Shown here: one piece after another, positions 1 to 64,000 of the stretch
Position numbering within the stretch: position 1 is the first letter of the stretch
How the letters are laid out: every line of letters starts with the position of its first letter
Source of the DNA: Clostridium saccharobutylicum DSM 13864
GTDB lineage: Bacteria; Bacillota; Clostridia; Clostridiales; Clostridiaceae
DNA length: 64,000 bases
Assembly (NCBI RefSeq): GCF_000473995.1
Contig: NC_022571.1
Span: 2,635,416-2,699,415, forward strand
Direction: 5' to 3'
Made by a program: the position numbers and the translations under genes
The notes under the pieces: model-generated
The model's input: the letters and a program-made list of their open reading frames with translations, nothing else
Databases searched by the model: none
Told to the model about the DNA's origin: nothing

Positions 1-252
1 CCATAGCAGAAATCATTACAATATTTGCATTTGGATTATTTTTTTTAATTTCTCTAACTGCATCTACGCCACTCATTTCTGGCATAGTTATATCCATTGT
101 AACAATATCAGGTTTTAGATTAGTATAACTTTCAATTGCTTCTAACCCATTACCAGCTTCTCCAATTACTTCAAAGCCATTTTTCTCTAACATGGCTCTA
201 AGTTCTTCCCTCATAAAAACCGCATCATCCACAATAAGAACTTTTTTTTCAT
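1..252 (-). CDS. CheY-type response regulator, N-terminal part (cut by window edge; start region out of frame)
   Basis: The minus strand encodes a receiver domain from VLIVDDA through MDITMPEMSG to VMISAM at the window edge. The acidic pocket (DD), phospho-acceptor Asp (MDITMPE) and switch Ser (ISAM) are visible, which fits a single-domain CheY-like chemotaxis or motility regulator. An AGGAGGGC ribosome binding site (255-262) precedes ATG at 250-252. That ATG is followed by only eight A residues before the G of the VLIVDD frame, which puts it one base out of frame. No ATG, GTG or TTG occurs in the correct frame between this point and an upstream TAG. Either the copy is frameshifted, slippage on the A-tract restores the frame, or one A is missing from the assembly. 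Confidence 0.75.
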
Positions 253-262
253 ATGCCCTCCT

Positions 263-800
263 AAAATTAATAGTTACTTTAGTATTAAAAATCTAGATTA
301 TATTAATCTGAATACTATTACAACTAAACTGAAAAGTTCCCCTATATGCTATAACTCTCTTATTGGATTATCTAAAAAATTGCATTTTAACTTTATCAAC
401 TTTAATCCATTCTCTAAATAATTCTAAAATTTATTAGTCGCTCATATTGTAATCCATATAATTCCTGATAGAGGAGTGAATACTTACTCATGCTGAAATT
501 ATACCATATTGTCTAATAATGTCAATATAATAATATAAATGTCTATTTTTTATTTTTTCTAATTATAGAGTTATTAATTGGTAGCAATTTATATATTTTA
601 CTATCAATGTGTAACCTTATATATCTTTTCTTTAATAAATTACAAATTGAAATTCATCCGTTTTTAGACATAACTTTAAAACCCATAGTTGTATAACTAC
701 AGGTTCTAAAATTATTCTTTTATGAAATTATTTATTAATTTAAATATAATCTTAATTGATTTTTTATTTTTATTGAATTTTATAATAAAATTGAAATTTT
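263..800. other. Intergenic region without a recognisable gene
   Basis: About 540 very AT-rich bases between the CheY-like start and the terminator of the first two-component operon. It presumably holds the promoter of the CheY-like gene. I see no ORF with a ribosome binding site, no conserved RNA motif and no strong repeat. Confidence 0.5.
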
Positions 801-847
801 AAGTTATAATTTAATATATCTGCTCGTTTATATTAAATTATAACTTA
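801..847 (-). terminator. Terminator hairpin of the first two-component operon
   Basis: An 18-bp perfect inverted repeat (AAGTTATAATTTAATATA at 801-818 and its complement at 830-847) overlaps the stop codon of the histidine kinase. It can act in either direction, but lies where the minus-strand operon ends. Confidence 0.7.
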
Positions 848-2242
848 AAATATATTGGGAAACTCTAAAGTAAATGTAGTTCCCTTATTAACCGTGCTTT
901 CTAAATATATTTTTCCTCCATGAGCTTCTACAAAAGCCTTTGTAATTGTAAGCCCTATACCAGAACCCCCTGTATTTTTATTTCTTGATAGATCACTTCT
1001 ATAAAATCTTTCAAAAATATATGGGATATCTTTATCTGGTATGCCAATACCATTATCAATAATTTTAATTATAATACTATTATTTTCTTTCTTTAGCACT
1101 ACTTTAACTTTACCATTTGACCTTAAATGTTTATAAGAATTTGAGAGTAAATTATTCATAATCTGCTTAAACTTATCTATATCAATGTTTGCCTTGATCT
1201 CTGGAGTTATAATGCTAGTTAACTCATAGTTTTTTTTAATATAAAGTGGTTCATAAGTATCCACAACTTTTCCTAATTCATTGGAAAGGTTAACTTTACT
1301 TTTGTTCAAATTAATGTTGATTTGTTCAAATTTTGCCAAATCACGGAGATTATTCACCATTTTGGTTAGTCTATCAATTTCATTATAAAAAGTTTCAAAT
1401 CTCTCATTAGTAGGTTCCCAAATACCATCTATAAATGCCTCTACATGAGTTTTCAATGTAGTTAAAGGTGTCCTTAATTCATGAGCCATGTCTGAAGTTA
1501 ATCTTTTTCTAAGCATTTCTTGGTTGCTTAAAGTTTGTGAAAGATAATTTATTGAATTAGAAAGTTCAACTATTTCTTTCGTATTTGAGTTAACCTTTGC
1601 TCTTACATTTAAATCACCATTCCTCATTTTATTTGCAGTCTCAGTTATTTGAGCTAATGGTTTTGATATTTGTTTTGACATAACTATACTTATAATAATT
1701 CCAAATATTAAAGCCACTAAAGCTGACACTATAAATGAATGATTTAAAGTACTTATAAATGATACTGATGCAGAAGATAAATATGAGGTTCCAAAGTAAC
1801 CAATTATTATGGTACCCACTTCCTCTTTATTGTTACTAACTAAGGGATATTTGTTTTCAGTATACTCACCCATATTAATTCCATAAGAATTGTTCATCAT
1901 AGATCCCATCATATTTCCCATCATGCCATTCTTCTGTAAATAGGATTTGCCAGAAGAGTATAATGTATTATCATGTATATCTTTAATTTCTATATACAAG
2001 TCCTGCAGTTCTGCATATCTTTGAATTTCATCTGTATTTATTTCTGAAGATTCTTTTTGACCACTATATAAATCATCAATAATTTTTAATACATTATCTA
2101 TTTTTGTTTTTTGCTCGTCAACTAAATAATTTTTAAATTTATTCCCTACTGTATAATTAGAAATAGTACTTGCTAAAATGATCGAACCTAAAATTACTAA
2201 AATAAATCCCATAGATAATTTTTTTACTAAAGACATTTTCAT
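845..2242 (-). CDS. Two-component sensor histidine kinase with Met-rich sensor loop (probable copper sensor)
   Basis: A 465-aa membrane kinase: TM helix about 10-30, extracytoplasmic sensor about 31-165, second TM about 168-190, HAMP about 190-245, HisKA with HELRTP (His254), then HATPase_c with N-box, DNGIGIP and GGSGIGL. The sensor has a Met cluster at about 107-124 (NGMMGNMMGSMMNN). Such clusters are known Cu(I) ligands in bacterial copper proteins, so copper sensing is an inference from this loop plus the copper-type genes nearby. Its start overlaps the stop of the upstream response regulator by 4 bp (ATGA), so the pair is translationally coupled. A terminator follows at the stop codon. 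Confidence 0.9.
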   Translation of the reverse strand: MKMSLVKKLSMGFILVILGSIILASTISNYTVGNKFKNYLVDEQKTKIDNVLKIIDDLYSGQKESSEINTDEIQRYAELQDLYIEIKDIHDNTLYSSGKSYLQKNGMMGNMMGSMMNNSYGINMGEYTENKYPLVSNNKEEVGTIIIGYFGTSYLSSASVSFISTLNHSFIVSALVALIFGIIISIVMSKQISKPLAQITETANKMRNGDLNVRAKVNSNTKEIVELSNSINYLSQTLSNQEMLRKRLTSDMAHELRTPLTTLKTHVEAFIDGIWEPTNERFETFYNEIDRLTKMVNNLRDLAKFEQININLNKSKVNLSNELGKVVDTYEPLYIKKNYELTSIITPEIKANIDIDKFKQIMNNLLSNSYKHLRSNGKVKVVLKKENNSIIIKIIDNGIGIPDKDIPYIFERFYRSDLSRNKNTGGSGIGLTITKAFVEAHGGKIYLESTVNKGTTFTLEFPNIF

Positions 2243-2961
2243 TTTTTTACCTCATATGCATTCGGAATAAATTTATAGCCCATTCCATATACAGTTACTA
2301 TATATAAAGGTTCCTTATGATTATTTTCTATTTTTTGACGAATATTTTTTATATAAGTATCGACTGTTCTATCAAAACCTTCATAATTAACACCGAAAGC
2401 TTTTTCTACTAATTTTTCTCTAGAAAATACTTGTTCTGGATTAGTAAGTAAAATTTTTAAAATCTTAAATTCATTTGTTATCAAATTTACAATCTTACTT
2501 TGCTTTTTCACAATCATCTTTTTACTATCAACTTCTAAATCTCCATTATTGAAGCTTAATATATCCGCCATAGGCATAAAGTCTCTATATGCTCTTCTAA
2601 GCAGTGCCCTAACTCTTACTACAAGCTCTCGCACACTAAAAGGCTTAGTTAAATAATCATCAGCTCCTATAGATATCCCCTCTATTTTTTCATCTTCCTC
2701 TGCCTTTGCAGTAAGCATAATTATAGGCATACTAGAACTCATTCTAATTCTTTTGCATACTTCTTCACCAGTTATTTTAGGAAGCATTAAATCCAAAACT
2801 ATAAGATTAATATTTTGTTCATTAAATATATTTAATGCCATCTCACCATCCATTGCTGTAATTACTTCAAAATCTTCTTTTTCAAGATATGCTTTAACTA
2901 CATCCAATATATTCTGTTCATCATCTACAACTAATATTTTAAATTTATTACTCATCTGCAT
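2239..2961 (-). CDS. OmpR-family response regulator
   Basis: A receiver domain (VVDDEQN; phospho-acceptor Asp in VLDLMLPK; KPF at the switch Lys) is followed by a C-terminal winged helix ending GMGYKFIPNAYEVKK. The frame opens at a TTG (2973), but GGAG at 2967-2970 leaves a 6-base gap to the ATG at 2961, so I take that as the start. The next ATG (2955, MSNKFK) is possible. First gene of a two-gene operon with the Met-rich histidine kinase. Probably controls the metal-handling genes around it (inference from position). Confidence 0.9.
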   Translation of the reverse strand: MQMSNKFKILVVDDEQNILDVVKAYLEKEDFEVITAMDGEMALNIFNEQNINLIVLDLMLPKITGEEVCKRIRMSSSMPIIMLTAKAEEDEKIEGISIGADDYLTKPFSVRELVVRVRALLRRAYRDFMPMADILSFNNGDLEVDSKKMIVKKQSKIVNLITNEFKILKILLTNPEQVFSREKLVEKAFGVNYEGFDRTVDTYIKNIRQKIENNHKEPLYIVTVYGMGYKFIPNAYEVKK

Positions 2962-3060
2962 TCTCATCTCCAAAGTTGATTTATTAATTATATTATTATA
3001 AAAATTAGAGTAAGATTTATTATATATCTTACTCTAATCTTAATAAATATTCAAAATCCT

Positions 3061-3309
3061 TTAATTTTTTTCTGAAAGTATAGCTTTTCTCTTCAAATAT
3101 TCTTCTTGATTCATTTCTCCACTTGCAAATTTTTCATTAAGGATTCTCATTGGATCATTAGATTTATTTGTATAGTTTCTAAATAATTTAACAGCTAGAA
3201 TTATTAATACAATAAATATTAACATTCTAAATCCCATAGCTAAAAACATTCCTCCTAATCCTATAGAACTTAAAGAACTATAACCATATCCTCCAAAACC
3301 ACAAAACAT
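3061..3309 (-). CDS. Small SHOCT-domain membrane protein
   Basis: 82 aa: a Gly/Tyr/Phe-rich N-terminus, one TM segment (about 28-45, FRMLIFIVLIILAVKLF) and a C-terminal SHOCT motif (about 52-78, with DPMRILNEKFASGEMNQEEY). SHOCT is a short oligomerisation motif common at the C-terminus of small bacterial membrane proteins. AAGGAGGA sits 7 bases before the ATG. It lies just upstream of the response regulator in the same direction with a 100-bp gap, so it may share that operon. Function unknown. Confidence 0.8.
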   Translation of the reverse strand: MFCGFGGYGYSSLSSIGLGGMFLAMGFRMLIFIVLIILAVKLFRNYTNKSNDPMRILNEKFASGEMNQEEYLKRKAILSEKN

Positions 3310-3362
3310 AAATAATTCCTCCTTGTATTTAAAATTTAGACATATACAACAAAATATTAGCT

Positions 3363-3391
3363 ACTGACTTATTATTTTTGAATATGCCTTT
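3363..3391. repeat. Remnant right end of the palindromic MITE-like family
   Basis: GACTTATTATTTTTGAATAT followed by GCCTT matches the right end of the full-length element near 56.4 kb (GGACTTGTTATTTATTTGAT then TGTGCCTA). No matching left end is adjacent. Confidence 0.4.
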
Positions 3392-3510
3392 TCTATAAAT
3401 TAATTATATAAATTAATTATATATATTAATTGTGGAGGAATTATGAATAAATTAAGATTTTCTATGTAGAACATATGAATAATTACTAATAAAATTTTAT
3501 GTATAATTAA

Positions 3511-3555
3511 AAAAGTGTATTGAAAACTAATTCTTATAGAATTCAATACACTTTT
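3511..3555 (-). terminator. Rho-independent terminator of the YncE-like gene
   Basis: 14-bp perfect stem, AAAAGTGTATTGAA (3511-3524) with its complement at 3542-3555, and a T-run on the minus strand after the stem. Confidence 0.8.
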
Positions 3556-3661
3556 CTTGTATGTTGAGATTTTTAATATGTAGTTTGTGATATACCGGTT
3601 ACTCAACTAACTCAAGAATCTGATTATAATAAAATTTAACTCATTTTTATTATAATATAAA

Positions 3662-4750
3662 TTACCTGTAGCTTATTCCATTTGGCTCTCCTTCTACTTT
3701 TGTAGTTTTAATAACCTTATCGGTACTATTGTCAATAACACTTACAGTTCCATCATACATATTAGTAGTATAAACATATTTATTATCAGGGCTAACTACT
3801 ACTCCGTGAGCTCCTTTTCCAGTTTCTATTGTTGTAACTACTTTCTTAGTTGACATATCTATCTTTGAAACAGTATTGGATGGTGCATCTTCTGTCCCTT
3901 GATTTGCCACAAATGCATATTTATCATCAGGTTCAATGTAAACTTGAGCGGGCCCTTTTCCTACAGCTACTTTCTCAACTTTATCTGTAGATAAATCAAT
4001 TATAGCAAGGGCATTTTCACCATTTATAGTTGCCACCAAAGTTTTACCATCACTTGTTATTCCGGTTGTAACAGGTGTTTTACCTACTGTAATTTTTCTA
4101 ACTTCTTTATTGTTATTTATATCAACAACGCTTATAGTATCTTCACCCATATTTGCTACGTAAGCATATTTATTATCCTTTGAAATACGGAATCCATGAG
4201 GTCCTTTACCAACTGCTATAGTACCATTTACATTATAAGTTTTTGCATCAATTACTGATACATTATTATCTTCATTATTAGTAACAAGTACATATTTTCC
4301 ATCCTCTGTGAATACTATATGAGCTGGATGTTTACCCACTTCAACTTTTTTAATAAGTTTTCCTGTATCTGTATCATAAAACACTGCGAAACCATTCATG
4401 TTCATATTCATATCCATATTTTTATCTTTAGATTGATTTTCAGTCATTTTCGGTGGTAATGTATAGGCAACCACTTTTCCATCTGGTGAAACCTGAACAT
4501 TATGAGGAGCTCCATCAGCTTCTGTAATTATATCTACAACTTCATTTGTTGTAGCATCTACTTTAGAAACACTGCCACTTTCATTAGCAGTATAGTAGAA
4601 ATGTGTTTTCTCTTCTATATTACCTTGAGCCTGATTTTGGCTTGAGGTTTGATCTGCAGATTTATTGCCTTTTGTAGCATTACCACAACCAGTTAGTAAT
4701 ATTGTTAGTATTGCAAAAGCTGTTATAGCTTTTATATATTTACTTCTCAT
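3662..4750 (-). CDS. YncE-like YVTN beta-propeller lipoprotein
   Basis: A signal peptide ends in lipobox LLTGC, so the protein is lipid-anchored outside the membrane. The rest is a seven-bladed YVTN propeller with repeated units such as VSPDGKVVAYT, VTNNEDNNVSVIDAKTY, YVANMGEDTISVVDI and YTTNMYDGTVSVIDNST. The loop MDMNMNMNGF (about 117-126) is Met-rich, like the neighbouring kinase sensor, and may bind copper (inference). The frame opens at 4759, but GAAAGG touches that ATG. The ATG at 4750 (MRSKYIK) has a 9-base gap and is preferred. Propellers of this type are structural or binding modules, so the exact role is unknown. Confidence 0.85.
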   Translation of the reverse strand: MRSKYIKAITAFAILTILLTGCGNATKGNKSADQTSSQNQAQGNIEEKTHFYYTANESGSVSKVDATTNEVVDIITEADGAPHNVQVSPDGKVVAYTLPPKMTENQSKDKNMDMNMNMNGFAVFYDTDTGKLIKKVEVGKHPAHIVFTEDGKYVLVTNNEDNNVSVIDAKTYNVNGTIAVGKGPHGFRISKDNKYAYVANMGEDTISVVDINNNKEVRKITVGKTPVTTGITSDGKTLVATINGENALAIIDLSTDKVEKVAVGKGPAQVYIEPDDKYAFVANQGTEDAPSNTVSKIDMSTKKVVTTIETGKGAHGVVVSPDNKYVYTTNMYDGTVSVIDNSTDKVIKTTKVEGEPNGISYR

Positions 4751-4759
4751 TATTTTCAT

Positions 4760-5117
4760 CCTTTCTGTTATGTTATAAATTTATTTTATATGATTATTAT
4801 AAAAGTTTATTATGTAGAAATTATAAAGAAAAATTGTTCAATAATAAAAATTATTATATTTTGAAATTTTATACATAAATTAATTTACTTAATGGTCCTA
4901 AAATATATTTACTTAACTTAATTCCTTATTAACTTGACTCTCATAGAAATAAATGTATTTCTTATTTTAACAATTTATAAAATCATTCTTTTATCAATAT
5001 AGAATATATTGTTCTCTAACATAATAAAAATATACTTTGCATTGTAGTATAATACACAATAAATTAAGCAAAATATTATTAAATTTATGTGCTGCAGCTA
5101 ATAAAGAGGTATTATTT
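4760..5117. other. Intergenic region upstream of the YncE-like gene
   Basis: AT-rich spacer holding the promoter region of the YncE-like gene (minus) and, near its right end, a TAGTATAAT extended -10-like sequence (about 5045) that could have served the relic gene at 5118. Nothing else recognised. Confidence 0.4.
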
Positions 5118-5281
5118 ATGAATAGAGGAACATCAGGTTTTTTGGGCGGGTGGATAGCAGGCTTTGTGAAGCTAGTAATTGATCAAATTGCAGTTGCTAT
5201 TAACATATCTTCTCACACATTGTTCTTGGAATTATAATTACGTACGCTATTTCTATATTAAGAATAGAGTCACCACATTAA
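5118..5281 (+). pseudogene. Internally deleted small membrane-protein gene (relic)
   Basis: AAAGAGGT 7 bases upstream precedes ATG at 5118, giving MNRGTSGFLGGWIAGFVKLV then IDQIAVAINIS, a typical start of a clostridial multi-TM membrane protein. After codon ~31 the same frame stops. In another frame the sequence continues as SHIVLGIIITYAISILRIES then PH and stop (5279-5281), which reads like the last TM helix and C-terminus of such a protein. The middle (perhaps 100 residues) is therefore missing and the two ends are joined out of frame. That the two halves belong to one parent protein is inferred from their character and spacing. Confidence 0.6.
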
Positions 5282-5324
5282 GCGGTAGGATAATTAATTA
5301 CATTAGAAGAGTAAAATATTTCTT

Positions 5325-5360
5325 AGTAATGCATGCATTTCCAAATGTATGCATTACTTT
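5325..5360 (+). terminator. Terminator hairpin of the relic gene
   Basis: AGTAATGCATGCATTT (5325-5340) pairs with AAATGTATGCATTACT (5343-5358) with one G-T pair, followed by TTTTAT. It has outlived the gene it served. Confidence 0.6.
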
Positions 5361-5484
5361 TATATAACAAATGGCGTTTTTGATGTTATAATACATTTTT
5401 AATATCTATTCTTCAAATTTTAAAGGACATTATTTATAGTATACTTAATGATATCTAAATATTATAAAACAACTTCAATGGAAA

Positions 5485-5499
5485 TGATAATAATTATCA
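5485..5499. promoter_or_regulatory. Fur-like operator without an intact downstream gene
   Basis: TGATAATAATTATCA is a perfect 7-1-7 inverted repeat matching the Fur-family consensus TGATAATNATTATCA. The nearest plus-strand coding sequence is only the 42-bp ccdA-like relic at 5670. Confidence 0.6.
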
Positions 5500-5669
5500 A
5501 AAACACATAAAATCATCACATCTTTTTTATATAATTTTACTAATTGTGATTATTATTTCATGAAGGAGGTTTTATTATTTATTATCTTTCATTGAAGCTT
5601 TGTGACATACTTAGAGTATTGAATAGTTTTTACTAAATTTTTTAATTTGAAATTTGAGGTGATTTATTT

Positions 5670-5711
5670 TTGAAAGATATATCAATTTTAGTAGCTTTTT
5701 CAGCAGATTAA
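5670..5711 (+). pseudogene. Remnant N-terminus resembling a CcdA-type thiol-disulfide/cytochrome biogenesis protein
   Basis: GAGGTGA lies about 7 bases before a TTG that opens MKDISILVAFSAD and then TAA. CcdA/DsbD-type proteins typically begin ISILVAFSAGLLSFLSPCV. A single missing base at GCAG/ATTA would convert the normal AGL codons to the AD-stop seen here, and the rest of the gene is absent. A 14-residue match is short, so the identity is tentative. Confidence 0.4.
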
Positions 5712-5806
5712 CTACATTAAACATGGATTTCTCCTTTATTAATATTTTAACTTAAAATATTCATTTAATTACACTTTTATAATATTAACATAAAACACGT
5801 GAAATA

Positions 5807-5846
5807 AAAGACTCAAGTCTTGTATTAAACAAACACTTGAGCCTTT
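5807..5846 (-). terminator. Terminator of the CopZ-like gene
   Basis: AAAGACTCAAGT (5807-5818) pairs with ACTTGAGCCTTT (5835-5846) with one G-T pair. On the minus strand it is followed by TTTTATTTC and lies 30 bp past the CopZ stop. Confidence 0.75.
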
Positions 5847-5876
5847 AGCATATTTTCGTTTAAATATTTTTATTAT

Positions 5877-6086
5877 TTAAACCTCTTCGATACCTAAAAC
5901 ATCATATCCTGCATCTTCAAGAGCTGCTTTAATTGCTTCATCAGTAATATCTCCAACTTCAGCAATAGCATTTCCCTCTTTTAGATTGACTTTTATATCT
6001 GTTGCTCTAATTTCATCTAATGCTTCATAAACATGATTCACACAATGTTCACAGCTCATACCTTCAATTAATATTTTCTTTTTCAT
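5877..6086 (-). CDS. copZ: CopZ-like heavy-metal-associated (HMA) copper chaperone
   Basis: A 69-aa ferredoxin-fold HMA domain: MKKKILIEGMSCEHCVNHVY with the metal-binding GMSCEHC near residue 10, then the usual VNLKEGNAIAEV strand and a C-terminal AGYDVLGIEE. Cytosolic proteins of this kind carry Cu(I) to exporters or regulators. AAGGAGA 7 bases before the ATG at 6086 fixes the start; the longer open frame to 6158 overlaps the upstream gene and has no ribosome binding site. Probably co-transcribed with the small membrane protein upstream (47-bp gap). No CopA P-type ATPase is in the window. Confidence 0.88.
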   Translation of the reverse strand: MKKKILIEGMSCEHCVNHVYEALDEIRATDIKVNLKEGNAIAEVGDITDEAIKAALEDAGYDVLGIEEV

Positions 6087-6132
6087 TTCTATGTCTCCTT
6101 TCAAATTTATATCAATGCCTTTTCTTAAATTG

Positions 6133-6417
6133 CTATTCAATTTTGTTTTGACTTTCATTCACTCCTTTCTTTTTACTACAACAATTTCCATGCTTATTAC
6201 CCTTAAACATCATCCCCATCATAAGCACCATCATTATAGGACATATGAAAGGCGCTATTCCACTTATAGCTGCTTTAAATCCTGTTCCTACATTTATAAA
6301 AGAAAGTGCTCCAACAATTATAAAAGGTAATCCACAGCAAAACACCATCATTAACATATGCTTCATTGGATTATGTTTTTCATTTTCTCTATTTTTATTA
6401 TTTCCATAACAATTCAT
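6133..6417 (-). CDS. Small Met/Cys-rich two-TM membrane protein
   Basis: 94 aa with a short polar N-terminus and two TM helices (about 20-42 and 52-72). They are rich in Met and Cys: HNPMKHMLMMVFCCGLPF, ICPIMMVLMMGMMFKGNKHG, then NCC. This resembles small membrane proteins of the DUF2933 type found in copper and mercury resistance clusters, though I cannot confirm the family. AAGGAGA precedes the ATG. It lies directly upstream of the CopZ-like gene and the two probably form one operon. A metal-binding role is inferred from composition and neighbours. Confidence 0.7.
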   Translation of the reverse strand: MNCYGNNKNRENEKHNPMKHMLMMVFCCGLPFIIVGALSFINVGTGFKAAISGIAPFICPIMMVLMMGMMFKGNKHGNCCSKKKGVNESQNKIE

Positions 6418-6542
6418 AATAAATTTCTCCTTAATTATGTTGTTATATTTAACTAGCGAGTTTTAACACCTCTTACACTTAAAATTGATTTATTTACAAT
6501 TTCTTCAATATCGTCTCTTTATCTCTCTTTCCCCTTATAGGA

Positions 6543-6683
6543 TCACTTTAATTTTTTTGATTCTAAATTAATAACATCAATCCATGCTAAACATTGAAGA
6601 AAGCTTAACGTTTTTACAATATTCATTAGAAATCTATGACAAAACATCTTCTCTTGTTTGAAACTTAAACTATAGCTTTCCAT
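6543..6683 (-). CDS. Small hypothetical protein (46 aa)
   Basis: A good ribosome binding site (AAGGAGGC) sits 8 bases upstream of ATG at 6681-6683. The ORF reads MESYSLSFKQEKMFCHRFLM, then NIVKTLSFLQCLAWIDVI, and ends NLESKKLK. It has two Cys and a moderately hydrophobic middle. It lies between the HMA-TauE fusion and the small Met-rich membrane protein, in the same direction. I do not recognise it; it may be a real small protein of the metal island or the N-terminus of a lost gene. Confidence 0.5.
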   Translation of the reverse strand: MESYSLSFKQEKMFCHRFLMNIVKTLSFLQCLAWIDVINLESKKLK

Positions 6684-6816
6684 CAATATCGCCTCCTTGT
6701 AAATACATTATAAATAAATATTATGAAGATAAAAATTAATTTTAAATATTCTAAAAAATAAGTTGATATCAATTTATTTTATTCAATATACACCAAATTC
6801 TTTTTTATAATGAATT

Positions 6817-8643
6817 TTATTCATTTATTAATTTTTTACGAATATCCTCTAAGTTCGCTGTCTTTAATGAGTCTGTAACTTCAAGACCAACTGCTACTAC
6901 ATTGTCTTTAATAATAAGATAAGTTCCAGCTATATCTATCTTAAATTCAACATTAACTAAGCCTTTTTTACCTGTAAATGAACTTACCTTCTCACCACTA
7001 TCTGAATTTACTATAGTAAATTCACCATTAGGATTATCAAAGTTATTAAGGTCAATAACTAAATTTGTTTTTATTCCATTTTCTAAAACTACTACAAGTG
7101 GTTCAAACTCGTAACCAGTTCCCTTTATATTTAAGCTTTGAGTACTTCCTGATGTATTAGCTTTTTTAATTAGTCTATCAGTAGAAACTTTACTTAAATC
7201 ATTACCATATATGCTTGGAGCTTGTGGTGCAGCACTTGGGGCACCAGTCCCGCCTGTACAACAGCTCATTCCACTACTTGGAGTTGGAATGGATGAATCT
7301 GCTTTAGATGTATCTACAGAATCAAGATTATCAGTTACTTTAATTACTCCTCTTATCATTCCCATCCAGCAGCTAAAATTTATATCTCCATCCTTTGGTG
7401 TAAATTCTATTGTGTTTTCACCAGATTTCAAAGTTTTTTGTATATTAAGTGATGCAACTCCCACCTCATTATTACATGAATTTATTTGACTTCCTGTGAT
7501 AATCCATTTAACCGGTATGCCTTTTTGTACATAAAATGCATTAGGGGTATAACCGTTATTATCTGCAGTCATCCTAATTACTTGAACTCCCTTTTCAATA
7601 GTTGCTTTACTTATATTTGCTTGAGATGCATTTGCTTCAGAACTTGAAAGACTTTGTGCTAATGTGCTAGCATTTGGAACCCCAACTCCTGCAAGAGCAA
7701 GACCTCTGTTACCCATTATTATTCCAAGTATTATTACTAAAATCCCACTAAACTTTAAAAGTTGTTTCGTATAACCTTTACTTAAAAAACCTGATATTGC
7801 TCCAAATACTATCATTAAAGGAACTGTTCCTAATGAGAACAAAAACATTGATAAAGCACCAGCTGCTGCACTACCTGTACCTAACGCGTATAGCTGCATT
7901 GTTTGTAATGGGCCACAAGGCATTAATCCATTTAGAAATCCAACTAAAAAAGGAGTCTTTGGCTTATTCTTAAATTTACATGCTGACCATGGTAATTTAA
8001 TATTAAACTTTCTAAATAAAGAGAAACCAGTCATATTTAATCCCATTATCACCATAAATACTCCAGCAAATATTTGAAGCCCTGCTTTTACATTAAGTGA
8101 TAATGATAGGACAGATCCTAATGCTCCTACAATACCACCTATCATTGTGTAAGAAGTTATTCTTCCAGCATTATATAAAATTGCAGGCATTAAAGCCTTG
8201 AATTTGTTTTGTTTTTCATTTGCTATACTATTTTTTGATAAGCTTTGAGTAAGCATTATTCCACCACACATACCAACACAATGTATTGATGTGAGCATAC
8301 CAACAACAAATAATACTGCATAAGATGCATTATTTAATTTAGCACTCATATCAAAACCTGATGTTGAATTACCAAGAAGCAATACAGCTGCAGCTATAAC
8401 TAAAAATCCTGCAAATTTAATTCCATTTGAATTTTTTGTGCTGTAACCTGCTTTATTGATAGTATCCTTTAATTGTTCCCTAGTACAAAGTTTACTATCA
8501 TACTCAACAGTAACTTGCTGCGCACTGTAGCTAGCCATTGCGTTTACAACTCCATCAACCTTATTCAATGCTTTTTCCACTCTGTTTTCACAAGATGTGC
8601 ATGTCATATCATACACTTTAATACTTTCTCTCTTAATACTCAT
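6817..8643 (-). CDS. HMA - TauE/UreH-like membrane domain - cupredoxin-like fusion protein (metal transport)
   Basis: 608 aa. Domains in order: HMA (about 1-70) with MTCTSC; a six-to-seven-TM TauE/SafE (UreH/DsbD-like) domain (about 75-315) with the HCVGMCGG and GLMPCGPLQ motifs; a cupredoxin-like domain (about 345-440) with possible ligands in INSCNNEV and FSCWMGM; a Cys/Gly/Pro-rich linker (CCTGGTGAPSAAPQ); and a second beta-sandwich of cupredoxin-like length. GGAGG lies before ATG 8643 (MSIKRE); the ATG at 8655 overlaps it and is rejected. HMA-TauE fusions are known in copper handling. The tandem C-terminal sandwiches suggest an extracytoplasmic copper acceptor (inference). Confidence 0.85.
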   Translation of the reverse strand: MSIKRESIKVYDMTCTSCENRVEKALNKVDGVVNAMASYSAQQVTVEYDSKLCTREQLKDTINKAGYSTKNSNGIKFAGFLVIAAAVLLLGNSTSGFDMSAKLNNASYAVLFVVGMLTSIHCVGMCGGIMLTQSLSKNSIANEKQNKFKALMPAILYNAGRITSYTMIGGIVGALGSVLSLSLNVKAGLQIFAGVFMVIMGLNMTGFSLFRKFNIKLPWSACKFKNKPKTPFLVGFLNGLMPCGPLQTMQLYALGTGSAAAGALSMFLFSLGTVPLMIVFGAISGFLSKGYTKQLLKFSGILVIILGIIMGNRGLALAGVGVPNASTLAQSLSSSEANASQANISKATIEKGVQVIRMTADNNGYTPNAFYVQKGIPVKWIITGSQINSCNNEVGVASLNIQKTLKSGENTIEFTPKDGDINFSCWMGMIRGVIKVTDNLDSVDTSKADSSIPTPSSGMSCCTGGTGAPSAAPQAPSIYGNDLSKVSTDRLIKKANTSGSTQSLNIKGTGYEFEPLVVVLENGIKTNLVIDLNNFDNPNGEFTIVNSDSGEKVSSFTGKKGLVNVEFKIDIAGTYLIIKDNVVAVGLEVTDSLKTANLEDIRKKLINE

Positions 8644-8780
8644 ACTATCCTCCATAAAATTACTGCAATTTATTCCAATAATAAATTTTATTTATAACTA
8701 ATCTTTAAATATATGAATTAATTATAATAAAAAATTATGAAGATTTTATGAGGATAGTATATGAAATTTTTATTAAAAAC

Positions 8781-8833
8781 AAAAAAGGCACCATAAAATC
8801 ATTTTCCAATTGTTTATGAATACCTTCTTTTTT
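8781..8833 (-). terminator. Terminator of the second two-component operon
   Basis: On the minus strand AAGGTATTCATAAA pairs, with wobbles and one bulge, with TTTATGGTGCCTT and is followed by TTTTTG. It lies just past the kinase stop at 8840. Confidence 0.6.
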
Positions 8834-8839
8834 TATGCA

Positions 8840-10210
8840 TTAATCCTTTTTATTTATGCATACTGTAAATACAGTTCCTTTGTTTTCCTTACTTTCGACA
8901 TCTATTGTTCCAGAATGCAGAGTTAATATCTTCTTTACAAGAGTAAGGCCGATTCCGCTTCCTTCAATTTTTTGCCTGCTTTTATCTCCACGGTACATTC
9001 TTTCAAAAATATAAGGTAGATCTTCCTTCTTTATACCAATTCCATTATCTTTAATTTTAATTTTAACTGACTTTATATCACTACTAATATTGATCCAAAC
9101 AGTTCCGTTTATATTATTAAATTTAATTGAATTAGATATAAGATTTATAAATACTTGTTTCAGCTTATCATAATCACCTAACACTATAAAACTTTTGTTT
9201 TCTTGTTTATTCATGATTAACTTTATATTTTTTTCATCAGCAGCAATATAAAAGTCATTAATTATATTTGAAAGAAGTTCTTCTATATTAACTAATCCTA
9301 ATTTAAGCGCTATTTCATTAGACTCTATTTGTTTTAACACATTTAAATTATTCAAAAGCTTACCAAATCTTATTACTTCGTCATTTAGATTATTGAGTTT
9401 ATCCGTTGTTACAGGTATAATTCCATCTATCATTGCTTCTAAATTATTCTGAAGTATATTTAATGGAGTTCTTATTTCATGAGAAATGTCTGAAATAAGT
9501 CTTTTTCGAAGTAAATCCTGACTATTTAATTTCTCACCTAAATCATTTATACTTTCAGTTAAATTCGTAATCTCTTCAATGTTGCTTTTGATATTAGATC
9601 TAGAATTATAATTTCCCTTTGATAAACTTACAGAAGTTTTTGAAACTTCTTTTATTGGTTCAGAAAATTGCTTTGATAGAATTAAACTTATTACAGATAC
9701 TATTAATAGTGTTAATACTCCACTAAACACGATACTTTTATTAATTTGTGTCTTAAAACTTATATCTTCCTGTGATAGTAAAATAGGTGAATATTGACCT
9801 ATTATAATATATCCTACTGTTTTATTATTTACATTTATATCAAAAGTACTAGTCATATAAACTCCTGTTTCTTGTGTACCGTTCATTGTCATATAATTTT
9901 TGGATTTTATATCTTCATGATTCATTTCCCATACAACTTTTTTATTCTCATCTAAAAGACTTAAACAATAATTACTCATGTATGCTTCATGCATCATTTC
10001 TTCACCTGAAGTTAAATTCCATCCTCCATCACTTTTGTAAACTTGTTGAAAGTACTGTACTAACCTTTCATTTCTTTGAGTTTGTATATTTTCCATATAC
10101 TTATTGAATGTATCAGTTATAGTTTTATTTACAATTAAGGCTGACAGTAGTACTGCAACTACAGCACAAAATATTATAATAAAGCTCAATCTTCCTCTAA
10201 TGCTTTGCTT
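8840..10210 (-). CDS. Two-component sensor histidine kinase (second pair)
   Basis: 456 aa starting MKQSIRGRLSF: TM1 about 8-28, an extracytoplasmic sensor of about 130 residues, TM2, HAMP, HisKA with SHEIRTP, and HATPase_c with DNGIGIKKEDLPYIFERM and GSGIGLTLVK. The sensor holds scattered Met/His/Cys (EEMMHEAYMSNYC, EMNHEDIKSKNYMTMNG), which may suit a metal ligand (inference). The start is placed inside the 3' end of its response regulator (14-bp overlap, GGTGACA nearby). The longer open frame to 10315 only duplicates regulator sequence out of frame. Domain order matches the kinase at 845-2242, so the two systems are probably paralogues. Confidence 0.88.
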   Translation of the reverse strand, partial: KQSIRGRLSFIIIFCAVVAVLLSALIVNKTITDTFNKYMENIQTQRNERLVQYFQQVYKSDGGWNLTSGEEMMHEAYMSNYCLSLLDENKKVVWEMNHEDIKSKNYMTMNGTQETGVYMTSTFDINVNNKTVGYIIIGQYSPILLSQEDISFKTQINKSIVFSGVLTLLIVSVISLILSKQFSEPIKEVSKTSVSLSKGNYNSRSNIKSNIEEITNLTESINDLGEKLNSQDLLRKRLISDISHEIRTPLNILQNNLEAMIDGIIPVTTDKLNNLNDEVIRFGKLLNNLNVLKQIESNEIALKLGLVNIEELLSNIINDFYIAADEKNIKLIMNKQENKSFIVLGDYDKLKQVFINLISNSIKFNNINGTVWINISSDIKSVKIKIKDNGIGIKKEDLPYIFERMYRGDKSRQKIEGSGIGLTLVKKILTLHSGTIDVESKENKGTVFTVCINKKD

Positions 10211-10892
10211 CATAATTGTCACCAAACTTATACCCGATTTTTGTAACAGTAAGTATATATCTTGGGGATTTAGTATCTTCCTCAATTTTTTTACGTAAAT
10301 TCTTGATATGAACATCTACACTTCTATCTGATCCATCAAAATCAATACCAAACACTCTTTCTATTATTGCTTCCCTTGTAAATGCTTTTCCTTTATTTGA
10401 AGCTAAAACATATAGTATATCAAATTCATTGGGAGTCAAACTTACTTCTTCACCATTTAATTTAACTAATCTCTTATCAATATCAATTATTAATTTGTTA
10501 TCATTGAAAAAAAGTATATTTTCTTTGCTACCCTCAACTCTTCTAAATAATGCATTCACACGCGCAGTAAGTTCTCTTGGACTTAAAGGTTTGGTTAAAT
10601 ATTCATCAGCTCCAATATTTAATCCTTCTATTTTATCACTTAATGTGCTTTTAGCAGTTAGCATAAAAATATATACATCTGATATTTTTCTTAATATTTT
10701 GCACACTTCTTCACCATCAATATCTGGCAGCATTAAATCTAAAATTACAAGATTAATTCTTTCTTTTCTGAAAATCTCAATTCCATCTAATCCATTTTCA
10801 ATAGAATATACCCCATATCCTTCTTTTTCTAAATATGCCTTTATAACATCTGATACACTTTTTTCATCTTCAATTATTAAAATGTTGTTCAT
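10197..10892 (-). CDS. OmpR-family response regulator (second pair)
   Basis: 231 aa. Receiver with IIEDEKS, phospho-acceptor Asp in VILDLMLPDIDGEEVC and KPLSPREL; winged-helix DNA-binding domain with SDRSVDVHIKNLRKKIEEDT and IGYKFGDN. GGAGGGG precedes ATG 10892. It overlaps the kinase by 14 bp and resembles the regulator at 2239-2961 through its whole length. The two pairs bracket the CopZ/TauE genes, so both may respond to metal stress (inference). Confidence 0.9.
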   Translation of the reverse strand: MNNILIIEDEKSVSDVIKAYLEKEGYGVYSIENGLDGIEIFRKERINLVILDLMLPDIDGEEVCKILRKISDVYIFMLTAKSTLSDKIEGLNIGADEYLTKPLSPRELTARVNALFRRVEGSKENILFFNDNKLIIDIDKRLVKLNGEEVSLTPNEFDILYVLASNKGKAFTREAIIERVFGIDFDGSDRSVDVHIKNLRKKIEEDTKSPRYILTVTKIGYKFGDNYEAKH

Positions 10893-11010
10893 AACATCCC
10901 CTCCATATAGCTAATATTAGTATTACTTTATCATATATTTAATAACTTAACATAAAATTATTCTTTAAAGAAGTTCTCTTATTATACTGAATTTCAAATT
11001 CTGTTACACT

Positions 11011-11070
11011 TAGGAACAATCAAAAAATAATAGTTCAGTAGCGCGTCTATTATTTTTTGATTATTCCTTA
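11011..11070. repeat. Palindromic intergenic element (MITE-like family member)
   Basis: AATCAAAAAATAATAG (11018-11033) and its exact complement (11047-11062) flank TTCAGTAGCGCGT, with outer ends TAGGAACA / TTATTCCTTA. It resembles the 62-bp palindrome at 48399-48460 in size, arm sequence and ends. Confidence 0.5.
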
Positions 11071-11079
11071 ATAAAAGAA

Positions 11080-11118
11080 GATACTTCAAAATGATTTTTT
11101 CAAACATTTTGAAGTATC
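11080..11118 (-). terminator. Terminator of the FeoB-associated peptide gene
   Basis: GATACTTCAAAATG (11080-11093) pairs perfectly with CATTTTGAAGTATC (11105-11118). It starts 4 bp past the stop of the small gene on the minus strand. Confidence 0.75.
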
Positions 11119-11121
11119 TCA

Positions 11122-11205
11122 TTAATGGCAGCATCCACCACCACCTTTAAATACTCTAAAAACTATAAATGCAATAACAGCAATTATTAATATTGTAGCA
11201 ACCAT
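11122..11205 (-). CDS. FeoB-associated Cys-rich membrane peptide (27 aa)
   Basis: A 27-residue protein: one TM helix (MVATILIIAVIAFIVFRVF) followed by KGGGGCCH and stop. TM helix plus Gly-rich CC tail is the hallmark of the FeoB-associated Cys-rich membrane proteins, usually encoded next to feoAB and thought to help Fe(II) uptake. GAAAGAAGAA stands in for a ribosome binding site. No feoA or feoB is adjacent here, so it is a stand-alone copy. A Fur-like box lies about 72 bp upstream and a terminator directly downstream, so it is a monocistronic, probably iron-regulated unit. Confidence 0.75.
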   Translation of the reverse strand: MVATILIIAVIAFIVFRVFKGGGGCCH

Positions 11206-11275
11206 TTTCTTCTTCCTTTCTTTTAACACTTGCAAATGATTCTTATTATAAATAATAATTATGTAGAAATTATGA

Positions 11276-11290
11276 AGATAATGATTATCT
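11276..11290. promoter_or_regulatory. Fur-like operator
   Basis: AGATAATGATTATCT is a perfect 7-1-7 palindrome containing the Fur core GATAATGATTATC. It is about 72 bp upstream of the FeoB-associated peptide gene, so iron repression is expected. Confidence 0.65.
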
Positions 11291-11347
11291 CCAAATAAAA
11301 TATTTATTAATTCTTATATTACAAGAAAGATTATCTGCATAAATTAG

Positions 11348-11437
11348 TCATTACTTTTCAAGATTAGCCGTTGTCTTGAAGACGTTAAAGATGTTCTTAA
11401 TGATTTAAAGCAAGCTCTTAATTTAATAATTAAGTGA
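11348..11437 (+). pseudogene. 3' relic of a Cys/Met-metabolism PLP enzyme (MetY/MetB family)
   Basis: A short frame reads ...KISRCLEDVKDVLNDLKQAL then NLIIK and stop. The family's C-terminus is usually IRLSVGLEDVEDLIADLDQAL, a close match in sequence and position relative to the stop. No start codon, ribosome binding site or PLP domain remains, and the frame is closed by TAG at 11345. It is the last ~29 codons of a lost O-acetylhomoserine sulfhydrylase or cystathionine synthase/lyase, left upstream of the reductase genes. Confidence 0.55.
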
Positions 11438-11525
11438 TTTATATCACAGCAATACAACCTTTTATATTATAAAGTTAAATAAATCGATTTACTTTAAATT
11501 CAAAATTTTTAGGAGGAATCTGAAA

Positions 11526-12071
11526 ATGAAAAAAATAAATGTTAACTATGAAAAAATGTATTACGGATTTCCTATAATTCTTATAAGTTTTTACGATAAA
11601 AATGGTGTTCCAAATGTAACTACCCTTTCATCTTCTTATACCCTTAAAGATATGGTGGTTCTTGGCTTTAGCAGTAAGGGATATGCAATAAATCAAATTA
11701 AAGAAGTTCATGATTTCGTAATTAATATTCCTGACAGTTCCCTTAGAAAAGAAGTTAGTTTTTGTGGCACTAAATCTGGCCATGAAATCCAAAAGTTTGA
11801 TGCTGTTAACTTAACACCAGTTAAATCTTCAATTATAAATGCACCTATAATTGAAGAGTGTCCAATTTCTATAGAATGTACTTTAACTGATATTATCGAA
11901 AAAGATGCTTATAAAGGTGTCACTAATATTTTAGGAACTATTAAAGGCAGACTTATTTCAAATGAATATTTAAACACTGATGATACATTAAACCTTTCAA
12001 AATTTGATAATCTTTTATATTTTGGAGATGGAGTCAACAAAGGCTACAGATATATGAAAAATGAACTATAA
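11526..12071 (+). CDS. Flavin reductase-like FMN-binding split-barrel protein
   Basis: 181 aa, the size of the flavin-reductase-like split-barrel family. It shows the usual opening (YYGFPIILISFYDKNGVPNV), an LGFSSKGYA strand, FVINIPDSSLRKEVSFCGTK and EECPISIECTL. AGGAGGAATCTGAAA precedes the ATG. It ends 17 bp before the siroheme reductase and forms an operon with it, so it may supply electrons to the reductase through reduced FMN (inference). No N-terminal signal. An alternative role as a stand-alone FMN-binding oxidoreductase cannot be excluded. Confidence 0.8.
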   Translation: MKKINVNYEKMYYGFPIILISFYDKNGVPNVTTLSSSYTLKDMVVLGFSSKGYAINQIKEVHDFVINIPDSSLRKEVSFCGTKSGHEIQKFDAVNLTPVKSSIINAPIIEECPISIECTLTDIIEKDAYKGVTNILGTIKGRLISNEYLNTDDTLNLSKFDNLLYFGDGVNKGYRYMKNEL

Positions 12072-12088
12072 GATAAGGAGGACATAAA

Positions 12089-13678
12089 ATGTCTTATGAA
12101 CGAATTTGGACCAAAGATCAAAAATTAAATGAAGTCGAACATATAAAGCTTGAAAAAGATGGTTTGGATGTGATTGAAACCATTGTAGAGAAATATTCAA
12201 AGGAAGGTTATAATTCTATAACTTCCGACGATATGAATAGATTTAAATGGGCTGGGGTTTACGAACAAAAGCCAAAAGAAGGATATTTTATGATGAGAGT
12301 ACGTATAAATTCTGGAATTATGAGTTCCGTACAGGCAAAGACTTTAGCTGAAATTTCTAAAGATTATGGACGTGGAATTGCAAATGTAACCACAAGAGGT
12401 GCTATTCAATTTCACTGGGTTCAAGTTAAAGATTTACCTGTAATATTTAAAAGACTAGAAGAATGTGGTTTAAGTTCTTTTGAAGCGTGTGGAGACTGCC
12501 CTAGAACAATAGTTGGAAATCCACTTGCTGGAATTGATAAAGATGAGCTTATTGATACAACTGAAATAATAGAACAAGTTAATAATTTCTTCTTGTTAAA
12601 TAAAGACTTTTCTAATTTACCTAGAAAATTTAAGATATCAATTTCTGCCAGCGTTCATAATGCTGCTCATGCTCAAATTAATGATATTTCCTTCACCCCA
12701 GCAATACAAAATATTGATGGAAATGAAGTAATTGGTTTTCACGTATGGGTTGGCGGAGGACTTTCAGCTACTCCCCATCTAGCACAAAAGCTTGATATCT
12801 TTGTAAAACCTGAGGATGTACTTAAAGTTGCCATCGGTGTATGTACTATTTTTAGAGATTATGGTTATAGAGAAAAACGTACTCGTGCTCGTTTAAAATT
12901 CTTAGTGGCAGATTGGGGCGTAGAAAAATTTAAAGATAAATTATTAGAATTAATCGGAGTTATACCAGGTAAAGGTGAAGATAAGTTAACTTCTTGGAAT
13001 GCATGTTATTACTTTGGGGTACATTCCCAAAAACAAAAGGGAAAAAGCTATATTGGAATTAACTTGCCACTTGGTGAAATCTCAGCTGATGAACTTTTTG
13101 AGCTTTCTGAGATTTCTGAAAAATATGGTGATAGCAAAATTAGAACTACTTTATCTCAAAATTTAATTATCACTGGTATAAATAATGAAGATGTACCATC
13201 TTTACTAAATAAAGATGTCTTTAAGCATTTATCACCAACCCCAAGTACCTTTATTGGCTATACAGTTTCATGTACTGGTAAAGAATTTTGTAATTTAGCA
13301 ATTGTTGAAACAAAGGAACGCGCTAAAAAGATAATTGAATATCTTGATTCCAAAATCAAATTAGATACACTGCTTCGTATTCATTTTACTGGCTGCCCTA
13401 ATTCTTGTGGACAAAAGCACATAGCCGATATTAGCCTTCAAGGTGCACTTATAAAAAATGAAAATAGCTATGATGAAGCCTTTACCATTTGGCTTGGCGG
13501 CACATTAAACAATAACGGAAAGTTTGCTGAAAATCTAAACTTACGTGTAAAATCTGCTGATGTTCATATAATTCTTGAAAAAATAATACTTTTCTATAAA
13601 AAAAATAGGCTGGAAAATGAAGCTTTTAATCAATTTATTAGACGAGTCGGAATTAATGAGATTACCAAAAATATATGA
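12089..13678 (+). CDS. Ferredoxin-type nitrite/sulfite reductase (siroheme, [4Fe-4S])
   Basis: 529 aa with the two tandem NIR/SIR ferredoxin-like and siroheme domains of assimilatory reductases. Cluster ligands are C395-x5-C401 (CTGKEFC) and C436-x3-C440 (GCPNSC). CTGxxFCxxAxxETK is closer to ferredoxin-nitrite reductases (NirA) than to sulfite reductases, so six-electron reduction of nitrite to ammonia is the first choice. The upstream metY-like relic argues for sulfite instead, so the substrate stays open. AAGGAGGA 8 bases before the ATG. Cytoplasmic, and probably co-transcribed with the flavin reductase-like gene. Confidence 0.88.
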   Translation: MSYERIWTKDQKLNEVEHIKLEKDGLDVIETIVEKYSKEGYNSITSDDMNRFKWAGVYEQKPKEGYFMMRVRINSGIMSSVQAKTLAEISKDYGRGIANVTTRGAIQFHWVQVKDLPVIFKRLEECGLSSFEACGDCPRTIVGNPLAGIDKDELIDTTEIIEQVNNFFLLNKDFSNLPRKFKISISASVHNAAHAQINDISFTPAIQNIDGNEVIGFHVWVGGGLSATPHLAQKLDIFVKPEDVLKVAIGVCTIFRDYGYREKRTRARLKFLVADWGVEKFKDKLLELIGVIPGKGEDKLTSWNACYYFGVHSQKQKGKSYIGINLPLGEISADELFELSEISEKYGDSKIRTTLSQNLIITGINNEDVPSLLNKDVFKHLSPTPSTFIGYTVSCTGKEFCNLAIVETKERAKKIIEYLDSKIKLDTLLRIHFTGCPNSCGQKHIADISLQGALIKNENSYDEAFTIWLGGTLNNNGKFAENLNLRVKSADVHIILEKIILFYKKNRLENEAFNQFIRRVGINEITKNI

Positions 13679-13913
13679 ACACTTAATTAAAACAACTTAT
13701 TACATGAAAAAATTTGTAGAAACTGAATATTTTAAAACTTTCTATAAATACTAAAAGTAAGCAGTATTATATTACTATAATGTGCAAAAAAGCAGTTTAT
13801 ATACTACAAACATGGAATTAGTACAAGCTAAATTGCTAATGCCTCGTTAATTCTATCCTTATTACACAAAAAGAATGTAGCAAAGTTGATTGCACAAATC
13901 TATTCTACAATCA
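13679..13913. other. Spacer downstream of the reductase operon
   Basis: AT-rich and without a supported ORF. It leads into two hairpin terminators (13915 and 14053); the longer frames here on both strands only reflect those palindromes. Confidence 0.4.
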
Positions 13914-13914
13914 C

Positions 13915-13956
13915 AAAAAATGTGCAATTCAAATACCATTTGCATTGCACATTTTT
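13915..13956 (+). terminator. Terminator hairpin downstream of the reductase operon
   Basis: AAAAAATGTGCAATTCAAAT pairs with ATTTGCATTGCACATTTTT (a near-perfect stem with small internal mismatches), then AATT. It lies about 240 bp past the reductase stop. Confidence 0.6.
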
Positions 13957-14052
13957 AATTAACTGCCAATTATTAACCAAACATATATTAATATCTGACT
14001 CAAAATATATCTCACATGACGAGTTATTATTTTTTTTATTTTTAACAAGGGT

Positions 14053-14098
14053 AAATACAAGGGAAAACTTAAAAATAACTAGATTTTCTCTTGTATTT
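14053..14098 (-). terminator. Terminator of the MgtC-family gene
   Basis: AAATACAAGGGAAAA pairs with TTTTCTCTTGTATTT with one G-T pair. It lies 16 bp past the minus-strand stop at 14114 and can work in both directions. Confidence 0.7.
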
Positions 14099-14113
14099 TC
14101 TTCCATAAAAAAA

Positions 14114-14821
14114 CTACATAGCTTCTTCAGCACTACAAACTCCTTCTATATTATGAAGCTGCAATAAGTAATCCCCATGATCACATTTTGTGGCTAAAGT
14201 TAACGTCATCATTAACCCAATAGTATGTTCGTCCATATCTGAAGATCTTTTAACTTCTAGATTAGATATTTTAGTTCCATCTGATTTTACAACATTTATA
14301 AAGTTTGTAACCCCAGCAATATCCTGGAGTTCAACGTATATATCTAAAACTTTAGAATGAGTCCTTGAATATAAATCCAACTTATGAAGTACTGTTACTA
14401 CTCCAAGTAAAAAGATACATGATATTATTGCTCCTTCATAAAAACCAATTCCTATTGCTAGTCCCATACATGCACATGACCATAAACCTGCAGCAGTTGT
14501 AAGACCTTTAACTTGATTTCTTCCTACAACCATAATTGTTCCTGCTCCTAAAAATCCAATACCACTTATAACTTGAGCCCCCATTCTACCAGGATCCCCT
14601 GGCATACCAAGTACATCTGTCATATATTGGCTAGTTATCATAACCATGGTCGCTCCAATGCATACTAAAATATGTGTTCTAAATCCTGCTGGTCTTTTCT
14701 TTCGTCCTCTCTCTGCACCAATAATTCCAGCACAAATAGTAGCAAGTGCAAGTCTTAAGATTATTGAGGCAGTATTAACTTCTCTTAAATATATCGAAAG
14801 ATTGTGTAACGTATTCTGCAT
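14114..14821 (-). CDS. MgtC/SapB-family membrane protein
   Basis: 235 aa. Family signature near the N-terminus: LRLALATICAGIIGAERGRK, then FRTHILVCIGATMVM, then about four TM helices with GAQVISGIGFLGAGTIM and KGLTTAAGLWSCACMG. A soluble ACT-like C-terminal domain follows (from about 150). Such proteins are linked to growth at low Mg2+ and to membrane-ATPase control. The specific role here is unknown. GGGAGGC sits 8 bases before the ATG. The upstream region shows no M-box. The neighbouring terminators make it a single-gene unit. Confidence 0.9.
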   Translation of the reverse strand: MQNTLHNLSIYLREVNTASIILRLALATICAGIIGAERGRKKRPAGFRTHILVCIGATMVMITSQYMTDVLGMPGDPGRMGAQVISGIGFLGAGTIMVVGRNQVKGLTTAAGLWSCACMGLAIGIGFYEGAIISCIFLLGVVTVLHKLDLYSRTHSKVLDIYVELQDIAGVTNFINVVKSDGTKISNLEVKRSSDMDEHTIGLMMTLTLATKCDHGDYLLQLHNIEGVCSAEEAM

Positions 14822-15046
14822 AAACTTTACGCCTCCCTTTTCATGTTATTAAATAAATAACTGATTAACATAATATAATGTTATTATTAAAATTCGTATA
14901 TAGAATTACTTATTTAGATTCAAACTTATACAATTTATCAATTATTGATATTTCTTAAATCAGAATAATTCACATGTTTTATTGTAAATATAGAATTCTA
15001 TAATCTATTAATCAGTTATTTTTATTCTTATGTATCAGTATTATAT

Positions 15047-15094
15047 AAAAAAAATAGACAATGTGTGCAAATTGTACATTCGACCCCATTGTCT
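15047..15094 (-). terminator. Probable terminator of the SNF2 helicase gene
   Basis: AGACAATG (15056-15063) pairs with CATTGTCT (15087-15094). On the minus strand the stem is followed by ATTTTTTTTATA. It lies about 220 bp beyond the helicase stop. The rest of the 14.8-15.3 kb gap is AT-rich, with no ORF recognised. Confidence 0.55.
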
Positions 15095-15315
15095 CATATT
15101 TTATCTCTAGTGTATTTAATTATCACATTTCTAAATTTAATTAATGTTAATGTAATAATAATATTACATTAGTTATTATTTATTGTTTGCTTAATTAAGC
15201 ATCTACGTTTTAAGATATTATATCAATATATACTTATTTAGTCAAAATTTATTAAACCACAATATTTAAAAATACATAATAGCAACATTAAAATGCTAAT
15301 CCGCTTTTAACTTAC

Positions 15316-18300
15316 TTAATTAAATAAATCTAATATCTCATCTTCTTTTAGATTACTAATAAATGAACCCACAGCTAAATCATCTCCTAAAATTTGATTT
15401 ATTAGTTCTCTTTTCGAATCTTGAAGATTTACTATTTTTTCCTCAATTGTTCCACTAGAAATTAATTTAATAACTTCAACTATATGCTTTTGACCAATTC
15501 TATGAGCTCTATCTGTAGCTTGATCTTCAACAGCTGGATTCCACCACGGATCAAAATGTATTACAATATCTGCACTGGTTAAATTCAAACCTGTGCCTCC
15601 AGCTTTTAAAGATACTAAAAATACAGTATTTTCTCCATTATTAAATTCATCTACCATTTTCATTCTATTTAGTGAAGAAACTGATCCATCTAAATAAGAA
15701 AAAAGAAATTGTTTTTCTCTAAGAATATTTCCTATATTTTTAAGAACTGATGTAAATTGAGAGAATACAAGCACCTTATGACCTTCATCTACACTTTGTT
15801 CTAAGAGTTCAATAAGTGCATCAATTTTACCACTTCCACCAACATAATTATCCATTGTAACAGATGGATCTAAACATATTTGACGAAGTTTTGTTATATA
15901 AGATAATATTTCAATTTTGCTCTTATTAAATTCATCATCTTTAACTTTTTTTTCAATTAAATCTTTAGCATAATTAGCATATGTCTCATAAACAATTTTT
16001 TGTTCATCGCTTAGTGGTACAAGTAATCTCTTTTCAATTTTATCTGGTAATTCTTTAATTACATTTTTCTTATATCGTCTTAAAATAAAAGGTTTAACCA
16101 ACCTATTTAATTCTTCTAAAATTTCTGGACTTTCTTCAAGTCTTCTATGATATCTAGTTATAAACTTTTTTTCAGTAAACAAATAACCTGGCATTATAAA
16201 ATCAAAAATAGACCAAAGTTCCATTAATGAATTTTCTATAGGAGTTCCAGTTAATGCAAATCTCACCTTGGATTTTATTTCTTTTACTGATTTTGCACTT
16301 AAAGAACTTGGATTTTTAATATTTTGAGCTTCATCTAAAATACAATAATCAAATTCCATAGTGTAATGATTTAAATCTCTTCTTAACAAATTATAAGTTG
16401 TTAATATTACATCATATTCGCTGTAGTTTTTAATTAATTCTTCTCTTTCTTCCTTGACTCCATTACATATTAAAACTTTTATAGATGGTGCAAATTTTTT
16501 AAATTCATTACTCCAATTATATATTAGTGAAGTTGGAGCTACTATAAGAGTTTTTGAACCTGGCTTGGAAAGCAACATTGTTATAGTTTGAAGCGTTTTA
16601 CCAAGTCCCATTTCATCTCCAAGTATTCCACCAAAACCTAAATAATCTAAAGTTCTAAACCAATTATATCCATCCTTTTGATATTCTCGTAGTTTAGCTT
16701 GAAGACCATATGGAGGTTGGAATATTTTACCTTTAATATTATGCAGTCTATTTTTAAGTTCTTTAATTTCATCACAGCCTTCAATATATCTTAATTCCTT
16801 TTCTTCAAGATAATCCTCAAGATATGCACCTTTATTCATAGGAACTTCTATTAAATTATTATTCAGTTCTTCTTGTAAAAGTAAATTATCTAGTAAAGTT
16901 AATGCATCCTTCATTGAATCATCTTCTAAATCTAAAAATTCACCATTTTCAAGCTTATAATATCTTAAATTATTTCTAAAGCTTCGAAGTATTTTTGCTG
17001 TCTCCTCTTCTGAAATGTTAGAAATCTCAAATTTAAATTCAAAGTAATTAAATTTACCTTTTCTAACTTCTCCTTTAAAATCTGATTTTGTTATGGATTT
17101 TATTCCATTAAATCTTTCAGAATAATAAACTTCTCCATATCTTTGAAGTTTTTCAAGTTCATATTTAAAAAATCTAAAAGCATCATCATCGTTTCTAAGA
17201 AAGTATAGCTTTCCATTGATTTCTTCAAACCCAAGACTTCTTAAAATACCAAATACTTCTCTTTCTTTTTCAACATCTCTGTATATGACTTTACCATTAT
17301 ATTCTTCAAAATAATTAAATTCATGTCCTTCATAAGATACCTTATATAGTAGCGAAATTTCTTTATCTCTATCAAAATAAAACTTAAAACTAACTGGCCC
17401 TGTTACAACTTTATTTCTCATTTCTTTAGATAAAGTCAAATCGTTTGTTATCTTTTGAACAGATGGAATTAATTCCTTTAGGATTCTTTCTTCTTGATTT
17501 TTTTTGAAACTAATTCTAGATGTTGCATTAAAAATCTTTAAGTAGGGAGAAAGTCGTTCACATTGTTCTATAGAAGGTATATAAATTGATGTTCCATATA
17601 AAAACACATCCTCATTTTCAGTTAAAGCTTCTGGCATACCATTGACAGCTTCTAAGAAAATTTGTTCTTTCTTATTTACTAAAGAAAATGGAATTGGCAT
17701 ATCTCCTTCTATAATTTCAGATTCTAAAATTCTATAAAAAAAACCATCCCCTAAATAAATTCTTTTATTTTTTATAATATGTAAAAATTCTTTAAACATA
17801 ATATCTGGAATTGTTAATAGCTTACCATCTATTAGTTTATCCTGATATCGTCTAAAATTTCTATCATGTTCTGCCAAGTATTTAATATTATTGATAAATT
17901 TAATTAGTCTTCTATCTTCATATGATAATCTTTGTTTTTTTATATCCAAAACAAAACTTTTTCCATATTTAATTGGAACTTTATTATAAAGAGATACTAA
18001 AAAACCATTAACGTCTCTAATCATATACATTTTATTACTTATACTTTTTAATCCTACTTTAAATTCAGCTTGAAGCTTCGAAGACCAATTATTTTTATTA
18101 ATGGTAACTTCAAATTTCAGCTCTTCTTTGTCATTATCATCAATAAGTAATGACAATAAGTCATCATCTTTATCTTTCTTTAATTTAGATATATTCTTTT
18201 TCACTTCAAGGGAACGGGTTATTTTATTTCTTAACTCATCATCGTCATCAATTTTTTTTAAAAACGTATAAAATGCTGCTGCAATATGCTTACAACAATA

Positions 18301-18570
18301 ATTATCTTTTTTAAACTCATTTTTTTCAAAATCCATGCAACTACAATGAGTTCCAATTATCTCTTTTGTTACGCTATCAATTTCTATTTTACATGAGTAT
18401 TCACTAAGAAGGCTTTCAGATACTACAGAAGAATTTATATTAATACTATCATTATCTACATCAACATTTAATTCGCTAATTAAATCATTTTTTAAGACAC
18501 GTTCTCCTTTAATTCTAATTGCGTTGGTTAAGCATTTATTAAACCCCTCTAGTAAAATTTGTTTTATCAA
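15316..18570 (-). CDS. SNF2-family helicase with SWIM zinc-binding domain
   Basis: 1084 aa. An N-terminal SWIM finger (C76, C78, C93, H95) is followed by a long regulatory region. Next comes a Swi2/Snf2 motor with GILGDEMGLGKTLQ (Walker A, about 650) and LDEAQNIKNP (Walker B, about 747). Helicase_C has FSQFTSVLKNI, SLKAGGTGLNLTSADIVIHF and DRAHRIGQ. This is the usual clostridial SNF2 helicase layout. It is a double-stranded-DNA translocase that probably remodels DNA- or RNA-polymerase-bound complexes, but the substrate is unknown. No clear ribosome binding site (GTGATTAAT) precedes the ATG. It is intact. Confidence 0.92.
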   Translation of the reverse strand: MIKQILLEGFNKCLTNAIRIKGERVLKNDLISELNVDVDNDSININSSVVSESLLSEYSCKIEIDSVTKEIIGTHCSCMDFEKNEFKKDNYCCKHIAAAFYTFLKKIDDDDELRNKITRSLEVKKNISKLKKDKDDDLLSLLIDDNDKEELKFEVTINKNNWSSKLQAEFKVGLKSISNKMYMIRDVNGFLVSLYNKVPIKYGKSFVLDIKKQRLSYEDRRLIKFINNIKYLAEHDRNFRRYQDKLIDGKLLTIPDIMFKEFLHIIKNKRIYLGDGFFYRILESEIIEGDMPIPFSLVNKKEQIFLEAVNGMPEALTENEDVFLYGTSIYIPSIEQCERLSPYLKIFNATSRISFKKNQEERILKELIPSVQKITNDLTLSKEMRNKVVTGPVSFKFYFDRDKEISLLYKVSYEGHEFNYFEEYNGKVIYRDVEKEREVFGILRSLGFEEINGKLYFLRNDDDAFRFFKYELEKLQRYGEVYYSERFNGIKSITKSDFKGEVRKGKFNYFEFKFEISNISEEETAKILRSFRNNLRYYKLENGEFLDLEDDSMKDALTLLDNLLLQEELNNNLIEVPMNKGAYLEDYLEEKELRYIEGCDEIKELKNRLHNIKGKIFQPPYGLQAKLREYQKDGYNWFRTLDYLGFGGILGDEMGLGKTLQTITMLLSKPGSKTLIVAPTSLIYNWSNEFKKFAPSIKVLICNGVKEEREELIKNYSEYDVILTTYNLLRRDLNHYTMEFDYCILDEAQNIKNPSSLSAKSVKEIKSKVRFALTGTPIENSLMELWSIFDFIMPGYLFTEKKFITRYHRRLEESPEILEELNRLVKPFILRRYKKNVIKELPDKIEKRLLVPLSDEQKIVYETYANYAKDLIEKKVKDDEFNKSKIEILSYITKLRQICLDPSVTMDNYVGGSGKIDALIELLEQSVDEGHKVLVFSQFTSVLKNIGNILREKQFLFSYLDGSVSSLNRMKMVDEFNNGENTVFLVSLKAGGTGLNLTSADIVIHFDPWWNPAVEDQATDRAHRIGQKHIVEVIKLISSGTIEEKIVNLQDSKRELINQILGDDLAVGSFISNLKEDEILDLFN

Positions 18571-18635
18571 TATTAATCACCTACGTTTTTCAATAATAGC
18601 ATTTATTATAGATAATATTTTCTGACTTTAACTAT

Positions 18636-18824
18636 CTATTTATTAACTTCTTTAATGCTTTTAATTAAATCCACACTAATGTATTGAGATTTTGAAACTC
18701 CTTTTCGAAAGTATCTTATCTGTTTATATTTATTTCCTTGAAGTTCCATATCTAGTACATCTATTCTTTCACCTGTGAATATAGTTGGTTCTTGCTTGCC
18801 TTTTAAATAAATATGTAATTCCAT
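18636..18824 (-). CDS. Conserved small hypothetical protein (62 aa)
   Basis: A basic protein without TM segments or Cys: MELHIYLKGKQEPTIFTGE, then RIDVLDMELQGNKYKQIRYF, then the C-terminal VDLIKSIKEVNK. It looks like a compact beta-rich fold. It lies between the ABC-F gene and the SNF2 helicase in the same direction, 65 bp ahead of the helicase, and may be co-transcribed with it. Function not recognised. Confidence 0.65.
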   Translation of the reverse strand: MELHIYLKGKQEPTIFTGERIDVLDMELQGNKYKQIRYFRKGVSKSQYISVDLIKSIKEVNK

Positions 18825-18831
18825 ATATGTT

Positions 18832-18878
18832 TTACAATGAGATTATTGCACTATTTTTATGAATTAATCTCATTGTAA
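18832..18878. repeat. Perfect 14-bp inverted repeat (terminator or regulatory hairpin)
   Basis: TTACAATGAGATTA and TAATCTCATTGTAA are separated by 19 bases, between the ABC-F stop and the 62-aa gene. There is no clear U-run on the minus strand, so it may be a weak terminator or an operator near the 62-aa start. Confidence 0.5.
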
Positions 18879-18919
18879 TTCCTCACTTTCTAACTAAAAT
18901 TCGCATAAGTTTATCTCTA

Positions 18920-20857
18920 TTAACATTTAGCTTTATAAGCTTCTATATTTTCAGCTATCTCATTTAAGTATTCCCATCTCACATATTTTTCATCTAATAA
19001 AGTTTGAACTTCTTCTTTCTCTTTCATAAGTTCATTAAGTTTACCATAGTTTGTTGAATTCTTAGCCATATCAGTTTCAAGAGTTTCAATTTTATTTTCA
19101 AGCTTAGCGATTGTCTCATCAATTGTTTCAAATTCCTTTTGTTCCTTAAATGTGAATTTAGGCTTATTATCTTTTATCTTTTCCTTAGTTACTTTATTTT
19201 TTTCTTCCTTAGTTTTTTCTTGAGATTTTTCATTGCTTACAAAACTAGCTTTTTCTATTTCTTTAGCAATTAAAAAATCGCTATAGTTACCGTTATATTC
19301 TTTTATAAGCCCATTACCTTCATAAGAAAATATCTTATTACAGATTCTATCTAAGAAGTATCTATCATGAGAAACTACAATTACTATTCCAATAAACTTA
19401 TCCAAGAAATCTTCTAGAATCTTTAAAGTTTCAATGTCCAAATCATTAGTAGGCTCATCTAAGATTAAGAAATTAGGCGATTCCATCAACACTCTAAGTA
19501 AATGAAGACGTCGCTTTTCTCCACCAGATAACTTTTCAATTGGAGTATATTGCATATTACTATCAAACAAAAATCTTTCACACATAGTTGATGCAGTTAT
19601 TTTAGTTCCGTCTTCTACTGGAATATATTCTCCACCTTCTCTAACATAATCAATCACTCTAAGTTTTGGCTCCATATTGGTATTATCTTGAGCAAAGCAT
19701 CCAATCTTCACAGTATCTCCAATTTCAATAGTACCACTATCTAAAGATAATTTACCTCTAATTAAATTAACTAATGTTGTTTTTCCAACACCATTTTCTC
19801 CTATTATTCCAACCCTATCATCTCTTAAAAACATATAATTAAAGTCTTTAATTAAAGTTCTATTTCCAAAAGATTTACATATATCATATAACTCTACAGT
19901 TTTCTTACCAAGTCTAGTTCCTACAAATGAAATATCTACATCTTCTTGCCTTTTCACTGTTTCTATACTCTTTAATTCGTCAAATCTTTGAAGTCGAGCT
20001 TTTTGTTTTGTACTCCTAGCTTTAGCTCCACGACGAACCCATTTTAATTCATTCCTAATAAGTGCATTTCTTTTCTCCTCCTGAACAGACTCAGTCTCAA
20101 GTCTTTCAATTTTCTTCTCTAAGAAAGCTGTATAATTTCCAGGATAAGAATAAAGATTACCCCTGTCTAATTCTATTATTCTATTAGTAACTCTATCAAG
20201 AAAATATCTATCATGAGTTATCATCAAAAGAGCACCTTTTCTAGCATTTAAAAATTCCTCTAGCCATTCTATTGAATCAGAATCTAAATGATTAGTAGGC
20301 TCATCTAAAATAAGAAGATCACATGGAGTAATAAGAGCTCCTGCTAATGCAATTCTTTTCTTTTGCCCACCAGATAAATTTCCTACTTTTTCAGTATAAT
20401 TTTTTATACCAAGCTTATTAAGAATTGTTTTAGCATCACTTTCTAAATCCCAAAGATTCAATGAATCGATTTGTTCTTGAACCTTGATTAATTTATTATT
20501 TAAAGAATCAAACTCTTCAGGACTTGAAGAATTAATTTTATCTAATAGCTCTTCGTATTCTTTAAGGAGCTTCATTTCTCTAGTATCACCTTTAAAAACT
20601 TGTTCTAAAACTGTTGCATTTGTGTCAAAAGGTGGATCTTGTTCTAGAAATTCTATTCTAATATTTTTACCTTTAGTTATTGTGCCTTCAAAAAATTCTT
20701 CTTTACCACCAACAATTTTTAAAAAGGTAGATTTACCCGCACCATTTAGTCCTATTAAACCTATTTTATCTCCATCATTAATACCGAGTGAAACATCATT
20801 TAATAAAACTTTCTCACTATAGGTTTTTCTTATATTTTCTAAAGTAATTATATTCAT
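18920..20857 (-). CDS. ABC-F family ATPase (Uup/EttA-like)
   Basis: 645 aa with two fused ABC ATPase domains and no TM segments. Domain 1: GLNGAGKS (about 36-43), LSGGQKKRIALA and DEPTNHLD. Linker: a charged helical stretch with KARSTKQKARLQR. Domain 2: GENGVGKTT (about 354), LSGGEKRRLHL and DEPTNDLD. A C-terminal Lys/Glu coiled coil (about 560-640) is typical of Uup-type proteins. ABC-F proteins act on the ribosome (translation restart, quality control or antibiotic protection). No resistance subtype can be assigned. GAAGGAG precedes the ATG at a normal distance. Confidence 0.92.
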   Translation of the reverse strand: MNIITLENIRKTYSEKVLLNDVSLGINDGDKIGLIGLNGAGKSTFLKIVGGKEEFFEGTITKGKNIRIEFLEQDPPFDTNATVLEQVFKGDTREMKLLKEYEELLDKINSSSPEEFDSLNNKLIKVQEQIDSLNLWDLESDAKTILNKLGIKNYTEKVGNLSGGQKKRIALAGALITPCDLLILDEPTNHLDSDSIEWLEEFLNARKGALLMITHDRYFLDRVTNRIIELDRGNLYSYPGNYTAFLEKKIERLETESVQEEKRNALIRNELKWVRRGAKARSTKQKARLQRFDELKSIETVKRQEDVDISFVGTRLGKKTVELYDICKSFGNRTLIKDFNYMFLRDDRVGIIGENGVGKTTLVNLIRGKLSLDSGTIEIGDTVKIGCFAQDNTNMEPKLRVIDYVREGGEYIPVEDGTKITASTMCERFLFDSNMQYTPIEKLSGGEKRRLHLLRVLMESPNFLILDEPTNDLDIETLKILEDFLDKFIGIVIVVSHDRYFLDRICNKIFSYEGNGLIKEYNGNYSDFLIAKEIEKASFVSNEKSQEKTKEEKNKVTKEKIKDNKPKFTFKEQKEFETIDETIAKLENKIETLETDMAKNSTNYGKLNELMKEKEEVQTLLDEKYVRWEYLNEIAENIEAYKAKC

Positions 20858-21194
20858 TAGTTTTAAACTCCTTCTTAATAGTGTATATTAATTTATTTTA
20901 ACACAGTTACTGCAATAATCCAAAATTTAACCTTTTTATTTTAATGTATCATTGTACTTGTTTTGTATTTTTTATATTATTAGTTTATTTTTGTTTTTTA
21001 TCACTAGACTCTGAATTAAGTTTTTTTCATACTTTACTTTACATAATAATTATTATATTGATTAAAATTAAAATGTAAACTACTGCATATTCTTTGGTTG
21101 TAATTACTATGTATATGATTTTATATATTATGTACCATACAATAAATAAAATCATATAAATTAAATTTAAATTTCTTTTAAAGTATACTTAATA
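20858..21194. other. Intergenic region with a 31-bp dispersed repeat (21028-21058)
   Basis: The 31 bases at 21028-21058, from CATACTTTACTTTACATAAT to ATTATTATAT, recur exactly at 34730-34760 in the same orientation. Both are followed about 50-130 bp later by related AAAGAAATTT / AAATTTCTTT and AGTATAC/AGCATAC sequences. The rest is AT-rich, with no gene seen. Confidence 0.55.
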
Positions 21195-21197
21195 TAA

Positions 21198-21232
21198 AAA
21201 AAGAGATAAGATACTTTCTTACATCTTACCCC
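21198..21232 (-). terminator. Terminator of the TPR membrane protein gene
   Basis: On the minus strand GGTAAGAT and ATCTTATC (one G-T pair) enclose GTAAGAAAGT and are followed by TCTTTTTTTAT. It lies 10 bp past the stop. Confidence 0.75.
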
Positions 21233-21241
21233 GTCTATAGA

Positions 21242-22042
21242 TTACTTTATTCCACTAATTAAATCTTCTATCTCTTTGTAATTTTTATCTTCTTCGTATA
21301 CTTTTAATAATATTGCTTTTGCTTTATCATAATCATTAAGTTTTAAATACGTCATACCTAAAAAATAATTAAATTCAATTAAATGCTCATTAATTTGTTT
21401 GTTATTGTCTTTTACCTCATTAAAAACTTTAAGAGCTTGTTTATATTCTCCCTTCAAATAATATGCTTTTCCAAGAAGAATATCTCTTATAGTTCGCATA
21501 GGATCTTGTTCTTCATATTTAACTAATTTTAAATGCTTAATAGAATTTGAATATTCATTCATATTAAAATAACATGCAGCAATAAGATAATTATATTTAC
21601 TATTTTTAACTTCAAGAACTCCACTATTTAATAAATTTTCTATTGTTTTTTTAAAATTGCTTTCTTTATAAAATATAGATGAAAGTAAAACATAAGATAC
21701 TTTGTTGTTTGGGTTGGATTTTATTGAGTCATAAAGTTCTTCTTTTGCTTTAATCATATCATTTTTTTCCATATATTCTAAGGCAAGATTATAATGTGTT
21801 GCTGATACATTCTTAGAACAATTTTTATATAATATAAATATTATAACTGATATTAAAATAAGAAAAATTCCGCCATATAAATTTTTAGAACAAAGTATTA
21901 TACCCGATATTAACATCCAAATTACCCAGCTGCCTTCCATATCTTGATACTTAGCACATTGAGACAAATCCATTTCATAAACTGTAATATTTCTTTTTAT
22001 AGGTTTGTTTGTCTCTTTTTTATCTCTTTTTTCTTCCATCAT
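21242..22042 (-). CDS. TPR-repeat membrane protein
   Basis: 266 aa. A cytosolic basic N-terminus, two close TM helices (about 40-75, WVIWMLISGIILCSKNLYGG and IFLILISVIIFILY), then four to five TPR units: ALEYMEKNDMIKAKEELYDS, VLLSSIFYKESNFKKTIENL, AACYFNMNEYSNSIKHLK, LGKAYYLKGEYKQALKVFNE and LGMTYLKLNDYDKAKAIL. Probably a membrane-anchored protein-interaction scaffold; the partner is unknown. GGGAG precedes a double ATG. It is a monocistronic unit with its own terminator. Confidence 0.8.
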   Translation of the reverse strand: MMEEKRDKKETNKPIKRNITVYEMDLSQCAKYQDMEGSWVIWMLISGIILCSKNLYGGIFLILISVIIFILYKNCSKNVSATHYNLALEYMEKNDMIKAKEELYDSIKSNPNNKVSYVLLSSIFYKESNFKKTIENLLNSGVLEVKNSKYNYLIAACYFNMNEYSNSIKHLKLVKYEEQDPMRTIRDILLGKAYYLKGEYKQALKVFNEVKDNNKQINEHLIEFNYFLGMTYLKLNDYDKAKAILLKVYEEDKNYKEIEDLISGIK

Positions 22043-22110
22043 CTAATATTCTCCCATCTTATATATTACTTTTAAATTTTATCGATGATAAATGTTTAAA
22101 ATATTACTTA

Positions 22111-22695
22111 TTATTTGTTATGCAATAAAAGTTTATCTTTTATATAGTCAGATTTTAGAATAGAATAATATTTACAGTCTACTAAATTTCCTTCTTTATC
22201 CTTTATTACATTTCTCAATGTACCTTCATAAATAAACTTACATTTTTTCATCACTCTTCCTGATGCTAAATTTCCCAAGTGACGTCGAGCTGAAATTCTC
22301 TCAAATCCTATTTCACAAAATGCAAAGTCAATAACTCTAATTAATGCTTCATACATTATTCCTTTATTCCAAAATTCTTTTCCTAAACAATATCCCACTT
22401 CACAATTCCCATTATAATTATCTACACTAAATAAACAGATACTTCCCATAATTTTTTTATTCTTCTTATCTTGTATGACCCAATTATAGAATTCCTTCTC
22501 ATTATAAGATTTAACCCAAAGAGCTACTGCCAAACTAGTTCTATTTATATCTTTGTGCTCTTTCCAAGTTAAATATCGAGTAACTTCCTCATCACATGCC
22601 CAATTATAATACATATCTTCAATATCGTTTACCGTAAAAGGTCTCAATATCAGTCTTGCAGTCTCTAAAATGCATGTCCCTTTATGATTTAGCAT
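22111..22695 (-). CDS. GNAT-family N-acetyltransferase (RimJ/RimL type)
   Basis: 194 aa. The start ETARLILRPFTVNDIEDMYY is the hallmark of RimJ/RimL-type GNATs. The acetyl-CoA site follows (CEVGYCLGKEFWNKGIMYEA), then FERISARRHLGNLASGRVMK and the terminal YSILKSDY. Such enzymes acetylate ribosomal N-termini, amino acids or other small amines. No substrate can be named. GGGAGGACTATA precedes ATG 22695 (MLNHKG), so the longer open frame to 22779 is rejected. Not obviously in an operon. Confidence 0.85.
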   Translation of the reverse strand: MLNHKGTCILETARLILRPFTVNDIEDMYYNWACDEEVTRYLTWKEHKDINRTSLAVALWVKSYNEKEFYNWVIQDKKNKKIMGSICLFSVDNYNGNCEVGYCLGKEFWNKGIMYEALIRVIDFAFCEIGFERISARRHLGNLASGRVMKKCKFIYEGTLRNVIKDKEGNLVDCKYYSILKSDYIKDKLLLHNK

Positions 22696-23040
22696 TATAG
22701 TCCTCCCAATATATCTTATATTTAAGTTATTTATATCCTTAGCATAAAAAACTATATTTTCATTCTTACAAAAATACAATTATAGTAATTATATCATATG
22801 ACACTATAAATTTATAATTTTCTCAAATGAAATTATTTTTTATTAGATATTTACTTTGCTTTTACTTAAAAATATATATTTTGACAAACATTCCATACAT
22901 CATTTAAATTTTTTTGTTTTCATATATACAATTTTAGAGTATAATAATCTGTGAAGAGAAATTAATATGTAAAGTATTACTAATTAATTTCCCAATATAT
23001 TATAGTTATAATAAATATACAAGTATACGGAGGTCGTACA
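22696..23040 (+). promoter_or_regulatory. Upstream region of fba with -10-like TATAAT
   Basis: GAGTATAATAATC at about 22938-22950 is a good -10 box with TTTTCA 17 bases upstream. ACGGAGGTCGT precedes the fba ATG. The leader is about 90 bases; I see no recognisable riboswitch in it. Confidence 0.4.
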
Positions 23041-23907
23041 ATGTTAACATCAGCTAAAGAAATGTTAAACAAAGCAAGAGCAGGAAAATACGCAGTAGGT
23101 CAATTCAACATTAACAACTTAGAATGGACTAAAGCTGTATTATTAACTGCACAAGAAAATAATTCACCAGTTATCTTAGGAGTATCTGAAGGTGCTGGAA
23201 AATACATGACTGGATATAAGACTGTAAGTGCTATGGTTAAAGCAATGATTGAAGAATTAAACATCACTGTTCCAGTTGCTTTACACTTAGATCACGGTAG
23301 TTATGAAGGAGCTAAAGCTTGTATAGAAGCAGGATTCTCATCAATCATGTTTGATGGATCTCACTATCCAATAGCTGAAAATATAGAAAAAACTAAAGAA
23401 TTAGTTGCTGTTGCTAATGCAAAAGGACTTTCTTTAGAAGCAGAAGTTGGTTCAATCGGTGGAGAAGAAGATGGAGTTGTAGGAAAAGGTGAAGTTGCTG
23501 ACCCAAATGAATGTAAGCAAATCGCTGATTTAGGAGTTACTATGTTAGCTGCTGGAATCGGAAACATACACGGAAAATATCCTGCTAACTGGTCTGGATT
23601 AGATTTTGATGCATTAGCTAAAATCGAAGAAGCAGTTGGAACTACTATGCCTTTAGTATTACATGGTGGTACTGGAATTCCTGAAGATATGATAAAGAAA
23701 GCTATCTCATTAGGAGTTGCTAAAATCAACGTTAACACTGAATGTCAATTATCATTCCAAGAAGCTACAAGAAAATATATTGAAGCTGGAAAAGATTTAG
23801 AAGGAAAAGGATTTGACCCAAGAAAATTATTAAATCCTGGATTCGAAGCAATTAAGGCTACAGTTAAAGAAAAAATGGAATTATTCGGTTCTGTTAACAG
23901 AGCTTAA
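23041..23907 (+). CDS. fba: Class II fructose-bisphosphate aldolase
   Basis: 288 aa, normal length for the class II (zinc) enzyme that interconverts fructose-1,6-bisphosphate with DHAP and glyceraldehyde-3-phosphate. Visible: VGQFNINNLEWTKAV, zinc site HLDHGSYEGAKACIE, EAEVGSIGGEEDG, and the phosphate-binding VLHGGTGIPEDMIKKAI and GVAKINVNTECQ. GGAGGTCGTACA sits before the ATG. Codons are strongly biased (GGA, AAA, TTA, CCA and similar), as in highly expressed clostridial genes. It is a single-gene unit closed by a strong terminator. Confidence 0.97.
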   Translation: MLTSAKEMLNKARAGKYAVGQFNINNLEWTKAVLLTAQENNSPVILGVSEGAGKYMTGYKTVSAMVKAMIEELNITVPVALHLDHGSYEGAKACIEAGFSSIMFDGSHYPIAENIEKTKELVAVANAKGLSLEAEVGSIGGEEDGVVGKGEVADPNECKQIADLGVTMLAAGIGNIHGKYPANWSGLDFDALAKIEEAVGTTMPLVLHGGTGIPEDMIKKAISLGVAKINVNTECQLSFQEATRKYIEAGKDLEGKGFDPRKLLNPGFEAIKATVKEKMELFGSVNRA

Positions 23908-23920
23908 TTATCCAAAAATT

Positions 23921-23955
23921 AAGAACTGTCTCAAATTGGGACAGTTCTTTTTTCA
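23921..23955 (+). terminator. Strong terminator of fba
   Basis: AAGAACTGTC and GACAGTTCTT form a 10-bp perfect stem, with additional loop-closing pairs, followed by TTTTTT. It begins 14 bp past the stop. Confidence 0.9.
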
Positions 23956-24021
23956 CATTCATTCAATTAATAATAAATAAAACTTAAGATATAACTAATA
24001 ATTAATTTTCATATAAATATA

Positions 24022-24324
24022 TTACTTTATCTTAGAATTGATTCCATTATAAAGATAAAGTAAATAATCCACATTAAAATTGTTATCTAACAGTTTATCA
24101 ATTCTTGCTTTGGCTCTTTCTATTGTCTCTCTTGCTTCCCTAAAATCTTTATCTTTTATACAATTGCTAGTATACGTTAAAAAATAGTCTATTTTTAAAA
24201 CATCTTCCGCCAAATCTTCTCTATCTTTATTTACTAATTCAACTAGCAATGAGTAAATCTTAGGCGAAGTTGTATTTTTAGTATCTTTTAATATATCTGT
24301 ATTTCTACTAGTTTTCTTTGCCAT
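24022..24324 (-). CDS. Conserved hypothetical protein (100 aa), helical
   Basis: Soluble, charged and helical: MAKKTSRNTDILKDTKNT, then YSLLVELVNKDREDLAEDVL, then REARETIERAKARIDKLL and a C-terminal YLLYLYNGINSKIK. No Cys and no TM. GAGGTGC precedes the ATG. It lies alone between fba and bioY. The alpha-hairpin-like periodicity suggests a small helical-bundle regulator or adaptor, but I do not recognise the family. Confidence 0.65.
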   Translation of the reverse strand: MAKKTSRNTDILKDTKNTTSPKIYSLLVELVNKDREDLAEDVLKIDYFLTYTSNCIKDKDFREARETIERAKARIDKLLDNNFNVDYLLYLYNGINSKIK

Positions 24325-24400
24325 AATTAATGCACCTCATTTCCATAAAATTATATCATTGTAATGTATACTTTTCCAGATTAAATATAACAACTTCGAA

Positions 24401-24431
24401 TTGTTAACCTTGTTCATTAATTAGTTGACAT
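24401..24431 (+). promoter_or_regulatory. BirA-like biotin operator
   Basis: TTGTTAAC (24401-24408), 15 bases, then GTTGACAT (24424-24431) matches the two-fold Firmicute BirA operator pattern TTGTTAAC-N14/15-GTTAACAA at six of eight bases in the right half. The right half overlaps the -35 box of bioY, so biotin-dependent repression by BirA is expected. Confidence 0.6.
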
Positions 24432-24453
24432 TTAATTTATAGAAATGTATACT
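24425..24453 (+). promoter_or_regulatory. Promoter of bioY
   Basis: TTGACA (24425-24430), a 17-base spacer and TATACT (24448-24453) form a near-consensus housekeeping promoter. Leader of about 75 bases to the bioY start. Confidence 0.75.
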
Positions 24454-24533
24454 AAATATTAGAATTAATCAAATTAATATAAATAATACTTTAACTAATT
24501 CTATTTAAAATATATTAAAGGAGGAATAAATAA

Positions 24534-25088
24534 ATGAAATTTAATTTATCAACAAGAGAAATAACACTAATTGGAATGTGTGCTGCTTTAATGGCTATTT
24601 TTTCTCAGCTTTCATTACCGCTGCCTTTTACTACAGTACCAGTAACTTTGCAAATTTTCGCAGTGGTAATCATATCAGTTATAGCAGGTGCCAAAATAGG
24701 AACACTTTCACTTATAATTTTTGAACTTCTTGGTGCTATTGGTTTACCTGTTTTTGCAAATTTGAAAGGTGGATTTGGTGTAATAGTTGGACCGACAGGT
24801 GGTTATCTTATAGGATATATTATTATGGCATTTTTAATAGGATATGCGTCATATAAAGAGAATAAAATTTTATTATTTATAGCATCATACTTTGGTGTAT
24901 CAATTGATTTTTTCATCGGAGCACTTCAACTTAAAATGGTAACAGGTATGAATATACAAGCATCACTTGCTGCTGGTGTTTATCCATTTATAATTAAAGA
25001 TTTCATTGCAACTGCAGTTGCAATTATAATAGGATTTAAAGTAAAAAAAAGTGTTCAAAATATAGTGAAGAAAAATGTTATTGCTTAG
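24534..25088 (+). CDS. bioY: Biotin transporter substrate-binding subunit BioY
   Basis: 184 aa, six predicted TM helices. The family pattern is clear: STREITLIGMCAALMAIFSQ, LPLPFTTVPVTLQIFAV, FELLGAIGLPVFANLKGGFG and GPTGGYLIGYIIMAFLIGY. BioY is the S component of ECF transporters and takes up biotin; no ECF ATPase genes are adjacent, so it may use shared modules elsewhere. AAAGGAGGAATAAATAA precedes the ATG. Its 3' end overlaps the next gene by 14 bp. Regulation by BirA is supported by the operator upstream. Confidence 0.95.
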   Translation: MKFNLSTREITLIGMCAALMAIFSQLSLPLPFTTVPVTLQIFAVVIISVIAGAKIGTLSLIIFELLGAIGLPVFANLKGGFGVIVGPTGGYLIGYIIMAFLIGYASYKENKILLFIASYFGVSIDFFIGALQLKMVTGMNIQASLAAGVYPFIIKDFIATAVAIIIGFKVKKSVQNIVKKNVIA

Positions 25089-25488
25089 ACCACATCATAT
25101 AAATTGTTTATTTTTTTATAAAGGGTTAGGCTATAGTAAAGAATTTATAAAAGGAATGAATGAAATTCCAATTTTACTTAAAAAAGATCCAAATACTACA
25201 CTTAAACTTGTCACAGGATGTGATAATGTATGTTTTTATTGTCCTAATAAACAATTAAATAATATTTGCATAACAAAAGAGAAAGTAGATAATTTAGATT
25301 ATAATACCTTAAAAATATACAATCTTAAACTGAATAAAGAATATAAATTCAGGGGAATTATAGATAATATTTATAAAAACTTTAATAAAAATAATTTTCA
25401 TGCAATATGCAGCACTTGTAATTGGTACAAGCAAGGTATTTGCAGTGATAATGCCATTATAGATCAATTAAAAAATTGGAATTTATGA
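25075..25488 (+). CDS. DUF1284 Cys-rich protein
   Basis: 137 aa beginning LLRPHHINCLFFYKGLGYS, the signature of DUF1284, with Cys at CDNVCFYCPNK, NNIC and CSTCNWYKQGIC. The pattern suits an iron-sulfur cluster or zinc. It starts inside the last codons of bioY (14-bp overlap) and is translationally coupled, so it shares the biotin-controlled promoter. Function unknown; an Fe-S role near biotin metabolism (biotin synthase uses Fe-S clusters) is speculation. Confidence 0.8.
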   Translation: MLLLRPHHINCLFFYKGLGYSKEFIKGMNEIPILLKKDPNTTLKLVTGCDNVCFYCPNKQLNNICITKEKVDNLDYNTLKIYNLKLNKEYKFRGIIDNIYKNFNKNNFHAICSTCNWYKQGICSDNAIIDQLKNWNL

Positions 25489-25663
25489 TTTTAGTACGAT
25501 ATTTAAATTTCACATATAGATATCAAAATCAAGATTTAAACTTATGTAGTAACTAACCGAAATAGATATATACTCAAAGCATGAGTGTTATTTATAAATT
25601 GTTTATCTATATAATATGGTGACTTTACCGAAATCAAATACATTTTTGTTCCACAGGACTATT

Positions 25664-25780
25664 AAAATTAGTTTGAAATTTCTAAATGAGAGATTGCCCC
25701 ATTCCTACATGTTCCTTAAACAAGTTAAAGACACGCAAGAATGGAACAATCTCTAATTAACAAACTTCACAACTAATTTT
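25664..25780. repeat. Long imperfect palindrome (117 bp), possible degenerate mobile element
   Basis: Left arm: AAAATTAG...GAGAGATTG..CCATTC. Right arm: the inverted form GAATGG..CAATCTC...CTAATTTT. The two arms match over about 45 bases with gaps around a TACATGTTCCTTAAACAAG centre. It fills most of the 360-bp gap between DUF1284 and the next gene and encodes nothing obvious. Confidence 0.5.
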
Positions 25781-25847
25781 CAAATGCCTTATTAAGGTAA
25801 TATCAACACACGTTTTGATGTAGATCCTAAAAATTAATGAATAATGT

Positions 25848-26531
25848 TTAGTTATTATGCTTTATAACAAGCAACTTATTTCCATTCCTTTGAAATTCAT
25901 AATTTGTTTGCATTATTGAAATGTCATACTTATTATTATAATGTTCAATTATTTGTTCTAAAAGATTAGATTTCTTTGCATCTAAATCTAATATCGGAAA
26001 AATACGAATTTCTTTGCAAATTCTAAGCATTTCATCAATAGCTTTTATATGAAAATTTAGGCCTAATTTGGAATATAGCAATAAAAAATGTGAACTTAAT
26101 CCAATATCAAAGCATTTTTCTGAAAAACTAGTTCTGTTAGGAAGTTCATGTGGTATATATCTCTTTTCTTTTTTGCCTTGTTCAAAGTCTAATATAAAAT
26201 TATTCATTGCATTCATTCTGATTTTTTCTAAGTCATCTAGATTTTTTATACTTGTCCAGCAAAAATTATCCTTATTTTGTTTAGTTTGTTCCATTACAAT
26301 ATCTTTGGTTTCTCGTATTCTATTTATTAATTCTTCTTTGGTAAATGCATAAATTGGATCAAAGGATACTACATTATTATTTAATCTTTTCATTTCAAAA
26401 TTAAAACTTGCAGGCCCATCACCAAAACTTGCAATTGATTTTTTTAAATCTTCATCACTTAATACAAACATCATTTTATATTCGTCTAAAGTTCTTCCCC
26501 AAGGAACTACTGTTGATAATTCAAATGCCAT
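25848..26531 (-). CDS. Conserved protein, possible class I SAM-dependent methyltransferase
   Basis: 227 aa, soluble. FELSTVVPWGRTLDEY and IASFGDGPASFNFEMKR form a motif-I-like glycine turn, followed by NNVVSFDPIYAFTKEELI and later FDIGLSSHFLLLYS (motif IV-like). This layout is seen in proteins annotated as SAM methyltransferases, though the consensus GxGxG is atypical (GDGPASF). Its ATG overlaps the stop of the 41-aa AroQ-like ORF (TAATG), with AAAGGAGGAAGTC as ribosome binding site. The two lie behind a Trp-type T-box, so the methyltransferase is likely tryptophan-responsive. Substrate unknown. Confidence 0.55.
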   Translation of the reverse strand: MAFELSTVVPWGRTLDEYKMMFVLSDEDLKKSIASFGDGPASFNFEMKRLNNNVVSFDPIYAFTKEELINRIRETKDIVMEQTKQNKDNFCWTSIKNLDDLEKIRMNAMNNFILDFEQGKKEKRYIPHELPNRTSFSEKCFDIGLSSHFLLLYSKLGLNFHIKAIDEMLRICKEIRIFPILDLDAKKSNLLEQIIEHYNNKYDISIMQTNYEFQRNGNKLLVIKHNN

Positions 26532-26656
26532 TAGACTTCCTCCTTTTGTCTTAGTTCTTCATATTCAGACAACTCAAAATTTATAAATGACTTAACTATC
26601 TCTCCATCAATCCTATCTATACTTTCCCTTACCTCTTCTAAATTTTCACATTTCAT
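26531..26656 (-). CDS. Internally deleted chorismate-mutase (AroQ)-like ORF, 41 aa
   Basis: MKCENLEEVRESIDRIDGEI then VK reads like the first AroQ helix (LxxxRxxIDxID). It continues straight into SFINFELSEYEELRQKEEV, which resembles the last helix of a chorismate mutase. A normal enzyme is about 85-100 residues, so some 45-55 residues from the middle are missing and the frame is kept. GGAG precedes the ATG. The stop overlaps the methyltransferase start, so translation through this ORF may still couple the downstream gene. Whether it is a relic or a functional small peptide is unknown. Confidence 0.55.
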   Translation of the reverse strand: MKCENLEEVRESIDRIDGEIVKSFINFELSEYEELRQKEEV

Positions 26657-26703
26657 ATAACTCCACTTCTTTCTTTGATTTTAAACTTATATAATAGATT
26701 AAA

Positions 26704-26985
26704 TAAAACAAGCCACTTCATCCTCAAATTTTGAGACGAAGTGACTCGTTCTACCACCCAAATTTTAATATAAACTTTGCAAAATAAAAATACTTTTTAT
26801 TTTGCACTTTAATATCTGTCATTTTAACGGCTGACTTCCCGTACATTTCTACTCTTAAACATTTCAAAATATCACCTCAAACACCCATTCAATAATATCT
26901 ATAGTATTCGAATCTCACTATACTTTCGAACTCCCTTTATACTACGTTTTATTATCTACTATTCTCATCACAGGTTTTAATATAT
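26704..26985 (-). promoter_or_regulatory. T-box riboswitch, tryptophan type, ahead of the AroQ-like/methyltransferase genes
   Basis: On the minus strand the leader has a Stem I region closely matching the trp operon leader (GAGAATAGTAGATAATA; TATTATTGAATGGGTGTTTG with specifier TGG; GTACGGGAAGTCAGCCGTTA). The T-box motif TGGGTGGTAGAACG follows, then a terminator of AGTCACTTCGTC and GGATGAAGTGGCT ending GTTTT. The TGG specifier means uncharged tRNA-Trp should turn the downstream genes on. Confidence 0.88.
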
Positions 26986-26997
26986 TTTATTATTGTT

Positions 26998-27102
26998 ATT
27001 TAGCTCTTCCCTCTTTAAATAAATCTCAGCTTCACCTAAGCTTCTTATCATATTTTCAACAAAATATATTGAGCTTGGCCTATCTGCATAATAGTTTAAA
27101 TA
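26998..27102 (-). pseudogene. trpB fragment (35 codons)
   Basis: A 35-codon open stretch ([17 protein letters not shown]..., ending IYLKREELN) aligns with residues 44-78 of the intact TrpB at 27928-29103, with 22 of 35 identical by eye. No start, ribosome binding site or further trpB sequence flanks it. It lies between trpA and the second T-box, so an ancestral duplication of trp sequence (leader plus trpB) has mostly decayed here. Confidence 0.8.
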
Positions 27103-27151
27103 TTAATCTTCCCCTTAAAATTTATTGCTTATTGCTATTTACTAATAAATT

Positions 27152-27928
27152 CTATTTAAATCCCTCTTTTAAATCTTTAACAAAATCAATTACAGCCTGT
27201 TTACCTTCTGCCATTCTTTTAACTATTGCACTACCTACAATAACCCCATCACAGTAGTCTTTTACTTCTTTTACAACTTCTTTTGATGATATTCCAAAGC
27301 CAATGCACATTGGTATATTTACAATTTTTCTAACTTCATTTAAGTATTCATGAGTTCCACTATCTAAAGTATTTCTTTCACCTGTTGTTCCATTTGTAGA
27401 TACACAATATACAAAACCTTTTGCATCTTTAGTTATAGCTGCTATTCTATCTCTTGATGTTCTAGCAACTAATGGAATTAAATAAATTCCATTAGCTTCG
27501 CAAACTTTATCAATTTCTCCTCTTTCTTCAAGGGGAACATCTGGAACTATAAGACCATCAACTCCACTTTTTGCTGCATCTTTTATAAAGTTTTCTAATC
27601 CCTTAAAGTATATAACATTAAAATAAACCATTAGTACAATAGGAATTTCTGACTTTTCTCTTATTAATTCTACACATCTAAATACATCTTTTACCTTTGT
27701 TCCATTAATAAGAGCTTTTGTATATGCATTTTGTATTACTGGACCATCTGCAAGAGGATCTCTAAAAGGTACACCAATTTCAACTACAGTTGCATTGTTC
27801 TTTTCTAATTCAATTACTAAATCAGCAGTTTCTTCAATTGTAAAATCTGCTCCACATGTTACAAAAGGTATAAGAGCTTTCCCATTACTTTCTTTTACTT
27901 TATTAAATGATAAATCTATTCTATTCAT
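27152..27928 (-). CDS. trpA: Tryptophan synthase alpha chain
   Basis: 258 aa. It cleaves indole-3-glycerol phosphate to indole and glyceraldehyde-3-phosphate. Visible: LIPFVTCGADF, the catalytic Glu in VVEIGVPFRDPLADGPVIQNA, catalytic Asp in DGLIVPDVPLEE, YCVSTNGTTGER and GFGISSKE with phosphate-binding GSAIVKR. Its ATG overlaps the trpB stop by one base (TAATG), the usual coupling for a channelling complex. Last gene of the trp operon. No convincing terminator follows. Confidence 0.97.
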   Translation of the reverse strand: MNRIDLSFNKVKESNGKALIPFVTCGADFTIEETADLVIELEKNNATVVEIGVPFRDPLADGPVIQNAYTKALINGTKVKDVFRCVELIREKSEIPIVLMVYFNVIYFKGLENFIKDAAKSGVDGLIVPDVPLEERGEIDKVCEANGIYLIPLVARTSRDRIAAITKDAKGFVYCVSTNGTTGERNTLDSGTHEYLNEVRKIVNIPMCIGFGISSKEVVKEVKDYCDGVIVGSAIVKRMAEGKQAVIDFVKDLKEGFK

Positions 27929-29103
27929 TATTTTTCACCTAGATATGTAAGCACAGCATCCATATCTTTATCTCCTCTCCCTGAAATATTTACAATTATA
28001 ATTTTATCGCTTCCTAATGTTGGTGCTAACTTTTTAGCTTGAGCTACTGCATGTGATGATTCAAGTGCTGGTACTATTCCTTCAATTTTTGTTAGATACA
28101 TAAATCCATCCATTACAGCTTCATCATCTGTTATGCCTACATACTGAGCTCTATTAGTATTTGCTAAATATGCATGTTCAGGTCCAACTCCTGGATAATC
28201 AAGACCTGCTGATATAGAATAAGCTTCAAGTACTCCTCCATCATTATCTTGAAGTACATAACTTAACATTCCATGTAAAATTCCTTTTTCTCTTTTTGTA
28301 ATAGTTGCTGCATGTTCACCTGTTTCAATACCTTTACCTGCTGCTTCAACTCCAATAAGAGCAACTTCCTTATCCTTAATAAATGGATAAAATATTCCGA
28401 TTGCATTACTACCACCACCAACTGGCGCTAAAATATAATCTGGAAGTCTACCTTCAAGTTCTAAGATTTGTTTTTTTGCTTCATCTCCTATAACTCTTTG
28501 AAAATTTCTAACCATAGTTGGATATGGATGGGGACCAGCTGCTGTTCCTAAAACGTAAAATGTATCTTCTACATTTGCAGCCCAGTATCTTATTGCTTCA
28601 GTTACAGCATCATTTAAAGTTCTTACTCCATTTAAGACAGGAACTACTTCTGTTCCAAGAAGTTCCATCTTCTTAACGTTCATAGCTTGTCTTTTTATAT
28701 CTTCCTCACCCATGAATACTTTACATTCCATTCCAAACTTTGCTGCTATTGTAGCAGTTGCCACACCATGTTGTCCTGCACCTGTTTCAGCTATTACTTT
28801 CTTTTTCCCCATCCTTTTAGCTAAAAGGATTTGACCCAAAGCATTGTTAATCTTATGAGCACCTGTATGATTTAAATCTTCTCTCTTCAAATAGATCTTT
28901 GCTCCGCCTAAATCCTTAGTCATATTTTCAGCGTAATAAAGTGGACTTGGTCTTCCTGTATAATACTTTAAATAATACATATATTCTTCCATAAATTCTT
29001 TATCATCTTTAACTCTTTCATAAGCTTCTTCAAGCTCAATCAAAGCATTCATTACAGTTTCAGGAACATATTGTCCCCCAAATTCATTAAATCTACCATT
29101 CAT
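27928..29103 (-). CDS. trpB: Tryptophan synthase beta chain
   Basis: 391 aa, PLP enzyme condensing indole with serine. Diagnostic stretches: [36 protein letters not shown] (PLP Lys in HK), [49 protein letters not shown] and [27 protein letters not shown] precedes the ATG. Complete and unbroken. A decayed fragment of the same sequence lies at 26998-27102. Confidence 0.98.
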
Positions 29104-29192
29104 TGTTTTATCAACCTTTCTGTTATATCTTAATGTTATAAAATAATTTTTTTATAGCAATTCTAACTATTATTTTCAGTATTTCTAAACAC

Positions 29193-29882
29193 TTATTCTT
29201 GAATATTCCTTACTTTGTCAATTAATATTTTCATTTTTTCAAAGGACTTAATACGCTGTCCATCTTCATCTATAATTTCAACTCCAGATGAAACATCAAT
29301 GCCCATAGGATTTACTTCTTCTATTCTCTCTAAAACATTTTTCTCGTTTATTCCACCTGCTAAGAAAAATTTATTTCTTTTTGAATCTAAATTTAAAGTC
29401 ATTTCATTGCTTTTGTTATTAATACTTAATTTAAAATCTTCTAATGAATAACTTTCTCCACTTCCTGGATTAGCTCCATCAATCAAAAAACTTTCTATAT
29501 AATCTTCATTTATTTTGTCTTTATTAACATATTTTTCGATCTCATCATTATTAGTGATTGATAATGCTTTCCATATTTTTACCTCTTGCTTTAGATTTTT
29601 TCTTAGTTCTCTTATAAACGCCAAATCTTCTTTCCCATGTAATTGAATAATATCTAATCTAACTTCAGAAATAACTTTCAATATTTCTTTTATTGAATTA
29701 TCCCTAAATACTCCAACACTTTTAATATCTGAATTTAATTCATTTAATAATCCAACTGCCATTTCATTATTAACTTTTCTTTTGCTTTGTGTAAACACCA
29801 ATCCAATATAATCAGGCTTTAATATATTTACATATTCAATTTCTTTTTTATTAGTTATCCCACAAATTTTGATTTTAATCAT
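29193..29882 (-). CDS. trpF: Phosphoribosylanthranilate isomerase
   Basis: 229 aa, slightly longer than the usual ~205-210. Features: MIKIKICGITNKKEIEYVN (catalytic Cys in KICG), PDYIGLVFTQSKRKV, IIQLHGKEDLAFI, DGANPGSGESY (catalytic Asp and GSG), LAGGINEKNV and MGIDVSSGVE. Start ATG 29882 follows GGAGTAATAGAT; the frame extending to 29909 lacks a better site. The extra length comes from Lys/Asn/Glu-rich loops (about 115-170). It follows trpC by 39 bp. Confidence 0.96.
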   Translation of the reverse strand: MIKIKICGITNKKEIEYVNILKPDYIGLVFTQSKRKVNNEMAVGLLNELNSDIKSVGVFRDNSIKEILKVISEVRLDIIQLHGKEDLAFIRELRKNLKQEVKIWKALSITNNDEIEKYVNKDKINEDYIESFLIDGANPGSGESYSLEDFKLSINNKSNEMTLNLDSKRNKFFLAGGINEKNVLERIEEVNPMGIDVSSGVEIIDEDGQRIKSFEKMKILIDKVRNIQE

Positions 29883-29921
29883 ATCTATTACTCCATAAAT
29901 TTCACTCAAATATATTCCTTT

Positions 29922-30737
29922 TTATATCGATTGATTTCTAAATTGTTTATATGCTTCTTTAAATTCCTTATTATCAATATTTCTCATGAATAACTCACCA
30001 ACTAGAACGCCATCGGCTCCAAGTTCTTTCATTTTTTCAAAATCTGTTATGCTCATTATTCCACTTTCAGCTATAGAAATCTTATCATTTGGAATCAAAT
30101 CTATAAGTTCTTTAGTAGTTTCCAAAGAAACTTTAAAAGTTTTTAAATTCCTATTATTAATTCCTATTATCTCACAATCATATTTTAAAGCTAATTCAAG
30201 TTCTTCCTTATTATGAATTTCAACCAAAGGCTGCAAATCATATTTTTTTGCTTCTTCATAAAACTTACCAAGAGAATCTTTTAAGACACTTGCAATTAAT
30301 AATATTCCATCAGCTCCTAAAAGTTTAGCTTCATAAATTTGATAAAAATCTAAAACAAAATCTTTTCTAAGTATTGGTGTGTGTGAAATCTTCCTAATTT
30401 GCTTAAGATAATCATCACATCCTAAAAAGAAATCTTCTTCAGTTAAAATTGAAAATGCATCTACACCTAAAAAATTATAATAATGAAAAATTTCTTTTAA
30501 ATTAAAATCTTGTACAATTATCCCTTTTGAAGGAGAAGCTTTCTTGAATTCTCCTATCACAGATAATCCTTCTTTTTTTAATGCAGCTTTAAACGGATTT
30601 TCAAAATTTTCGCCTTTAATTTCCCTATCGTATTTTACCTTCTGCATAGCTTGCTTTCTTAATTCTTCTATAGGAATTTCTTTTTTTCTTAAATTAACTT
30701 TTTCTTTTTTTATTTCTAAAATCTGATCTAGAATCAT
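29922..30737 (-). CDS. trpC: Indole-3-glycerol-phosphate synthase
   Basis: 271 aa TIM barrel. Landmarks: VIGEFKKASPSKGII (catalytic Lys/Ser-Pro-Ser), AFSILTEEDFFLG, PILRKDFVLDFYQIYEA, GADGILLIA, GINNRNLKTFKV, SIAESGIMS and GADGVLVGELFMR. GAGGTGATACT precedes the ATG. TrpC and TrpF are separate proteins here, as usual in clostridia. Lies 102 bp downstream of trpD. Confidence 0.97.
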   Translation of the reverse strand: MILDQILEIKKEKVNLRKKEIPIEELRKQAMQKVKYDREIKGENFENPFKAALKKEGLSVIGEFKKASPSKGIIVQDFNLKEIFHYYNFLGVDAFSILTEEDFFLGCDDYLKQIRKISHTPILRKDFVLDFYQIYEAKLLGADGILLIASVLKDSLGKFYEEAKKYDLQPLVEIHNKEELELALKYDCEIIGINNRNLKTFKVSLETTKELIDLIPNDKISIAESGIMSITDFEKMKELGADGVLVGELFMRNIDNKEFKEAYKQFRNQSI

Positions 30738-30781
30738 AGTATCACCTCTTTTATATTTGTTCTTTCTGTATATTTAGGTAC

Positions 30782-30832
30782 GCGAAAATATCAAATGGAC
30801 TTGCTATTTATTTGAATATGCCTTACAAGTTA
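30782..30832. repeat. Short palindromic MITE-like remnant between trpD and trpC
   Basis: CAAATGGACTTGCTATTTAT followed by TTGAATATGCCTTA matches the right end of the family (full copy at 56395-56613). A weak left end (TAGGTACGCGAAAATA) precedes it. It sits inside the trp operon without breaking a gene. Confidence 0.5.
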
Positions 30833-30839
30833 TAAAATT

Positions 30840-31853
30840 TTAAATTTCTGCTTCAACTAACTCTTCATATTTTCTATAAGCAATTCCACTATCGATTAGT
30901 TCCTTGGCTTTATTAATTCCTTCTTGCAATGTATCACTTATTTTAGCAACATAAAGTGCTGCTCCACTATTCAAAATAACTATATCTCGCTTAGGACCTT
31001 TTTTACCTTTTAGCACGTCTACTATAATTTCTGCATTTTCTTTAGGTGTTCCACCTTGTATGTCTTCTAATTTTGCTTTTTCAATCCCCAACTCTTCTGG
31101 ATTCAATTTATATAATTTAACTTTTCCATCATTAATTTCACATACACTTGTGCTAGTTGTTGTTGTTATCTCATCTAATCCATCATCACCATGAACTACC
31201 ATTGCTCTTTCAAGCCCTAGATTTAATAATACTTTTCCTACATTTTCAATAATATTGCCATCATAGATTCCCATAAGTTGTCCTGTAAGTGGTGCTGGAT
31301 TTGAAAGTGGTCCTATTAAATTGAAAATTGTTCTTGTAGCTAATTCTTTTCTTTCAATAGCTACATTTTTCATTGCCCCATTATATTTAGGTGCAAATAA
31401 AAATGCCATTCCTTTTTCTTCTATTATTCTCTTACTCTCATTTTTATCATAATCTACCTTTATTTTTAGTTCACTTAAAACATCAGCACTTCCGCTTTTA
31501 CTTGAAACTGCACGATTTCCGTGTTTTGCAACTTTAGCTCCACCGCTCGCTGCAACAATTGCTACTGCTGTAGAAATATTAAATGTTTTTCCTCCATCTC
31601 CACCAGTACCACAAGTATCTATTAAATTCTTTGAATTTTCTATTTTAACAGGTATTAAGTTGTCTCTAAGTGCTTTAACCGCACCTAACATTTCTTCACT
31701 TGTTTCCCCTTTTACTCTTAGTCCGATTAAAAATCCTCCAATTTGAGAAGAAGTAGCTTCGTTTCTCATAATTTGATTTATAACATCTCTTATTTCGCCT
31801 TCTGTTAAATCTTCTTTTAATGTTATTTTCTTTATTGCTTCCTCTATTTTCAT
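30840..31853 (-). CDS. trpD: Anthranilate phosphoribosyltransferase
   Basis: 337 aa. Shows the helical N-domain ([20 protein letters not shown]) and then the PRPP/anthranilate site: [40 protein letters not shown] and [12 protein letters not shown], ending with [14 protein letters not shown] and [19 protein letters not shown] sits before ATG 31853; the open frame to 31919 is rejected for lack of a site. The downstream gap to trpC holds a small repeat. Confidence 0.97.
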
Positions 31854-31896
31854 GATAAACTCCCCCTTAAACTTTAATTGCTTATTTATTTTTAAA

Positions 31897-32484
31897 TTAA
31901 TTGCTTGTGCTATCATCACAAATGTTAATTACAAAGTTTCCTATCATATGCTTTCCCTTAGGTGTATATATAGATTCTGGATGAAATTGAAATCCAAAAA
32001 CGTTATATTCTTTATGCTTAATTGCCATAATATCATTATCCTCTACAGTTGCTCCTATTACCTCCAAGCAATTTGGTACTGAAGCATTTTCGACGATCAA
32101 TGAATGATATCTCATAACATCTAATTTTCTAGGAATTCCTTCAAAAATGTCTTTACCTTTAACTTGAATCTTTGATGTCTTACCATGGAATATTTCATTT
32201 GCTCTTACTACCTTTCCACCATAAGCTACTGCTATGCTTTGATGGCCAAGACAAATACCTAAGATAGGTATTTTATGTCCTAATTTCTTTATAACATCTA
32301 TAGATATTCCAGCATCTTCAGGAATTCCTGGACCAGGTGATATAACTATACCTTTAGGATTTAATTTTTCTAATTCTTCTACACTTATTTCATCATTTCT
32401 ATATACTCTTGTTTCTGCAAATTCACTTAAATATTGATATAAATTAAAAGTAAATGAATCATAATTATCAATTAAAACTATCAT
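31897..32484 (-). CDS. trpG: Anthranilate synthase component II (glutamine amidotransferase)
   Basis: 195 aa class I glutamine amidotransferase. Catalytic Cys in [12 protein letters not shown], His and Glu in [12 protein letters not shown], and [13 protein letters not shown] (oxyanion/GPG motif). Supplies ammonia to TrpE. Start overlaps the trpE stop by 4 bp (ATGA). A free-standing small subunit, not fused to trpD. The sequence does not separate trpG from an amphibolic pabA role, but position favours trpG. Confidence 0.96.
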
Positions 32485-33872
32485 CTTAGTACCTCCTTCA
32501 ATACCATTAGCTTATTTTGTATTTCATCAAATTCTTTTTCAGGTACTGAATCATATACAATTCCTGCACCAGCTTGCAATATTGCTGTTTTATCTTTTAA
32601 TAAAAGAGTTCTTATAGCAATAGCCATATCCATGTCCCCTCCATATGAAAAATATCCAACAGCACCAGAATAGATTCCTCTTTTACAATCTTCCAATTCT
32701 TCAATTATTTCCATTGCTCTTATTTTAGGAGCACCCGATACTGTTCCAGCAGGTAAACAAGCAGCTAATGCATCAAAACCGTCCTTGTCATCTTCAATAT
32801 CTCCAACAACTTTTGTAGTAATATGCATTACATGAGAGAATTTTTCAACTTTCATAAACTCATTAACATTTACAGTTCCAATTTTACTAACCTTACCAAT
32901 ATCATTTCTTCCAAGATCCACAAGCATAACATGTTCAGCAAGCTCTTTTTTATCTTCCATTAATTCTTTTTCTAAATCACTATCAATTTCTGGAGTTTCA
33001 CCTCTTTTTCTTGTACCAGCTATAGGATTTGTAATAACTTTACCATTTCTTACTGATACCAAACTTTCTGGTGATGAACCAATAATTTGATAGGTATCAT
33101 AGTCAATAAGGTACATATATGGTGATGGATTTTCTTCTCTAAGTCTTCTATAAATCTCCAAATAAGATTTATTAGTTTCACAAGTCATTCTTTGAGATAA
33201 TACTATTTGAAAAATATCTCCAGCTAATATATGCTCTCTTGCCTTCTTTACATTTTCTATAAAATTTTCTCTAGAAGTGTGAAATTTAAAGCTAACATCA
33301 CTTTTTTCTTCACTTTCTTCTGTTAAAGTTACCTTATACAATAAGGAATTAATATATTCTTTTTGAGAACTAATTACTTCATCATATTTTCTATCATCAT
33401 CTTTTAAAATATTATCTATAACATATACCTTATGAGTAAAATGATCATAACAAATATATCTATTGTAAAAATTGAATCTTATTATTGGAAAATTTAATTC
33501 ATCTGGATTTTTAAAATTTAATTTTTTTTCATATAATCCTATAGACTCATATCCCATGTATCCAATTGCACCACCTTTAAATGAAAAAGGATTGGTATTC
33601 TTATCAAATTCTATTCTAATTTCCTTTTTAACTTCATCAAGCTCTTCTTGGCCATTTCCATCAATTTCTTTATAAGGATTTTCTCCCATAAATGAATATC
33701 TGCCAAAATAATTTTCTTTGGTTCCACTTTCGAAGATAAATTTTCTCTTTCCTTTAAAGCCGTCAAATAGCCTTATAGGTGTGATTTCATCTCCTCTAAA
33801 TTCACTAATCAAAGAAAATACAGCTTTATCATTCTTTTTTTCTTGAAAATCTTCTCTTGAAATATTTATCAT
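32481..33872 (-). CDS. trpE: Anthranilate synthase component I
   Basis: 463 aa chorismate-utilising enzyme. N-terminal domain with FIFESGTKENYFGRYSFMG. Catalytic domain with HILAGDIFQIVLSQRM, YLIDYDTYQIIGSSPESLV, NPIAGTRKRGETPE, LVDLGRNDIGKVSK, CLPAGTVSGAPKIRAMEII and QAGAGIVYDSVPEKE. AAGGGGGAAAAATC sets ATG 33872 as the start. First gene of trpEGDCFBA, 90 bp downstream of the leader terminator, so its expression depends on T-box antitermination. Confidence 0.97.
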   Translation of the reverse strand: MINISREDFQEKKNDKAVFSLISEFRGDEITPIRLFDGFKGKRKFIFESGTKENYFGRYSFMGENPYKEIDGNGQEELDEVKKEIRIEFDKNTNPFSFKGGAIGYMGYESIGLYEKKLNFKNPDELNFPIIRFNFYNRYICYDHFTHKVYVIDNILKDDDRKYDEVISSQKEYINSLLYKVTLTEESEEKSDVSFKFHTSRENFIENVKKAREHILAGDIFQIVLSQRMTCETNKSYLEIYRRLREENPSPYMYLIDYDTYQIIGSSPESLVSVRNGKVITNPIAGTRKRGETPEIDSDLEKELMEDKKELAEHVMLVDLGRNDIGKVSKIGTVNVNEFMKVEKFSHVMHITTKVVGDIEDDKDGFDALAACLPAGTVSGAPKIRAMEIIEELEDCKRGIYSGAVGYFSYGGDMDMAIAIRTLLLKDKTAILQAGAGIVYDSVPEKEFDEIQNKLMVLKEVLR

Positions 33873-33962
33873 GATTTTTCCCCCTTTTGGTATACTTAAT
33901 TGCTTTTTATGTATACACCTTAAATTAAATTTTACATTAACCATTTTTTTATCTTTTATACA

Positions 33963-34025
33963 ATAAAAAAAGCCACTTCATTCCAATTAAATTGGGACGA
34001 AGTGACTCGTGGTGCCACCCAAATT
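33963..34025 (-). promoter_or_regulatory. Second trp antiterminator/terminator (T-box motif without its own Stem I)
   Basis: On the minus strand TGGGTGGCACCACG is followed by a terminator stem of about 18 bp (AGTCACTTCGTCCCAATT with AATTGGAATGAAGTGGCT) and TTTTTTTATTG. This 3' half matches that of the T-box at 26704-26985. The roughly 180 bases between it and the first terminator (34199) contain no TGG specifier loop, GAATGGGT or GTCAGCCGTTA. It may share the upstream Stem I or be a decayed tandem T-box. Confidence 0.75.
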
Positions 34026-34198
34026 TTAATACATAATAGGCATTTGAACTTATTATTATACTAATTCATAAATATAATTAATATTAATTTAGCCTTTGTC
34101 AAATAATAAATTATAATCATCTTTTAAATTTTATTTTGATTAAATTACTATATTGTTATCAACTAAATAATATTAAATTTAAATTAGTATAATAAAAA

Positions 34199-34490
34199 AG
34201 TACTTCATCCTTACCAGGACGAAATACCAAAATTTCGCTATACCACCTAATGTATATACTTTATCAGATACGGATAATTTAAAAATATTTATAATCTAAA
34301 TTAATTATCTTATATCCTGTCATTTTAACGGCTGACTCCCCGTACATTCCTACTTTATAAACTTCAAAATGTCACCTCAAAGACCCATTCAATAATACCT
34401 ACAGTACTCGAATCTCACCAAATCTCCGAACTCTCTTTACACTAAGCTGTATTATCTACTATTCTTATCACTGGCTTTATTTAAAAAATA
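34199..34490 (-). promoter_or_regulatory. Complete T-box riboswitch, tryptophan type, of the trp operon
   Basis: Minus-strand order: Stem I with GATAAGAATAGTAGATAAT, GAGATTCGAGTACTGTAGG and the specifier loop TTGAATGGGTCTTTG (TGG, Trp); GTACGGGGAGTCAGCCGTTA; T-box AGGTGGTATAGCG; terminator GTATTTCGTCC/GGATGAAGTAC followed by TTTTTTATT (34192-34228). Uncharged tRNA-Trp should stabilise the antiterminator and allow transcription of trpEGDCFBA. Confidence 0.92.
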
Positions 34491-34508
34491 TATTTTTAAC
34501 TTGATAAA

Positions 34509-34537
34509 ACTATAACATGTTTCACTAATTTTTACAA
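34509..34537 (-). promoter_or_regulatory. Promoter of the trp operon leader
   Basis: On the minus strand TTGTAA (34532-34537), a 17-base spacer and TATAGT (34509-34514) lie just upstream of the T-box leader start. Confidence 0.65.
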
Positions 34538-34539
34538 GC

Positions 34540-35274
34540 GTTTTTTATAATTTTTTAGACAAATATTCCGATATATTCCATTGTATAGTACAAAAAAAGA
34601 TTAAAATAACTGATTATACTAGTATTCACAATAAATAAATTATTTTTCTCACATCATCTACCTTTTATTTATTCTATATATTTTTTCTATCTAATGAATC
34701 ATTGATACATTTTAGATTATGTTTTTCGGCATACTTTACTTTACATAATAATTATTATATATAATAACCATTTATAAAAAAGCATACTAAAAGAAATTTA
34801 TATTTTATAAAATTATATATATATTAACATAACATTTTCTGCACTTACTAATGGTTATTCAAATATAAAATTTGTAAATAATCTTGCCTTTTCATGAGAT
34901 GTTAATTTAACACTCTTTCCTTAAATTAATTTATCACTGTATTTGATTACTATTCATTAAAACTTTATCTATATAAAAATATACTCGTCGTTAAATGTAT
35001 CATAATATCTTATGCTTAATTATTTTTTGCATAAAAAATGGACATTTTTTATAATGTCGTTATAATTATCTAATAATATATTTCCCAAGTAAAAATTGTT
35101 ACATCCTTGCTTGTCCTTATTTGTTTATAAAAACTGTACAAATCTCTCAATCCTTACAAGTCAAATCTCATAGATAAATTAGTTAACAATAAAAAAATGC
35201 CTCATTTTTACATTAGCTCTAATAAAATTTAAAACTATATAGTACTTTCTTGTATAAGATGTAATTATAATTAT
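34540..35274. other. Long intergenic region with the second copy of the 31-bp repeat (34730-34760)
   Basis: AT-rich gap between the trp promoter and the Rrf2-type gene. It contains the 31-bp repeat shared with 21028-21058 and a related AGCATACTAAAAGAAATTT about 30 bp later, which suggests a short degenerate element of about 80 bp. No ORF with a ribosome binding site and no RNA motif recognised. Confidence 0.45.
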
Positions 35275-35703
35275 TTATATATAATACATATCATCCTTAC
35301 CACTATTCTTATAATCTTCTACCAAATCTTCTAATGTTATTGAATTAAAGAAATTCTGTATTTTGGTATTTATCACATTCCAAAGATGATCGCACATAAA
35401 ATTTTCTATCTCATTTTCATCATGCTCTACATCAATTAAAAGTAAATCTCCTTCTAAAACACTTAAAATCTGTCCAATAGAAAACTCTCTTGAAGACTTT
35501 GCCAAATAATATCCGCCTTGAGCACCTTTTTTAGCATTAATTATCCCGCCCTTTCTAAGCGATGAAAAAATTTGCTCTAGATATCGCTCCGATATACTTT
35601 CTCTTTCTGAAATACTTTTAACTGTAACCATCTCGTCTGAAGAATATAAACATATATCTATTAAAGCTCTTAATCCATATCTACCTTTTGTTGAAATTTT
35701 CAT
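35275..35703 (-). CDS. Rrf2-family regulator, CymR-like
   Basis: 142 aa. Winged-helix N-terminus MKISTKGRYGLRALIDICLY, SISERYLEQIFSSLRKGGII and KKGAQGGYYLAK, then IGQILSVLEGDLL and the C-terminal ITLEDLVEDYKN...MYYI. Length and the MYYI-type tail match CymR of Bacillus (cysteine metabolism repressor) better than IscR, whose three-Cys cluster is absent (only one Cys, about residue 106). GGTGG before ATG 35703 fixes the start; the frame to 35739 is rejected. A sulfur-metabolism role is inferred. Confidence 0.8.
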   Translation of the reverse strand: MKISTKGRYGLRALIDICLYSSDEMVTVKSISERESISERYLEQIFSSLRKGGIINAKKGAQGGYYLAKSSREFSIGQILSVLEGDLLLIDVEHDENEIENFMCDHLWNVINTKIQNFFNSITLEDLVEDYKNSGKDDMYYI

Positions 35704-36075
35704 AAAACCACCATATCCATACCTTTCTAGTTTAGGCATAAAACTACTTTTTTAAAATATGCCTTACTATTTAATTATATTAATAGTTTTTTATAAAATC
35801 AATAATACTATACCTAATTTTAATAATACATGCTTCTCCCAATTTATTGAGATACATCATTATATACTGAAATAAAATAATGTAATTACTTTTTTAATTC
35901 ACTTTGTTTAAATATTTAAATTATTTTTTATAATATAGGCACACTAAAAATAAATAGTTTCTAAATACATTTAGTGATTGACAATCTTGAATGAGTAATT
36001 ATATTATAGAAGTTAGTGCTTGATTAAAATAGTAACTTAATCATTAATATGCACAATAAGAAAGGTATGAAAATT
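35704..36075. other. Divergent promoter region with a small palindrome (35733-35766)
   Basis: TAGGCATA...TATGCCTTA at 35733-35766 resembles the ends of the MITE-like family. The rest is the shared upstream region of the Rrf2-type gene (minus) and the DEAD-box helicase (plus). No other feature recognised. Confidence 0.35.
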
Positions 36076-37185
36076 ATGGATTTTAAAGAATTAGGACTTA
36101 GTTCAGATATAGTAAATATATTGAGTAAATTGGGAATTACTGAACCAACACCTATACAAAAAGAAAGTATGAATTTTATAAAACAAGGAAAAGATGTTAT
36201 AGCAGAAGCTCAAACAGGTACTGGTAAAACTCTTGCATTTTTACTTCCTATACTTGAAAATATAAATCCTAAATCAAATAAAGTTCAAGCTCTAATATTA
36301 ACTCCAACTAGAGAACTTGCAATTCAAATAACAGATCAAGCTAATAAATTTAAAGAATTAAAGGATTTTAATATCCTAGCTGCTTATGGAGGACGTGACA
36401 TATCATCTCAAATAAAAAAATTAAATAACAATATTCATTTGATAATAGCAACTCCTGGAAGACTTATAGATCATTTAGAACGAAAAACAATTGAATTAGG
36501 TGATTTAAAAACTTTTGTTTTAGATGAAGCTGATCAAATGTTGTTTATGGGCTTTAAAAATGAAGTTGAAACTATAATGAAGGAAATGCCTAAGAAAAAA
36601 CAAATGCTTTGCTTCTCAGCTACAATGGATTCAGCTGTTAAAAAGTTAGCTTATAGATATATGAAAGATCCATCAATTGTATCTATACAAAAAGATGAAG
36701 TTACATTAAGTGCAATAAAGCAAAATGTAGTCGAAACAACTGATAGAAATAAAAGAGAGTCTTTATGCAAAGTATTGGATGAAGATAATCCTTTTATGGC
36801 GATAATCTTCTGTAGAACAAAAAGAAGGGTTGATGATTTAGAAGCCATTATGCATAATCGTAAATATAATTGTGTAAAAATACATAGTGGTATTCCACAA
36901 AATAAAAGAGAACGAATAATGAAATGTTTTAGAAATGCCGATATTCAATATTTAATCGCTACAGATGTAGCTGCTCGTGGACTAGATATAAGTGGAATAA
37001 CTCACATTTATAACTATGACATACCTGAAAGTACTGAAAGTTACATTCATAGAATTGGTAGAACAGGAAGAGCTGGAGAAAGCGGCTATACTTGTATGTT
37101 CATCGATCCCAAAAACAAAAAAGCATTGGAAGAAATTGAAGATGAGATTGGTTTTAAAATTCCAAGAAGAATTGTTGAACTATAA
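36076..37185 (+). CDS. DEAD-box ATP-dependent RNA helicase
   Basis: 369 aa, a minimal two-domain DEAD-box core without a long C-terminal extension. Motifs: Q motif (FKELGLSS...PTPIQKES), I AQTGTGKT, Ia PTRELAIQ, II DEAD, III SAT, IV IIFCRTKRR, V ATDVAARGLD, VI HRIGRTGRAG. Likely unwinds RNA duplexes in ribosome assembly or cold adaptation (family knowledge). GAAAGG 9 bases before ATG 36076 (MDFKELG) is preferred to the two upstream ATGs. A terminator follows. Confidence 0.95.
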   Translation: MDFKELGLSSDIVNILSKLGITEPTPIQKESMNFIKQGKDVIAEAQTGTGKTLAFLLPILENINPKSNKVQALILTPTRELAIQITDQANKFKELKDFNILAAYGGRDISSQIKKLNNNIHLIIATPGRLIDHLERKTIELGDLKTFVLDEADQMLFMGFKNEVETIMKEMPKKKQMLCFSATMDSAVKKLAYRYMKDPSIVSIQKDEVTLSAIKQNVVETTDRNKRESLCKVLDEDNPFMAIIFCRTKRRVDDLEAIMHNRKYNCVKIHSGIPQNKRERIMKCFRNADIQYLIATDVAARGLDISGITHIYNYDIPESTESYIHRIGRTGRAGESGYTCMFIDPKNKKALEEIEDEIGFKIPRRIVEL

Positions 37186-37276
37186 CAAATTTACTTATAC
37201 TTCTTAACACTTATAAAAATTTAATTCTACATGTTTATAGGTGCTAAGCTCTTTTAAATGTTAAAAAACTGTATAT

Positions 37277-37333
37277 AATAAAAACGATGCAACAATAAGG
37301 TCTATTTTCATATTTATGCATCGTTTTTATTAT
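37277..37333. terminator. Bidirectional terminator between the DEAD-box and wall-binding genes
   Basis: ATAATAAAAACGATGCA (37276-37292) pairs with TGCATCGTTTTTATTAT (37317-37333), giving a 17-bp stem with T-runs in both directions. It serves the convergent genes on each side. Confidence 0.85.
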
Positions 37334-37341
37334 ATCCTATT

Positions 37342-38442
37342 TTATCGAGTAAATTTATCACTAACTTGGATTTTACATGTACCGCTAAGATTTTCATCAA
37401 TTTTGGTATCATAAATTCTAGCAAGTTTAAAATTTGATACCTCTCCATCTATAAATTTTGAAGTAACTTTTTTAAAATCTATAGTATTTGTGTTCCCGTT
37501 GCAATATGATGTCCCAATAAAAGTATTATTAGAATCCTTCGAGTCTTGTCCATATATTACATAAATACCATCTTTAAACCTATCATTTGATGTTAATGTA
37601 AAATCACAATATTCCTTATCCTCTTCATTTTCATACCCAGATATTTCGAATTTTGATACATCTATATTCATAGCAGCATTCTCAATAACCGTCATTTTTT
37701 CTGATTTTGAATTTAAAGTAAGATCATTATCTGGAACTATATTAGCTATAATATAATCTCCACTTTTCATTTCACCTAATCTTGCTGAAATTGATACAAA
37801 CTGCTTTGATTCTTCTTCAACTGTTTTTTTATAATTCCAATTACCTGTTCTTATTTGTTTATCATTACTATCATAAACTTGTGTTGATACTATATAATTA
37901 CCATATCTTAATAAACTGTACTCAAATAAAATATCATTCTTATCTACTTTCCATTCTGGTTTACCAATAGTAGAAATATTCTGCATAACTCCGTTTGATG
38001 AAAAATAATATGTCACATCATCAATCCTCACAAAGCCAGTTTCCATAGCTCCATCTGAATTTGTATAATACCTATTATTATTAAGAAGAATCCACCCCTT
38101 TACCATTGCACCATCACAATATGGATCCATATAAAACCATTTACCATTATCTTTTATCCATCCTATTTCTTTTGATCCATAGTTATCATAACAATACCAA
38201 GTATCATTTATTAATTTCCATTCAACAGCATTATTACTACCCTCTTTTGAATTTTCAGTATTTTTATCTTCTACAACATTATCCTCTTTGGAATTATTAT
38301 CACTATTCTGTGTTTTTAGTTGAATTCCATCTGGATTAAAGGTTTCTTGTGAAGAAGCACATCCAGTTATCATAATGCTGGTTAATATTGTCATAGATAA
38401 AAGTGTTAAAGCAACTATTTTACTTATATTTACCTCTTTCAC
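37342..38442 (-). CDS. Lipoprotein with choline-binding-type cell-wall repeats
   Basis: 366 aa. A signal peptide ends in lipobox SIMITGC, followed by a Ser/Asn/Glu-rich linker. About four CW_binding_1 repeats come next (WKLINDTWYCYDNYGSKEIG, WIKDNGKWFYMDPYCDGAM, GWILLNNNRYYTNSDGAMET, VDDVTYYFSSNGVMQ-like). The C-terminal half (about 160-366) is a beta-rich region I do not recognise. The repeats normally bind choline or wall polymers, so this is a surface protein held twice (lipid and wall). GGGGGG lies 6 bases before the GTG at 38442; the ATG at 38448 touches it and seems too close. Start uncertain. Confidence 0.75.
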   Translation of the reverse strand: MKEVNISKIVALTLLSMTILTSIMITGCASSQETFNPDGIQLKTQNSDNNSKEDNVVEDKNTENSKEGSNNAVEWKLINDTWYCYDNYGSKEIGWIKDNGKWFYMDPYCDGAMVKGWILLNNNRYYTNSDGAMETGFVRIDDVTYYFSSNGVMQNISTIGKPEWKVDKNDILFEYSLLRYGNYIVSTQVYDSNDKQIRTGNWNYKKTVEEESKQFVSISARLGEMKSGDYIIANIVPDNDLTLNSKSEKMTVIENAAMNIDVSKFEISGYENEEDKEYCDFTLTSNDRFKDGIYVIYGQDSKDSNNTFIGTSYCNGNTNTIDFKKVTSKFIDGEVSNFKLARIYDTKIDENLSGTCKIQVSDKFTR

Positions 38443-38958
38443 TATCATCCCCCCCTTTATAATCATTTATCAAAAAATGGTACTAAACTGATAATAAATT
38501 ATTATATAATAATATGATTAATAAATTTTTAAAGATTAACACTTCACCAAATATTTCACATTACTATTTTACCATATATTGTAAGAAAATAGTAATGAAT
38601 CAAACTATTTTTATTAAGTTAATTATAAACTCACAAAATTCTTACAAATTATAAATTTCCGAGCAATTAAAATAATAAAATTATAGTAAGAACACGAAAT
38701 TAATTTTCTTGATATTAGATGATATTAAAAAGTTTAATCATCTTATTTATATACAAATATAAACTATAAAAATTAATAATGTATACGATGTTTTTATGCA
38801 AAATTAAAGAGCAGTACGATATAAACGCACTACTCTATCTTTAATGTTATTAATATTAAATTCTCTTTTTCATATTATAAGACTAATTTCACACTATTGA
38901 TACTTTTTAGATTAAACCTATTTAACCATATTGATTAATTTAATTTCACCATCTAAAT
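38443..38958. other. Intergenic region with a weak hairpin (38803-38844)
   Basis: AT-rich spacer between the phosphatase stop and the lipoprotein start. AAAGAGCAGT...ACTACTCTATCTTT forms an imperfect hairpin without a clear U-run, possibly a weak terminator for the phosphatase gene. No other feature recognised. Confidence 0.35.
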
Positions 38959-39588
38959 TTATACAGTCTTTGCACTATAATTTAAATGGTTAGTATCATT
39001 TAAACCTAATAAAACTGGTTTTAAATGAATATCGAATGTTATTGTATTTATGCAAGTATTACCCAATGCCATTTTATGATACATAGTCATATCCCATCCA
39101 AATATACCTATAAGCGCAGCTTTAATTATTCCTCCATGAGCAACTATTGCTACTTTTTCTCCTTTATGTTCTTTGACTATATTCAAAATACATTCTTTAG
39201 CTCTATTTGAGGCGTTTTGTATACTTGCATCTCCACCACAAAACTTACCTTCCAACTTATCACTTCTCCAACACTTAAATATTTCTGGATATTTTTCAGA
39301 TATCTCTTTAATAGTCAAGCCTTCCCATTCTCCAAAATTTATTTCTCTAATATCTTGTGCAATCATTACCTTTTTCTTAGTTTCTTCTGATATAATTCTC
39401 GCTGTTTCTAAAGCTCTTATAAGTGGACTAGCATATAGGAAATCAAAGTCTCCTTTAAGTCTATCTCTCAATAATTTAGCCTGCTTTATTCCTTCTTCTG
39501 ATAAAGCTATATCTGTACATCCTTGAAATTTTCCTAATATATTCCACTCAGTTTCTCCATGCCTAATTAATAATATTGTAGTTTTCAT
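38959..39588 (-). CDS. Histidine phosphatase family protein (phosphoglycerate mutase-like)
   Basis: 209 aa. Starts MKTTILLIRHGETEWNILGK (catalytic His in RHGET). Contains DFLYASPLIRALETARI, REINFGEWEGLT and the second catalytic His in VAIVAHGGIIKAALI. The size fits cofactor-dependent phosphatases such as CobC/GpmB types. No cobalamin genes are near, so the substrate is unknown. GAGGGTACAT sets ATG 39588 and rejects the 39612 extension. A MITE-like repeat lies directly upstream. Confidence 0.88.
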   Translation of the reverse strand: MKTTILLIRHGETEWNILGKFQGCTDIALSEEGIKQAKLLRDRLKGDFDFLYASPLIRALETARIISEETKKKVMIAQDIREINFGEWEGLTIKEISEKYPEIFKCWRSDKLEGKFCGGDASIQNASNRAKECILNIVKEHKGEKVAIVAHGGIIKAALIGIFGWDMTMYHKMALGNTCINTITFDIHLKPVLLGLNDTNHLNYSAKTV

Positions 39589-39602
39589 ATGTACCCTCTT
39601 TC

Positions 39603-39722
39603 TTAGACACATTCAAAAAATGACGAGTCCATTTAGTTACCTGTTATGATTGCAATTAACCTCATTGCATGATGAAAAATATCCACAGCAAATTGGACTT
39701 ATTATTTATTTTCATGTATCTT
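39603..39722. repeat. MITE-like palindromic element (about 120 bp)
   Basis: The left end TAGACACATTCAAAAAATGA continues into CGAGTCC. The right end GGACTTATTATTTATTTTCA continues into TGTATCTTA. The right half (GATGAAAAATATCC...GCAAATTGGACTTATTATTT) matches the right half of the full element at 56395-56613. It lies within 20 bp of the phosphatase start and could carry its promoter. Confidence 0.6.
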
Positions 39723-39969
39723 AATTTCCCATTTAATTGCAAGTTCTTAATTATTGTATCATATTTTTTGCTATAATTTTATGGTTTTGCATTTCAAATC
39801 AAAAGAACTGTATCAAAATAAATTTTAAATACAATATATTGCACTAATTTCGTATTTTTGAACATCCTTTTATATTTAAATGTAATTTTTAGACATATGA
39901 AAATAAAGAATAATTCCAAAGTTGCCATGGATATTTTTTAATAATTATATAGATATCCAATTTAAAAAC
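39723..39969. other. Intergenic stretch with a truncated left half of the MITE-like family (39891-39940)
   Basis: TAGACATATGAAAATAAAGA then ATTCCAAAGTTGCCATGGAT matches the left half of the 56395 copy (AGGCACATGG...AATCCAAAGTTGCCATACAT). The rest is AT-rich. It ends in TATATAGATATCCAA, the left arm of the palindrome into which IS1182 and a relative are inserted. Confidence 0.5.
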
Positions 39970-41659
39970 GAAGCCACTGAAAAAGTCCTTTTATTATGAA
40001 TTAGCCATGAAATGTTGCTACTAATATTTCATGGCTTTTATGATATAATTATAGTATTAAATGTAAGTAGGTGTTTTTATTGATTAAGCAACAACAAACT
40101 ATGATTTTAAGTCCGTATTCAGGTATATATGACATAGTAGTTCCTAAGGATAATTTATTAAGAAAAATAAATGAATTAATTGATTTTTCATTTATTTATG
40201 ACTAACTTTTGGACAAGTATTGTTTAGATAATGGAAGAAATGCTATCGCTCCGACACGTATGTTTAAATATCTTTTGTTAAAAACTATATTTGATTTATC
40301 AGATATAGATATTGTTGAGCGCTCTAAATATGATATGTCATTCAAATATTTTCTTGATATGGCACCTGAAGATGATGTTATTGATGCAAGCTCATTAACA
40401 AAGTTCCGTAAGCTTAGACTAAAAGACCTAAATCTTTTAGACATGCTAATAAATAAAACTGTAACAGTTGCATTAGAAAAAGGAATCATAAAATCAAAAT
40501 CAGTTATTGTTGACGCTACGCATACTAAGGCTCGTTATAATCAAAAATCACCTCGCGAAATATTACAAGAACGTTCTAAAAAGTTAAGAAAATCAGTTTA
40601 TGAAATAGATGAGACAATGAAAGATATATTTCCAGTAAAAAACACAGTTGATAAATTAGAAGAAGAAATTGTTTATTGCCAAAAATTAATTAAAGCAATA
40701 GAAAGCAATGAACTTTTGGCTTCATTTCCAAAGGTTAAAGAAAAATTAAATTTACTGTCTGAAACTTTAGATGATGATATTGAGCGTCTTAATATTTCGT
40801 CCGATGCGGATGCTAAAATAGGGCATAAAACAGCAGACTCATCATTTTTTGGATATAAAACACATATAGCAATGAGCGAAGAAAGAATTATTACTGCTGC
40901 AGCTATAACAACTGGTGAAAAAAGCGATGGAAAAGAATTAAAGGCACTAATAAATAAAACTATGGACTCAGGTTTTAAAATTGATACTATTATTGGAGAT
41001 GCTGCATATTCTGAAAAGGGAAATATTGAATTTGCAAATGAGAATGATATACAACTTGTTTCAAATCTTAACACTGCTGTAACGCAGGGACATAGAAGAA
41101 AAGAAGATGAGTTTGAATTTAATAAAGATGCTGGAATGTATGTGTGTAAAGCTGGCCACATGGCCTTTCGTAAAGTAAATCAAATTAGAAAAAATAAAAA
41201 CTTAAATAAAGCTGTTTCATATTATTTTGATATAGATAAATGTAAATATTGCTCTTACAAGGAAGGATGCTATAAAGAGTGCTCAAAAAGCAAAACTTAT
41301 ACCGTAACAATAAAAAGTGATGTACATAAAGCGCAGATGGATTTTGAAAAAAGTGAATACTTTAAAGAAAAATCTAAAGAACGCTATAAAATCGAAGCAA
41401 AGAATAGTGAGTTAAAATACAGACATGGGTATGATGTTGCATCATCTTCAGGTCTAGTTGGCATGCAATTGCAAGGTGCCGTCGCAATATTTGCTGTCAA
41501 TTTGAAAAGAATAATAAAACTAATTGGGGGAAAATAAGCCCCCTAAATAACTAAAATACTCAAAAAATAGTATTAATAAAATCAATTTGAATTTTGTTAA
41601 TACTATTTTTGAATATTTTAAAAGTTTCTACTAAAAAACGATAGTTTTTCAGTGGCTTC
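39970..41659 (+). mobile_element. IS1182-family insertion sequence (inactivated)
   Basis: Ends GAAGCCACTGAAAAAGTCC (left) and GAAGCCACTGAAAAACTATC (right, inverted) bound a 1690-bp element with one transposase gene. Internal hairpins at about 40003-40042 (GCCATGAAAT...ATTTCATGGC) and 41564-41612 flank the gene and probably block read-through transcription. TTTAAAAAC occurs directly outside both ends (39961-39969 and 41660-41668), possibly a 9-bp target duplication. The transposase carries an internal stop, so the copy cannot move by itself unless the stop is suppressed. Confidence 0.88.
40080..41537 (+). pseudogene. IS1182-family transposase with an in-frame nonsense codon
   Basis: From TTG 40080 (AGGTG upstream) the frame reads MIKQQQTMILSPYSGIYDIV, then VPKDNLLRKINELIDFSFIY and D, and meets TAA at 40203-40205. 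The same frame then continues without further break from LLDKYCLDNGRNAIAPTRMF to the end (about 485 codons in total). The expected residue in this family (FIYDELVDKY-type) is Glu, so a GAA-to-TAA change fits. DDE-type catalytic regions are intact in the rest (IIVDATHTKARY, IIGDAAYSEKGN, ERYKIEAKNSELKYRHGYD). Only the first 41 codons are cut off. Confidence 0.88.
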
Positions 41660-41668
41660 TTTAAAAAC

Positions 41669-41837
41669 GAGGTCACTGAAAAACTAAAAAATATTACTAA
41701 TTTAGATATATATGTATATTTTTTCAGGTCATTTATATCTAAAAAGTTGTTACAAGGCTATTAGAAGGCCTTCTGACACCTTACTTATTTTGCCAAATGA
41801 TTTGTACAAAAAATATTGGGACTTTTTCAGTGGCCTC
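41669..41837. mobile_element. Non-autonomous 169-bp element with IS1182-like ends
   Basis: GAGGTCACTGAAAAACT at the left and GGACTTTTTCAGTGGCCTC at the right resemble the IS1182 ends (GAAGCCACTGAAAAAGTCC), with no coding capacity between. It is separated from the full IS by TTTAAAAAC. The pair sits between palindrome arms TATATAGATATCCAA (39946-39960) and TTGGATATCTATATA (41847-41861). Confidence 0.7.
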
Positions 41838-41863
41838 ATTTATAGTTTGGATATCTATATATT

Positions 41864-43063
41864 TTAAATTTCTTGAGCTTTAAGTTTATTTATCAAAGTA
41901 TTAATAGCATTTGATACTGTATTTGACATTGGACTAAATTTATTATCTATGATATTGATTTTATTTACTATTTTATCTCCTGCATTTGATATTTTTCTAA
42001 TTACTTCATTAAGTAATTCCACGGAATGCGTTTCCTCTATATCTATAAAATCTCCCCATAATAATAGAGGTAACATTAAAATTTGTAAAATAACATAACT
42101 TAAAGCAAATGCCTCTTTGTACTTAAAGTATTTACCATAAGTTAGCATAATTAAAATACTCCCCCCTATCTTTATTAATTTATCATTGTTTTTATCATGA
42201 CATAAAACAAATTCTATAGCACTTATTATGCCATCTATTGTTAAATTCCTAATATCTTCAGGCAAATCCGAAATAATTGAAGTAGAAAAATCATTTATTA
42301 TTTTGGAGAATATTCCCCTATTACTCTCTTGCCTTAAATCACCATTATCATCTAAAAGTATATTAGCCTTATGATAAAATAGTGGATTAACTTGAAATTT
42401 AGTTTTAATATAATGGATTTCTCCTGCTATCCCATTAAAAAGACAATTTACATAATCATATTTAGAATTTATAGCTACAATCTTATTTTTATTCTTTTCA
42501 ATATTATCTTTGTATTTATTTATAAATTCATTGGAAAATCCTTGTCCATTGACTGATACACAATTAAGTACTTTAGGAGATAAAATTGTTACATATTGAG
42601 CTTTATTACCTCCCTTGGAATGTCCAGTTACAACAATCTTATCGAAATTGAGACTATTAATATAACTCAAAGCATATTTTTGTTCTGTAGTATCATATTC
42701 ATAAGCCCCTTGACCATTATCATCCCATTCTTTAGACGTTGCTGTTCCTCTAAAAACAACTGTACAATTATCTTGACTATCCACAAAGCACGCAACTCTC
42801 ATTCCGCTCTTATGATTCACTAAATCTATGATTTTAAGATCTTGCAAATTAGGTTTATTTTGTATCTGTTTTAATATCTTTATCCATTCGTTTTTACACA
42901 TACTAACCAAACAATTTTTTGTTTTATTTATAATTCTATCAAGTTCACCATCTTCCAAAAGATTATCAATAAGATCTTTTAATTCTTCATTTTCATCAGC
43001 ATCCCAATCTAAGTATATTAAATTATCTAAAAGTACAAGTTCATCATTGTTTAACCTGCTCAT
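41864..43063 (-). CDS. Mbeg1-like (DUF2974) alpha/beta-hydrolase
   Basis: 399 aa. A charged N-terminus is followed by a lipase/Mbeg1-like domain: CTVVFRGTATSKEWDDNG, nucleophile elbow VVTGHSKGGNKAQY (Ser in GHSKG) and NGQGFSNEFINKY. About 250-345 contains TM-like segments (IGGSILIMLTYGKYF, FALSYVILQILMLPLLLWG), so it is probably membrane-bound. The C-terminus is helical. The substrate is unknown. AGAGGATAAA precedes the ATG. Same direction as the toxin-antitoxin operon but separated from it by a strong terminator. First gene of the island between the two insertion sequences. Confidence 0.8.
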   Translation of the reverse strand: MSRLNNDELVLLDNLIYLDWDADENEELKDLIDNLLEDGELDRIINKTKNCLVSMCKNEWIKILKQIQNKPNLQDLKIIDLVNHKSGMRVACFVDSQDNCTVVFRGTATSKEWDDNGQGAYEYDTTEQKYALSYINSLNFDKIVVTGHSKGGNKAQYVTILSPKVLNCVSVNGQGFSNEFINKYKDNIEKNKNKIVAINSKYDYVNCLFNGIAGEIHYIKTKFQVNPLFYHKANILLDDNGDLRQESNRGIFSKIINDFSTSIISDLPEDIRNLTIDGIISAIEFVLCHDKNNDKLIKIGGSILIMLTYGKYFKYKEAFALSYVILQILMLPLLLWGDFIDIEETHSVELLNEVIRKISNAGDKIVNKINIIDNKFSPMSNTVSNAINTLINKLKAQEI

Positions 43064-43117
43064 TTTATCCTCTCAAATTTATTTATCTCCTTAATAAAAT
43101 ATTCAACTTGCTTTAAA

Positions 43118-43160
43118 AAGAGACTATGTTATTTTATTCTTTATAATAACATAGTCTCTT
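43118..43160 (-). terminator. Terminator of the toxin-antitoxin operon
   Basis: AAGAGACTATGTTATT (43118-43133) pairs perfectly with AATAACATAGTCTCTT (43145-43160) around an 11-base loop. It lies about 80 bp past the antitoxin stop, directly next to a palindromic repeat. Confidence 0.85.
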
Positions 43161-43215
43161 AAGGCACATTTAAATAAATAACAAATTTGACTTGTTATTT
43201 ATTTTCACGTGCCTA
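43161..43215. repeat. Palindromic MITE-like element, short form (55 bp)
   Basis: AAGGCACATTTAAATAAATA then ACAAATTTGACTTGTTATTT and ATTTTCACGTGCCTA. The ends are inverted copies, and the whole resembles the two ends of the 219-bp copy joined together. Confidence 0.65.
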
Positions 43216-43238
43216 ATATAAAATTACGTATTTTATTT

Positions 43239-44246
43239 TTACATTGATACTTTACTAAATGAATCCTTAACATACCTATCTAAATCCACTAAATTTTCCA
43301 TATCATATTTTTGTTTTATAGCTTTAAAATACTGCCCAATTACATTCTTTTTTATTATCTTAAAATCTTTATTAGCATAAACATTCGTATCAATATTCCT
43401 AGGTCTTGACAAAATCCATGGAGATTCATTTTGCGCCATTTGTTTCAATATTTTTCCACTATAGCAACTATAAAATTTAATTACACTTTCAACTATGTTT
43501 TTTTCATAATCATTTAAAACTAATTTTTTCTTATTCATTAATTGTTCATTAACTTCATAAAAACCAAATCTTTCATATCGTTCATGAACACTTTTATAAG
43601 CTGGCCCCTCTAGGGAAGCTCTACAATCTTCATTGAATAAAAATTCATCTGTAAACATATAATAGACTGCTTGTACATAATATAAAAGCTTTTGAAGAGA
43701 ATTTAATGTAATGTCTTCACATCTTTCTAAACAATATTTTATTACACTATCAATTTTTTCTTCTACAATACAATTATCTAAAAATATTTTAACACTCTTC
43801 ATACTTTTGTAATAATCTATAATCTTTATTCTATCCTTATTGCTCTGTAATATAGTTAAATAATACCTTGGATATTCATATATTTTTTTTAAAAGGTCAG
43901 AATGATTATGAGTAGGCATATCGCCGTCTAAATATCTCAAAATTGTAGCTTCTTCCCATCCTAATAATAAATTTAAACATTCTTCACTAATACAATACCT
44001 TATTATAATATCATTAATTTGATTTACTTTTATAATATTGTTCTTTTTTCTATATTCTTCATATAATGATTTTAAATTTTCAGAACAGATATGAGAAATA
44101 AAAATTTCATTACCGCAATTTTTACAAACAGCTTCGTTGCCCATGTAACTAATTTCTTCGTCTTTTAAAATAGATGTTTTTTTCACTATGTTTAATTTAT
44201 ATTTTTGTTCACATTCACAATATTCACACAATACTAATTCATCCAC
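43239..44246 (-). CDS. Antitoxin with YgiT/MqsA-type zinc finger, helix-turn-helix and Panacea (SocA/DUF4065) domain
   Basis: 335 aa in three parts. (1) Two Cys pairs, LCEYCECEQKY and EAVCKNCGNEIF, like the MqsA/YgiT zinc finger. (2) A helix-turn-helix-like centre (about 78-130) with LLGWEEATILRYLDGDMPT. (3) A C-terminal Panacea domain (about 178-300): TLNSLQKLLYYVQAVYYMFT, CRASLEGPAYKSVHERYERF and ILKQMAQNESPW. Panacea domains neutralise varied toxins; MqsA fingers bind MqsR. This antitoxin lies 2 bp after the MqsR-like gene in the same operon and should bind the palindrome in their shared promoter (inference). Confidence 0.82.
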   Translation of the reverse strand: MDELVLCEYCECEQKYKLNIVKKTSILKDEEISYMGNEAVCKNCGNEIFISHICSENLKSLYEEYRKKNNIIKVNQINDIIIRYCISEECLNLLLGWEEATILRYLDGDMPTHNHSDLLKKIYEYPRYYLTILQSNKDRIKIIDYYKSMKSVKIFLDNCIVEEKIDSVIKYCLERCEDITLNSLQKLLYYVQAVYYMFTDEFLFNEDCRASLEGPAYKSVHERYERFGFYEVNEQLMNKKKLVLNDYEKNIVESVIKFYSCYSGKILKQMAQNESPWILSRPRNIDTNVYANKDFKIIKKNVIGQYFKAIKQKYDMENLVDLDRYVKDSFSKVSM

Positions 44247-44248
44247 AT

Positions 44249-44680
44249 TTAGCCCTCCTTTTCTAACTTTTGAGTGCCATGTCTAAAAATATATGTAATC
44301 GGCTTATTTCTTTTATGTAAAGATACTATAACTTTGTATTCTTCACATTCATTACGTATTATAGAAAATTTAAGGTATATATCTATTAATTCCTTTTTTC
44401 CTTGTATATTATAAAGTTCCCTTTTAGGACAGAATACATAAAGATCATTCTTTAATATGCCATCTTTCATATTTTTAAGTCCATAACAAAAATCCGTATA
44501 TTCTATATTATATAAAATATCTATACGCTTATTTTCATTTATATTATATTCCTCAATGAACTGAAGATTCTCAATTTTGTTATCATCTAAAGATATTGTA
44601 TATCGCGCATCGCAAACACAATCTTTAATTATTTTAATTAAGCCTTTAATTTGATCTTCAGTGTAATCTTTTATTAACAT
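44249..44680 (-). CDS. Putative MqsR-like toxin
   Basis: 143 aa, small and basic-to-neutral. The centre resembles the MqsR/RelE-like fold: IKDCVCDARYTISLDDNK, FIEEYNINENKRIDILYNIE, TDFCYGLKNMKDGIL, NDLYVFCPKREL, IYLKFSIIRNECEEYKVIVS and LHKRNKPITYIFR. MqsR proteins are mRNA endonucleases; the family call rests on the overall pattern and on pairing with an MqsA-like zinc finger, so it is moderate. GGTGGTGAAAATAGA precedes the ATG. The toxin gene comes first and the antitoxin second, as in mqsRA. Confidence 0.65.
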   Translation of the reverse strand: MLIKDYTEDQIKGLIKIIKDCVCDARYTISLDDNKIENLQFIEEYNINENKRIDILYNIEYTDFCYGLKNMKDGILKNDLYVFCPKRELYNIQGKKELIDIYLKFSIIRNECEEYKVIVSLHKRNKPITYIFRHGTQKLEKEG

Positions 44681-44727
44681 TCTATTTTCACCACCTTAAT
44701 AAGCTATCTTTCAAATAACTCAATAAA

Positions 44728-44756
44728 AGCGTATCATTTTCAAGTTACGCTGTCAA
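44728..44756 (-). promoter_or_regulatory. Toxin-antitoxin promoter with overlapping palindromic operator
   Basis: On the minus strand TTGACA (44751-44756), a 17-base spacer and TACGCT (44728-44733). The inverted repeat AGCGTA-N12-TACGCT spans -35 to -10, which is what an autoregulating antitoxin would bind. Confidence 0.55.
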
Positions 44757-44815
44757 TTCTACATACTTAGAACATATACTTCAATTAACGTTCATATTAT
44801 AATATAAATGTATCA

Positions 44816-44878
44816 AATTAAAAAGCCTATCTTGCCCTTTATATATTCGATACTTGATGCAAAATACGCCTTTTAATT
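44816..44878 (-). terminator. Terminator of the DUF4236-like gene
   Basis: AATTAAAAAGCCTATCTTGC (44816-44835) pairs with GCAAAATACGCCTTTTAATT (44859-44878) with three mismatches. It separates this gene from the toxin-antitoxin promoter. Confidence 0.5.
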
Positions 44879-44922
44879 GTGCTATGTTATCTTTATATAA
44901 AATTATTATTAAAAGCTAACAT

Positions 44923-45951
44923 TTAATAATAAATTATTCTACTTACAGGTTCTAAACCAGTTGTTTTTTGTTGCTTCATATTACACAAAAAATTTCTAAG
45001 TGCTAGAGATGGGTCAATAGTATCAAACTTTAATGTATCAAATGTTTCTTTATCAAAAACTACTGATAAAATAGTAATATCATAATTTTCGTTAGTTTCA
45101 TCATCTTTAACGGTATCAACTGCATGTACAACAACTTTTTCTACTGGTATAAGTGCCATAATATCTCGTGCAATTCTTATTGCTCCACTGCAAGCATATT
45201 CTTGTACTAAATCATAATATTTTCTTTTACTCATGCGCTCACCACATGGTTTTCCATTTTTGTATGGACCGTTAATTGGTATTACATTAGAAGATTTTAC
45301 TCTAAACTCTACTTCTATAGCACTACCATCATTAGTCCCAACTTCAAATTCACTTCCATAACTCAACAATTCATTAAATGAATTCATCTCATCAATGACT
45401 TGAAAATACGCATCAATATCCCCTTCTATTACTTTCTTTGATAGCATATTTAAATTTTCCCATTGTAAATAAATTTCTTTATCCATTTTTTTAGCTTCTT
45501 GAATCATATTAAATAAACGATTTTTTTTCTTTTTGGCTAAGGATTTAATAATTTTTTCTAAAAATGTTTCTTTGAATTCTTCATATTTGTTAATAGCATT
45601 TTGTTCATTTGGTCCTACAGTTGAAAAATCATATGGTGGTTCTGTAGAGTTAATTTTTTGCCATTCAATAATTTCTTGTCCTCTCTTATGTACAGTTACA
45701 ATTAATTTTAACAATTTATTATACGTATCAACATTCAATTCCTTATTTAACTCTCCAGTTTCTTGTTCATTATTGATAATATTCAGTTTACTTAATTTTT
45801 TTCTATTAAAATTGTTATCATTTTTTATTTTAATAGAACTTAGTGCATATTCAAGTCCCATTTCTCCAAAATCTATTCCTACACCTTTAGAACCTAAATT
45901 CAACTTTGTATCTTTAGAAATTATAAAGCTCCTTTTCATATGTAATCCCAC
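44923..45951 (-). CDS. DUF4236-like protein with unknown C-terminal region
   Basis: 342 aa from a GTG start (GAGGTGATGAT upstream). The N-terminus MGLHMKRSFIISKDTKLNLG then SKGVGIDFGEMGLEYALSS resembles DUF4236 (usually MGxxxRKSxKI..GVRINLSKKGVGxSxG), though it is diverged. The middle (about 70-190) is a long charged helix (WQKINSTEPPYDFSTVGPNE, LEKIIKSLAKKKKNRLF). The C-terminal half (about 205-335) is a compact alpha/beta domain ending DPSLALRNFLCNMKQQKTTG. I do not recognise that domain. It lies next to the helicase-LexA fusion, separated by 215 bp with an inverted repeat. Confidence 0.65.
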   Translation of the reverse strand: MGLHMKRSFIISKDTKLNLGSKGVGIDFGEMGLEYALSSIKIKNDNNFNRKKLSKLNIINNEQETGELNKELNVDTYNKLLKLIVTVHKRGQEIIEWQKINSTEPPYDFSTVGPNEQNAINKYEEFKETFLEKIIKSLAKKKKNRLFNMIQEAKKMDKEIYLQWENLNMLSKKVIEGDIDAYFQVIDEMNSFNELLSYGSEFEVGTNDGSAIEVEFRVKSSNVIPINGPYKNGKPCGERMSKRKYYDLVQEYACSGAIRIARDIMALIPVEKVVVHAVDTVKDDETNENYDITILSVVFDKETFDTLKFDTIDPSLALRNFLCNMKQQKTTGLEPVSRIIYY

Positions 45952-46027
45952 ATCATCACCTCATAATTAAATTTGTATTTGAAATTTCATCAATACTTCA
46001 ATTTTAAAAATTAATTTAATATCCCAA

Positions 46028-46131
46028 TTATATAAGTTCTAATTAATAAAGCTTTAGTAAGATTACTAATTGAATATTTATAAAAGTAGAAATTCAAGTT
46101 TGATGAACAATATTTTTTAGAACTTATATAA
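46028..46131. repeat. Inverted repeat pair (15 bp perfect) bounding 104 bp
   Basis: TTATATAAGTTCTAA (46028-46042) and TTAGAACTTATATAA (46117-46131) enclose AT-rich sequence with no coding potential, between the helicase-LexA stop and the DUF4236-like start. It could be a small non-autonomous element or an unusual terminator. Confidence 0.5.
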
Positions 46132-46166
46132 CATAAATAAAAAATATTAATATTAGACTAATGAAT

Positions 46167-47696
46167 TTAATTTTTAATTAATCCAACTGCAATTCCAATT
46201 ATATCGAATTCATTTTCATCTAATATAATAGGCTCATATTTATCATTTTCAGGCATTAATGATATCTTATTATCCTTAATCTTATATGTCTTTAAAGTTG
46301 CTTCTCCTTCAATATCAACCGCTACTATATCCCCAATACTTGCAAAATTTTGTTTATTTATTAACACATAATCTCCATCATTAATATTCTTATTAATCAT
46401 TGAATCTCCTTTAATTTTAAGCATAAAAATATTGGAAGATCCCCTTATCCATGATTTTGGCAACAAATAATTATCAGCAAGTAAATCATTTATTAAAATA
46501 GGATTTCCTGCTGCAATTTCATTGTATACTGGTATATAGCTTAAATCTTCTATCTTTTTTTCTTCTCCATCTTCTTCTATGTAAATCTCATTATTACTTG
46601 AAGAATCCCTTATAAATTCATATGAAACGTTTCTTTTCAAATCAATATACTTAGTAGTATCTAACATGTAAGATTTTTTTGAATCATCTTGTTCCTTTCT
46701 ATAATTATTTATTTTATTTTCTTTTTTAATAGTATAACAAGTATTTGTATTCAATAAATCACACTTATTATATATTTTCTTTAAAGAATTAGATTTTCCT
46801 TTCATATTAAATCCTAAACTCATAAAAGCTTTTTTTCTTGTAAGATAGCCTTTGGGATATTTATTTGCATCCGTATCTATTATAAATGTAATACTAGAAT
46901 ATATTTTGGGGTTATATATAGCTTTCAAAAATTGTAATTGAATTTTTGTTAAAGCTTGACTGTCATCTACTAAAATATGAGTATATTTCTTACAATTCTT
47001 TTTATTGGCTTCGTACAATGCTAAAAGTATTACATCTTGTGAATCAACAATATTACTCTCTCTTAATCTATTGTTATATTCCTTAAAAACTTCATATATT
47101 GCTTCTTTTTGCTTAGAATTTCTTCTAAGTTTTATAACTTTGCCATTCTCTATATTGTTAATTTTTCCTGACCTTCGTGCAATTTGATACTCTTCACAAT
47201 TAGTATAATTACAAGATTTAATCCAATTAATTTCTTCTTGAATAAAATTAAAATATTCATTATTTAAAAACTTTAATTTCTTATATTGTTTGCCTACTAT
47301 CTTTATAGCAGATATAAGTATATTTTCACATTCAATATTAGATGCAATTTCTAATTTTAAATTATGCGATTTTTTATAATCATTAAAATAGCAAATAATT
47401 AAACTATCTATTGTTTTAATCTCTAATTTGTAGCTATTATCTTCATCAAAAAAACTACTTTGAATATATTTATCTTGTTCTATATTATCATATATATAAG
47501 ATACATAATTCAAAGCTTGTTCATTATAAGTAACCATTAAAACTCTATCAGTTTTATCAATACAATAATGCTTAAGCAATCCTGGAATTTTATTAGTTGC
47601 CACAGTAGTCTTTCCAGTTCCCTCTGCTCCTTTAATCAATCTATGACCATTTGGTTTACTCTTAATAATTCTTATTTGTTCTGCACTAAATTGCAT
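46167..47696 (-). CDS. UvrD-type helicase N-terminal domain fused to a LexA-like S24 self-cleavage domain
   Basis: 509 aa. N-terminus: Q motif (FSAEQIRII), Walker A GAEGTGKTT (23-31), MVTYNEQAL (Ia-like) and HILVDDSQALTKIQLQFL (Walker B at 243-247, VDDSQ instead of DEAQ), then IIDTDANKYPKG (motif III-like). Motifs IV-VI are missing, and a Lys/Asn-rich linker (about 300-385) leads into a complete LexA module. That module has cleavage site A396-G397 (IAAGNP), catalytic Ser432 (GDSM) and Lys469 (ATLKTY), the same 37-residue Ser-Lys spacing as in E. coli LexA. No DNA-binding winged helix is present. It probably has RecA-triggered or DNA-damage-triggered autoproteolysis of an ATPase (inference). 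Confidence 0.88.
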   Translation of the reverse strand: MQFSAEQIRIIKSKPNGHRLIKGAEGTGKTTVATNKIPGLLKHYCIDKTDRVLMVTYNEQALNYVSYIYDNIEQDKYIQSSFFDEDNSYKLEIKTIDSLIICYFNDYKKSHNLKLEIASNIECENILISAIKIVGKQYKKLKFLNNEYFNFIQEEINWIKSCNYTNCEEYQIARRSGKINNIENGKVIKLRRNSKQKEAIYEVFKEYNNRLRESNIVDSQDVILLALYEANKKNCKKYTHILVDDSQALTKIQLQFLKAIYNPKIYSSITFIIDTDANKYPKGYLTRKKAFMSLGFNMKGKSNSLKKIYNKCDLLNTNTCYTIKKENKINNYRKEQDDSKKSYMLDTTKYIDLKRNVSYEFIRDSSSNNEIYIEEDGEEKKIEDLSYIPVYNEIAAGNPILINDLLADNYLLPKSWIRGSSNIFMLKIKGDSMINKNINDGDYVLINKQNFASIGDIVAVDIEGEATLKTYKIKDNKISLMPENDKYEPIILDENEFDIIGIAVGLIKN

Positions 47697-47918
47697 CTTA
47701 ATCCCTCTTTACCATTGCTATTTTTATTATATTTTACTCTATTCTTCTGGTATATGTAAAGATTAACTTATAATATGTAATCATAGAATATTATTTTCAT
47801 TCAATTTTAAAAAGCAAAATTGTTATCTTGTTCTTTATGTTAAATTAATAATATTTGCATCTTAATAAAGATTTAAATATAATTAACATATAATTTATGT
47901 CAAAAGGAGACAAGTGTA

Positions 47919-48299
47919 ATGAACTTAAAATCAATGCATCATATTGCTATTATAGTTTCAAATTATGAAGTATCTAAAAATTTTTATGTCAATTTATTAG
48001 GTTTTGAAATAATACGTGAAAACTATAGGCAAGAAAGAAATTCTTATAAATTAGATTTAAAATTAGGTGATAGTGAAATAGAACTTTTCTCTATGAATAA
48101 TCCTCCAGCAAGACCTACACATCCAGAAGCTTGTGGATTAAGACATCTTGCCTTTAAAGTAGACAATATAGATGATGTCATCAGTGAACTAAATGAAAAA
48201 GGGATTTTAACAGAACCTGTTAGAATTGATGATTATACTGGAAGAAAGCTTACCTTTTTTAGCGACCCAGATGGACTTCCTTTAGAGTTACACGAATAA
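47919..48299 (+). CDS. VOC-superfamily (YaeR/GloA2-like) protein
   Basis: 126 aa glyoxalase-fold dimer unit. MHHIAIIVSNYEVSKNFYVN, LLGFEIIRENYRQERNSYKL, SEIELFSMNNPPARP, GLRHLAFKVDNIDDVI and FFSDPDGLPLELHE line up with E. coli YaeR along the whole length. Metal ligands His and Glu are in HHIAI, LRHLAF and LELHE. The substrate is unknown and true glyoxalase I activity is doubtful. AAAGGAGACAAGTGTA precedes the ATG. It is transcribed divergently from the helicase-LexA gene. Confidence 0.88.
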   Translation: MNLKSMHHIAIIVSNYEVSKNFYVNLLGFEIIRENYRQERNSYKLDLKLGDSEIELFSMNNPPARPTHPEACGLRHLAFKVDNIDDVISELNEKGILTEPVRIDDYTGRKLTFFSDPDGLPLELHE

Positions 48300-48398
48300 T
48301 TGTAGTAAACCAAAAAACAAATAGACCAAATACCATATTAAATTTTAATATACATTTTCATATTACTATGAAAAAACATTTTAATTTTCTATTTAACT

Positions 48399-48460
48399 AA
48401 GGCACAATCAAGAAAATAATAAACCAGTACGTTTGTTTATTATTTTCTTGATTGTGCCTT
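48399..48460. repeat. 62-bp near-perfect palindrome (MITE-like, possible terminator)
   Basis: AAGGCACAATCAAGAAAATA then ATAAAC, a 9-base centre, and the inverted copy ending TTGATTGTGCCTT. It has the family ends AAGGCACA/TGTGCCTT and resembles 11011-11070. It lies 100 bp past the VOC gene and may end its transcript. Confidence 0.75.
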
Positions 48461-48497
48461 ATTAACACATTTAAAAAGTATTATTTATTTAATAATA

Positions 48498-50021
48498 GGG
48501 ACAGTAGATAGTTTTGTGTAAAAAACAAAACTATCTACTGTTTTTTTACATAATCAGTTGGTAGTTTTGGAATAATATACATAAAGAATAAAGGAGGAAT
48601 ATGTATGTCAAAACCAATTGATGATGACTTTGATTACAAAGCTGAGGTAAAGAAATGTAAGACTATCGATGATGTCATGGGTAAAAATGGTTTAATTCAA
48701 AGATTAGTTAAAGATGTGTTAGAAAATATTTTAGAAGGTGAAATGGAAGAACACCTTGGAAGAAATAAATATCAAAGAGCAGAAACTAATGATTCTACAA
48801 AAAAGAATTATCGAAATGGATATAGTACCAAAAATCTTAGAAGTTCTTTCGGTGACGTCGATTTAGACGTACCAAGAGATAGGAATGCTGAATTTGAGCC
48901 ACAAATTATAAAGAAATACGAAACTGTGTGTACAGAATTAGATAAAAAGGTGATTTCTCTTTACGCAAAAGGAATGACCACAAGTGATATTCAAGCAGAA
49001 ATAGAGGACTTATATGGAATAACAATATCACCTTCTATGGTATCTAGAATTACAGATAAAGTTATGGAAAGTGCTGTTGAGTGGCAAAATAGATCACTAG
49101 ATAAAGTTTATCCAATAGTGTATTTGGATGCTATGTATTTCAAGGTGCGAAGCAATGGAAAGATTATGAATAAAGCTGTTTATATATGCTTAGGATACAA
49201 CATGCAAGGATACAAAGAAATTTTAGGAAGTTGGGTAGATGAAGCTGAGGGTGCTAAGTTTTGGTTAAAGATATGCACTGATCTTAAAAATAGAGGCGTA
49301 CGAGAAATCCTTATAGCATGTATGGACGGATTAAAGGGGTTACCAGAAGCCATTAAAACTGTATTTCCATCAGTTAACATTCAAACATGTATTGTTCACC
49401 AAATAAGAAACTCAGTTAAGTATATAGCATCAAAAGATAAGAAAGAATTTATTAAAGATTTAAAATGTGTTTATAAGGCTTCAACTGAGGAACTTGCGCT
49501 AGCGCAGCTCGATAATTTAAAGGATAAGTGGGGAGATAAATATGCTATTGTAATAGATTCGTGGTATAACAATTGGAGTCACCTATCAACATTCTTCACT
49601 TTCTCTCCTGAAATAAGAAAAATGATATATACAACTAATACGCTTGAAGGATTTAACAGACAAATACGTAAGTATACTAAATCAAGAACTGTATTTCCAA
49701 CCGATGAATCTTTAAGTAAATGTGTTTATCTAGCTACTATGGAAATTATAGAAAAGTGGACTCAACCAACACCAAATTGGGGTCGTACTTTAGCAGAATT
49801 ATCAATAGTATTTGAAGAACAATTAAATGATGAATTAGCTTAATAGCTTGTACTTTTTACTAAACTTTATGTATAATATCTGATTTTTCACTAATACTAT
49901 AAATGGATATAAAACATATTTTTAGCATTTACTAAAAATAAAAAAATATTACTGGACCATAAAATTTCCAGTAATATTTAAATAACAAATATACTAATAA
50001 CACAAAATTATCTAGAGTCCC
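48498..50021 (+). mobile_element. Intact IS256-family insertion sequence with 8-bp target duplication
   Basis: Ends GGGACAGTAGATAGTTTTGT (left) and GGGACTCTAGATAATTTTGT (right, inverted) define 1524 bp. TAATAATA occurs directly outside both ends (48490-48497 and 50022-50029), an 8-bp target duplication typical of IS256. Hairpins just inside each end (48501-48541; 49943-49980) probably block transcription from outside. The single transposase gene is intact, so insertion is recent. Confidence 0.93.
48605..49843 (+). CDS. IS256-family (MULE-type DDE) transposase
   Basis: 412 aa, full length. DDE residues: PIVYLDAMYFKVRS (first Asp), LIACMDGLKGLPEAI (second Asp) and TTNTLEGFNRQIRK (Glu). Also typical are EMEEHLGRNKYQRAE, YRNGYSTKNL and IQTCIVHQIRNSVKYI (C/H motif). 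AAAGGAGGAATATGT before ATG. No frameshift or stop; should be active. Confidence 0.96.
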   Translation: MSKPIDDDFDYKAEVKKCKTIDDVMGKNGLIQRLVKDVLENILEGEMEEHLGRNKYQRAETNDSTKKNYRNGYSTKNLRSSFGDVDLDVPRDRNAEFEPQIIKKYETVCTELDKKVISLYAKGMTTSDIQAEIEDLYGITISPSMVSRITDKVMESAVEWQNRSLDKVYPIVYLDAMYFKVRSNGKIMNKAVYICLGYNMQGYKEILGSWVDEAEGAKFWLKICTDLKNRGVREILIACMDGLKGLPEAIKTVFPSVNIQTCIVHQIRNSVKYIASKDKKEFIKDLKCVYKASTEELALAQLDNLKDKWGDKYAIVIDSWYNNWSHLSTFFTFSPEIRKMIYTTNTLEGFNRQIRKYTKSRTVFPTDESLSKCVYLATMEIIEKWTQPTPNWGRTLAELSIVFEEQLNDELA

Positions 50022-50078
50022 TAATAATAAAATATTTATACAAATTATAGTTCATTATATATAAAATTATTTGTCTTT

Positions 50079-52028
50079 TTAGTCATTATTATTTTTCTTT
50101 GGTCTAGCAAAATACATTGTATGAAGTAACTCGTGAGCTTTATGACTTAATGGGTAATCCAGATACTTTTTATAAATAGCTAGAACCTCTGGATTTTCAT
50201 TTGATCTTCTAGATAATTTTTCTCTATCTATATTATTTAGACCTTCTGCTCTTTTTTCCAAAACTCGCTGCTTATTCTTTCTTATTTTAGGCTGTCCTCC
50301 ACCTCCAATGCAGCCACCTACACAAGCCATAATTTCAATAGCATGAAAAAATTCTTCTCCATTTCTTATTTTATCTAACATTTTAGCCGCCTCTCTAAGT
50401 CCATGTGCAACTCCTATTCTTAATTTTATACTGCCAACATCAAGTTCACAAACTCTAAATCCTTCCCATCCTCTAAGTCCTTGAAATTCAACATTATCAA
50501 TTTTCTTACCAGTTATATTTTGTATAACGGTTCTAGATACAGCTTCTATAACTCCACCAGTTCTGCCAAAAATAATTCCAGCACCAGTATATTCCCCCAT
50601 AACTGAATCTATCTCCTCATCTTTAAGATTTTTTAAATCTATACCAGAATTTTTAAATATTTTGATTAGTTCTTTTGTTGTAATTACATAATCAACGTCA
50701 TAATTCATATTAACTGAAAATTCTGGCCTTGAGGCTTCATATATCTTTGCAATACATGGCATAATTGCAACAGAAGTTACCTTATCTCTTGAAAGTCCAT
50801 TCTCTTTTGCCCATAATTCTTTCGCTACTATAGCAAGCATCTGCATTGGTGATTTTGCAGAAGAAGGTACATCTAACATATCCGGATAATTTTGTTCTAT
50901 GAATTTAATCCATGAAGGACAACAAGATGTAAGAATTGGAAGCCTTACATTTTTATCTCCCTTCAAATATTTTTCAAGTCTTTCTTGAAACTCTGCTGCT
51001 TCCTCCATTATAGTTAAATCAGCACCCCAAGTAGTATCAAATACATAATCCACTCCTAGCTTTCTAAGACCTGCCGCTAGTTTTTTTTCTACATTATCTC
51101 CAGGATCAAACCCAAATGCTTCACCTATTGCAACTCTTATTGCCGGTGCCATTTGAGTAATTACTATTTTATTAGGTGTAGCTAAATCCCTAAGAAATAA
51201 AAGTGTATTATCGCCTGCTGTTATAGCATCAACAGGACATGCTGAAATACACGCTCCACAATGAGTACATCTCTTATAATTTATATTATGACGTTTCTTT
51301 ACTTCTCCATTTATACAATCTACAGGGCATGCTCTTTTACAGTTACTGCATCCAATACACTTTTTTGTAATTGTCAGCTTTATTAGATGATTACATTGTG
51401 ACGTATAACATTTCTTTTCTTCTATATGTTCTTTAATTTCATCATAAAACTTTTCTATAATCTCTTCCATAATATTATGACTTTGTTTTAATTTAAGCTT
51501 TTTAGTTTGTGTAAGATTCCTTAATGAGTAAATTTCTCTCATATTTGATACACCCTTGCTTATTCTATCTAAAATCTTAAGCATTTCAACTAATTCTTCT
51601 TCAACAATAATATATTTTTTATAACTACCATCTTTAATTTTTCCAAGTAAGTACTCTATGTAAAATTTTTCATATTGAATAATACAATCTTCTTGAGATA
51701 ATATTATAATATTTCTGCTGACATTTTTATCAAATAACTCAAAATCTAATTCCTTATTTAAACTTTCTTCGGTCAAAAATCCTCCAAATGGAATTCCTAC
51801 CTGAGCCGCTTTGAAACCACTATTATTTATAAGTCCACCACAAATATCAATTATCTGTTTTAGTGTAGCTCCCTCAGGTACATCTATTATTCCAGGCTTA
51901 TTTATTTTCCCGCAAATTGCTATGCTTCTTTTTTGGTTATTAGTTATTTGTTTTAGCTCTTCTTCACTAAAGGTAGAGAACACAGAGCCTAATGAACTTT
52001 GTATGAACGATGTATTTTTATTCACCAT
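50079..52028 (-). CDS. [FeFe] hydrogenase with N-terminal SLBB/NuoF-like domain
   Basis: 649 aa. N-terminus (about 35-105) is an SLBB-type domain (ICGKINKPGIIDVPEGATLK, VGIPFGGFLTE), followed by a helical NuoF-like segment with CYTSQC (207, 212). Two [4Fe-4S] clusters follow (CIGCSNCKRACPVDC; CTHCGACISACPVDA), then the H-cluster domain with L1 TSCCPSW (367-373), L2 MPCIAKIYEASRPE (423-) and L3 EIMACVGGCIGGGGQP (about 570). It reduces protons using ferredoxin and possibly NAD(P)H through the SLBB/51-kDa-like part. It lacks the N-terminal [2Fe-2S] of classical HydA1. Single-gene unit; AAGGAAG before ATG. Confidence 0.93.
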   Translation of the reverse strand: MVNKNTSFIQSSLGSVFSTFSEEELKQITNNQKRSIAICGKINKPGIIDVPEGATLKQIIDICGGLINNSGFKAAQVGIPFGGFLTEESLNKELDFELFDKNVSRNIIILSQEDCIIQYEKFYIEYLLGKIKDGSYKKYIIVEEELVEMLKILDRISKGVSNMREIYSLRNLTQTKKLKLKQSHNIMEEIIEKFYDEIKEHIEEKKCYTSQCNHLIKLTITKKCIGCSNCKRACPVDCINGEVKKRHNINYKRCTHCGACISACPVDAITAGDNTLLFLRDLATPNKIVITQMAPAIRVAIGEAFGFDPGDNVEKKLAAGLRKLGVDYVFDTTWGADLTIMEEAAEFQERLEKYLKGDKNVRLPILTSCCPSWIKFIEQNYPDMLDVPSSAKSPMQMLAIVAKELWAKENGLSRDKVTSVAIMPCIAKIYEASRPEFSVNMNYDVDYVITTKELIKIFKNSGIDLKNLKDEEIDSVMGEYTGAGIIFGRTGGVIEAVSRTVIQNITGKKIDNVEFQGLRGWEGFRVCELDVGSIKLRIGVAHGLREAAKMLDKIRNGEEFFHAIEIMACVGGCIGGGGQPKIRKNKQRVLEKRAEGLNNIDREKLSRRSNENPEVLAIYKKYLDYPLSHKAHELLHTMYFARPKKNNND

Positions 52029-52240
52029 AATCTAAACTTCCTTTATAATTGCTTCATTAAAATTTATAAAATAATCTCATTAAAATTCTCCTTATTTTAC
52101 TATATTCATATTCTTCATTTAAAATGTGAGAAATGTATTGCTAAGTTCATTTTTCTATATACAATGCACTTTTTTTACTTTTAGCAATTAAATCAATTAT
52201 AAAATAATTATATTTAGATAAATTCACAAACTATAAAAAA

Positions 52241-52285
52241 AATAAACTTGCCATTCCTTATTTTATAAGAAATGACAAGTTTATT
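52241..52285. terminator. Bidirectional-looking terminator near the Pit operon end
   Basis: AATAAACTTGCCATTCCTTA (52241-52260) pairs with the complement at about 52267-52286 (AAGAAATGACAAGTTTATT) with two mismatches. It lies about 75 bp past the Pit stop on the minus strand. Confidence 0.7.
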
Positions 52286-52358
52286 AAGTAAAATCACTAA
52301 AAAAGTTTAAATTCAAACTTAATTTTTGAATCTATTAGTTATTTTCATGTACCTAAAA

Positions 52359-53363
52359 TTACATAAATAACTTCATTATATCTATTATCAATGCTGAAAG
52401 AACTGCTGTTACTGGTATAGTTAATACCCAAGCCCAAACTATGTTTTTAGCTACTCCCCATTTTACTGATTTAAGTCTTTTAGATGCTCCAACACCCATT
52501 ACAGTTGTTGAAATTATATGAGTTGTGCTAACTGGCGCATGGAATAGTGTTGCCATCAAAATTACTGATGCTGCTCCCGTTTGAGCTGCAAAACCATTTA
52601 CTGGTGTTAATTTTGCCATTCCACTTCCCATAGTTTTGATAATTTTTTTACCACCTAAAGATGTTCCAAGTGCCATAGCTGAAGCGCAACATATTATAAC
52701 CCAAGTAGGTACTTTAAATTCATTTGCACTTATAAATCCGCCACTTAGTAAAGCCATAGTTATCATTCCCATAGACTTTTGAGCATCATTTCCACCATGA
52801 TTTAACGCCATAAATGCTCCTGCTGCAACTTGAAGTTTTAAAAATAACTTATTTACAAAGTGATAGTTAAAAGGTCTTAGAACATAATTTAATATTTTCA
52901 TTAATATGTATCCTACTGTGAAACCTATAATTGGAGATATAAATAACCACACCACTACACTGTGGAAAAGATTATACCAATTAACTACATTAAATGTATG
53001 ATTATATGCAATTCCACCACCTACTAATGCTCCTATTAAAGCATGAGAAGAACTGCTTGGAATTCCAAAATACCATGTAATCAAATTCCAAATTATAGAA
53101 GAAATTAAAATACCTAATATAACCCATTCAGGTATTGATGAATGACTCACAATATTTTCACCAACAGTTTTAGCAACTGCTGTTCCAGAAAATGCACCTA
53201 TAAAATTAAATATAGAACATAATATTATAGCAGGCATTGGTCTAAGTGCTCTTGTTGTAATAGAAGTGGCAACTGCTGTAGCTGTATCATGAAATCCATT
53301 TATAAAATCAAATATTAATACAAATACTACTATTAATACTGTTATGGTCATAGTACTAAGCAT
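52359..53363 (-). CDS. pit: PiT-family inorganic phosphate permease
   Basis: 334 aa, about 10 TM helices in the duplicated PiT layout. N-terminal half GFHDTATAVATSITTRAL (PiT motif), C-terminal half NHGGNDAQKSMGMITMALLS (second motif). Low-affinity phosphate/H+ (or cation) symporter. Its start overlaps the DUF47 gene by 8 bp, the conserved pairing of Pit with its PhoU-like accessory protein. The end of the operon is followed by a repeat remnant and a terminator. Confidence 0.95.
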   Translation of the reverse strand: MLSTMTITVLIVVFVLIFDFINGFHDTATAVATSITTRALRPMPAIILCSIFNFIGAFSGTAVAKTVGENIVSHSSIPEWVILGILISSIIWNLITWYFGIPSSSSHALIGALVGGGIAYNHTFNVVNWYNLFHSVVVWLFISPIIGFTVGYILMKILNYVLRPFNYHFVNKLFLKLQVAAGAFMALNHGGNDAQKSMGMITMALLSGGFISANEFKVPTWVIICCASAMALGTSLGGKKIIKTMGSGMAKLTPVNGFAAQTGAASVILMATLFHAPVSTTHIISTTVMGVGASKRLKSVKWGVAKNIVWAWVLTIPVTAVLSALIIDIMKLFM

Positions 53364-53982
53364 TCTTAATTACAACTCCCTCTACAGTATTTGCAATTTT
53401 TTCGCACTTGTCTATAGTATCTTCTAGTATTTGATATATTTCTTTCCACTTTATAACTTCCAAAACATTTTTTTCGTTCTTAAATAATTCTGCTACAGTT
53501 TTTCTAAATAAACGATCAGCTTCACTTTCAATTTGATTAATTATTATAATCTTATCTTTTATATAGTCTGCCTTATTATTTACAGAATTAATTCCAACCA
53601 TTAATTTTAAAATATGTTTAGTACACTCTACTATCATATCAGCTAATTGTTTAGCTTCTTCTGTACTTTCATTGATATCAAACATTAAAAATCTATGCAT
53701 TGTTGAATTAATTAAATCTAGCACATCATCCATTTTCTTAACTAATGAATAAATATCTTCCCTATCTATTGGAGTGATAAAGGCTTCATTTAACTCTTTA
53801 ACAACAACTCCTACTAGTCTATCACCTTTATGTTCTAATTCTTCAATCTTAGCAACCTCAACTTCCTTATTAGATAATGAGTTTAAGCTTTGTCTTAAAG
53901 TCACTGCAGCTTCAGTTACATTTTGTGCAGATTCCTCAAACATCTTATAAAATTTATCTTCTTTTGGTTTAAAATTAAACAT
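53356..53982 (-). CDS. DUF47 (PhoU-like, YkaA-type) accessory protein
   Basis: 208 aa all-helical. NFKPKEDKFYKMFEESAQNV, LEHKGDRLVGVVVKELNEAF, ITPIDREDIYSLVKKMDDVL and QIESEADRLFRKTVAELF are typical of DUF47. Its E/D-rich repeats bind metals in PhoU relatives. It is encoded directly upstream of pit, with overlap, and probably gates or regulates the permease. GGGAGATGTGATCAA before ATG. Confidence 0.92.
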   Translation of the reverse strand: MFNFKPKEDKFYKMFEESAQNVTEAAVTLRQSLNSLSNKEVEVAKIEELEHKGDRLVGVVVKELNEAFITPIDREDIYSLVKKMDDVLDLINSTMHRFLMFDINESTEEAKQLADMIVECTKHILKLMVGINSVNNKADYIKDKIIIINQIESEADRLFRKTVAELFKNEKNVLEVIKWKEIYQILEDTIDKCEKIANTVEGVVIKNA

Positions 53983-54250
53983 TTGATCACATCTCCCTAT
54001 GAAATATAAACATTAAATATATTGCCAAACATGACAATCTGAATTAAGTATATTATATTTTTACTAAAATTTAAACTATTTTTAATAAAACTTAACCTAA
54101 ATTTAATATTGACTCCCTTTAACTCCCAAATATATTATTTTTATAGCTTAATAAAATAATTCAAAAAATATCTAAATACTTTATATTCCTTAGTCATAAC
54201 CTTTAAAATCCCTTTTATTCGCCTCTCTTGCTTCAATTTTTTTGAATACT
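53983..54250. other. Promoter region of the DUF47-pit operon
   Basis: AT-rich; I see no ORF, repeat or named RNA. GCCTCTCTTGC around 54220 shows no known motif. Confidence 0.35.
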
Positions 54251-54284
54251 AAAAGACACCTACATTTTCCGCAAGTGTCTTTTT
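54251..54284 (-). terminator. Terminator of the calpain-like protease gene
   Basis: AAAAGACACC pairs with AAGTGTCTTTT (one mismatch) around ACATTTTCCGC. It lies about 105 bp past the protease stop on the minus strand. Confidence 0.6.
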
Positions 54285-54388
54285 ATGTATAACATCTTCT
54301 TCGACATTAATATTATTTAGTTCAATCTTTTAAACTAATATATTATTCGTCTAGTTCTACAGAATTGAAATAACAAGTTTTACATAAC

Positions 54389-55111
54389 TTAACTCCAAAA
54401 TACCGTTACTTTTTTTGAATTGTTATCCACATATGTCATGTATCTTATTGAATTCTCAAATTGGCTTCTAGGCATGTATATATATTTAGATGTATCCCAT
54501 GGATTTATTAATACTACAGTATCATTAAGTACGCATCTTATTGAATACGAGTGACCTCCATCCCCTATAATGCCTTTACTCTCATCTGCATATTTAAAAT
54601 CACAAGCAGCTGTAATACCTTGTCCTGAATAACAATTCTTAGCCATAGTATTCATCAAATTAGTTTTAGCTTTATTTCCTCTAATTTGTTTTTGATCAAA
54701 TCCTGTCATTTTTGTGAATACATCACTAGCAAAACATCCATTATATACGTTCATTTCATTTTGAAGAGCTGCTTCTATAACTTTAGCATCAAAATCTCCA
54801 GTAATTCTTGCATTTATTGCATCATATCTAGATACTGTTACTTTTCCTGTTCCAAAATTTAATGTGTAGCTTCCATCACTATTTTGCTTTATTAATCGCA
54901 TAATAAATCCCTTACCATACGTACTGTTGTCAAACGCCTGAATTGCTGAAACAGCTCCACAATCCCCTTCTTCTCCTTGATGAAATACTGTTACTTGTCC
55001 ATCTAACTGATCTTCAGTTCCTGCAAAAGCAGAAACTGGTGTAAATATAGTACCTACAGACAACGCTAACGATATTCCTAAAGGAATAACTTTCATTTTA
55101 ATTTTTTTCAT
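54389..55111 (-). CDS. Secreted calpain-like (C2-type) cysteine peptidase
   Basis: 240 aa. Sec signal peptide (about 1-30: MKKIKMKVIPLGISLALSVG then TIFTPVSAFAG). The mature part is a compact papain/calpain fold: catalytic Cys in GEEGDCGAVSAIQAF, His in GDGGHSYSIRCVLND and Asn/Trp in VLINPWDTSKYIYM. Only the catalytic core is present, without calcium-binding or wall-binding domains. It is probably released to the medium and activated on removal of the signal; the target is unknown. GGGGATTTAAAA before ATG. Own terminator. Confidence 0.8.
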   Translation of the reverse strand: MKKIKMKVIPLGISLALSVGTIFTPVSAFAGTEDQLDGQVTVFHQGEEGDCGAVSAIQAFDNSTYGKGFIMRLIKQNSDGSYTLNFGTGKVTVSRYDAINARITGDFDAKVIEAALQNEMNVYNGCFASDVFTKMTGFDQKQIRGNKAKTNLMNTMAKNCYSGQGITAACDFKYADESKGIIGDGGHSYSIRCVLNDTVVLINPWDTSKYIYMPRSQFENSIRYMTYVDNNSKKVTVFWS

Positions 55112-55317
55112 TTTTAAATCCCCTTTAACAATTTTACTATTATATGGAAATCACATTATTTCCAATATTAATCATTTAGTTCTTACGATTAGATTTTCTC
55201 ATACTACTTAATTTAAATAAATATCTTTTCCTCCAAACATACAAAATCATGTACCAAACGCAAATGATGTACATATTTGATTTATTTTCTTCTAAACATT
55301 CTTTTTATTCCAAAATA

Positions 55318-55506
55318 TTAACATTTTGTAGTTATAGTAGTAGTATTATTAGTACTAGAATCAGTATTTGTTGTATTACTTGTAATAGTTGCTGTATTAG
55401 TATCACCTACTTTCTCTGCTTTTTCATTTGCACGAATAAATGAATATTTCCCTCTATGTCTTTGCAAATTCAATAAAATCATCAATTTTTTATTAATTTT
55501 AGGCAT
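55318..55506 (-). CDS. Small Thr/Asn-rich protein (62 aa) with RBS inside a hairpin
   Basis: MPKINKKLMILLNLQRHRGK, then YSFIRANEKAEKVGDTNTAT, then a Thr/Asn/Ser repeat tail ending TTITTKC. The basic N-terminus has a short hydrophobic stretch (LMILLNL) and the C-terminal Cys is the only Cys. GGGGTT 6 bases before the ATG sits inside a 16-bp stem (55513-55555), which would hide it. I do not recognise the protein; it could be a small secreted or signalling peptide, or a chance ORF. Confidence 0.45.
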   Translation of the reverse strand: MPKINKKLMILLNLQRHRGKYSFIRANEKAEKVGDTNTATITSNTTNTDSSTNNTTTITTKC

Positions 55507-55512
55507 AATAAT

Positions 55513-55555
55513 AACCCCTAAAATATTGAAATAAGATCAATATATTAGAGGTTTT
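55513..55555 (-). promoter_or_regulatory. Hairpin covering the RBS of the 62-aa ORF
   Basis: On the minus strand AAAACCTCTAATATATTG pairs with CAATATTTTAGGGGTT (few mismatches) around ATCTTATTT. GGGGTT is the Shine-Dalgarno. It could be a translational switch (thermometer- or attenuator-like) or a terminator of an upstream transcript. Confidence 0.5.
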
Positions 55556-55649
55556 ATATATAATATTTATTAGCGTAAAACTTTAATTTTAGTACTACTT
55601 TAAATTATTATTAAGCGTTAAAATTGATAATAAATTTCTTCAAAGCATA

Positions 55650-56306
55650 TCATAATATATCTTTAAGAACTTCTTTCTTAAACTTATCAATTCCAATTCT
55701 ATCTATAAAAAAGCCTAACTTTTCTCCAGCTTCTGCTTCATTCTTATAATATGTAAAAATGTTATCTACTAGATTTAATGCTTGTTCTTCAGTTATACCT
55801 TCAACAATAATATCTGCCATTCTTGGATTATATCCTCCTGATCCACCAACGCTTACAACAAATCCAGTTTTATCAGCTATAACCCCAACATCTTTACTAT
55901 ATACGCTTCCACACGCATTTCTACATCCTGCTACTCCTATTTTTGTCCTGCAAGGCATTTCCATCCATTGATACTTTTTCGAAAGTCTCATACCTATTCC
56001 AATTGTATTGTGCTTTGACCTTTTGCAATATCCTGCTGGACACATTTCAACATTTTTTACTGAATTTTGTGTTTTAACTGCTGGGTCCATACCAAGATCA
56101 TTCCAAATATTAGCCAAATCTTCTTCTTTAAGATTTGTTATTAAAATTCGTTGACCTGATGTTATTTTTAAAACTCCATTATATTTTTTTGTTACGTCAA
56201 CAATTTTTTGCATTGTATCAGCAGTGATAAATCCTCCCGGAATATGGGGAGTTATTCCATAGGTTCTTTTTCCATCTCTGATTTTTTGAAGATTTCCAGA
56301 GCTCAT
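55650..56306 (-). CDS. Small siroheme nitrite/sulfite reductase-family protein
   Basis: 218 aa, a single-unit NIR/SIR protein: PHIPGGFITADTMQKIVDV then VLKITSGQRILITNLKEED (ferredoxin-like half-domain), and cluster/siroheme ligands C89-P-A-G-Y-C94 and C128-RNA-C132. Much shorter than NirA (529 aa) at 12089-13678 and not closely similar outside the motifs, so it belongs to a separate clade (small anaerobic sulfite-reductase-like proteins). Its physiological substrate is unknown. GGAGGAAGTAAT before ATG. Single gene. Confidence 0.8.
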   Translation of the reverse strand: MSSGNLQKIRDGKRTYGITPHIPGGFITADTMQKIVDVTKKYNGVLKITSGQRILITNLKEEDLANIWNDLGMDPAVKTQNSVKNVEMCPAGYCKRSKHNTIGIGMRLSKKYQWMEMPCRTKIGVAGCRNACGSVYSKDVGVIADKTGFVVSVGGSGGYNPRMADIIVEGITEEQALNLVDNIFTYYKNEAEAGEKLGFFIDRIGIDKFKKEVLKDIL

Positions 56307-56394
56307 ATATTACTTCCTCCTATTAACTACAGCCTAATTTTTATATAAGTTTAATTTTACAAATAATATTATAAGTTTTTAGATAAGGCACATG

Positions 56395-56613
56395 GAAATA
56401 AACAACAAATCCAAAGTTGCCATACATATTTTTCATAAGGCAAGGAGACAAAGTGCCATCATAGGGGACCTATTATGGTATTTTGCCGATGAGCAGAGAA
56501 CCCAAATCTATGATTTGGTGTGAATCGCTTACTCAGTGAGCGAATGCGAGTCGAGCTTCCTCTGATGAAAAATAGGCTGACAAATGGACTTGTTATTTAT
56601 TTGATTGTGCCTA
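56395..56613. repeat. Full-length MITE-like element (219 bp) with terminal inverted repeats
   Basis: The left end AAGGCACATGGAAATAAACA then ACAAATCC. The right end GGACTTGTTATTTATTTGAT then TGTGCCTAA. The interior has higher GC than the neighbourhood and holds stem-loops, e.g. CGCTTACTCAGTGAGCG, plus AAGGAGACAAAGTGCC and GGTATTTTGCCGATGAGCAG. No ORF. Shortened versions occur at 39603-39722, 43161-43215 and 30782-30832. Confidence 0.7.
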
Positions 56614-56944
56614 ATATAAAACTATTCTCGTTTAAACTACTATATTTCTTATTTTATATAACCTAGAATTATATATTAATTTATTACTTTATTATAGACT
56701 AAATTTCATTTTAATATCAATAAATAAAAATCCTTCTAAAATAAATAAGACAAGTATTTGAAAAACAAACTATTTAAATTGCACCTATATTATTACCTCC
56801 GTCGTTTAAAATCTTTTAATATAAAGCTTACCCTTTATATTAAAAAATTTAGCACAACTTAATGTATTAATAATATTTAGTGCAATTTTAATAATTTATA
56901 GATTCAAACATTTGTCATTTATACATTTAAAATTTTATATACAA
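56614..56944. other. Intergenic region, nothing recognised
   Basis: AT-rich stretch between the 219-bp element and the DUF1858 gene. ATTACCTCCGTCG near 56795 resembles an inverted ribosome binding site on the minus strand but has no ORF attached. Confidence 0.35.
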
Positions 56945-57127
56945 TTATTTGTTTAAAGCTAATAATAATTCATCAACATTCAATCCATGAACTGCTGCTG
57001 CATCTTCAATACTCTCTGCTTGAGCTGATGGACATCCAATGCAACCCATTCCAAAATTCATTAAAATTTGTGGTGCATCCTCTTTAATTTGTATTACTTG
57101 AGCTATTGTCATTTCCTTAGTTATCAT
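56945..57127 (-). CDS. DUF1858-domain protein
   Basis: 60 aa: MITKEMTIAQVIQIKEDAPQ, then ILMNFGMGCIGCPSAQAESI and EDAAAVHGLNVDELLLALNK. CIGCPSAxxEsleDAaxvHG is the DUF1858 signature, seen in hybrid-cluster-associated and sulfide/NO-related proteins. The CxxC may carry a metal or a thiol function. TAGGAGGAAAAAGTA precedes the ATG. Single gene; near the small siroheme protein, which fits a nitrite/sulfite theme (inference). Confidence 0.9.
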   Translation of the reverse strand: MITKEMTIAQVIQIKEDAPQILMNFGMGCIGCPSAQAESIEDAAAVHGLNVDELLLALNK

Positions 57128-57294
57128 TACTTTTTCCTCCTAATTTTATAATTTATATATTAATAACATGATCTTTATTTATCATTGATCCTATATACAT
57201 TATATACAAATGATTAATCACAGTATGTATCAAATGTTACAATCATAATTATATTGTTTTTGATTATGCCTTAACATCAAATCTTGGATAATTA

Positions 57295-57690
57295 TTAATC
57301 TCTAATCTTAGCTCCACAATAAGGACAATATTTAAAGTTTGATTCTACTGTTTTACCACAACTGCTACATACATTCGAATTATAGAACTCATTATTATAT
57401 ATTCCTGTATCCACATCTTGTAAATCCCAATAAGTTATTTCTACATTTTCACCACTTTCAATTGCTTTTCCCTTATCCTTCGAAATATTATATATAGCTT
57501 TACATTGATCACATACTACATAATATTTTTCATTCCATTTAAATACTGGAATAAAAAATATATGAAAAAAATCAAAGTTTTTTATTAACTTTGCGCTTGT
57601 TGATTTATTGCATTTCTTACAAGCTAAATTTTTTAAGGTCATTATTTCTTTATTCTTATTTTCTATCCCGAATATTCCTATTAAAAACAT
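57295..57690 (-). CDS. Zinc-ribbon protein (131 aa)
   Basis: Three CxxC units: LACKKCNKSTSA (N-terminal), VVCDQCKAIYNI (middle), and a final ribbon SSCGKTVESNFKYCPYCGAK. IFFIPVFKWNEKYYVVCDQC is typical of small clostridial zinc-ribbon proteins. It contains no TM and no catalytic motif. GGATACGAT before ATG 57690. Function unknown. Confidence 0.78.
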   Translation of the reverse strand: MFLIGIFGIENKNKEIMTLKNLACKKCNKSTSAKLIKNFDFFHIFFIPVFKWNEKYYVVCDQCKAIYNISKDKGKAIESGENVEITYWDLQDVDTGIYNNEFYNSNVCSSCGKTVESNFKYCPYCGAKIRD

Positions 57691-57817
57691 ATCATCGTAT
57701 CCTTTATTTTAATTTTATTAATAAATGCTACACATTACTTAGTTATTGATTTCTATATAATAAAATTATATCACAACTTTCTTCAGTATTTTATATATAA
57801 ATACTGCTTTTAAGACT

Positions 57818-57866
57818 AAAAAGGATTGTAAAAATAATCTTTATTATTATTTTTAGCAATCCTTTA
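57818..57866. terminator. Hairpin terminator downstream of pepT
   Basis: AAAGGATTG pairs with CAATCCTTT around a U/A-rich loop with further A-T pairs (TAAAAATAAT...ATTATTTTTA). It lies between pepT (minus, 260 bp upstream) and the zinc-ribbon gene and may close pepT. Confidence 0.6.
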
Positions 57867-58014
57867 AATTAAAATATTCACATTTATTTTAGATTAATAA
57901 ATCTTTAATATTAGAGTTTATAATTACTCATCTTTTTGAACAAAAGAATACATCATACTTTATGCTTTTTCTAATATAACAGATTTTAGTGTGTGATTGG
58001 TCCTTTTTTCTAAT

Positions 58015-58128
58015 GTGTTAAGAACGTATTACGCGAAGCGTAGTTTATTAACGTGTTAAGAACGTATTGTGCTTCGCACAGTTTATTAATGTGGAATGAA
58101 TGTATTGCGCGAAGCGCAGTTTATTAAT
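58015..58128. repeat. Three tandem 38-bp hairpin repeats at the pepT stop
   Basis: Units 58015-58052, 58053-58090 and 58091-58128 share GTGTTAAGAACGTATT and AGTTTATTAA(C/T). Each carries a small hairpin whose stem differs but stays paired: ACGC-GAA-GCGT, GTGC-TTC-GCAC, GCGC-GAA-GCGC. The last unit overlaps the pepT stop codon (58124-58126). There are no spacers, so it is not a CRISPR array. Confidence 0.85.
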
Positions 58129-59341
58129 GTGCGTATCTTTTTAAAATTTCAATTATTATGTTAGTACAAATATCCATACCTTCAACTGTAATATGCTCAA
58201 ATTCACCATGGAAAGCATATCCGCCAGTTCCTAAGTTTGGACATGGAAGCCCCATATAACTTAATGTTGCTCCATCTGTACCGCCCCTGATTGGTTCTAC
58301 AACAGGTGTTACATCTAGAGATTTCATAGCTTCTAAAGCATTATCTATTAAATGCATACATGGTTTAATGTTCTCAACCATATTTTTATATTGTTCTTTT
58401 ATATTTACTCTTACAGTACCTTCACCATATTTTTCATTTAAAAGTTTTTCAGCTAATAATATTGTTGATTTTTTATTTTCAAATTTGGCTGAATCGTGAT
58501 CCCTTAAGATATAGTTCATAGTTGCATGTTCTGTGCTTCCTGTAAGTCTTTCTAAATAATAGAATCCTTCATAACCTTCAGTAAACTCTGGTTTTTCACA
58601 TGATGGTAGCATTTCATTGAATTCTATTGCTACATTTGTTGCATTTATCATAGTATTTTTAGCGGAACCAGGATGAACTGATACACCATGAATATTTACT
58701 TCAGCTGCTGATGCATTGAAGTTTTCATATGAAATCTCACCTTCAACACTACCATCAATTGTGTATGCAAAATCTGCTCCAAAGTTTTTCACATCAAATA
58801 AATGTGCTCCAAGACCTACTTCTTCATCCGGTGTAAATGCAACACATATTTTTCCATGAGGAATATTTTCATTAATTATTGTTTCACAAGCTGTTAGTAT
58901 TTCTGAAATACCAGCTTTATCATCAGCTCCAAGTAATGATGTTCCATCTGTTGTAATTAATGTTCTTCCCTTTAAATTTCTTAAATGTGGAAATTTTTTC
59001 ACTGAAAGAATCTCATTATTTCCTTTTAATACTACATCTTCACCATCATAATTTTCTATAATTTGTGGCTTTACATTTTGACCATTAGCAGCGGGTGCAG
59101 TATCAATATGTGCAATAAGACCAATACTTGGCTTTTCCTCATATCCTTCAGTTGCTGGAATAACTCCGTAAACATAGCAGTGTTCATCACATCTAACTTC
59201 CTGTATTCCAATTTCCTTCATTTCATCAACAAGAATATTTGCTAAATCAAATTGTCTTTTTGTTGTTGGATGAGAGTTTGATGATTCATCTGATGTTGTA
59301 TGCACTTTAACATATTTTAATAAACGTTCATAGGCTTTCAT
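58124..59341 (-). CDS. pepT: Peptidase T (tripeptidase)
   Basis: 405 aa M20B metallopeptidase. Zinc ligands: GLIAHIDTAPAANGQNVKP (His, Asp), GADDKAGISEI (Asp), PDEEVGLGAH (Glu) and YTIDGSVEGEISYENF. C-terminal GGYAFHGEFEHITVEGM (His). It removes N-terminal residues of tripeptides. AAGGAGAGAATAACA precedes the ATG. pepV lies 66 bp upstream, and the two may be co-transcribed. The stop codon lies in the last of three 38-bp repeats. Confidence 0.96.
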   Translation of the reverse strand: MKAYERLLKYVKVHTTSDESSNSHPTTKRQFDLANILVDEMKEIGIQEVRCDEHCYVYGVIPATEGYEEKPSIGLIAHIDTAPAANGQNVKPQIIENYDGEDVVLKGNNEILSVKKFPHLRNLKGRTLITTDGTSLLGADDKAGISEILTACETIINENIPHGKICVAFTPDEEVGLGAHLFDVKNFGADFAYTIDGSVEGEISYENFNASAAEVNIHGVSVHPGSAKNTMINATNVAIEFNEMLPSCEKPEFTEGYEGFYYLERLTGSTEHATMNYILRDHDSAKFENKKSTILLAEKLLNEKYGEGTVRVNIKEQYKNMVENIKPCMHLIDNALEAMKSLDVTPVVEPIRGGTDGATLSYMGLPCPNLGTGGYAFHGEFEHITVEGMDICTNIIIEILKRYAH

Positions 59342-59407
59342 TGTTATTCTCTCCTTTTTATATAATTTTCAAATTAAATTTAGTCATATTAATTTTAGTT
59401 TCTATAA

Positions 59408-60811
59408 TTATTTACATAAATCAATGATTGCTTGAGTGAAAATTTTAGCACTAAGCACTAATTCATCTACTACTGCAAATTCATCATCACCATGCATATT
59501 ATTATCTGTTCCTGGCATTGAGCAGCCAAACGCTACACCATTTTTAAGATGATGCACATATGTTCCACCACCAATTGCTAAGCATTCTCCCTTTTGTCCA
59601 CTATATTTTTCATAACAATCTAGAAGTGTACGTACAAAATCTGAATCTGCACTTACATAATGTGCTGGATTTAAATCTTCATTGCTTAAAACAATATTTA
59701 CCTTTGCCATGTTGTCCTTTAAAACATCTCTTAGATTTTCATTAGTTGCACATATTGGAGCTCTAGAATCAAAGGTTCCACTTAAACTACAAACATCATA
59801 TTCAAAAATAGTAAAAGCCATACTTAAGTCACCTGAAATTTTATCATTCATTTTAACACCACAAGCTTCACCTTTATGGTCATTGTGTGGAAATAATTTT
59901 TGTACAGCACATAATCTTTCAAAGCCTTCACTTTTAGCTACTGGTAAAGTAACAAGTAATTCTAGCATTGCAGTTAATGCATTATCACCATTTTCAGGGG
60001 TAGATGCATGAGCTCCATTACCTTTTGCATCAATAATAAGTTTATTGTTTTCTTCATTAACAGTAAACTTTACTTTTGTCATATTAGAAGCTTTTTCTAT
60101 ATAATCATTTATTTCATTTTTACTAAATCCTTCAATTATTGCTCTTGCTTTATCTGGAACAACATTTGCTTTCATTCCACTCTTCATCGATAAAATTCTT
60201 GGAAGACTAACATCTTCACTAAACTTACTTTCAAAAGTACTGCTTAAACGACCTTTTTCTATATTTATGACTGGATATTCTGCATCTGGTGAAAATGTCA
60301 TAGGAGCTTCTTTTTCTATTTTATAATAATACTCAATGTCTCCGCTTCCACATTCTTCATCTGTTCCTAAAATAAGACGAACATTTTTACTAATTGGTAT
60401 ATTTAAATCTCTTACAGCTTTTAATGCATATAAAGCCACAATAGCTGGTCCTTTATCATCACTACTTCCTCTACCATACAACTTTTCATCTTTGATAATT
60501 GGTTCAAATGGCTTTGTAACTTTCCAATCATCACTAACCGGAACTACATCTAAATGAGCTAATATATCTAGAGCTTTTTCATTATCATTTAAATCTATAG
60601 CTCCTACATAATTATCATAGTTTTTTGTTTTAAATCCCATATTTGATGCTAATTCTAATGCTGCATTTAAAGCTTTTGCAGGACCTTCTCCAAAAGGCAT
60701 TCCTTCCTTTGCTTCACCTCTATCACTTCTTATTCTTATCATGCTACATATATCATTTAACATTTCATCTTTGTGAATAGCAAAATATTCTTCAATTTGT
60801 TTTTTATACAT
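59408..60811 (-). CDS. pepV: Dipeptidase PepV (M20 family)
   Basis: 467 aa. Zinc/catalytic motifs: LDILAHLDVVPVSDDWKV (His, Asp), YGRGSSDDKGPAIVAL (bridging Asp), GTDEECGSGDIEYY (Glu-Glu), SPDAEYPVI (Asp) and MHGDDEF (His). PepV-type length and insertion. The frame opens at a GTG (60823), but ATG 60811 (MYKKQIEEYF) has GTGGGA at a suitable distance. Cytosolic dipeptidase; with pepT completes peptide use. Confidence 0.94.
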   Translation of the reverse strand: MYKKQIEEYFAIHKDEMLNDICSMIRIRSDRGEAKEGMPFGEGPAKALNAALELASNMGFKTKNYDNYVGAIDLNDNEKALDILAHLDVVPVSDDWKVTKPFEPIIKDEKLYGRGSSDDKGPAIVALYALKAVRDLNIPISKNVRLILGTDEECGSGDIEYYYKIEKEAPMTFSPDAEYPVINIEKGRLSSTFESKFSEDVSLPRILSMKSGMKANVVPDKARAIIEGFSKNEINDYIEKASNMTKVKFTVNEENNKLIIDAKGNGAHASTPENGDNALTAMLELLVTLPVAKSEGFERLCAVQKLFPHNDHKGEACGVKMNDKISGDLSMAFTIFEYDVCSLSGTFDSRAPICATNENLRDVLKDNMAKVNIVLSNEDLNPAHYVSADSDFVRTLLDCYEKYSGQKGECLAIGGGTYVHHLKNGVAFGCSMPGTDNNMHGDDEFAVVDELVLSAKIFTQAIIDLCK

Positions 60812-61078
60812 TTTAATTCCCACTTTCTTGAATTTTTAATAATTAATTATATTATTTATGCGTAAATTCTAAGTTTTACCTATTTATAAATTTATTCTAC
60901 CTTAATATTTCAAATTCCTCTATTTTCAGAATACATTTATAGAATTATTATTGATTTTTTTAATTTTTCAACTAAAATAATATAATTTATAATTTCATAT
61001 TAGTTTAATAACTTTGATATAAAATTATTAGTTGTAACTAAATTTTATTATAATTTATTATTTAAATAGTTTATAAAT

Positions 61079-61112
61079 AAAATAATAGACAATTATCCTT
61101 GCCTATTATTTT
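61079..61112 (-). terminator. Terminator of the lipoprotein gene
   Basis: AAAATAATAG (61079-61088) pairs with CTATTATTTT (61102-61111) around ACAATTATCCTTGC. It lies about 20 bp past the lipoprotein stop on the minus strand. The rest of 60812-61129 shows nothing else. Confidence 0.7.
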
Positions 61113-61129
61113 ACTTATAAACTTTAATT

Positions 61130-61771
61130 TTATTTTTTTAATTGAAGAAATACTCCGCCACCACTAAGAACTAAAGTATTATCATCTACAATAAGGAAAT
61201 CGCAAGTGTTTTCCCCTTTACTACTAGATACATTAACTTCAGTAACTGAATTACCTTGTATTCCCAAATCTTTGAATGTGATTTTCCATTCTTCTTCAAA
61301 TTTAGCTTTTGAGATAACATTTTTCTTATATATCGGATTTTCAATAGTTTGTTTTAGTGTGTCTATACTTTCACCAAAAGCTGTTGCTTTTTCCTTAGAA
61401 AATATTAATTTTTGTCCAATAATTGATTTTATATCATTACTACTATAGGTAGTAATTTGCTTACTTGTTGTTAAATCCTTTGATATTATCCAAGTTCCAT
61501 AAAATTTCTCTGCAGATTTTTCTTCACTTGAATTTTTTGTATTATCATTATTTTTATCCTTAGATATGATATCTTCACTTTTAGTTTTATCATTGTCATT
61601 TTTCTTTGTGCTCTCATCTTTAGTTGTTTCATTTTCCTGCGCTTTGTTATTACTAGTTTCAGTTTGATTATCAGCATTTTCTTTAGTATTTGCATCCTTT
61701 GCTTCACATCCTAATAACATAAAACTAAACACACATATCAACAATGCTGATATTATTCTCTTCTTTTTCAT
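61130..61771 (-). CDS. Putative lipoprotein with Asn/Lys/Glu/Thr-rich linker
   Basis: 213 aa. Starts MKKKRIISALLICVFSFMLL and lipobox LLGC, then a long low-complexity linker (about 25-85: KDANTKENADNQTETSNNK, NDKTKSEDIISKDKNNDNTK). Then a C-terminal domain (about 90-213) starting GTWIISKDLTTSKQITTYSS and ending NTLVLSGGGVFLQLKK. The last part is lipocalin-like in pattern (GTW start and VL/GG end), but this is not certain. GATAGGAGGTATTTAC sets ATG 61771 and rejects the 61846 extension. Function unknown. Confidence 0.72.
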   Translation of the reverse strand: MKKKRIISALLICVFSFMLLGCEAKDANTKENADNQTETSNNKAQENETTKDESTKKNDNDKTKSEDIISKDKNNDNTKNSSEEKSAEKFYGTWIISKDLTTSKQITTYSSNDIKSIIGQKLIFSKEKATAFGESIDTLKQTIENPIYKKNVISKAKFEEEWKITFKDLGIQGNSVTEVNVSSSKGENTCDFLIVDDNTLVLSGGGVFLQLKK

Positions 61772-61979
61772 GTAAATACCTCCTATCTGTATAAATTTTA
61801 ACAGTAAATTTATACAAAGTAAAATGAAACATAATTTCAATAACATCTTTTAAATATAAATCAATGCAAATATCTTATTTCTTTTCCCAATTTATCACAT
61901 ATTATTATTTTTTATCCATAAATTTGAAATTAACTCATTTTATTGTTAATATATAATATGTAAAAGGGGGTGAAAATAA

Positions 61980-63587
61980 TTGAGTATTAAAAAGAAACTT
62001 ATTATTTCGTTTTTTTGTTTAATAAGTGTGTTAAGCTTATTCCCAAAAATTACGGTACAAGCTGATACTACTGGATGGAAAAATGATAATGGTTCATACT
62101 ACTACTACAAATCAGATAATACTAAGGCATTAGGTTGGCTTGAAATAAACAACAACTGGTACTATTTTAAGGATGACGGAAAAATGGCCACTGGATGGAT
62201 TAATGACAATGGTTTAAAATATTATTTTAAGGATTCTGGCTCTATGGTCAAAGGTTGGTTTCAATTAAATAATCAGTGGTATTATTTTAATGACTCTGGC
62301 TCTATGGCTACTGGCTTTATTGATGATAATGGTTCAATCTACTATTTCAATGAATCCGGTACTATGACTAAAGGATGGATTAATTATAACGGTAAAAAAT
62401 ATTATTTTAAAGATTCTGGAATCATGGCACTTGGTTGGCTTAAAATAGATGATAATTGGTATTATTTTAAGGATTCAGGTGCTATGGCAACAGGGATTGT
62501 AAATGATGGTTCAAATTTATATTATTTCAATGAGTCAGGAAATATGATGTCTGGAAACGGTTGGACTCAAATTTCAGAAAAATATTATTACATAGGAGCA
62601 AACGGCATTGTTAAAACTGGATGGTTTAAAGATAACTCAAAATGTTATTATTTTAATGATGATGGTACTATGGCCAAAGGATGGATTAATCCAGATAAAA
62701 ATTGGTACTATATGCAGGATGATGGTTCAATGAAATCATCAACTTTCTTCAATGATAAAAATAATTGGTACTATTTAGATGAAAATGGTGTAATGAAAAA
62801 ATCCGATTGGGCACAAGTTAATAGTAAGTATTATTACTTTCTGGATAATGGAGTTATGGCTAAAGGATGGAATAACATTAATGGTTTATCTTATTATTTT
62901 AACGACGATGGTTCTATGTATTGTAATGGCTGGCTGCAATATGATAGTAAATGGTTTTACCTTGCAGACAATGGTGTTATGAAGCATTCAATGTGGATAT
63001 CTGTTGATGATAAATGGTATTACTTAAATGAAGATGGTACCATGGCAACTAATACTTCTATCGATGGTTGGATAATAGATGAAAGTGGCGTTGGTACTAA
63101 AAACCACCAAATTTCAGATAAAGGTATAAAGTTTATAGCCGACTATGAAGCTTATTACCCTACGGCCTACCGTGGACAAGATTCTCAAAATGAAACAATA
63201 GGATATGGACATGTTATTCAGGATGGTGAAACATTTACAAATTTAACGCAGGCTGAAGCCAAATCATTATTGAAAAGCGACCTTAATATCTATGTTAGTG
63301 GAGTTAACGATTTAACTCATGAACTTAACTTAACTAGTAATCAGTTTGATGCTCTTGTTAGTTTTTCTTATAACTGTGGTATACATGCTTTCACTCAATC
63401 TAAATTGTTAAAAGACATTAAAACAGGTGCTTCTTTAGACACTATAAAAGATGACTTTTGTCTTTATATACATGTAACTGATGCAAGTGGTCAACAAATT
63501 GAATCGTTAGGTCTATGGCGAAGAAGAATGGATGAATATGATATATATTCAAAAGGTGATTACACAAGAGATTACAGAAATCGGTAA
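61980..63587 (+). CDS. Secreted choline-binding-repeat lysozyme (GH24 endolysin-like)
   Basis: 535 aa from TTG 61980 (GGGGGTGAAAATAA upstream). Signal peptide about 1-29 (FFCLISVLSLFPKITVQA). About 17 CW_binding_1 repeats of ~20 residues (GWLEINNNWYYFKDDGKMAT type) fill about 31-385. C-terminal domain (about 385-535) is GH24, T4-lysozyme-like: catalytic Glu in FIADYEAYYPTAYRGQD and Thr in NETIGYGHVI, then DALVSFSYNCGIHAF and LGLWRRRMDEYDI. It hydrolyses peptidoglycan and is held to the wall by choline-type repeats, so it is likely an autolysin rather than prophage (no holin or phage genes nearby). Confidence 0.93.
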   Translation: MSIKKKLIISFFCLISVLSLFPKITVQADTTGWKNDNGSYYYYKSDNTKALGWLEINNNWYYFKDDGKMATGWINDNGLKYYFKDSGSMVKGWFQLNNQWYYFNDSGSMATGFIDDNGSIYYFNESGTMTKGWINYNGKKYYFKDSGIMALGWLKIDDNWYYFKDSGAMATGIVNDGSNLYYFNESGNMMSGNGWTQISEKYYYIGANGIVKTGWFKDNSKCYYFNDDGTMAKGWINPDKNWYYMQDDGSMKSSTFFNDKNNWYYLDENGVMKKSDWAQVNSKYYYFLDNGVMAKGWNNINGLSYYFNDDGSMYCNGWLQYDSKWFYLADNGVMKHSMWISVDDKWYYLNEDGTMATNTSIDGWIIDESGVGTKNHQISDKGIKFIADYEAYYPTAYRGQDSQNETIGYGHVIQDGETFTNLTQAEAKSLLKSDLNIYVSGVNDLTHELNLTSNQFDALVSFSYNCGIHAFTQSKLLKDIKTGASLDTIKDDFCLYIHVTDASGQQIESLGLWRRRMDEYDIYSKGDYTRDYRNR

Positions 63588-63645
63588 TCCAATATGATCC
63601 CTATTAACAAAGATTACATTTTGGATAATTGATAAGGATCAATAT

Positions 63646-63692
63646 AATTAGTATTGTATTAATATATTATATTGATGCAATACTAATTTTTA
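63646..63692 (+). terminator. Terminator of the GH24 lysozyme gene
   Basis: AATTAGTATTG pairs with CAATACTAATT (11-bp perfect) around a 21-base AT-rich loop, followed by TTTAATAT. Confidence 0.75.
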
Positions 63693-63810
63693 ATATATAA
63701 TGTATTCTTTTTTGACATTATTTTAATCTTACAGAATGCTTATAATATGAAAATATATAAAACTAAATACATTTTTTTTACTTTGAATAAGTATGAAGGG
63801 GGTAATACCA

Positions 63811-64000
63811 ATGAATCAAAGTATTATTTTTTTTGATATTGATGGAACATTAATAACTGAAGAAACTTACATAATCCCAAATAGCACCATAGAAGCAATA
63901 AAAAAAGTTCAAGCAAATGGACACTTAGCATTTATCAATACTGGTAGACCAATTTCTGAAATTGATGACTGCATTAAAGAACTTAACTTTGATGGATATG
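63811..64000 (+). CDS. Cof-type HAD-superfamily phosphatase, N-terminal part (cut by window edge)
   Basis: MNQSIIFFDIDGTLITEETY then IIPNSTIEAIKKVQANGHLA and FINTGRPISEID. DxDGTL is motif I, with the nucleophile Asp in FDIDGT, and NTGRP is the Cof-type motif II (Thr). GAAGGGGG 8 bases before the ATG. It is a sugar-phosphate or FMN-type phosphatase by family; the substrate is open since the C-terminus is missing. Confidence 0.88.
   Translation, partial: MNQSIIFFDIDGTLITEETYIIPNSTIEAIKKVQANGHLAFINTGRPISEIDDCIKELNFDGY

Follow-up and report, generated by a model that had tools for sequence, protein, structure and literature searches.

A structural class of T-boxes with duplicated terminator-antiterminator elements was reportedly described by Vitreschak and colleagues in 2008.

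Partially tandem T-boxes, in which a single Stem I is followed by two antiterminator/terminator units, are a recorded kind of this riboswitch, and a 2020 review calls their mode of action unknown. For trpE of Clostridium beijerinckii and of Desulfitobacterium hafniense, PMC4342826 credits Vitreschak et al. 2008 with a tandem T-box, and full tandems on trp operons are likewise known (PMC12452182, PMC4342826). We compared these systems with the trp leader in a window of 64,000 nucleotides (the whole stretch of DNA analysed, to which all positions refer unless a relative is named) from Clostridium saccharobutylicum DSM 13864.

Structure of the trp leader

The trp leader of the window consists of one Stem I and two antiterminator/terminator platforms, T1 upstream and T2 downstream, and is a partially tandem T-box (Table 1). 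Two covariance models were used, one of the Trp Stem I region built from 11 trp leaders (R1) and one of the platform built from the 22 platforms of those leaders (R2). R1 gave a single match on the leader, over the Stem I and Stem II segment, and R2 matched twice, at 34253-34187 and 34025-33960 (E about 1e-11). The complete Trp T-box with its own antiterminator and terminator that the first-pass annotation had reported is confirmed by the scores of Stem I and T1 together with the TGG specifier, and so is the second T-box motif with a strong terminator, by the platform score and the terminator fold of T2.

Table 1. Features of the trp leader and the start of the trp operon
Feature	Position	Strand	Evidence
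Candidate trp promoter (TTGTAA, 17 nt, TATAGT, TG ahead of the -10)	34509-34537	-	consensus scan alone, 9/12 matches
Stem I, Stem II and IIA/B pseudoknot (CGG..CCGTTA)	34318-34477	-	R1, 149.5 bits
Trp specifier TGG	34387-34385	-	context GAATGG invariant across the 11-leader alignment
Stem III and linker	34257-34317	-	placement between CCGTTA and T1
5-nt arm UAUAC, complementary to the T1 T-box part GUAUA (34243-34239)	34252-34256	-	
Platform T1: TAGG/CCTG and GCGA/TCGT antiterminator, bulge UGGUAUA 34245-34239	34194-34249	-	R2, 63.4 bits
T1 terminator hairpin and U-run	34228-34199	-	terminator scan; fold -17.4 kcal/mol, z -4.25 against shuffles
Spacer between T1 and T2, 172 nt, AT-rich, without Stem I	34022-34193	-	predicted as one long hairpin
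Platform T2: TGGG/CCCA and ACGA/TCGT antiterminator, bulge UGGCACC 34017-34011	33965-34021	-	R2, 66.2 bits
T2 terminator hairpin	34008-33971, U-run 33971-33965	-	fold -22.8 kcal/mol, z -3.81 against shuffles
trpE, first gene of trpEGDCFBA (33872-27152)	32481-33872	-	ORF list

The putative promoter matches the consensus at chance level, yet it lies directly 5' of Stem I and is likely that of the operon. The Stem III region folds weakly in the window (z -0.39 against shuffles) and its GGTAT..GTACC pairing is clear in relatives; a Stem III belonging to T1 is plausible in the window leader. T2 ends 93 nt upstream of the trpE start, which we place at 33872 rather than at the ATG at 33944 in the list of the ORF finder, because the TrpE proteins of relatives align from MINIS and the ATG at 33872 is preceded by a GGGGG ribosome site; the ATG at 33944 is probably not the start.

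The general T-box model RF00230 matched the minus strand of the leader at 34480-34212 (72 bits, E 3.1e-15) and, weakly, at 34099-33990 (33 bits, E 3.5e-5), the latter with 95 Stem I model positions deleted. As both units score under the Rfam T-box cut-off of 93 bits, a standard Rfam scan is silent at 33960-34490, so that automatic annotation misses both platforms, and surveys that count tandem T-boxes through complete copies will undercount the layout of one Stem I with two platforms.

Search for a second Stem I

A second Stem I was not found when R1 was run with all filters off over 33880-34240, where the best match reached 7 bits and overlapped T2, not the spacer. As positive controls, R1 was applied to the other 24 T-boxes of the genome (the copy downstream of trpA counted), most of them with amino-acid specificities other than Trp; it detected Stem I in every one, with scores of at least 27.6 bits, and recovered both Stem I elements of a genuine full tandem in the leader L223. 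The absence of a second Stem I is thus a tested result, as R1 detects the element in all 24 controls; among the 25 Rfam-level T-box matches in the genome, only T2 is without one. The covariance-model check envisaged in the first-pass annotation, run over the leader, found no full second Stem I, and its statement that the stretch between the platforms holds no Stem I landmark was borne out, the length of that stretch being corrected from about 180 to 172 nt.

The spacer itself folds better than its shuffles (z -2.3 to -2.7; runs of -2.73 and -2.33), and similar values occur in some relatives with long spacers. The idea that long spacers form a conserved bridge and so bring T1 and T2 closer together was considered and rejected, the mean z being -0.83 over the 26 spacers of at least 60 nt, in which the spacer ends were not closer than in shuffles. 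A spacer promoter (TTGACA at 34102) that would yield T2-only transcripts was rejected as well; such motifs are at chance level (9 found against 7.0 expected), and the promoter was absent at that place in the relatives examined.

Conservation of the layout among trpE leaders

Leaders were gathered through TrpE, blind to leader content, across the order and the phylum, and searched with R1 and R2; two repeats were removed, and the T-box downstream of trpA and the two units of L223 were subtracted in the tallying. Of the 95 trpE leaders that have a Stem I of the Trp type, 78, spread over 24 genera, combine a single Stem I with two platforms; a further 14 carry one platform, in 2 none was found, and 1 has two Stem I elements and two platforms. 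The great majority of the 95 had no part in model building, into which 11 leaders went, and T1 is matched weakly in some leaders from outside the family, L204 and L205 among them. The sole full tandem in the sample is L223 of genome G360, both of whose bulges read UGGCACC. The gap between the two R2 matches has a median of 25.5 nt (range 5-163; 162 in the window), and the spacer measured from the U-run is 15-53 nt long in 51 of 77 leaders. Spacers of that length are too short to have housed a Stem I.

Judged from the sampled leaders, the layout is shared across related bacteria and is not a decayed duplicate, and a spacer as long as that of the window characterises some lineages rather than being the remnant of a lost Stem I. 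The option that the second T-box had lost its Stem I finds no support for this lineage. Recent decay of a second Stem I is refuted by the conservation of the layout, a verdict that covers recent and not ancient loss.

Match of T2 to tRNA-Trp and its antiterminator

G73 is the discriminator in each of the genome's two tRNA-Trp genes, and the T-box base facing it in the window is U in T1 (a wobble) and C in T2. Across the two-platform leaders, 67 of the 78 T2 platforms have C at this position and the other 11 have U; the 77 readable T1 platforms likewise show C or U without exception, and both bases can pair with G73. The other T-boxes of the genome, by contrast, vary between U, A, G and C at the discriminator-facing position. 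The antiterminator helices of T2 are complete in 74/78 (A1), 75/78 (A2) and 71/78 (both) leaders, against a maximum of 69/78 for A2 after re-dealing of strands, counts which are inflated by kinship and part of which the terminator could explain, as it shares one strand with the antiterminator. Compensatory changes occur in each helix of the T2 antiterminator (ACAA/TTGT, ATGA/TCAT, TGAG/CTCA and AGAG/CTCT). Taken together, the alignments support the use of antiterminator 2 well, though short of proof.

Differences between the two platforms

The bulge of T1 reads UGG-C/U-AUA in 52 of 78 leaders and the canonical UGGNACC in 0/78, whereas UGGNACC is found in 55/78 T2 bulges and AUA in 17/78, chiefly in the window's own clade (Fisher 1e-23, relatedness ignored); all 14 single-platform trpE leaders have the ACC bulge. 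The T1 terminator is weaker, with a mean of -15.7 against -21.3 kcal/mol for T2, which is the stronger in 68/77 leaders, and the antiterminator is complete in 38/77 T1 against 71/78 T2 platforms. The systematic difference is possibly new; a description of it was not found in the papers examined.

In the window's genus, the GNAUA of T1 is complementary at 5/5 positions to the upstream 5-nt arm in 26/28 leaders, compared with 70% (at most 82% over 500 trials) for re-dealt arms, and the pairing is predicted in 24/28 folds with a small predicted stability of -1.6 to about -2 kcal/mol. In other genera the complementarity is weak (P about 0.03). In the folds of this genus the arm could mask the T1 T-box when tRNA is absent. 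As a device specific to the tandem the masking hairpin was rejected and is kept as a lead, since it also fits single T1-type platforms, is clear in the window's genus only and has little predicted stability; the arm thus belongs to the platform type.

Other Trp T-boxes

A second complete Trp T-box lies just 3' of trpA (26977-26700, minus strand), with a single R1 match of 120.1 bits and one T2-like platform whose bulge is UGGUAGA. Its platform has 85% identity with T2 and 65% with T1, and the Stem I elements of this T-box and of the trp leader share 85% identity; the T-box is probably a trp-leader copy that lacks T1. The window has no two-copy Trp feature other than the trp leader and this T-box. 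In three relatives (G104, G127 and G194) the corresponding position holds a Stem I followed by just one platform, which is T1-like, and no such T-box was found in the examined stretches of six others (G008, G077, G023, G134, G047 and G021). As single copies of both the T1-like and the T2-like kind occur, a Trp Stem I can be followed by either platform type on its own.

The 41-aa ORF behind the window's post-trpA T-box (26656-26531, minus strand) is an AroQ-type chorismate mutase that has lost 58 internal codons in frame when compared with an intact 99-aa gene (L249, 3437-3736), and the next ORF (26531-25848) had no Pfam match. Two relatives, L244 (2645-5463) and L246, have a glutaminase/chorismate-binding synthase fusion (about 720 aa, TrpG-TrpE/PabB type) under their post-trpA T-box, which in L244 additionally drives an intact chorismate mutase. 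Elsewhere in this genome, the trpS T-box (L024) has a single platform with the bulge UGGUAUA, and a further Trp T-box (L007) stands before a small membrane protein resembling a tryptophan transporter.

Proposed mechanism and alternatives

The first-pass annotation had offered three options for T2, namely a lost Stem I, a tRNA-Trp on the first Stem I that serves both platforms, or a constitutive terminator, and we infer that the second is the best supported. On the comparative evidence the leader probably works as one sensor with two gates, where T1 and then T2 would draw on a single tRNA-Trp held by the Stem I that they share. The nascent Stem I and Stem II would pick tRNA-Trp through its anticodon, and the NCCA end of an uncharged tRNA would pair with the T1 T-box and stabilise antiterminator 1, which would let the polymerase pass terminator 1. 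Once T2 is made, the tRNA anchored on Stem I would let go of T1, whose terminator would then form harmlessly behind the polymerase, and the NCCA end would pair with the better-matched T2 T-box, so that the polymerase passes terminator 2 into trpE. With charged tRNA both terminators would form. As the serial gates would multiply, leakage should be low and the response steeper. A point against the scheme is that, in reviewed structural work (PMC7583486), an antiterminator needs Stem III for appreciable tRNA binding; as T2 has none it should need the upstream Stem III, which it would borrow with the T1 hairpin and the 172-nt spacer looped out. The response of T2 to a tRNA held on the upstream Stem I, and the hand-over from T1 to T2, would be the inferred steps of this scheme. 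If one tRNA serves both platforms, the riboswitch reads the same ligand twice, which changes the modelling of its sensitivity and leakage.

As an extension of the one-sensor scheme, the platforms may have specialised, T1 for easy release through its non-canonical bulge, weaker helix and terminator and re-maskable T-box, and T2 for tight capture, so that the hand-over of one tRNA during transcription would amount to two-step proofreading of charging by a single riboswitch; this we hold as a tentative idea, with the balance against it.

The same platform differences bear on the alternative that T1 is a mostly unregulated or weakly regulated attenuator which lowers the overall level, T2 being the real switch of the upstream Stem I. 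The lack of the canonical bulge, the often incomplete antiterminator, the weaker terminator and, in the window's genus, a T-box that the upstream arm can mask all speak for it, and a T1 that is poorly responsive owing to its bulge could count against the one-sensor model. We nevertheless consider the attenuator unlikely, as T1 retains UGG and a C or U opposite G73 in every readable case, T1-type platforms stand alone behind the post-trpA Stem I in three relatives, and the bulge UGGUAUA recurs in the T-box before trpS, which has a single platform. That T2 is constitutive and removes a share of the transcripts that pass T1 would suit a strong terminator without Stem I or Stem III, but a plain terminator needs neither UGGN, nor a C or U opposite G73 (78/78), nor compensatory changes in a competing antiterminator; the conserved T-box and antiterminator 2 thus disfavour this option, which we regard as very unlikely. 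Still less probable is the direct binding of a second tRNA by T2, with Stem I not involved; its conserved and canonical T-box speaks for this, but four base pairs confer no amino-acid specificity, an antiterminator alone binds tRNA poorly (PMC7583486) and no other tRNA-reading element was found near T2. Least likely of all is a remnant of a full tandem pair with its second Stem I lost, for which the known full tandems and the trpE leader of L223, in one sampled genome of the phylum, could be cited, but against which stand the one-Stem-I layout in so many genera and a spacer without a trace of Stem I, these leaders being such that ancient loss and ancient partial duplication do not separate.

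The preferred reading of one tRNA for two platforms can be addressed in the trp leaders collected here, which form a compact test system with one sensor, two platforms, spacers of 15 to about 170 nt, naturally occurring T1-only and T2-only copies, and platforms that differ from each other in a consistent way.

Comparison with known T-box systems

The upstream unit of the window leader has every element of a single class I transcriptional T-box, from which the leader differs by the second platform downstream. With the full tandem T-boxes on trp operons of Bacillales and others it has in common two Trp-responsive terminators in series before trpE, the response being predicted for the window leader; in those tandems every unit comes with a Stem I, whereas the second unit of the window is without one. 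The closest likeness is to the partially tandem T-boxes, with which the leader shares one Stem I and the two antiterminator/terminator units that follow it. Nothing was found that excludes its membership, and the window leader is a member of the known partially tandem T-boxes and not an unrecorded arrangement.

Follow-up and report, generated by a model that had tools for sequence, protein, structure and literature searches.

Self-cleavage by S24 domains is known for repressors (LexA and CI) and for UmuD, a small stand-alone protein that is LexA regulated and activated by cleavage. In IrvR and HdiR, S24 self-cleavage exposes a C-terminal degron for Clp (PMC7101444); both are LexA-like helix-turn-helix (HTH) repressors, and for IrvR, RecA is not required for cleavage (PMC7101444). 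Here, we describe a gene in Clostridium saccharobutylicum DSM 13864, within an analyzed stretch of 64,000 nucleotides (the window), that joins an S24 domain to a helicase-derived N-terminal half. The product resembles LexA (TIGR00498) in its S24 domain, in its Ala-Gly site, in the Ser and Lys 37 residues apart and probably in RecA-responsive self-cleavage, but it has a 310-residue pseudo-helicase instead of the winged-helix domain, and the gene has no SOS box. Like UmuD (NF007621, the autoproteolytic subunit of Pol V), it carries a self-cleaving S24 module in what is apparently not a repressor; it differs in its size (509 aa), its large N-terminal half, the lack of a LexA box and a score of 69.7 bits, below the NF007621 cutoff of 110. 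It shares the Q motif, the P loop and a 1A/1B-like region with the SF1A helicases UvrD, PcrA and Rep but lacks the Walker B glutamate, motif III, and motifs IV to VI, and unlike IrvR and HdiR, it has no HTH. The literature that we searched contained no description of this fusion, of a pseudo-helicase output, or of a helicase-nuclease-S24 ancestor. We propose, with belief and doubt about equally weighted, that the fusion is a damage-sensitive self-destruct switch in which the pseudo-helicase would be removed after RecA-triggered self-cleavage.

The first-pass annotation of the locus described a single protein made of a helicase-type N terminus and a LexA/S24 domain, and both the open reading frame (ORF) and the Pfam matches bear this out. 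The ORF begins with ATG, and relatives with 51 to 56% identity can be aligned with it from end to end (residues 1 to 509), which excludes a frameshift or joining artifact. Its main parts are as follows.

46167..47696, minus strand: pseudo-helicase/S24 fusion gene, 509 aa, one uninterrupted ORF
46764..47696, minus strand: UvrD-type N-terminal region, residues 1 to 311, from PF00580 and alignment with complete helicases
46545..46649, minus strand: conserved linker YIDLKR..YEFIRDSS..EIYI, residues 350 to 384, from the alignment
46170..46532, minus strand: S24/LexA-type self-cleavage domain, residues 389 to 509, from PF00717 and matches to LexA and UmuD in the PDB

Homologues with the same two halves, a search for which the first-pass annotation had proposed, occur in many Clostridiaceae genomes. 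With residues 1 to 311 as the query, matches were found in 123 of 208 genomes and 26 of 46 genera of this family. In more than half of these genomes, S24 self-cleavage is apparently a fixed feature of a protein derived from a helicase. Two members have the gene in a form identical to that of C. thailandense and C. caldaquaticum (L007 = L167 and L006 = L134), which identifies the family as Clostridiaceae. A genus-level search (69 genomes) gave full-length relatives at 46 to 56% identity as well as more distant ones, and when 391 genomes sampled across the class were searched, the sole match beyond Clostridiaceae was a stretch of 95 residues in a broken long-form gene. We aligned 99 members, comprising 68 short forms (469 to 544 aa), 25 long forms (810 to 848 aa), and 6 helicase-only forms without S24. 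The long forms have the domains UvrD_N, UvrD_C, HSDR_N_2 and S24, that is, a complete UvrD helicase, a nuclease and an S24 domain. They retain DExQ (25/25), the nuclease D...ExK (24/25, and 12/12 in other families) and, as read in aligned examples, motifs V/VI (TMHSIKGLEFK and VGMTRA). Long forms occur in further Bacillota as well, and an Ilyobacter megaplasmid (Fusobacteriota) carries one; there, the database record names the protein "S24 family peptidase." An assignment as a phage gene was rejected, as tblastn to phages matched S24 alone and the retained viral contigs matched mainly the S24 end; a plasmid gene was rejected as well, with most of the query covered only by the Ilyobacter long form. 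Among the relatives without S24, three have also lost the nuclease ExK (L065, L067, and L068, with IKSNK or IKTNR), and three stop before the nuclease (L056, L059, and L066).

The S24 half carries the residues expected of a self-cleaving domain.

46506..46511, minus strand: predicted scissile bond Ala396-Gly397, within I394-A395-A396-G397 in 68/68 short forms
46401..46403, minus strand: catalytic Ser432, in 68/68 short and 25/25 long forms
46290..46292, minus strand: catalytic Lys469, in 68/68 short and 25/25 long forms

Pfam Peptidase_S24 (PF00717) covers residues 389 to 504 with 104.9 bits (cutoff, 23.3), and the half also scores 116.3 bits against TIGR00498 lexA, above the cutoff of 110.95. 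It matches LexA in the PDB (E = 1.7e-21) and is homologous to the LexA/UmuD chains of entries 8trg, 8gms, and 8gmt, which we take to be RecA-filament complexes. The cleavage site and catalytic pair had been named correctly from the sequence at first reading, as had their spacing: Ser and Lys are 37 residues apart here and in Escherichia coli LexA (S119-K156), and the distance from site to Ser is 36 against 35 in E. coli LexA (A84-S119). Retention of these residues by homologues had been set beforehand as a refutation test, and A, G, S, and K are present in all 68 short relatives. Judging from this invariance, the fusion protein very likely cleaves itself. A RecA filament is a plausible trigger, favored by the logic of LexA and UmuD, with IrvR as a counterexample; the RecA interface of LexA-type proteins may also vary between phyla (PMC3834820). 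The genome of the window encodes both RecA and ClpX.

The N-terminal half, presumably corresponding to domains 1A plus 1B of PcrA/UvrD, matches Pfam UvrD-helicase (PF00580, UvrD_N) over residues 5 to 275 with 65.3 bits (cutoff, 23).

47604..47630, minus strand: Walker A/P loop GAEGTGKTT, residues 23 to 31, with the invariant Lys29
46956..46970, minus strand: degenerate Walker B VDDSQ, residues 243 to 247, with Asp for the catalytic Glu at 245, from the alignment

The Q motif (Q7) and Walker A of the first-pass annotation are both present, and the P-loop lysine is found in 68/68 short and 25/25 long forms. Its Walker B had to be revised: VDDSQ does occur, yet the catalytic glutamate of DExQ is an aspartate, and therefore the name ATPase is not established for the fusion. 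This glutamate is present in 25/25 long but only 15/68 short forms (lost in 53/68; the window copy has DD), and all except one of the short forms that keep it fall outside the clade of the window copy; weak ATPase activity is thus possible in some. The Walker B aspartate is retained in 66/68 short forms. The motif III glutamine, present in 25/25 long forms, remains in 2/68 short forms (lost in 66/68). The motif Ia lysine, which contacts single-stranded DNA in SF1A helicases, is found in 92% of the long forms; a glutamate stands at this position in 86% of the window's clade. Motifs IV to VI (domain 2A) and the nuclease are absent from all 68 short forms, and UvrD_C occurs only in the long and helicase-only forms; the absence of these motifs and of an HTH from the fusion had been noticed from the start. 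The core residues E155 and H240, by comparison, are kept in 68/68 short forms.

With the Walker B glutamate, motif III, the motif Ia lysine, and domain 2A gone, ATP turnover and translocation are unlikely. By its residues, the short form is best described as a pseudo-helicase that keeps its self-cleavage module and in which nucleotide is likely bound but not hydrolyzed, and its N-terminal half appears to be no longer a motor and still useful. These losses leave the first-pass proposal that cleavage would release or inactivate an ATPase without support. That cleavage frees an active ATPase or helicase domain is compatible with the retained P loop (GxGTGKTT), but given the missing glutamate, motif III, motif Ia lysine, and motifs IV to VI, we consider it very improbable. 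A profile search of the PDB with divergent short N-terminal halves gave HelD as the only match (E = 0.03). A structure model built from three sequences had a pLDDT of 54.6, and in this low-confidence model, strands are predicted in the linker region at residues 346 to 352 and 357 to 363.

We then considered how the gene is expressed and what would become of the cleaved protein. The following elements lie upstream of the start codon.

47702..47708, minus strand: putative ribosome-binding site AGAGGGA, identified by eye
47731..47736, minus strand: putative −10 element TAAAAT, separated by an 18-base spacer from the −35 element of the inferred promoter
47755..47760, minus strand: putative −35 element TTTACA, by eye

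In the window's clade, the upstream region contains a conserved −10-like block, TATAATTAC. A second block in the promoter region of this clade, TATAGTATAATTACA, is strongly conserved (L041, L044, L045, L047, L058, and others) and partly diverged in the window copy. No LexA box (GAACN4GTTY) was found within 220 to 300 bp upstream of the fusion gene; such a box precedes 1 of 103 family genes, and both lexA genes of the same genome have GAAC-N4-GTTT. The protein is therefore expected to be present before damage. Clade alignments of the upstream regions showed no operator or palindrome. If the protein were a transcriptional repressor of the LexA kind whose DNA-binding half is unusual, this would agree with the above-cutoff match to TIGR00498, which covers the S24 part only; with no HTH by Pfam, no operator-like palindrome seen upstream, and no constant neighbor gene, this reading has very little probability, and gene repression is probably not what the switch acts on.

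The lack of an SOS box is also what would be expected if cleavage were independent of RecA, as in IrvR (PMC7101444), and gated by a P-loop ligand or partner, so that the protein would sense something other than DNA damage. An invariant P-loop lysine without hydrolysis machinery does suggest ligand sensing. However, the S24 domain is close to LexA and UmuD in all catalytic features, and most known S24 members are RecA dependent, which makes this explanation quite unlikely. Under the preferred reading, a damage-sensitive self-destruct switch, the N-terminal fragment left after cleavage at the predicted bond would end in ...NEIAA. The penultimate alanine is found in 68/68 short forms but varies among phage S24 sites (34/56), and it is absent from the canonical LexAs of the compared genomes, which carry TAG at the site. 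LexA-type cleavage exposes Clp degrons (PMC7101444), and together with the ...IAA end and the invariant alanine, this suggests that the N-terminal half would be destroyed rather than released.

To place the short form in the family, we used a tree rooted with S24-less UvrD-like proteins. The long forms are basal and paraphyletic, and the short forms make up two well-supported clades, with that of the window nested among Clostridium long forms. A single short-form clade was modestly rejected (AU P = 0.031; 38 rows). In a separate S24 tree, the window copy likewise falls among Clostridium long forms (95), and the S24 domains of the fusions (99) are apart from LexA (100) and phage S24. These trees have long branches and come from a quick search, with few columns for S24; read with this in mind, they indicate that the long form is likely ancestral and that the short form was derived twice, the second time in the window's clade. 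Both halves of the short form are under purifying selection: in nine pairs of short forms, dN/dS was 0.09 to 0.31 for the N-terminal half and 0.03 to 0.12 for S24. Conservation in the short forms is higher in S24 than in the N-terminal half (0.75 versus 0.55 and 0.58 versus 0.35), and in the long forms, it is about equal (0.54 versus 0.57). The self-cleavage residues are invariant and the motor residues decaying in an architecture that has apparently arisen twice.

Constraint in the short form is strongest on S24, which could also mean that this domain serves mainly to dock on RecA filaments, buffering the SOS response by competition with LexA or recruiting the pseudo-helicase to the filaments, with cleavage as turnover. 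The homology to the chains of 8trg, 8gms, and 8gmt and expression outside LexA control agree with such a role, but a pure decoy needs no 310-residue P-loop half held at the dN/dS values given above, and we regard docking as unlikely to be the main function.

The genomic settings of the two forms differ. Neighbors of the short forms include ABC, HAD, and aminotransferase genes, constant within a clade and differing between clades, and no conserved operon partner that would point to a target was found across clades. The long forms are found next to type I, type IV, and GmrSD restriction genes, a retron RT, ZorA, MTES_1575, and DUF3427. At seven loci (L054, L055, L057, L159, L160, L161, and L175), a NERD-HRDC gene lies directly upstream of the long form on the same strand, with a gap of 7 to 58 nt; at L164, it is downstream. 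The long form with NERD-HRDC in restriction/defense islands is a candidate for an uncharacterized defense operon, although the defense association describes a trend rather than a number of systems, because PADLOC tallies are per protein and some families are generic. In PADLOC, the long form matches C3a187 NERD+UvrD (137 bits) and GajB (117 bits), and Gabija GajB is the best match of the fusion's N-terminal half (36.7 bits). The fusion differs from Gabija and NERD-UvrD in carrying S24 and, in the window form, in lacking a motor; PADLOC found no GajA among the four neighbors scanned.

The anti-phage role suggested at first reading thus fits the long form, often found among defense genes, better than the short relatives, which lie among housekeeping genes. 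In an anti-phage or restriction system, S24 would arm or disarm the helicase-nuclease on phage damage, and the short form would be its regulator or antagonist. The long relatives, with motifs I to III and V/VI intact, a nuclease ExK in nearly all, and defense neighbors, speak for this. The short forms have neither nuclease nor motor and sit beside ABC, HAD, and aminotransferase genes; in most genomes they have no accompanying long form, co-occurrence of the two is not significant (Fisher P = 0.10), and no long form was found in the window genome. We judge this account to be improbable for the fusion.

The self-destruct reading draws on the fusion belonging to a common clostridial family that was apparently twice derived from a defense-type helicase-nuclease. 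The ancestor would have been a long protein with a UvrD helicase, a PD-(D/E)xK nuclease of the HSDR_N type and S24, typical of defense islands, from which the window's lineage would have lost the motor half (domain 2A, motifs IV to VI) and the nuclease. The remaining P-loop pseudo-helicase (about domains 1A plus 1B) would bind nucleotide without translocating. Made before damage and probably dimerized through S24, the protein would dock by this domain on RecA filaments as they form and cleave itself at Ala396-Gly397. The N-terminal fragment would then become a ClpXP substrate and be destroyed, ending whatever the pseudo-helicase held or blocked. The twice-arisen architecture and the invariant cleavage residues suggest that clostridial DNA damage may remove a protein by a route outside the LexA regulon. 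More tentatively, and on balance with more doubt than belief, the family could be a posttranslational SOS switch, neither repressor nor polymerase subunit, that evolved twice in Clostridiaceae from a self-limiting UvrD-HSDR_N-S24 protein, the ancestral defense helicase-nuclease carrying its own damage-triggered fuse. Such an ancestor suggests a built-in switch by which RecA would turn the defense helicase-nuclease off (or on), with a logic like that of restriction alleviation.

The immediate surroundings of the window copy had been described as an IS-bounded island with a toxin-antitoxin pair. This holds within the window, where IS-type transposases lie at 40209-41537 and 48605-49843, but relatives occupy other, housekeeping settings. 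As the neighbors of short forms are clade-specific transport and metabolism genes, the island is probably incidental. Between the fusion and the first transposase, two adjoining genes are arranged as in a toxin-antitoxin pair.

43239-44246, minus strand: MqsA-like N terminus joined to a SocA/Panacea domain
44249-44680, minus strand: 143-aa gene of no known family

Downstream of the fusion, a gene at 44923-45951 (minus strand) encodes a 342-aa protein with nothing above cutoff in Pfam, NCBIfam or PADLOC. Elsewhere in the genome, a second LexA paralog (L003; G000:C1:1760696-1761037, plus strand) has Glu-Gly (IREIKEGYP) in place of Ala-Gly, and a LexA paralog of another genome (L193; G003:C28) has Asp-Gly (VVDGVP). 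Both keep the Ser and Lys, pair together in the S24 tree, and look uncleavable.
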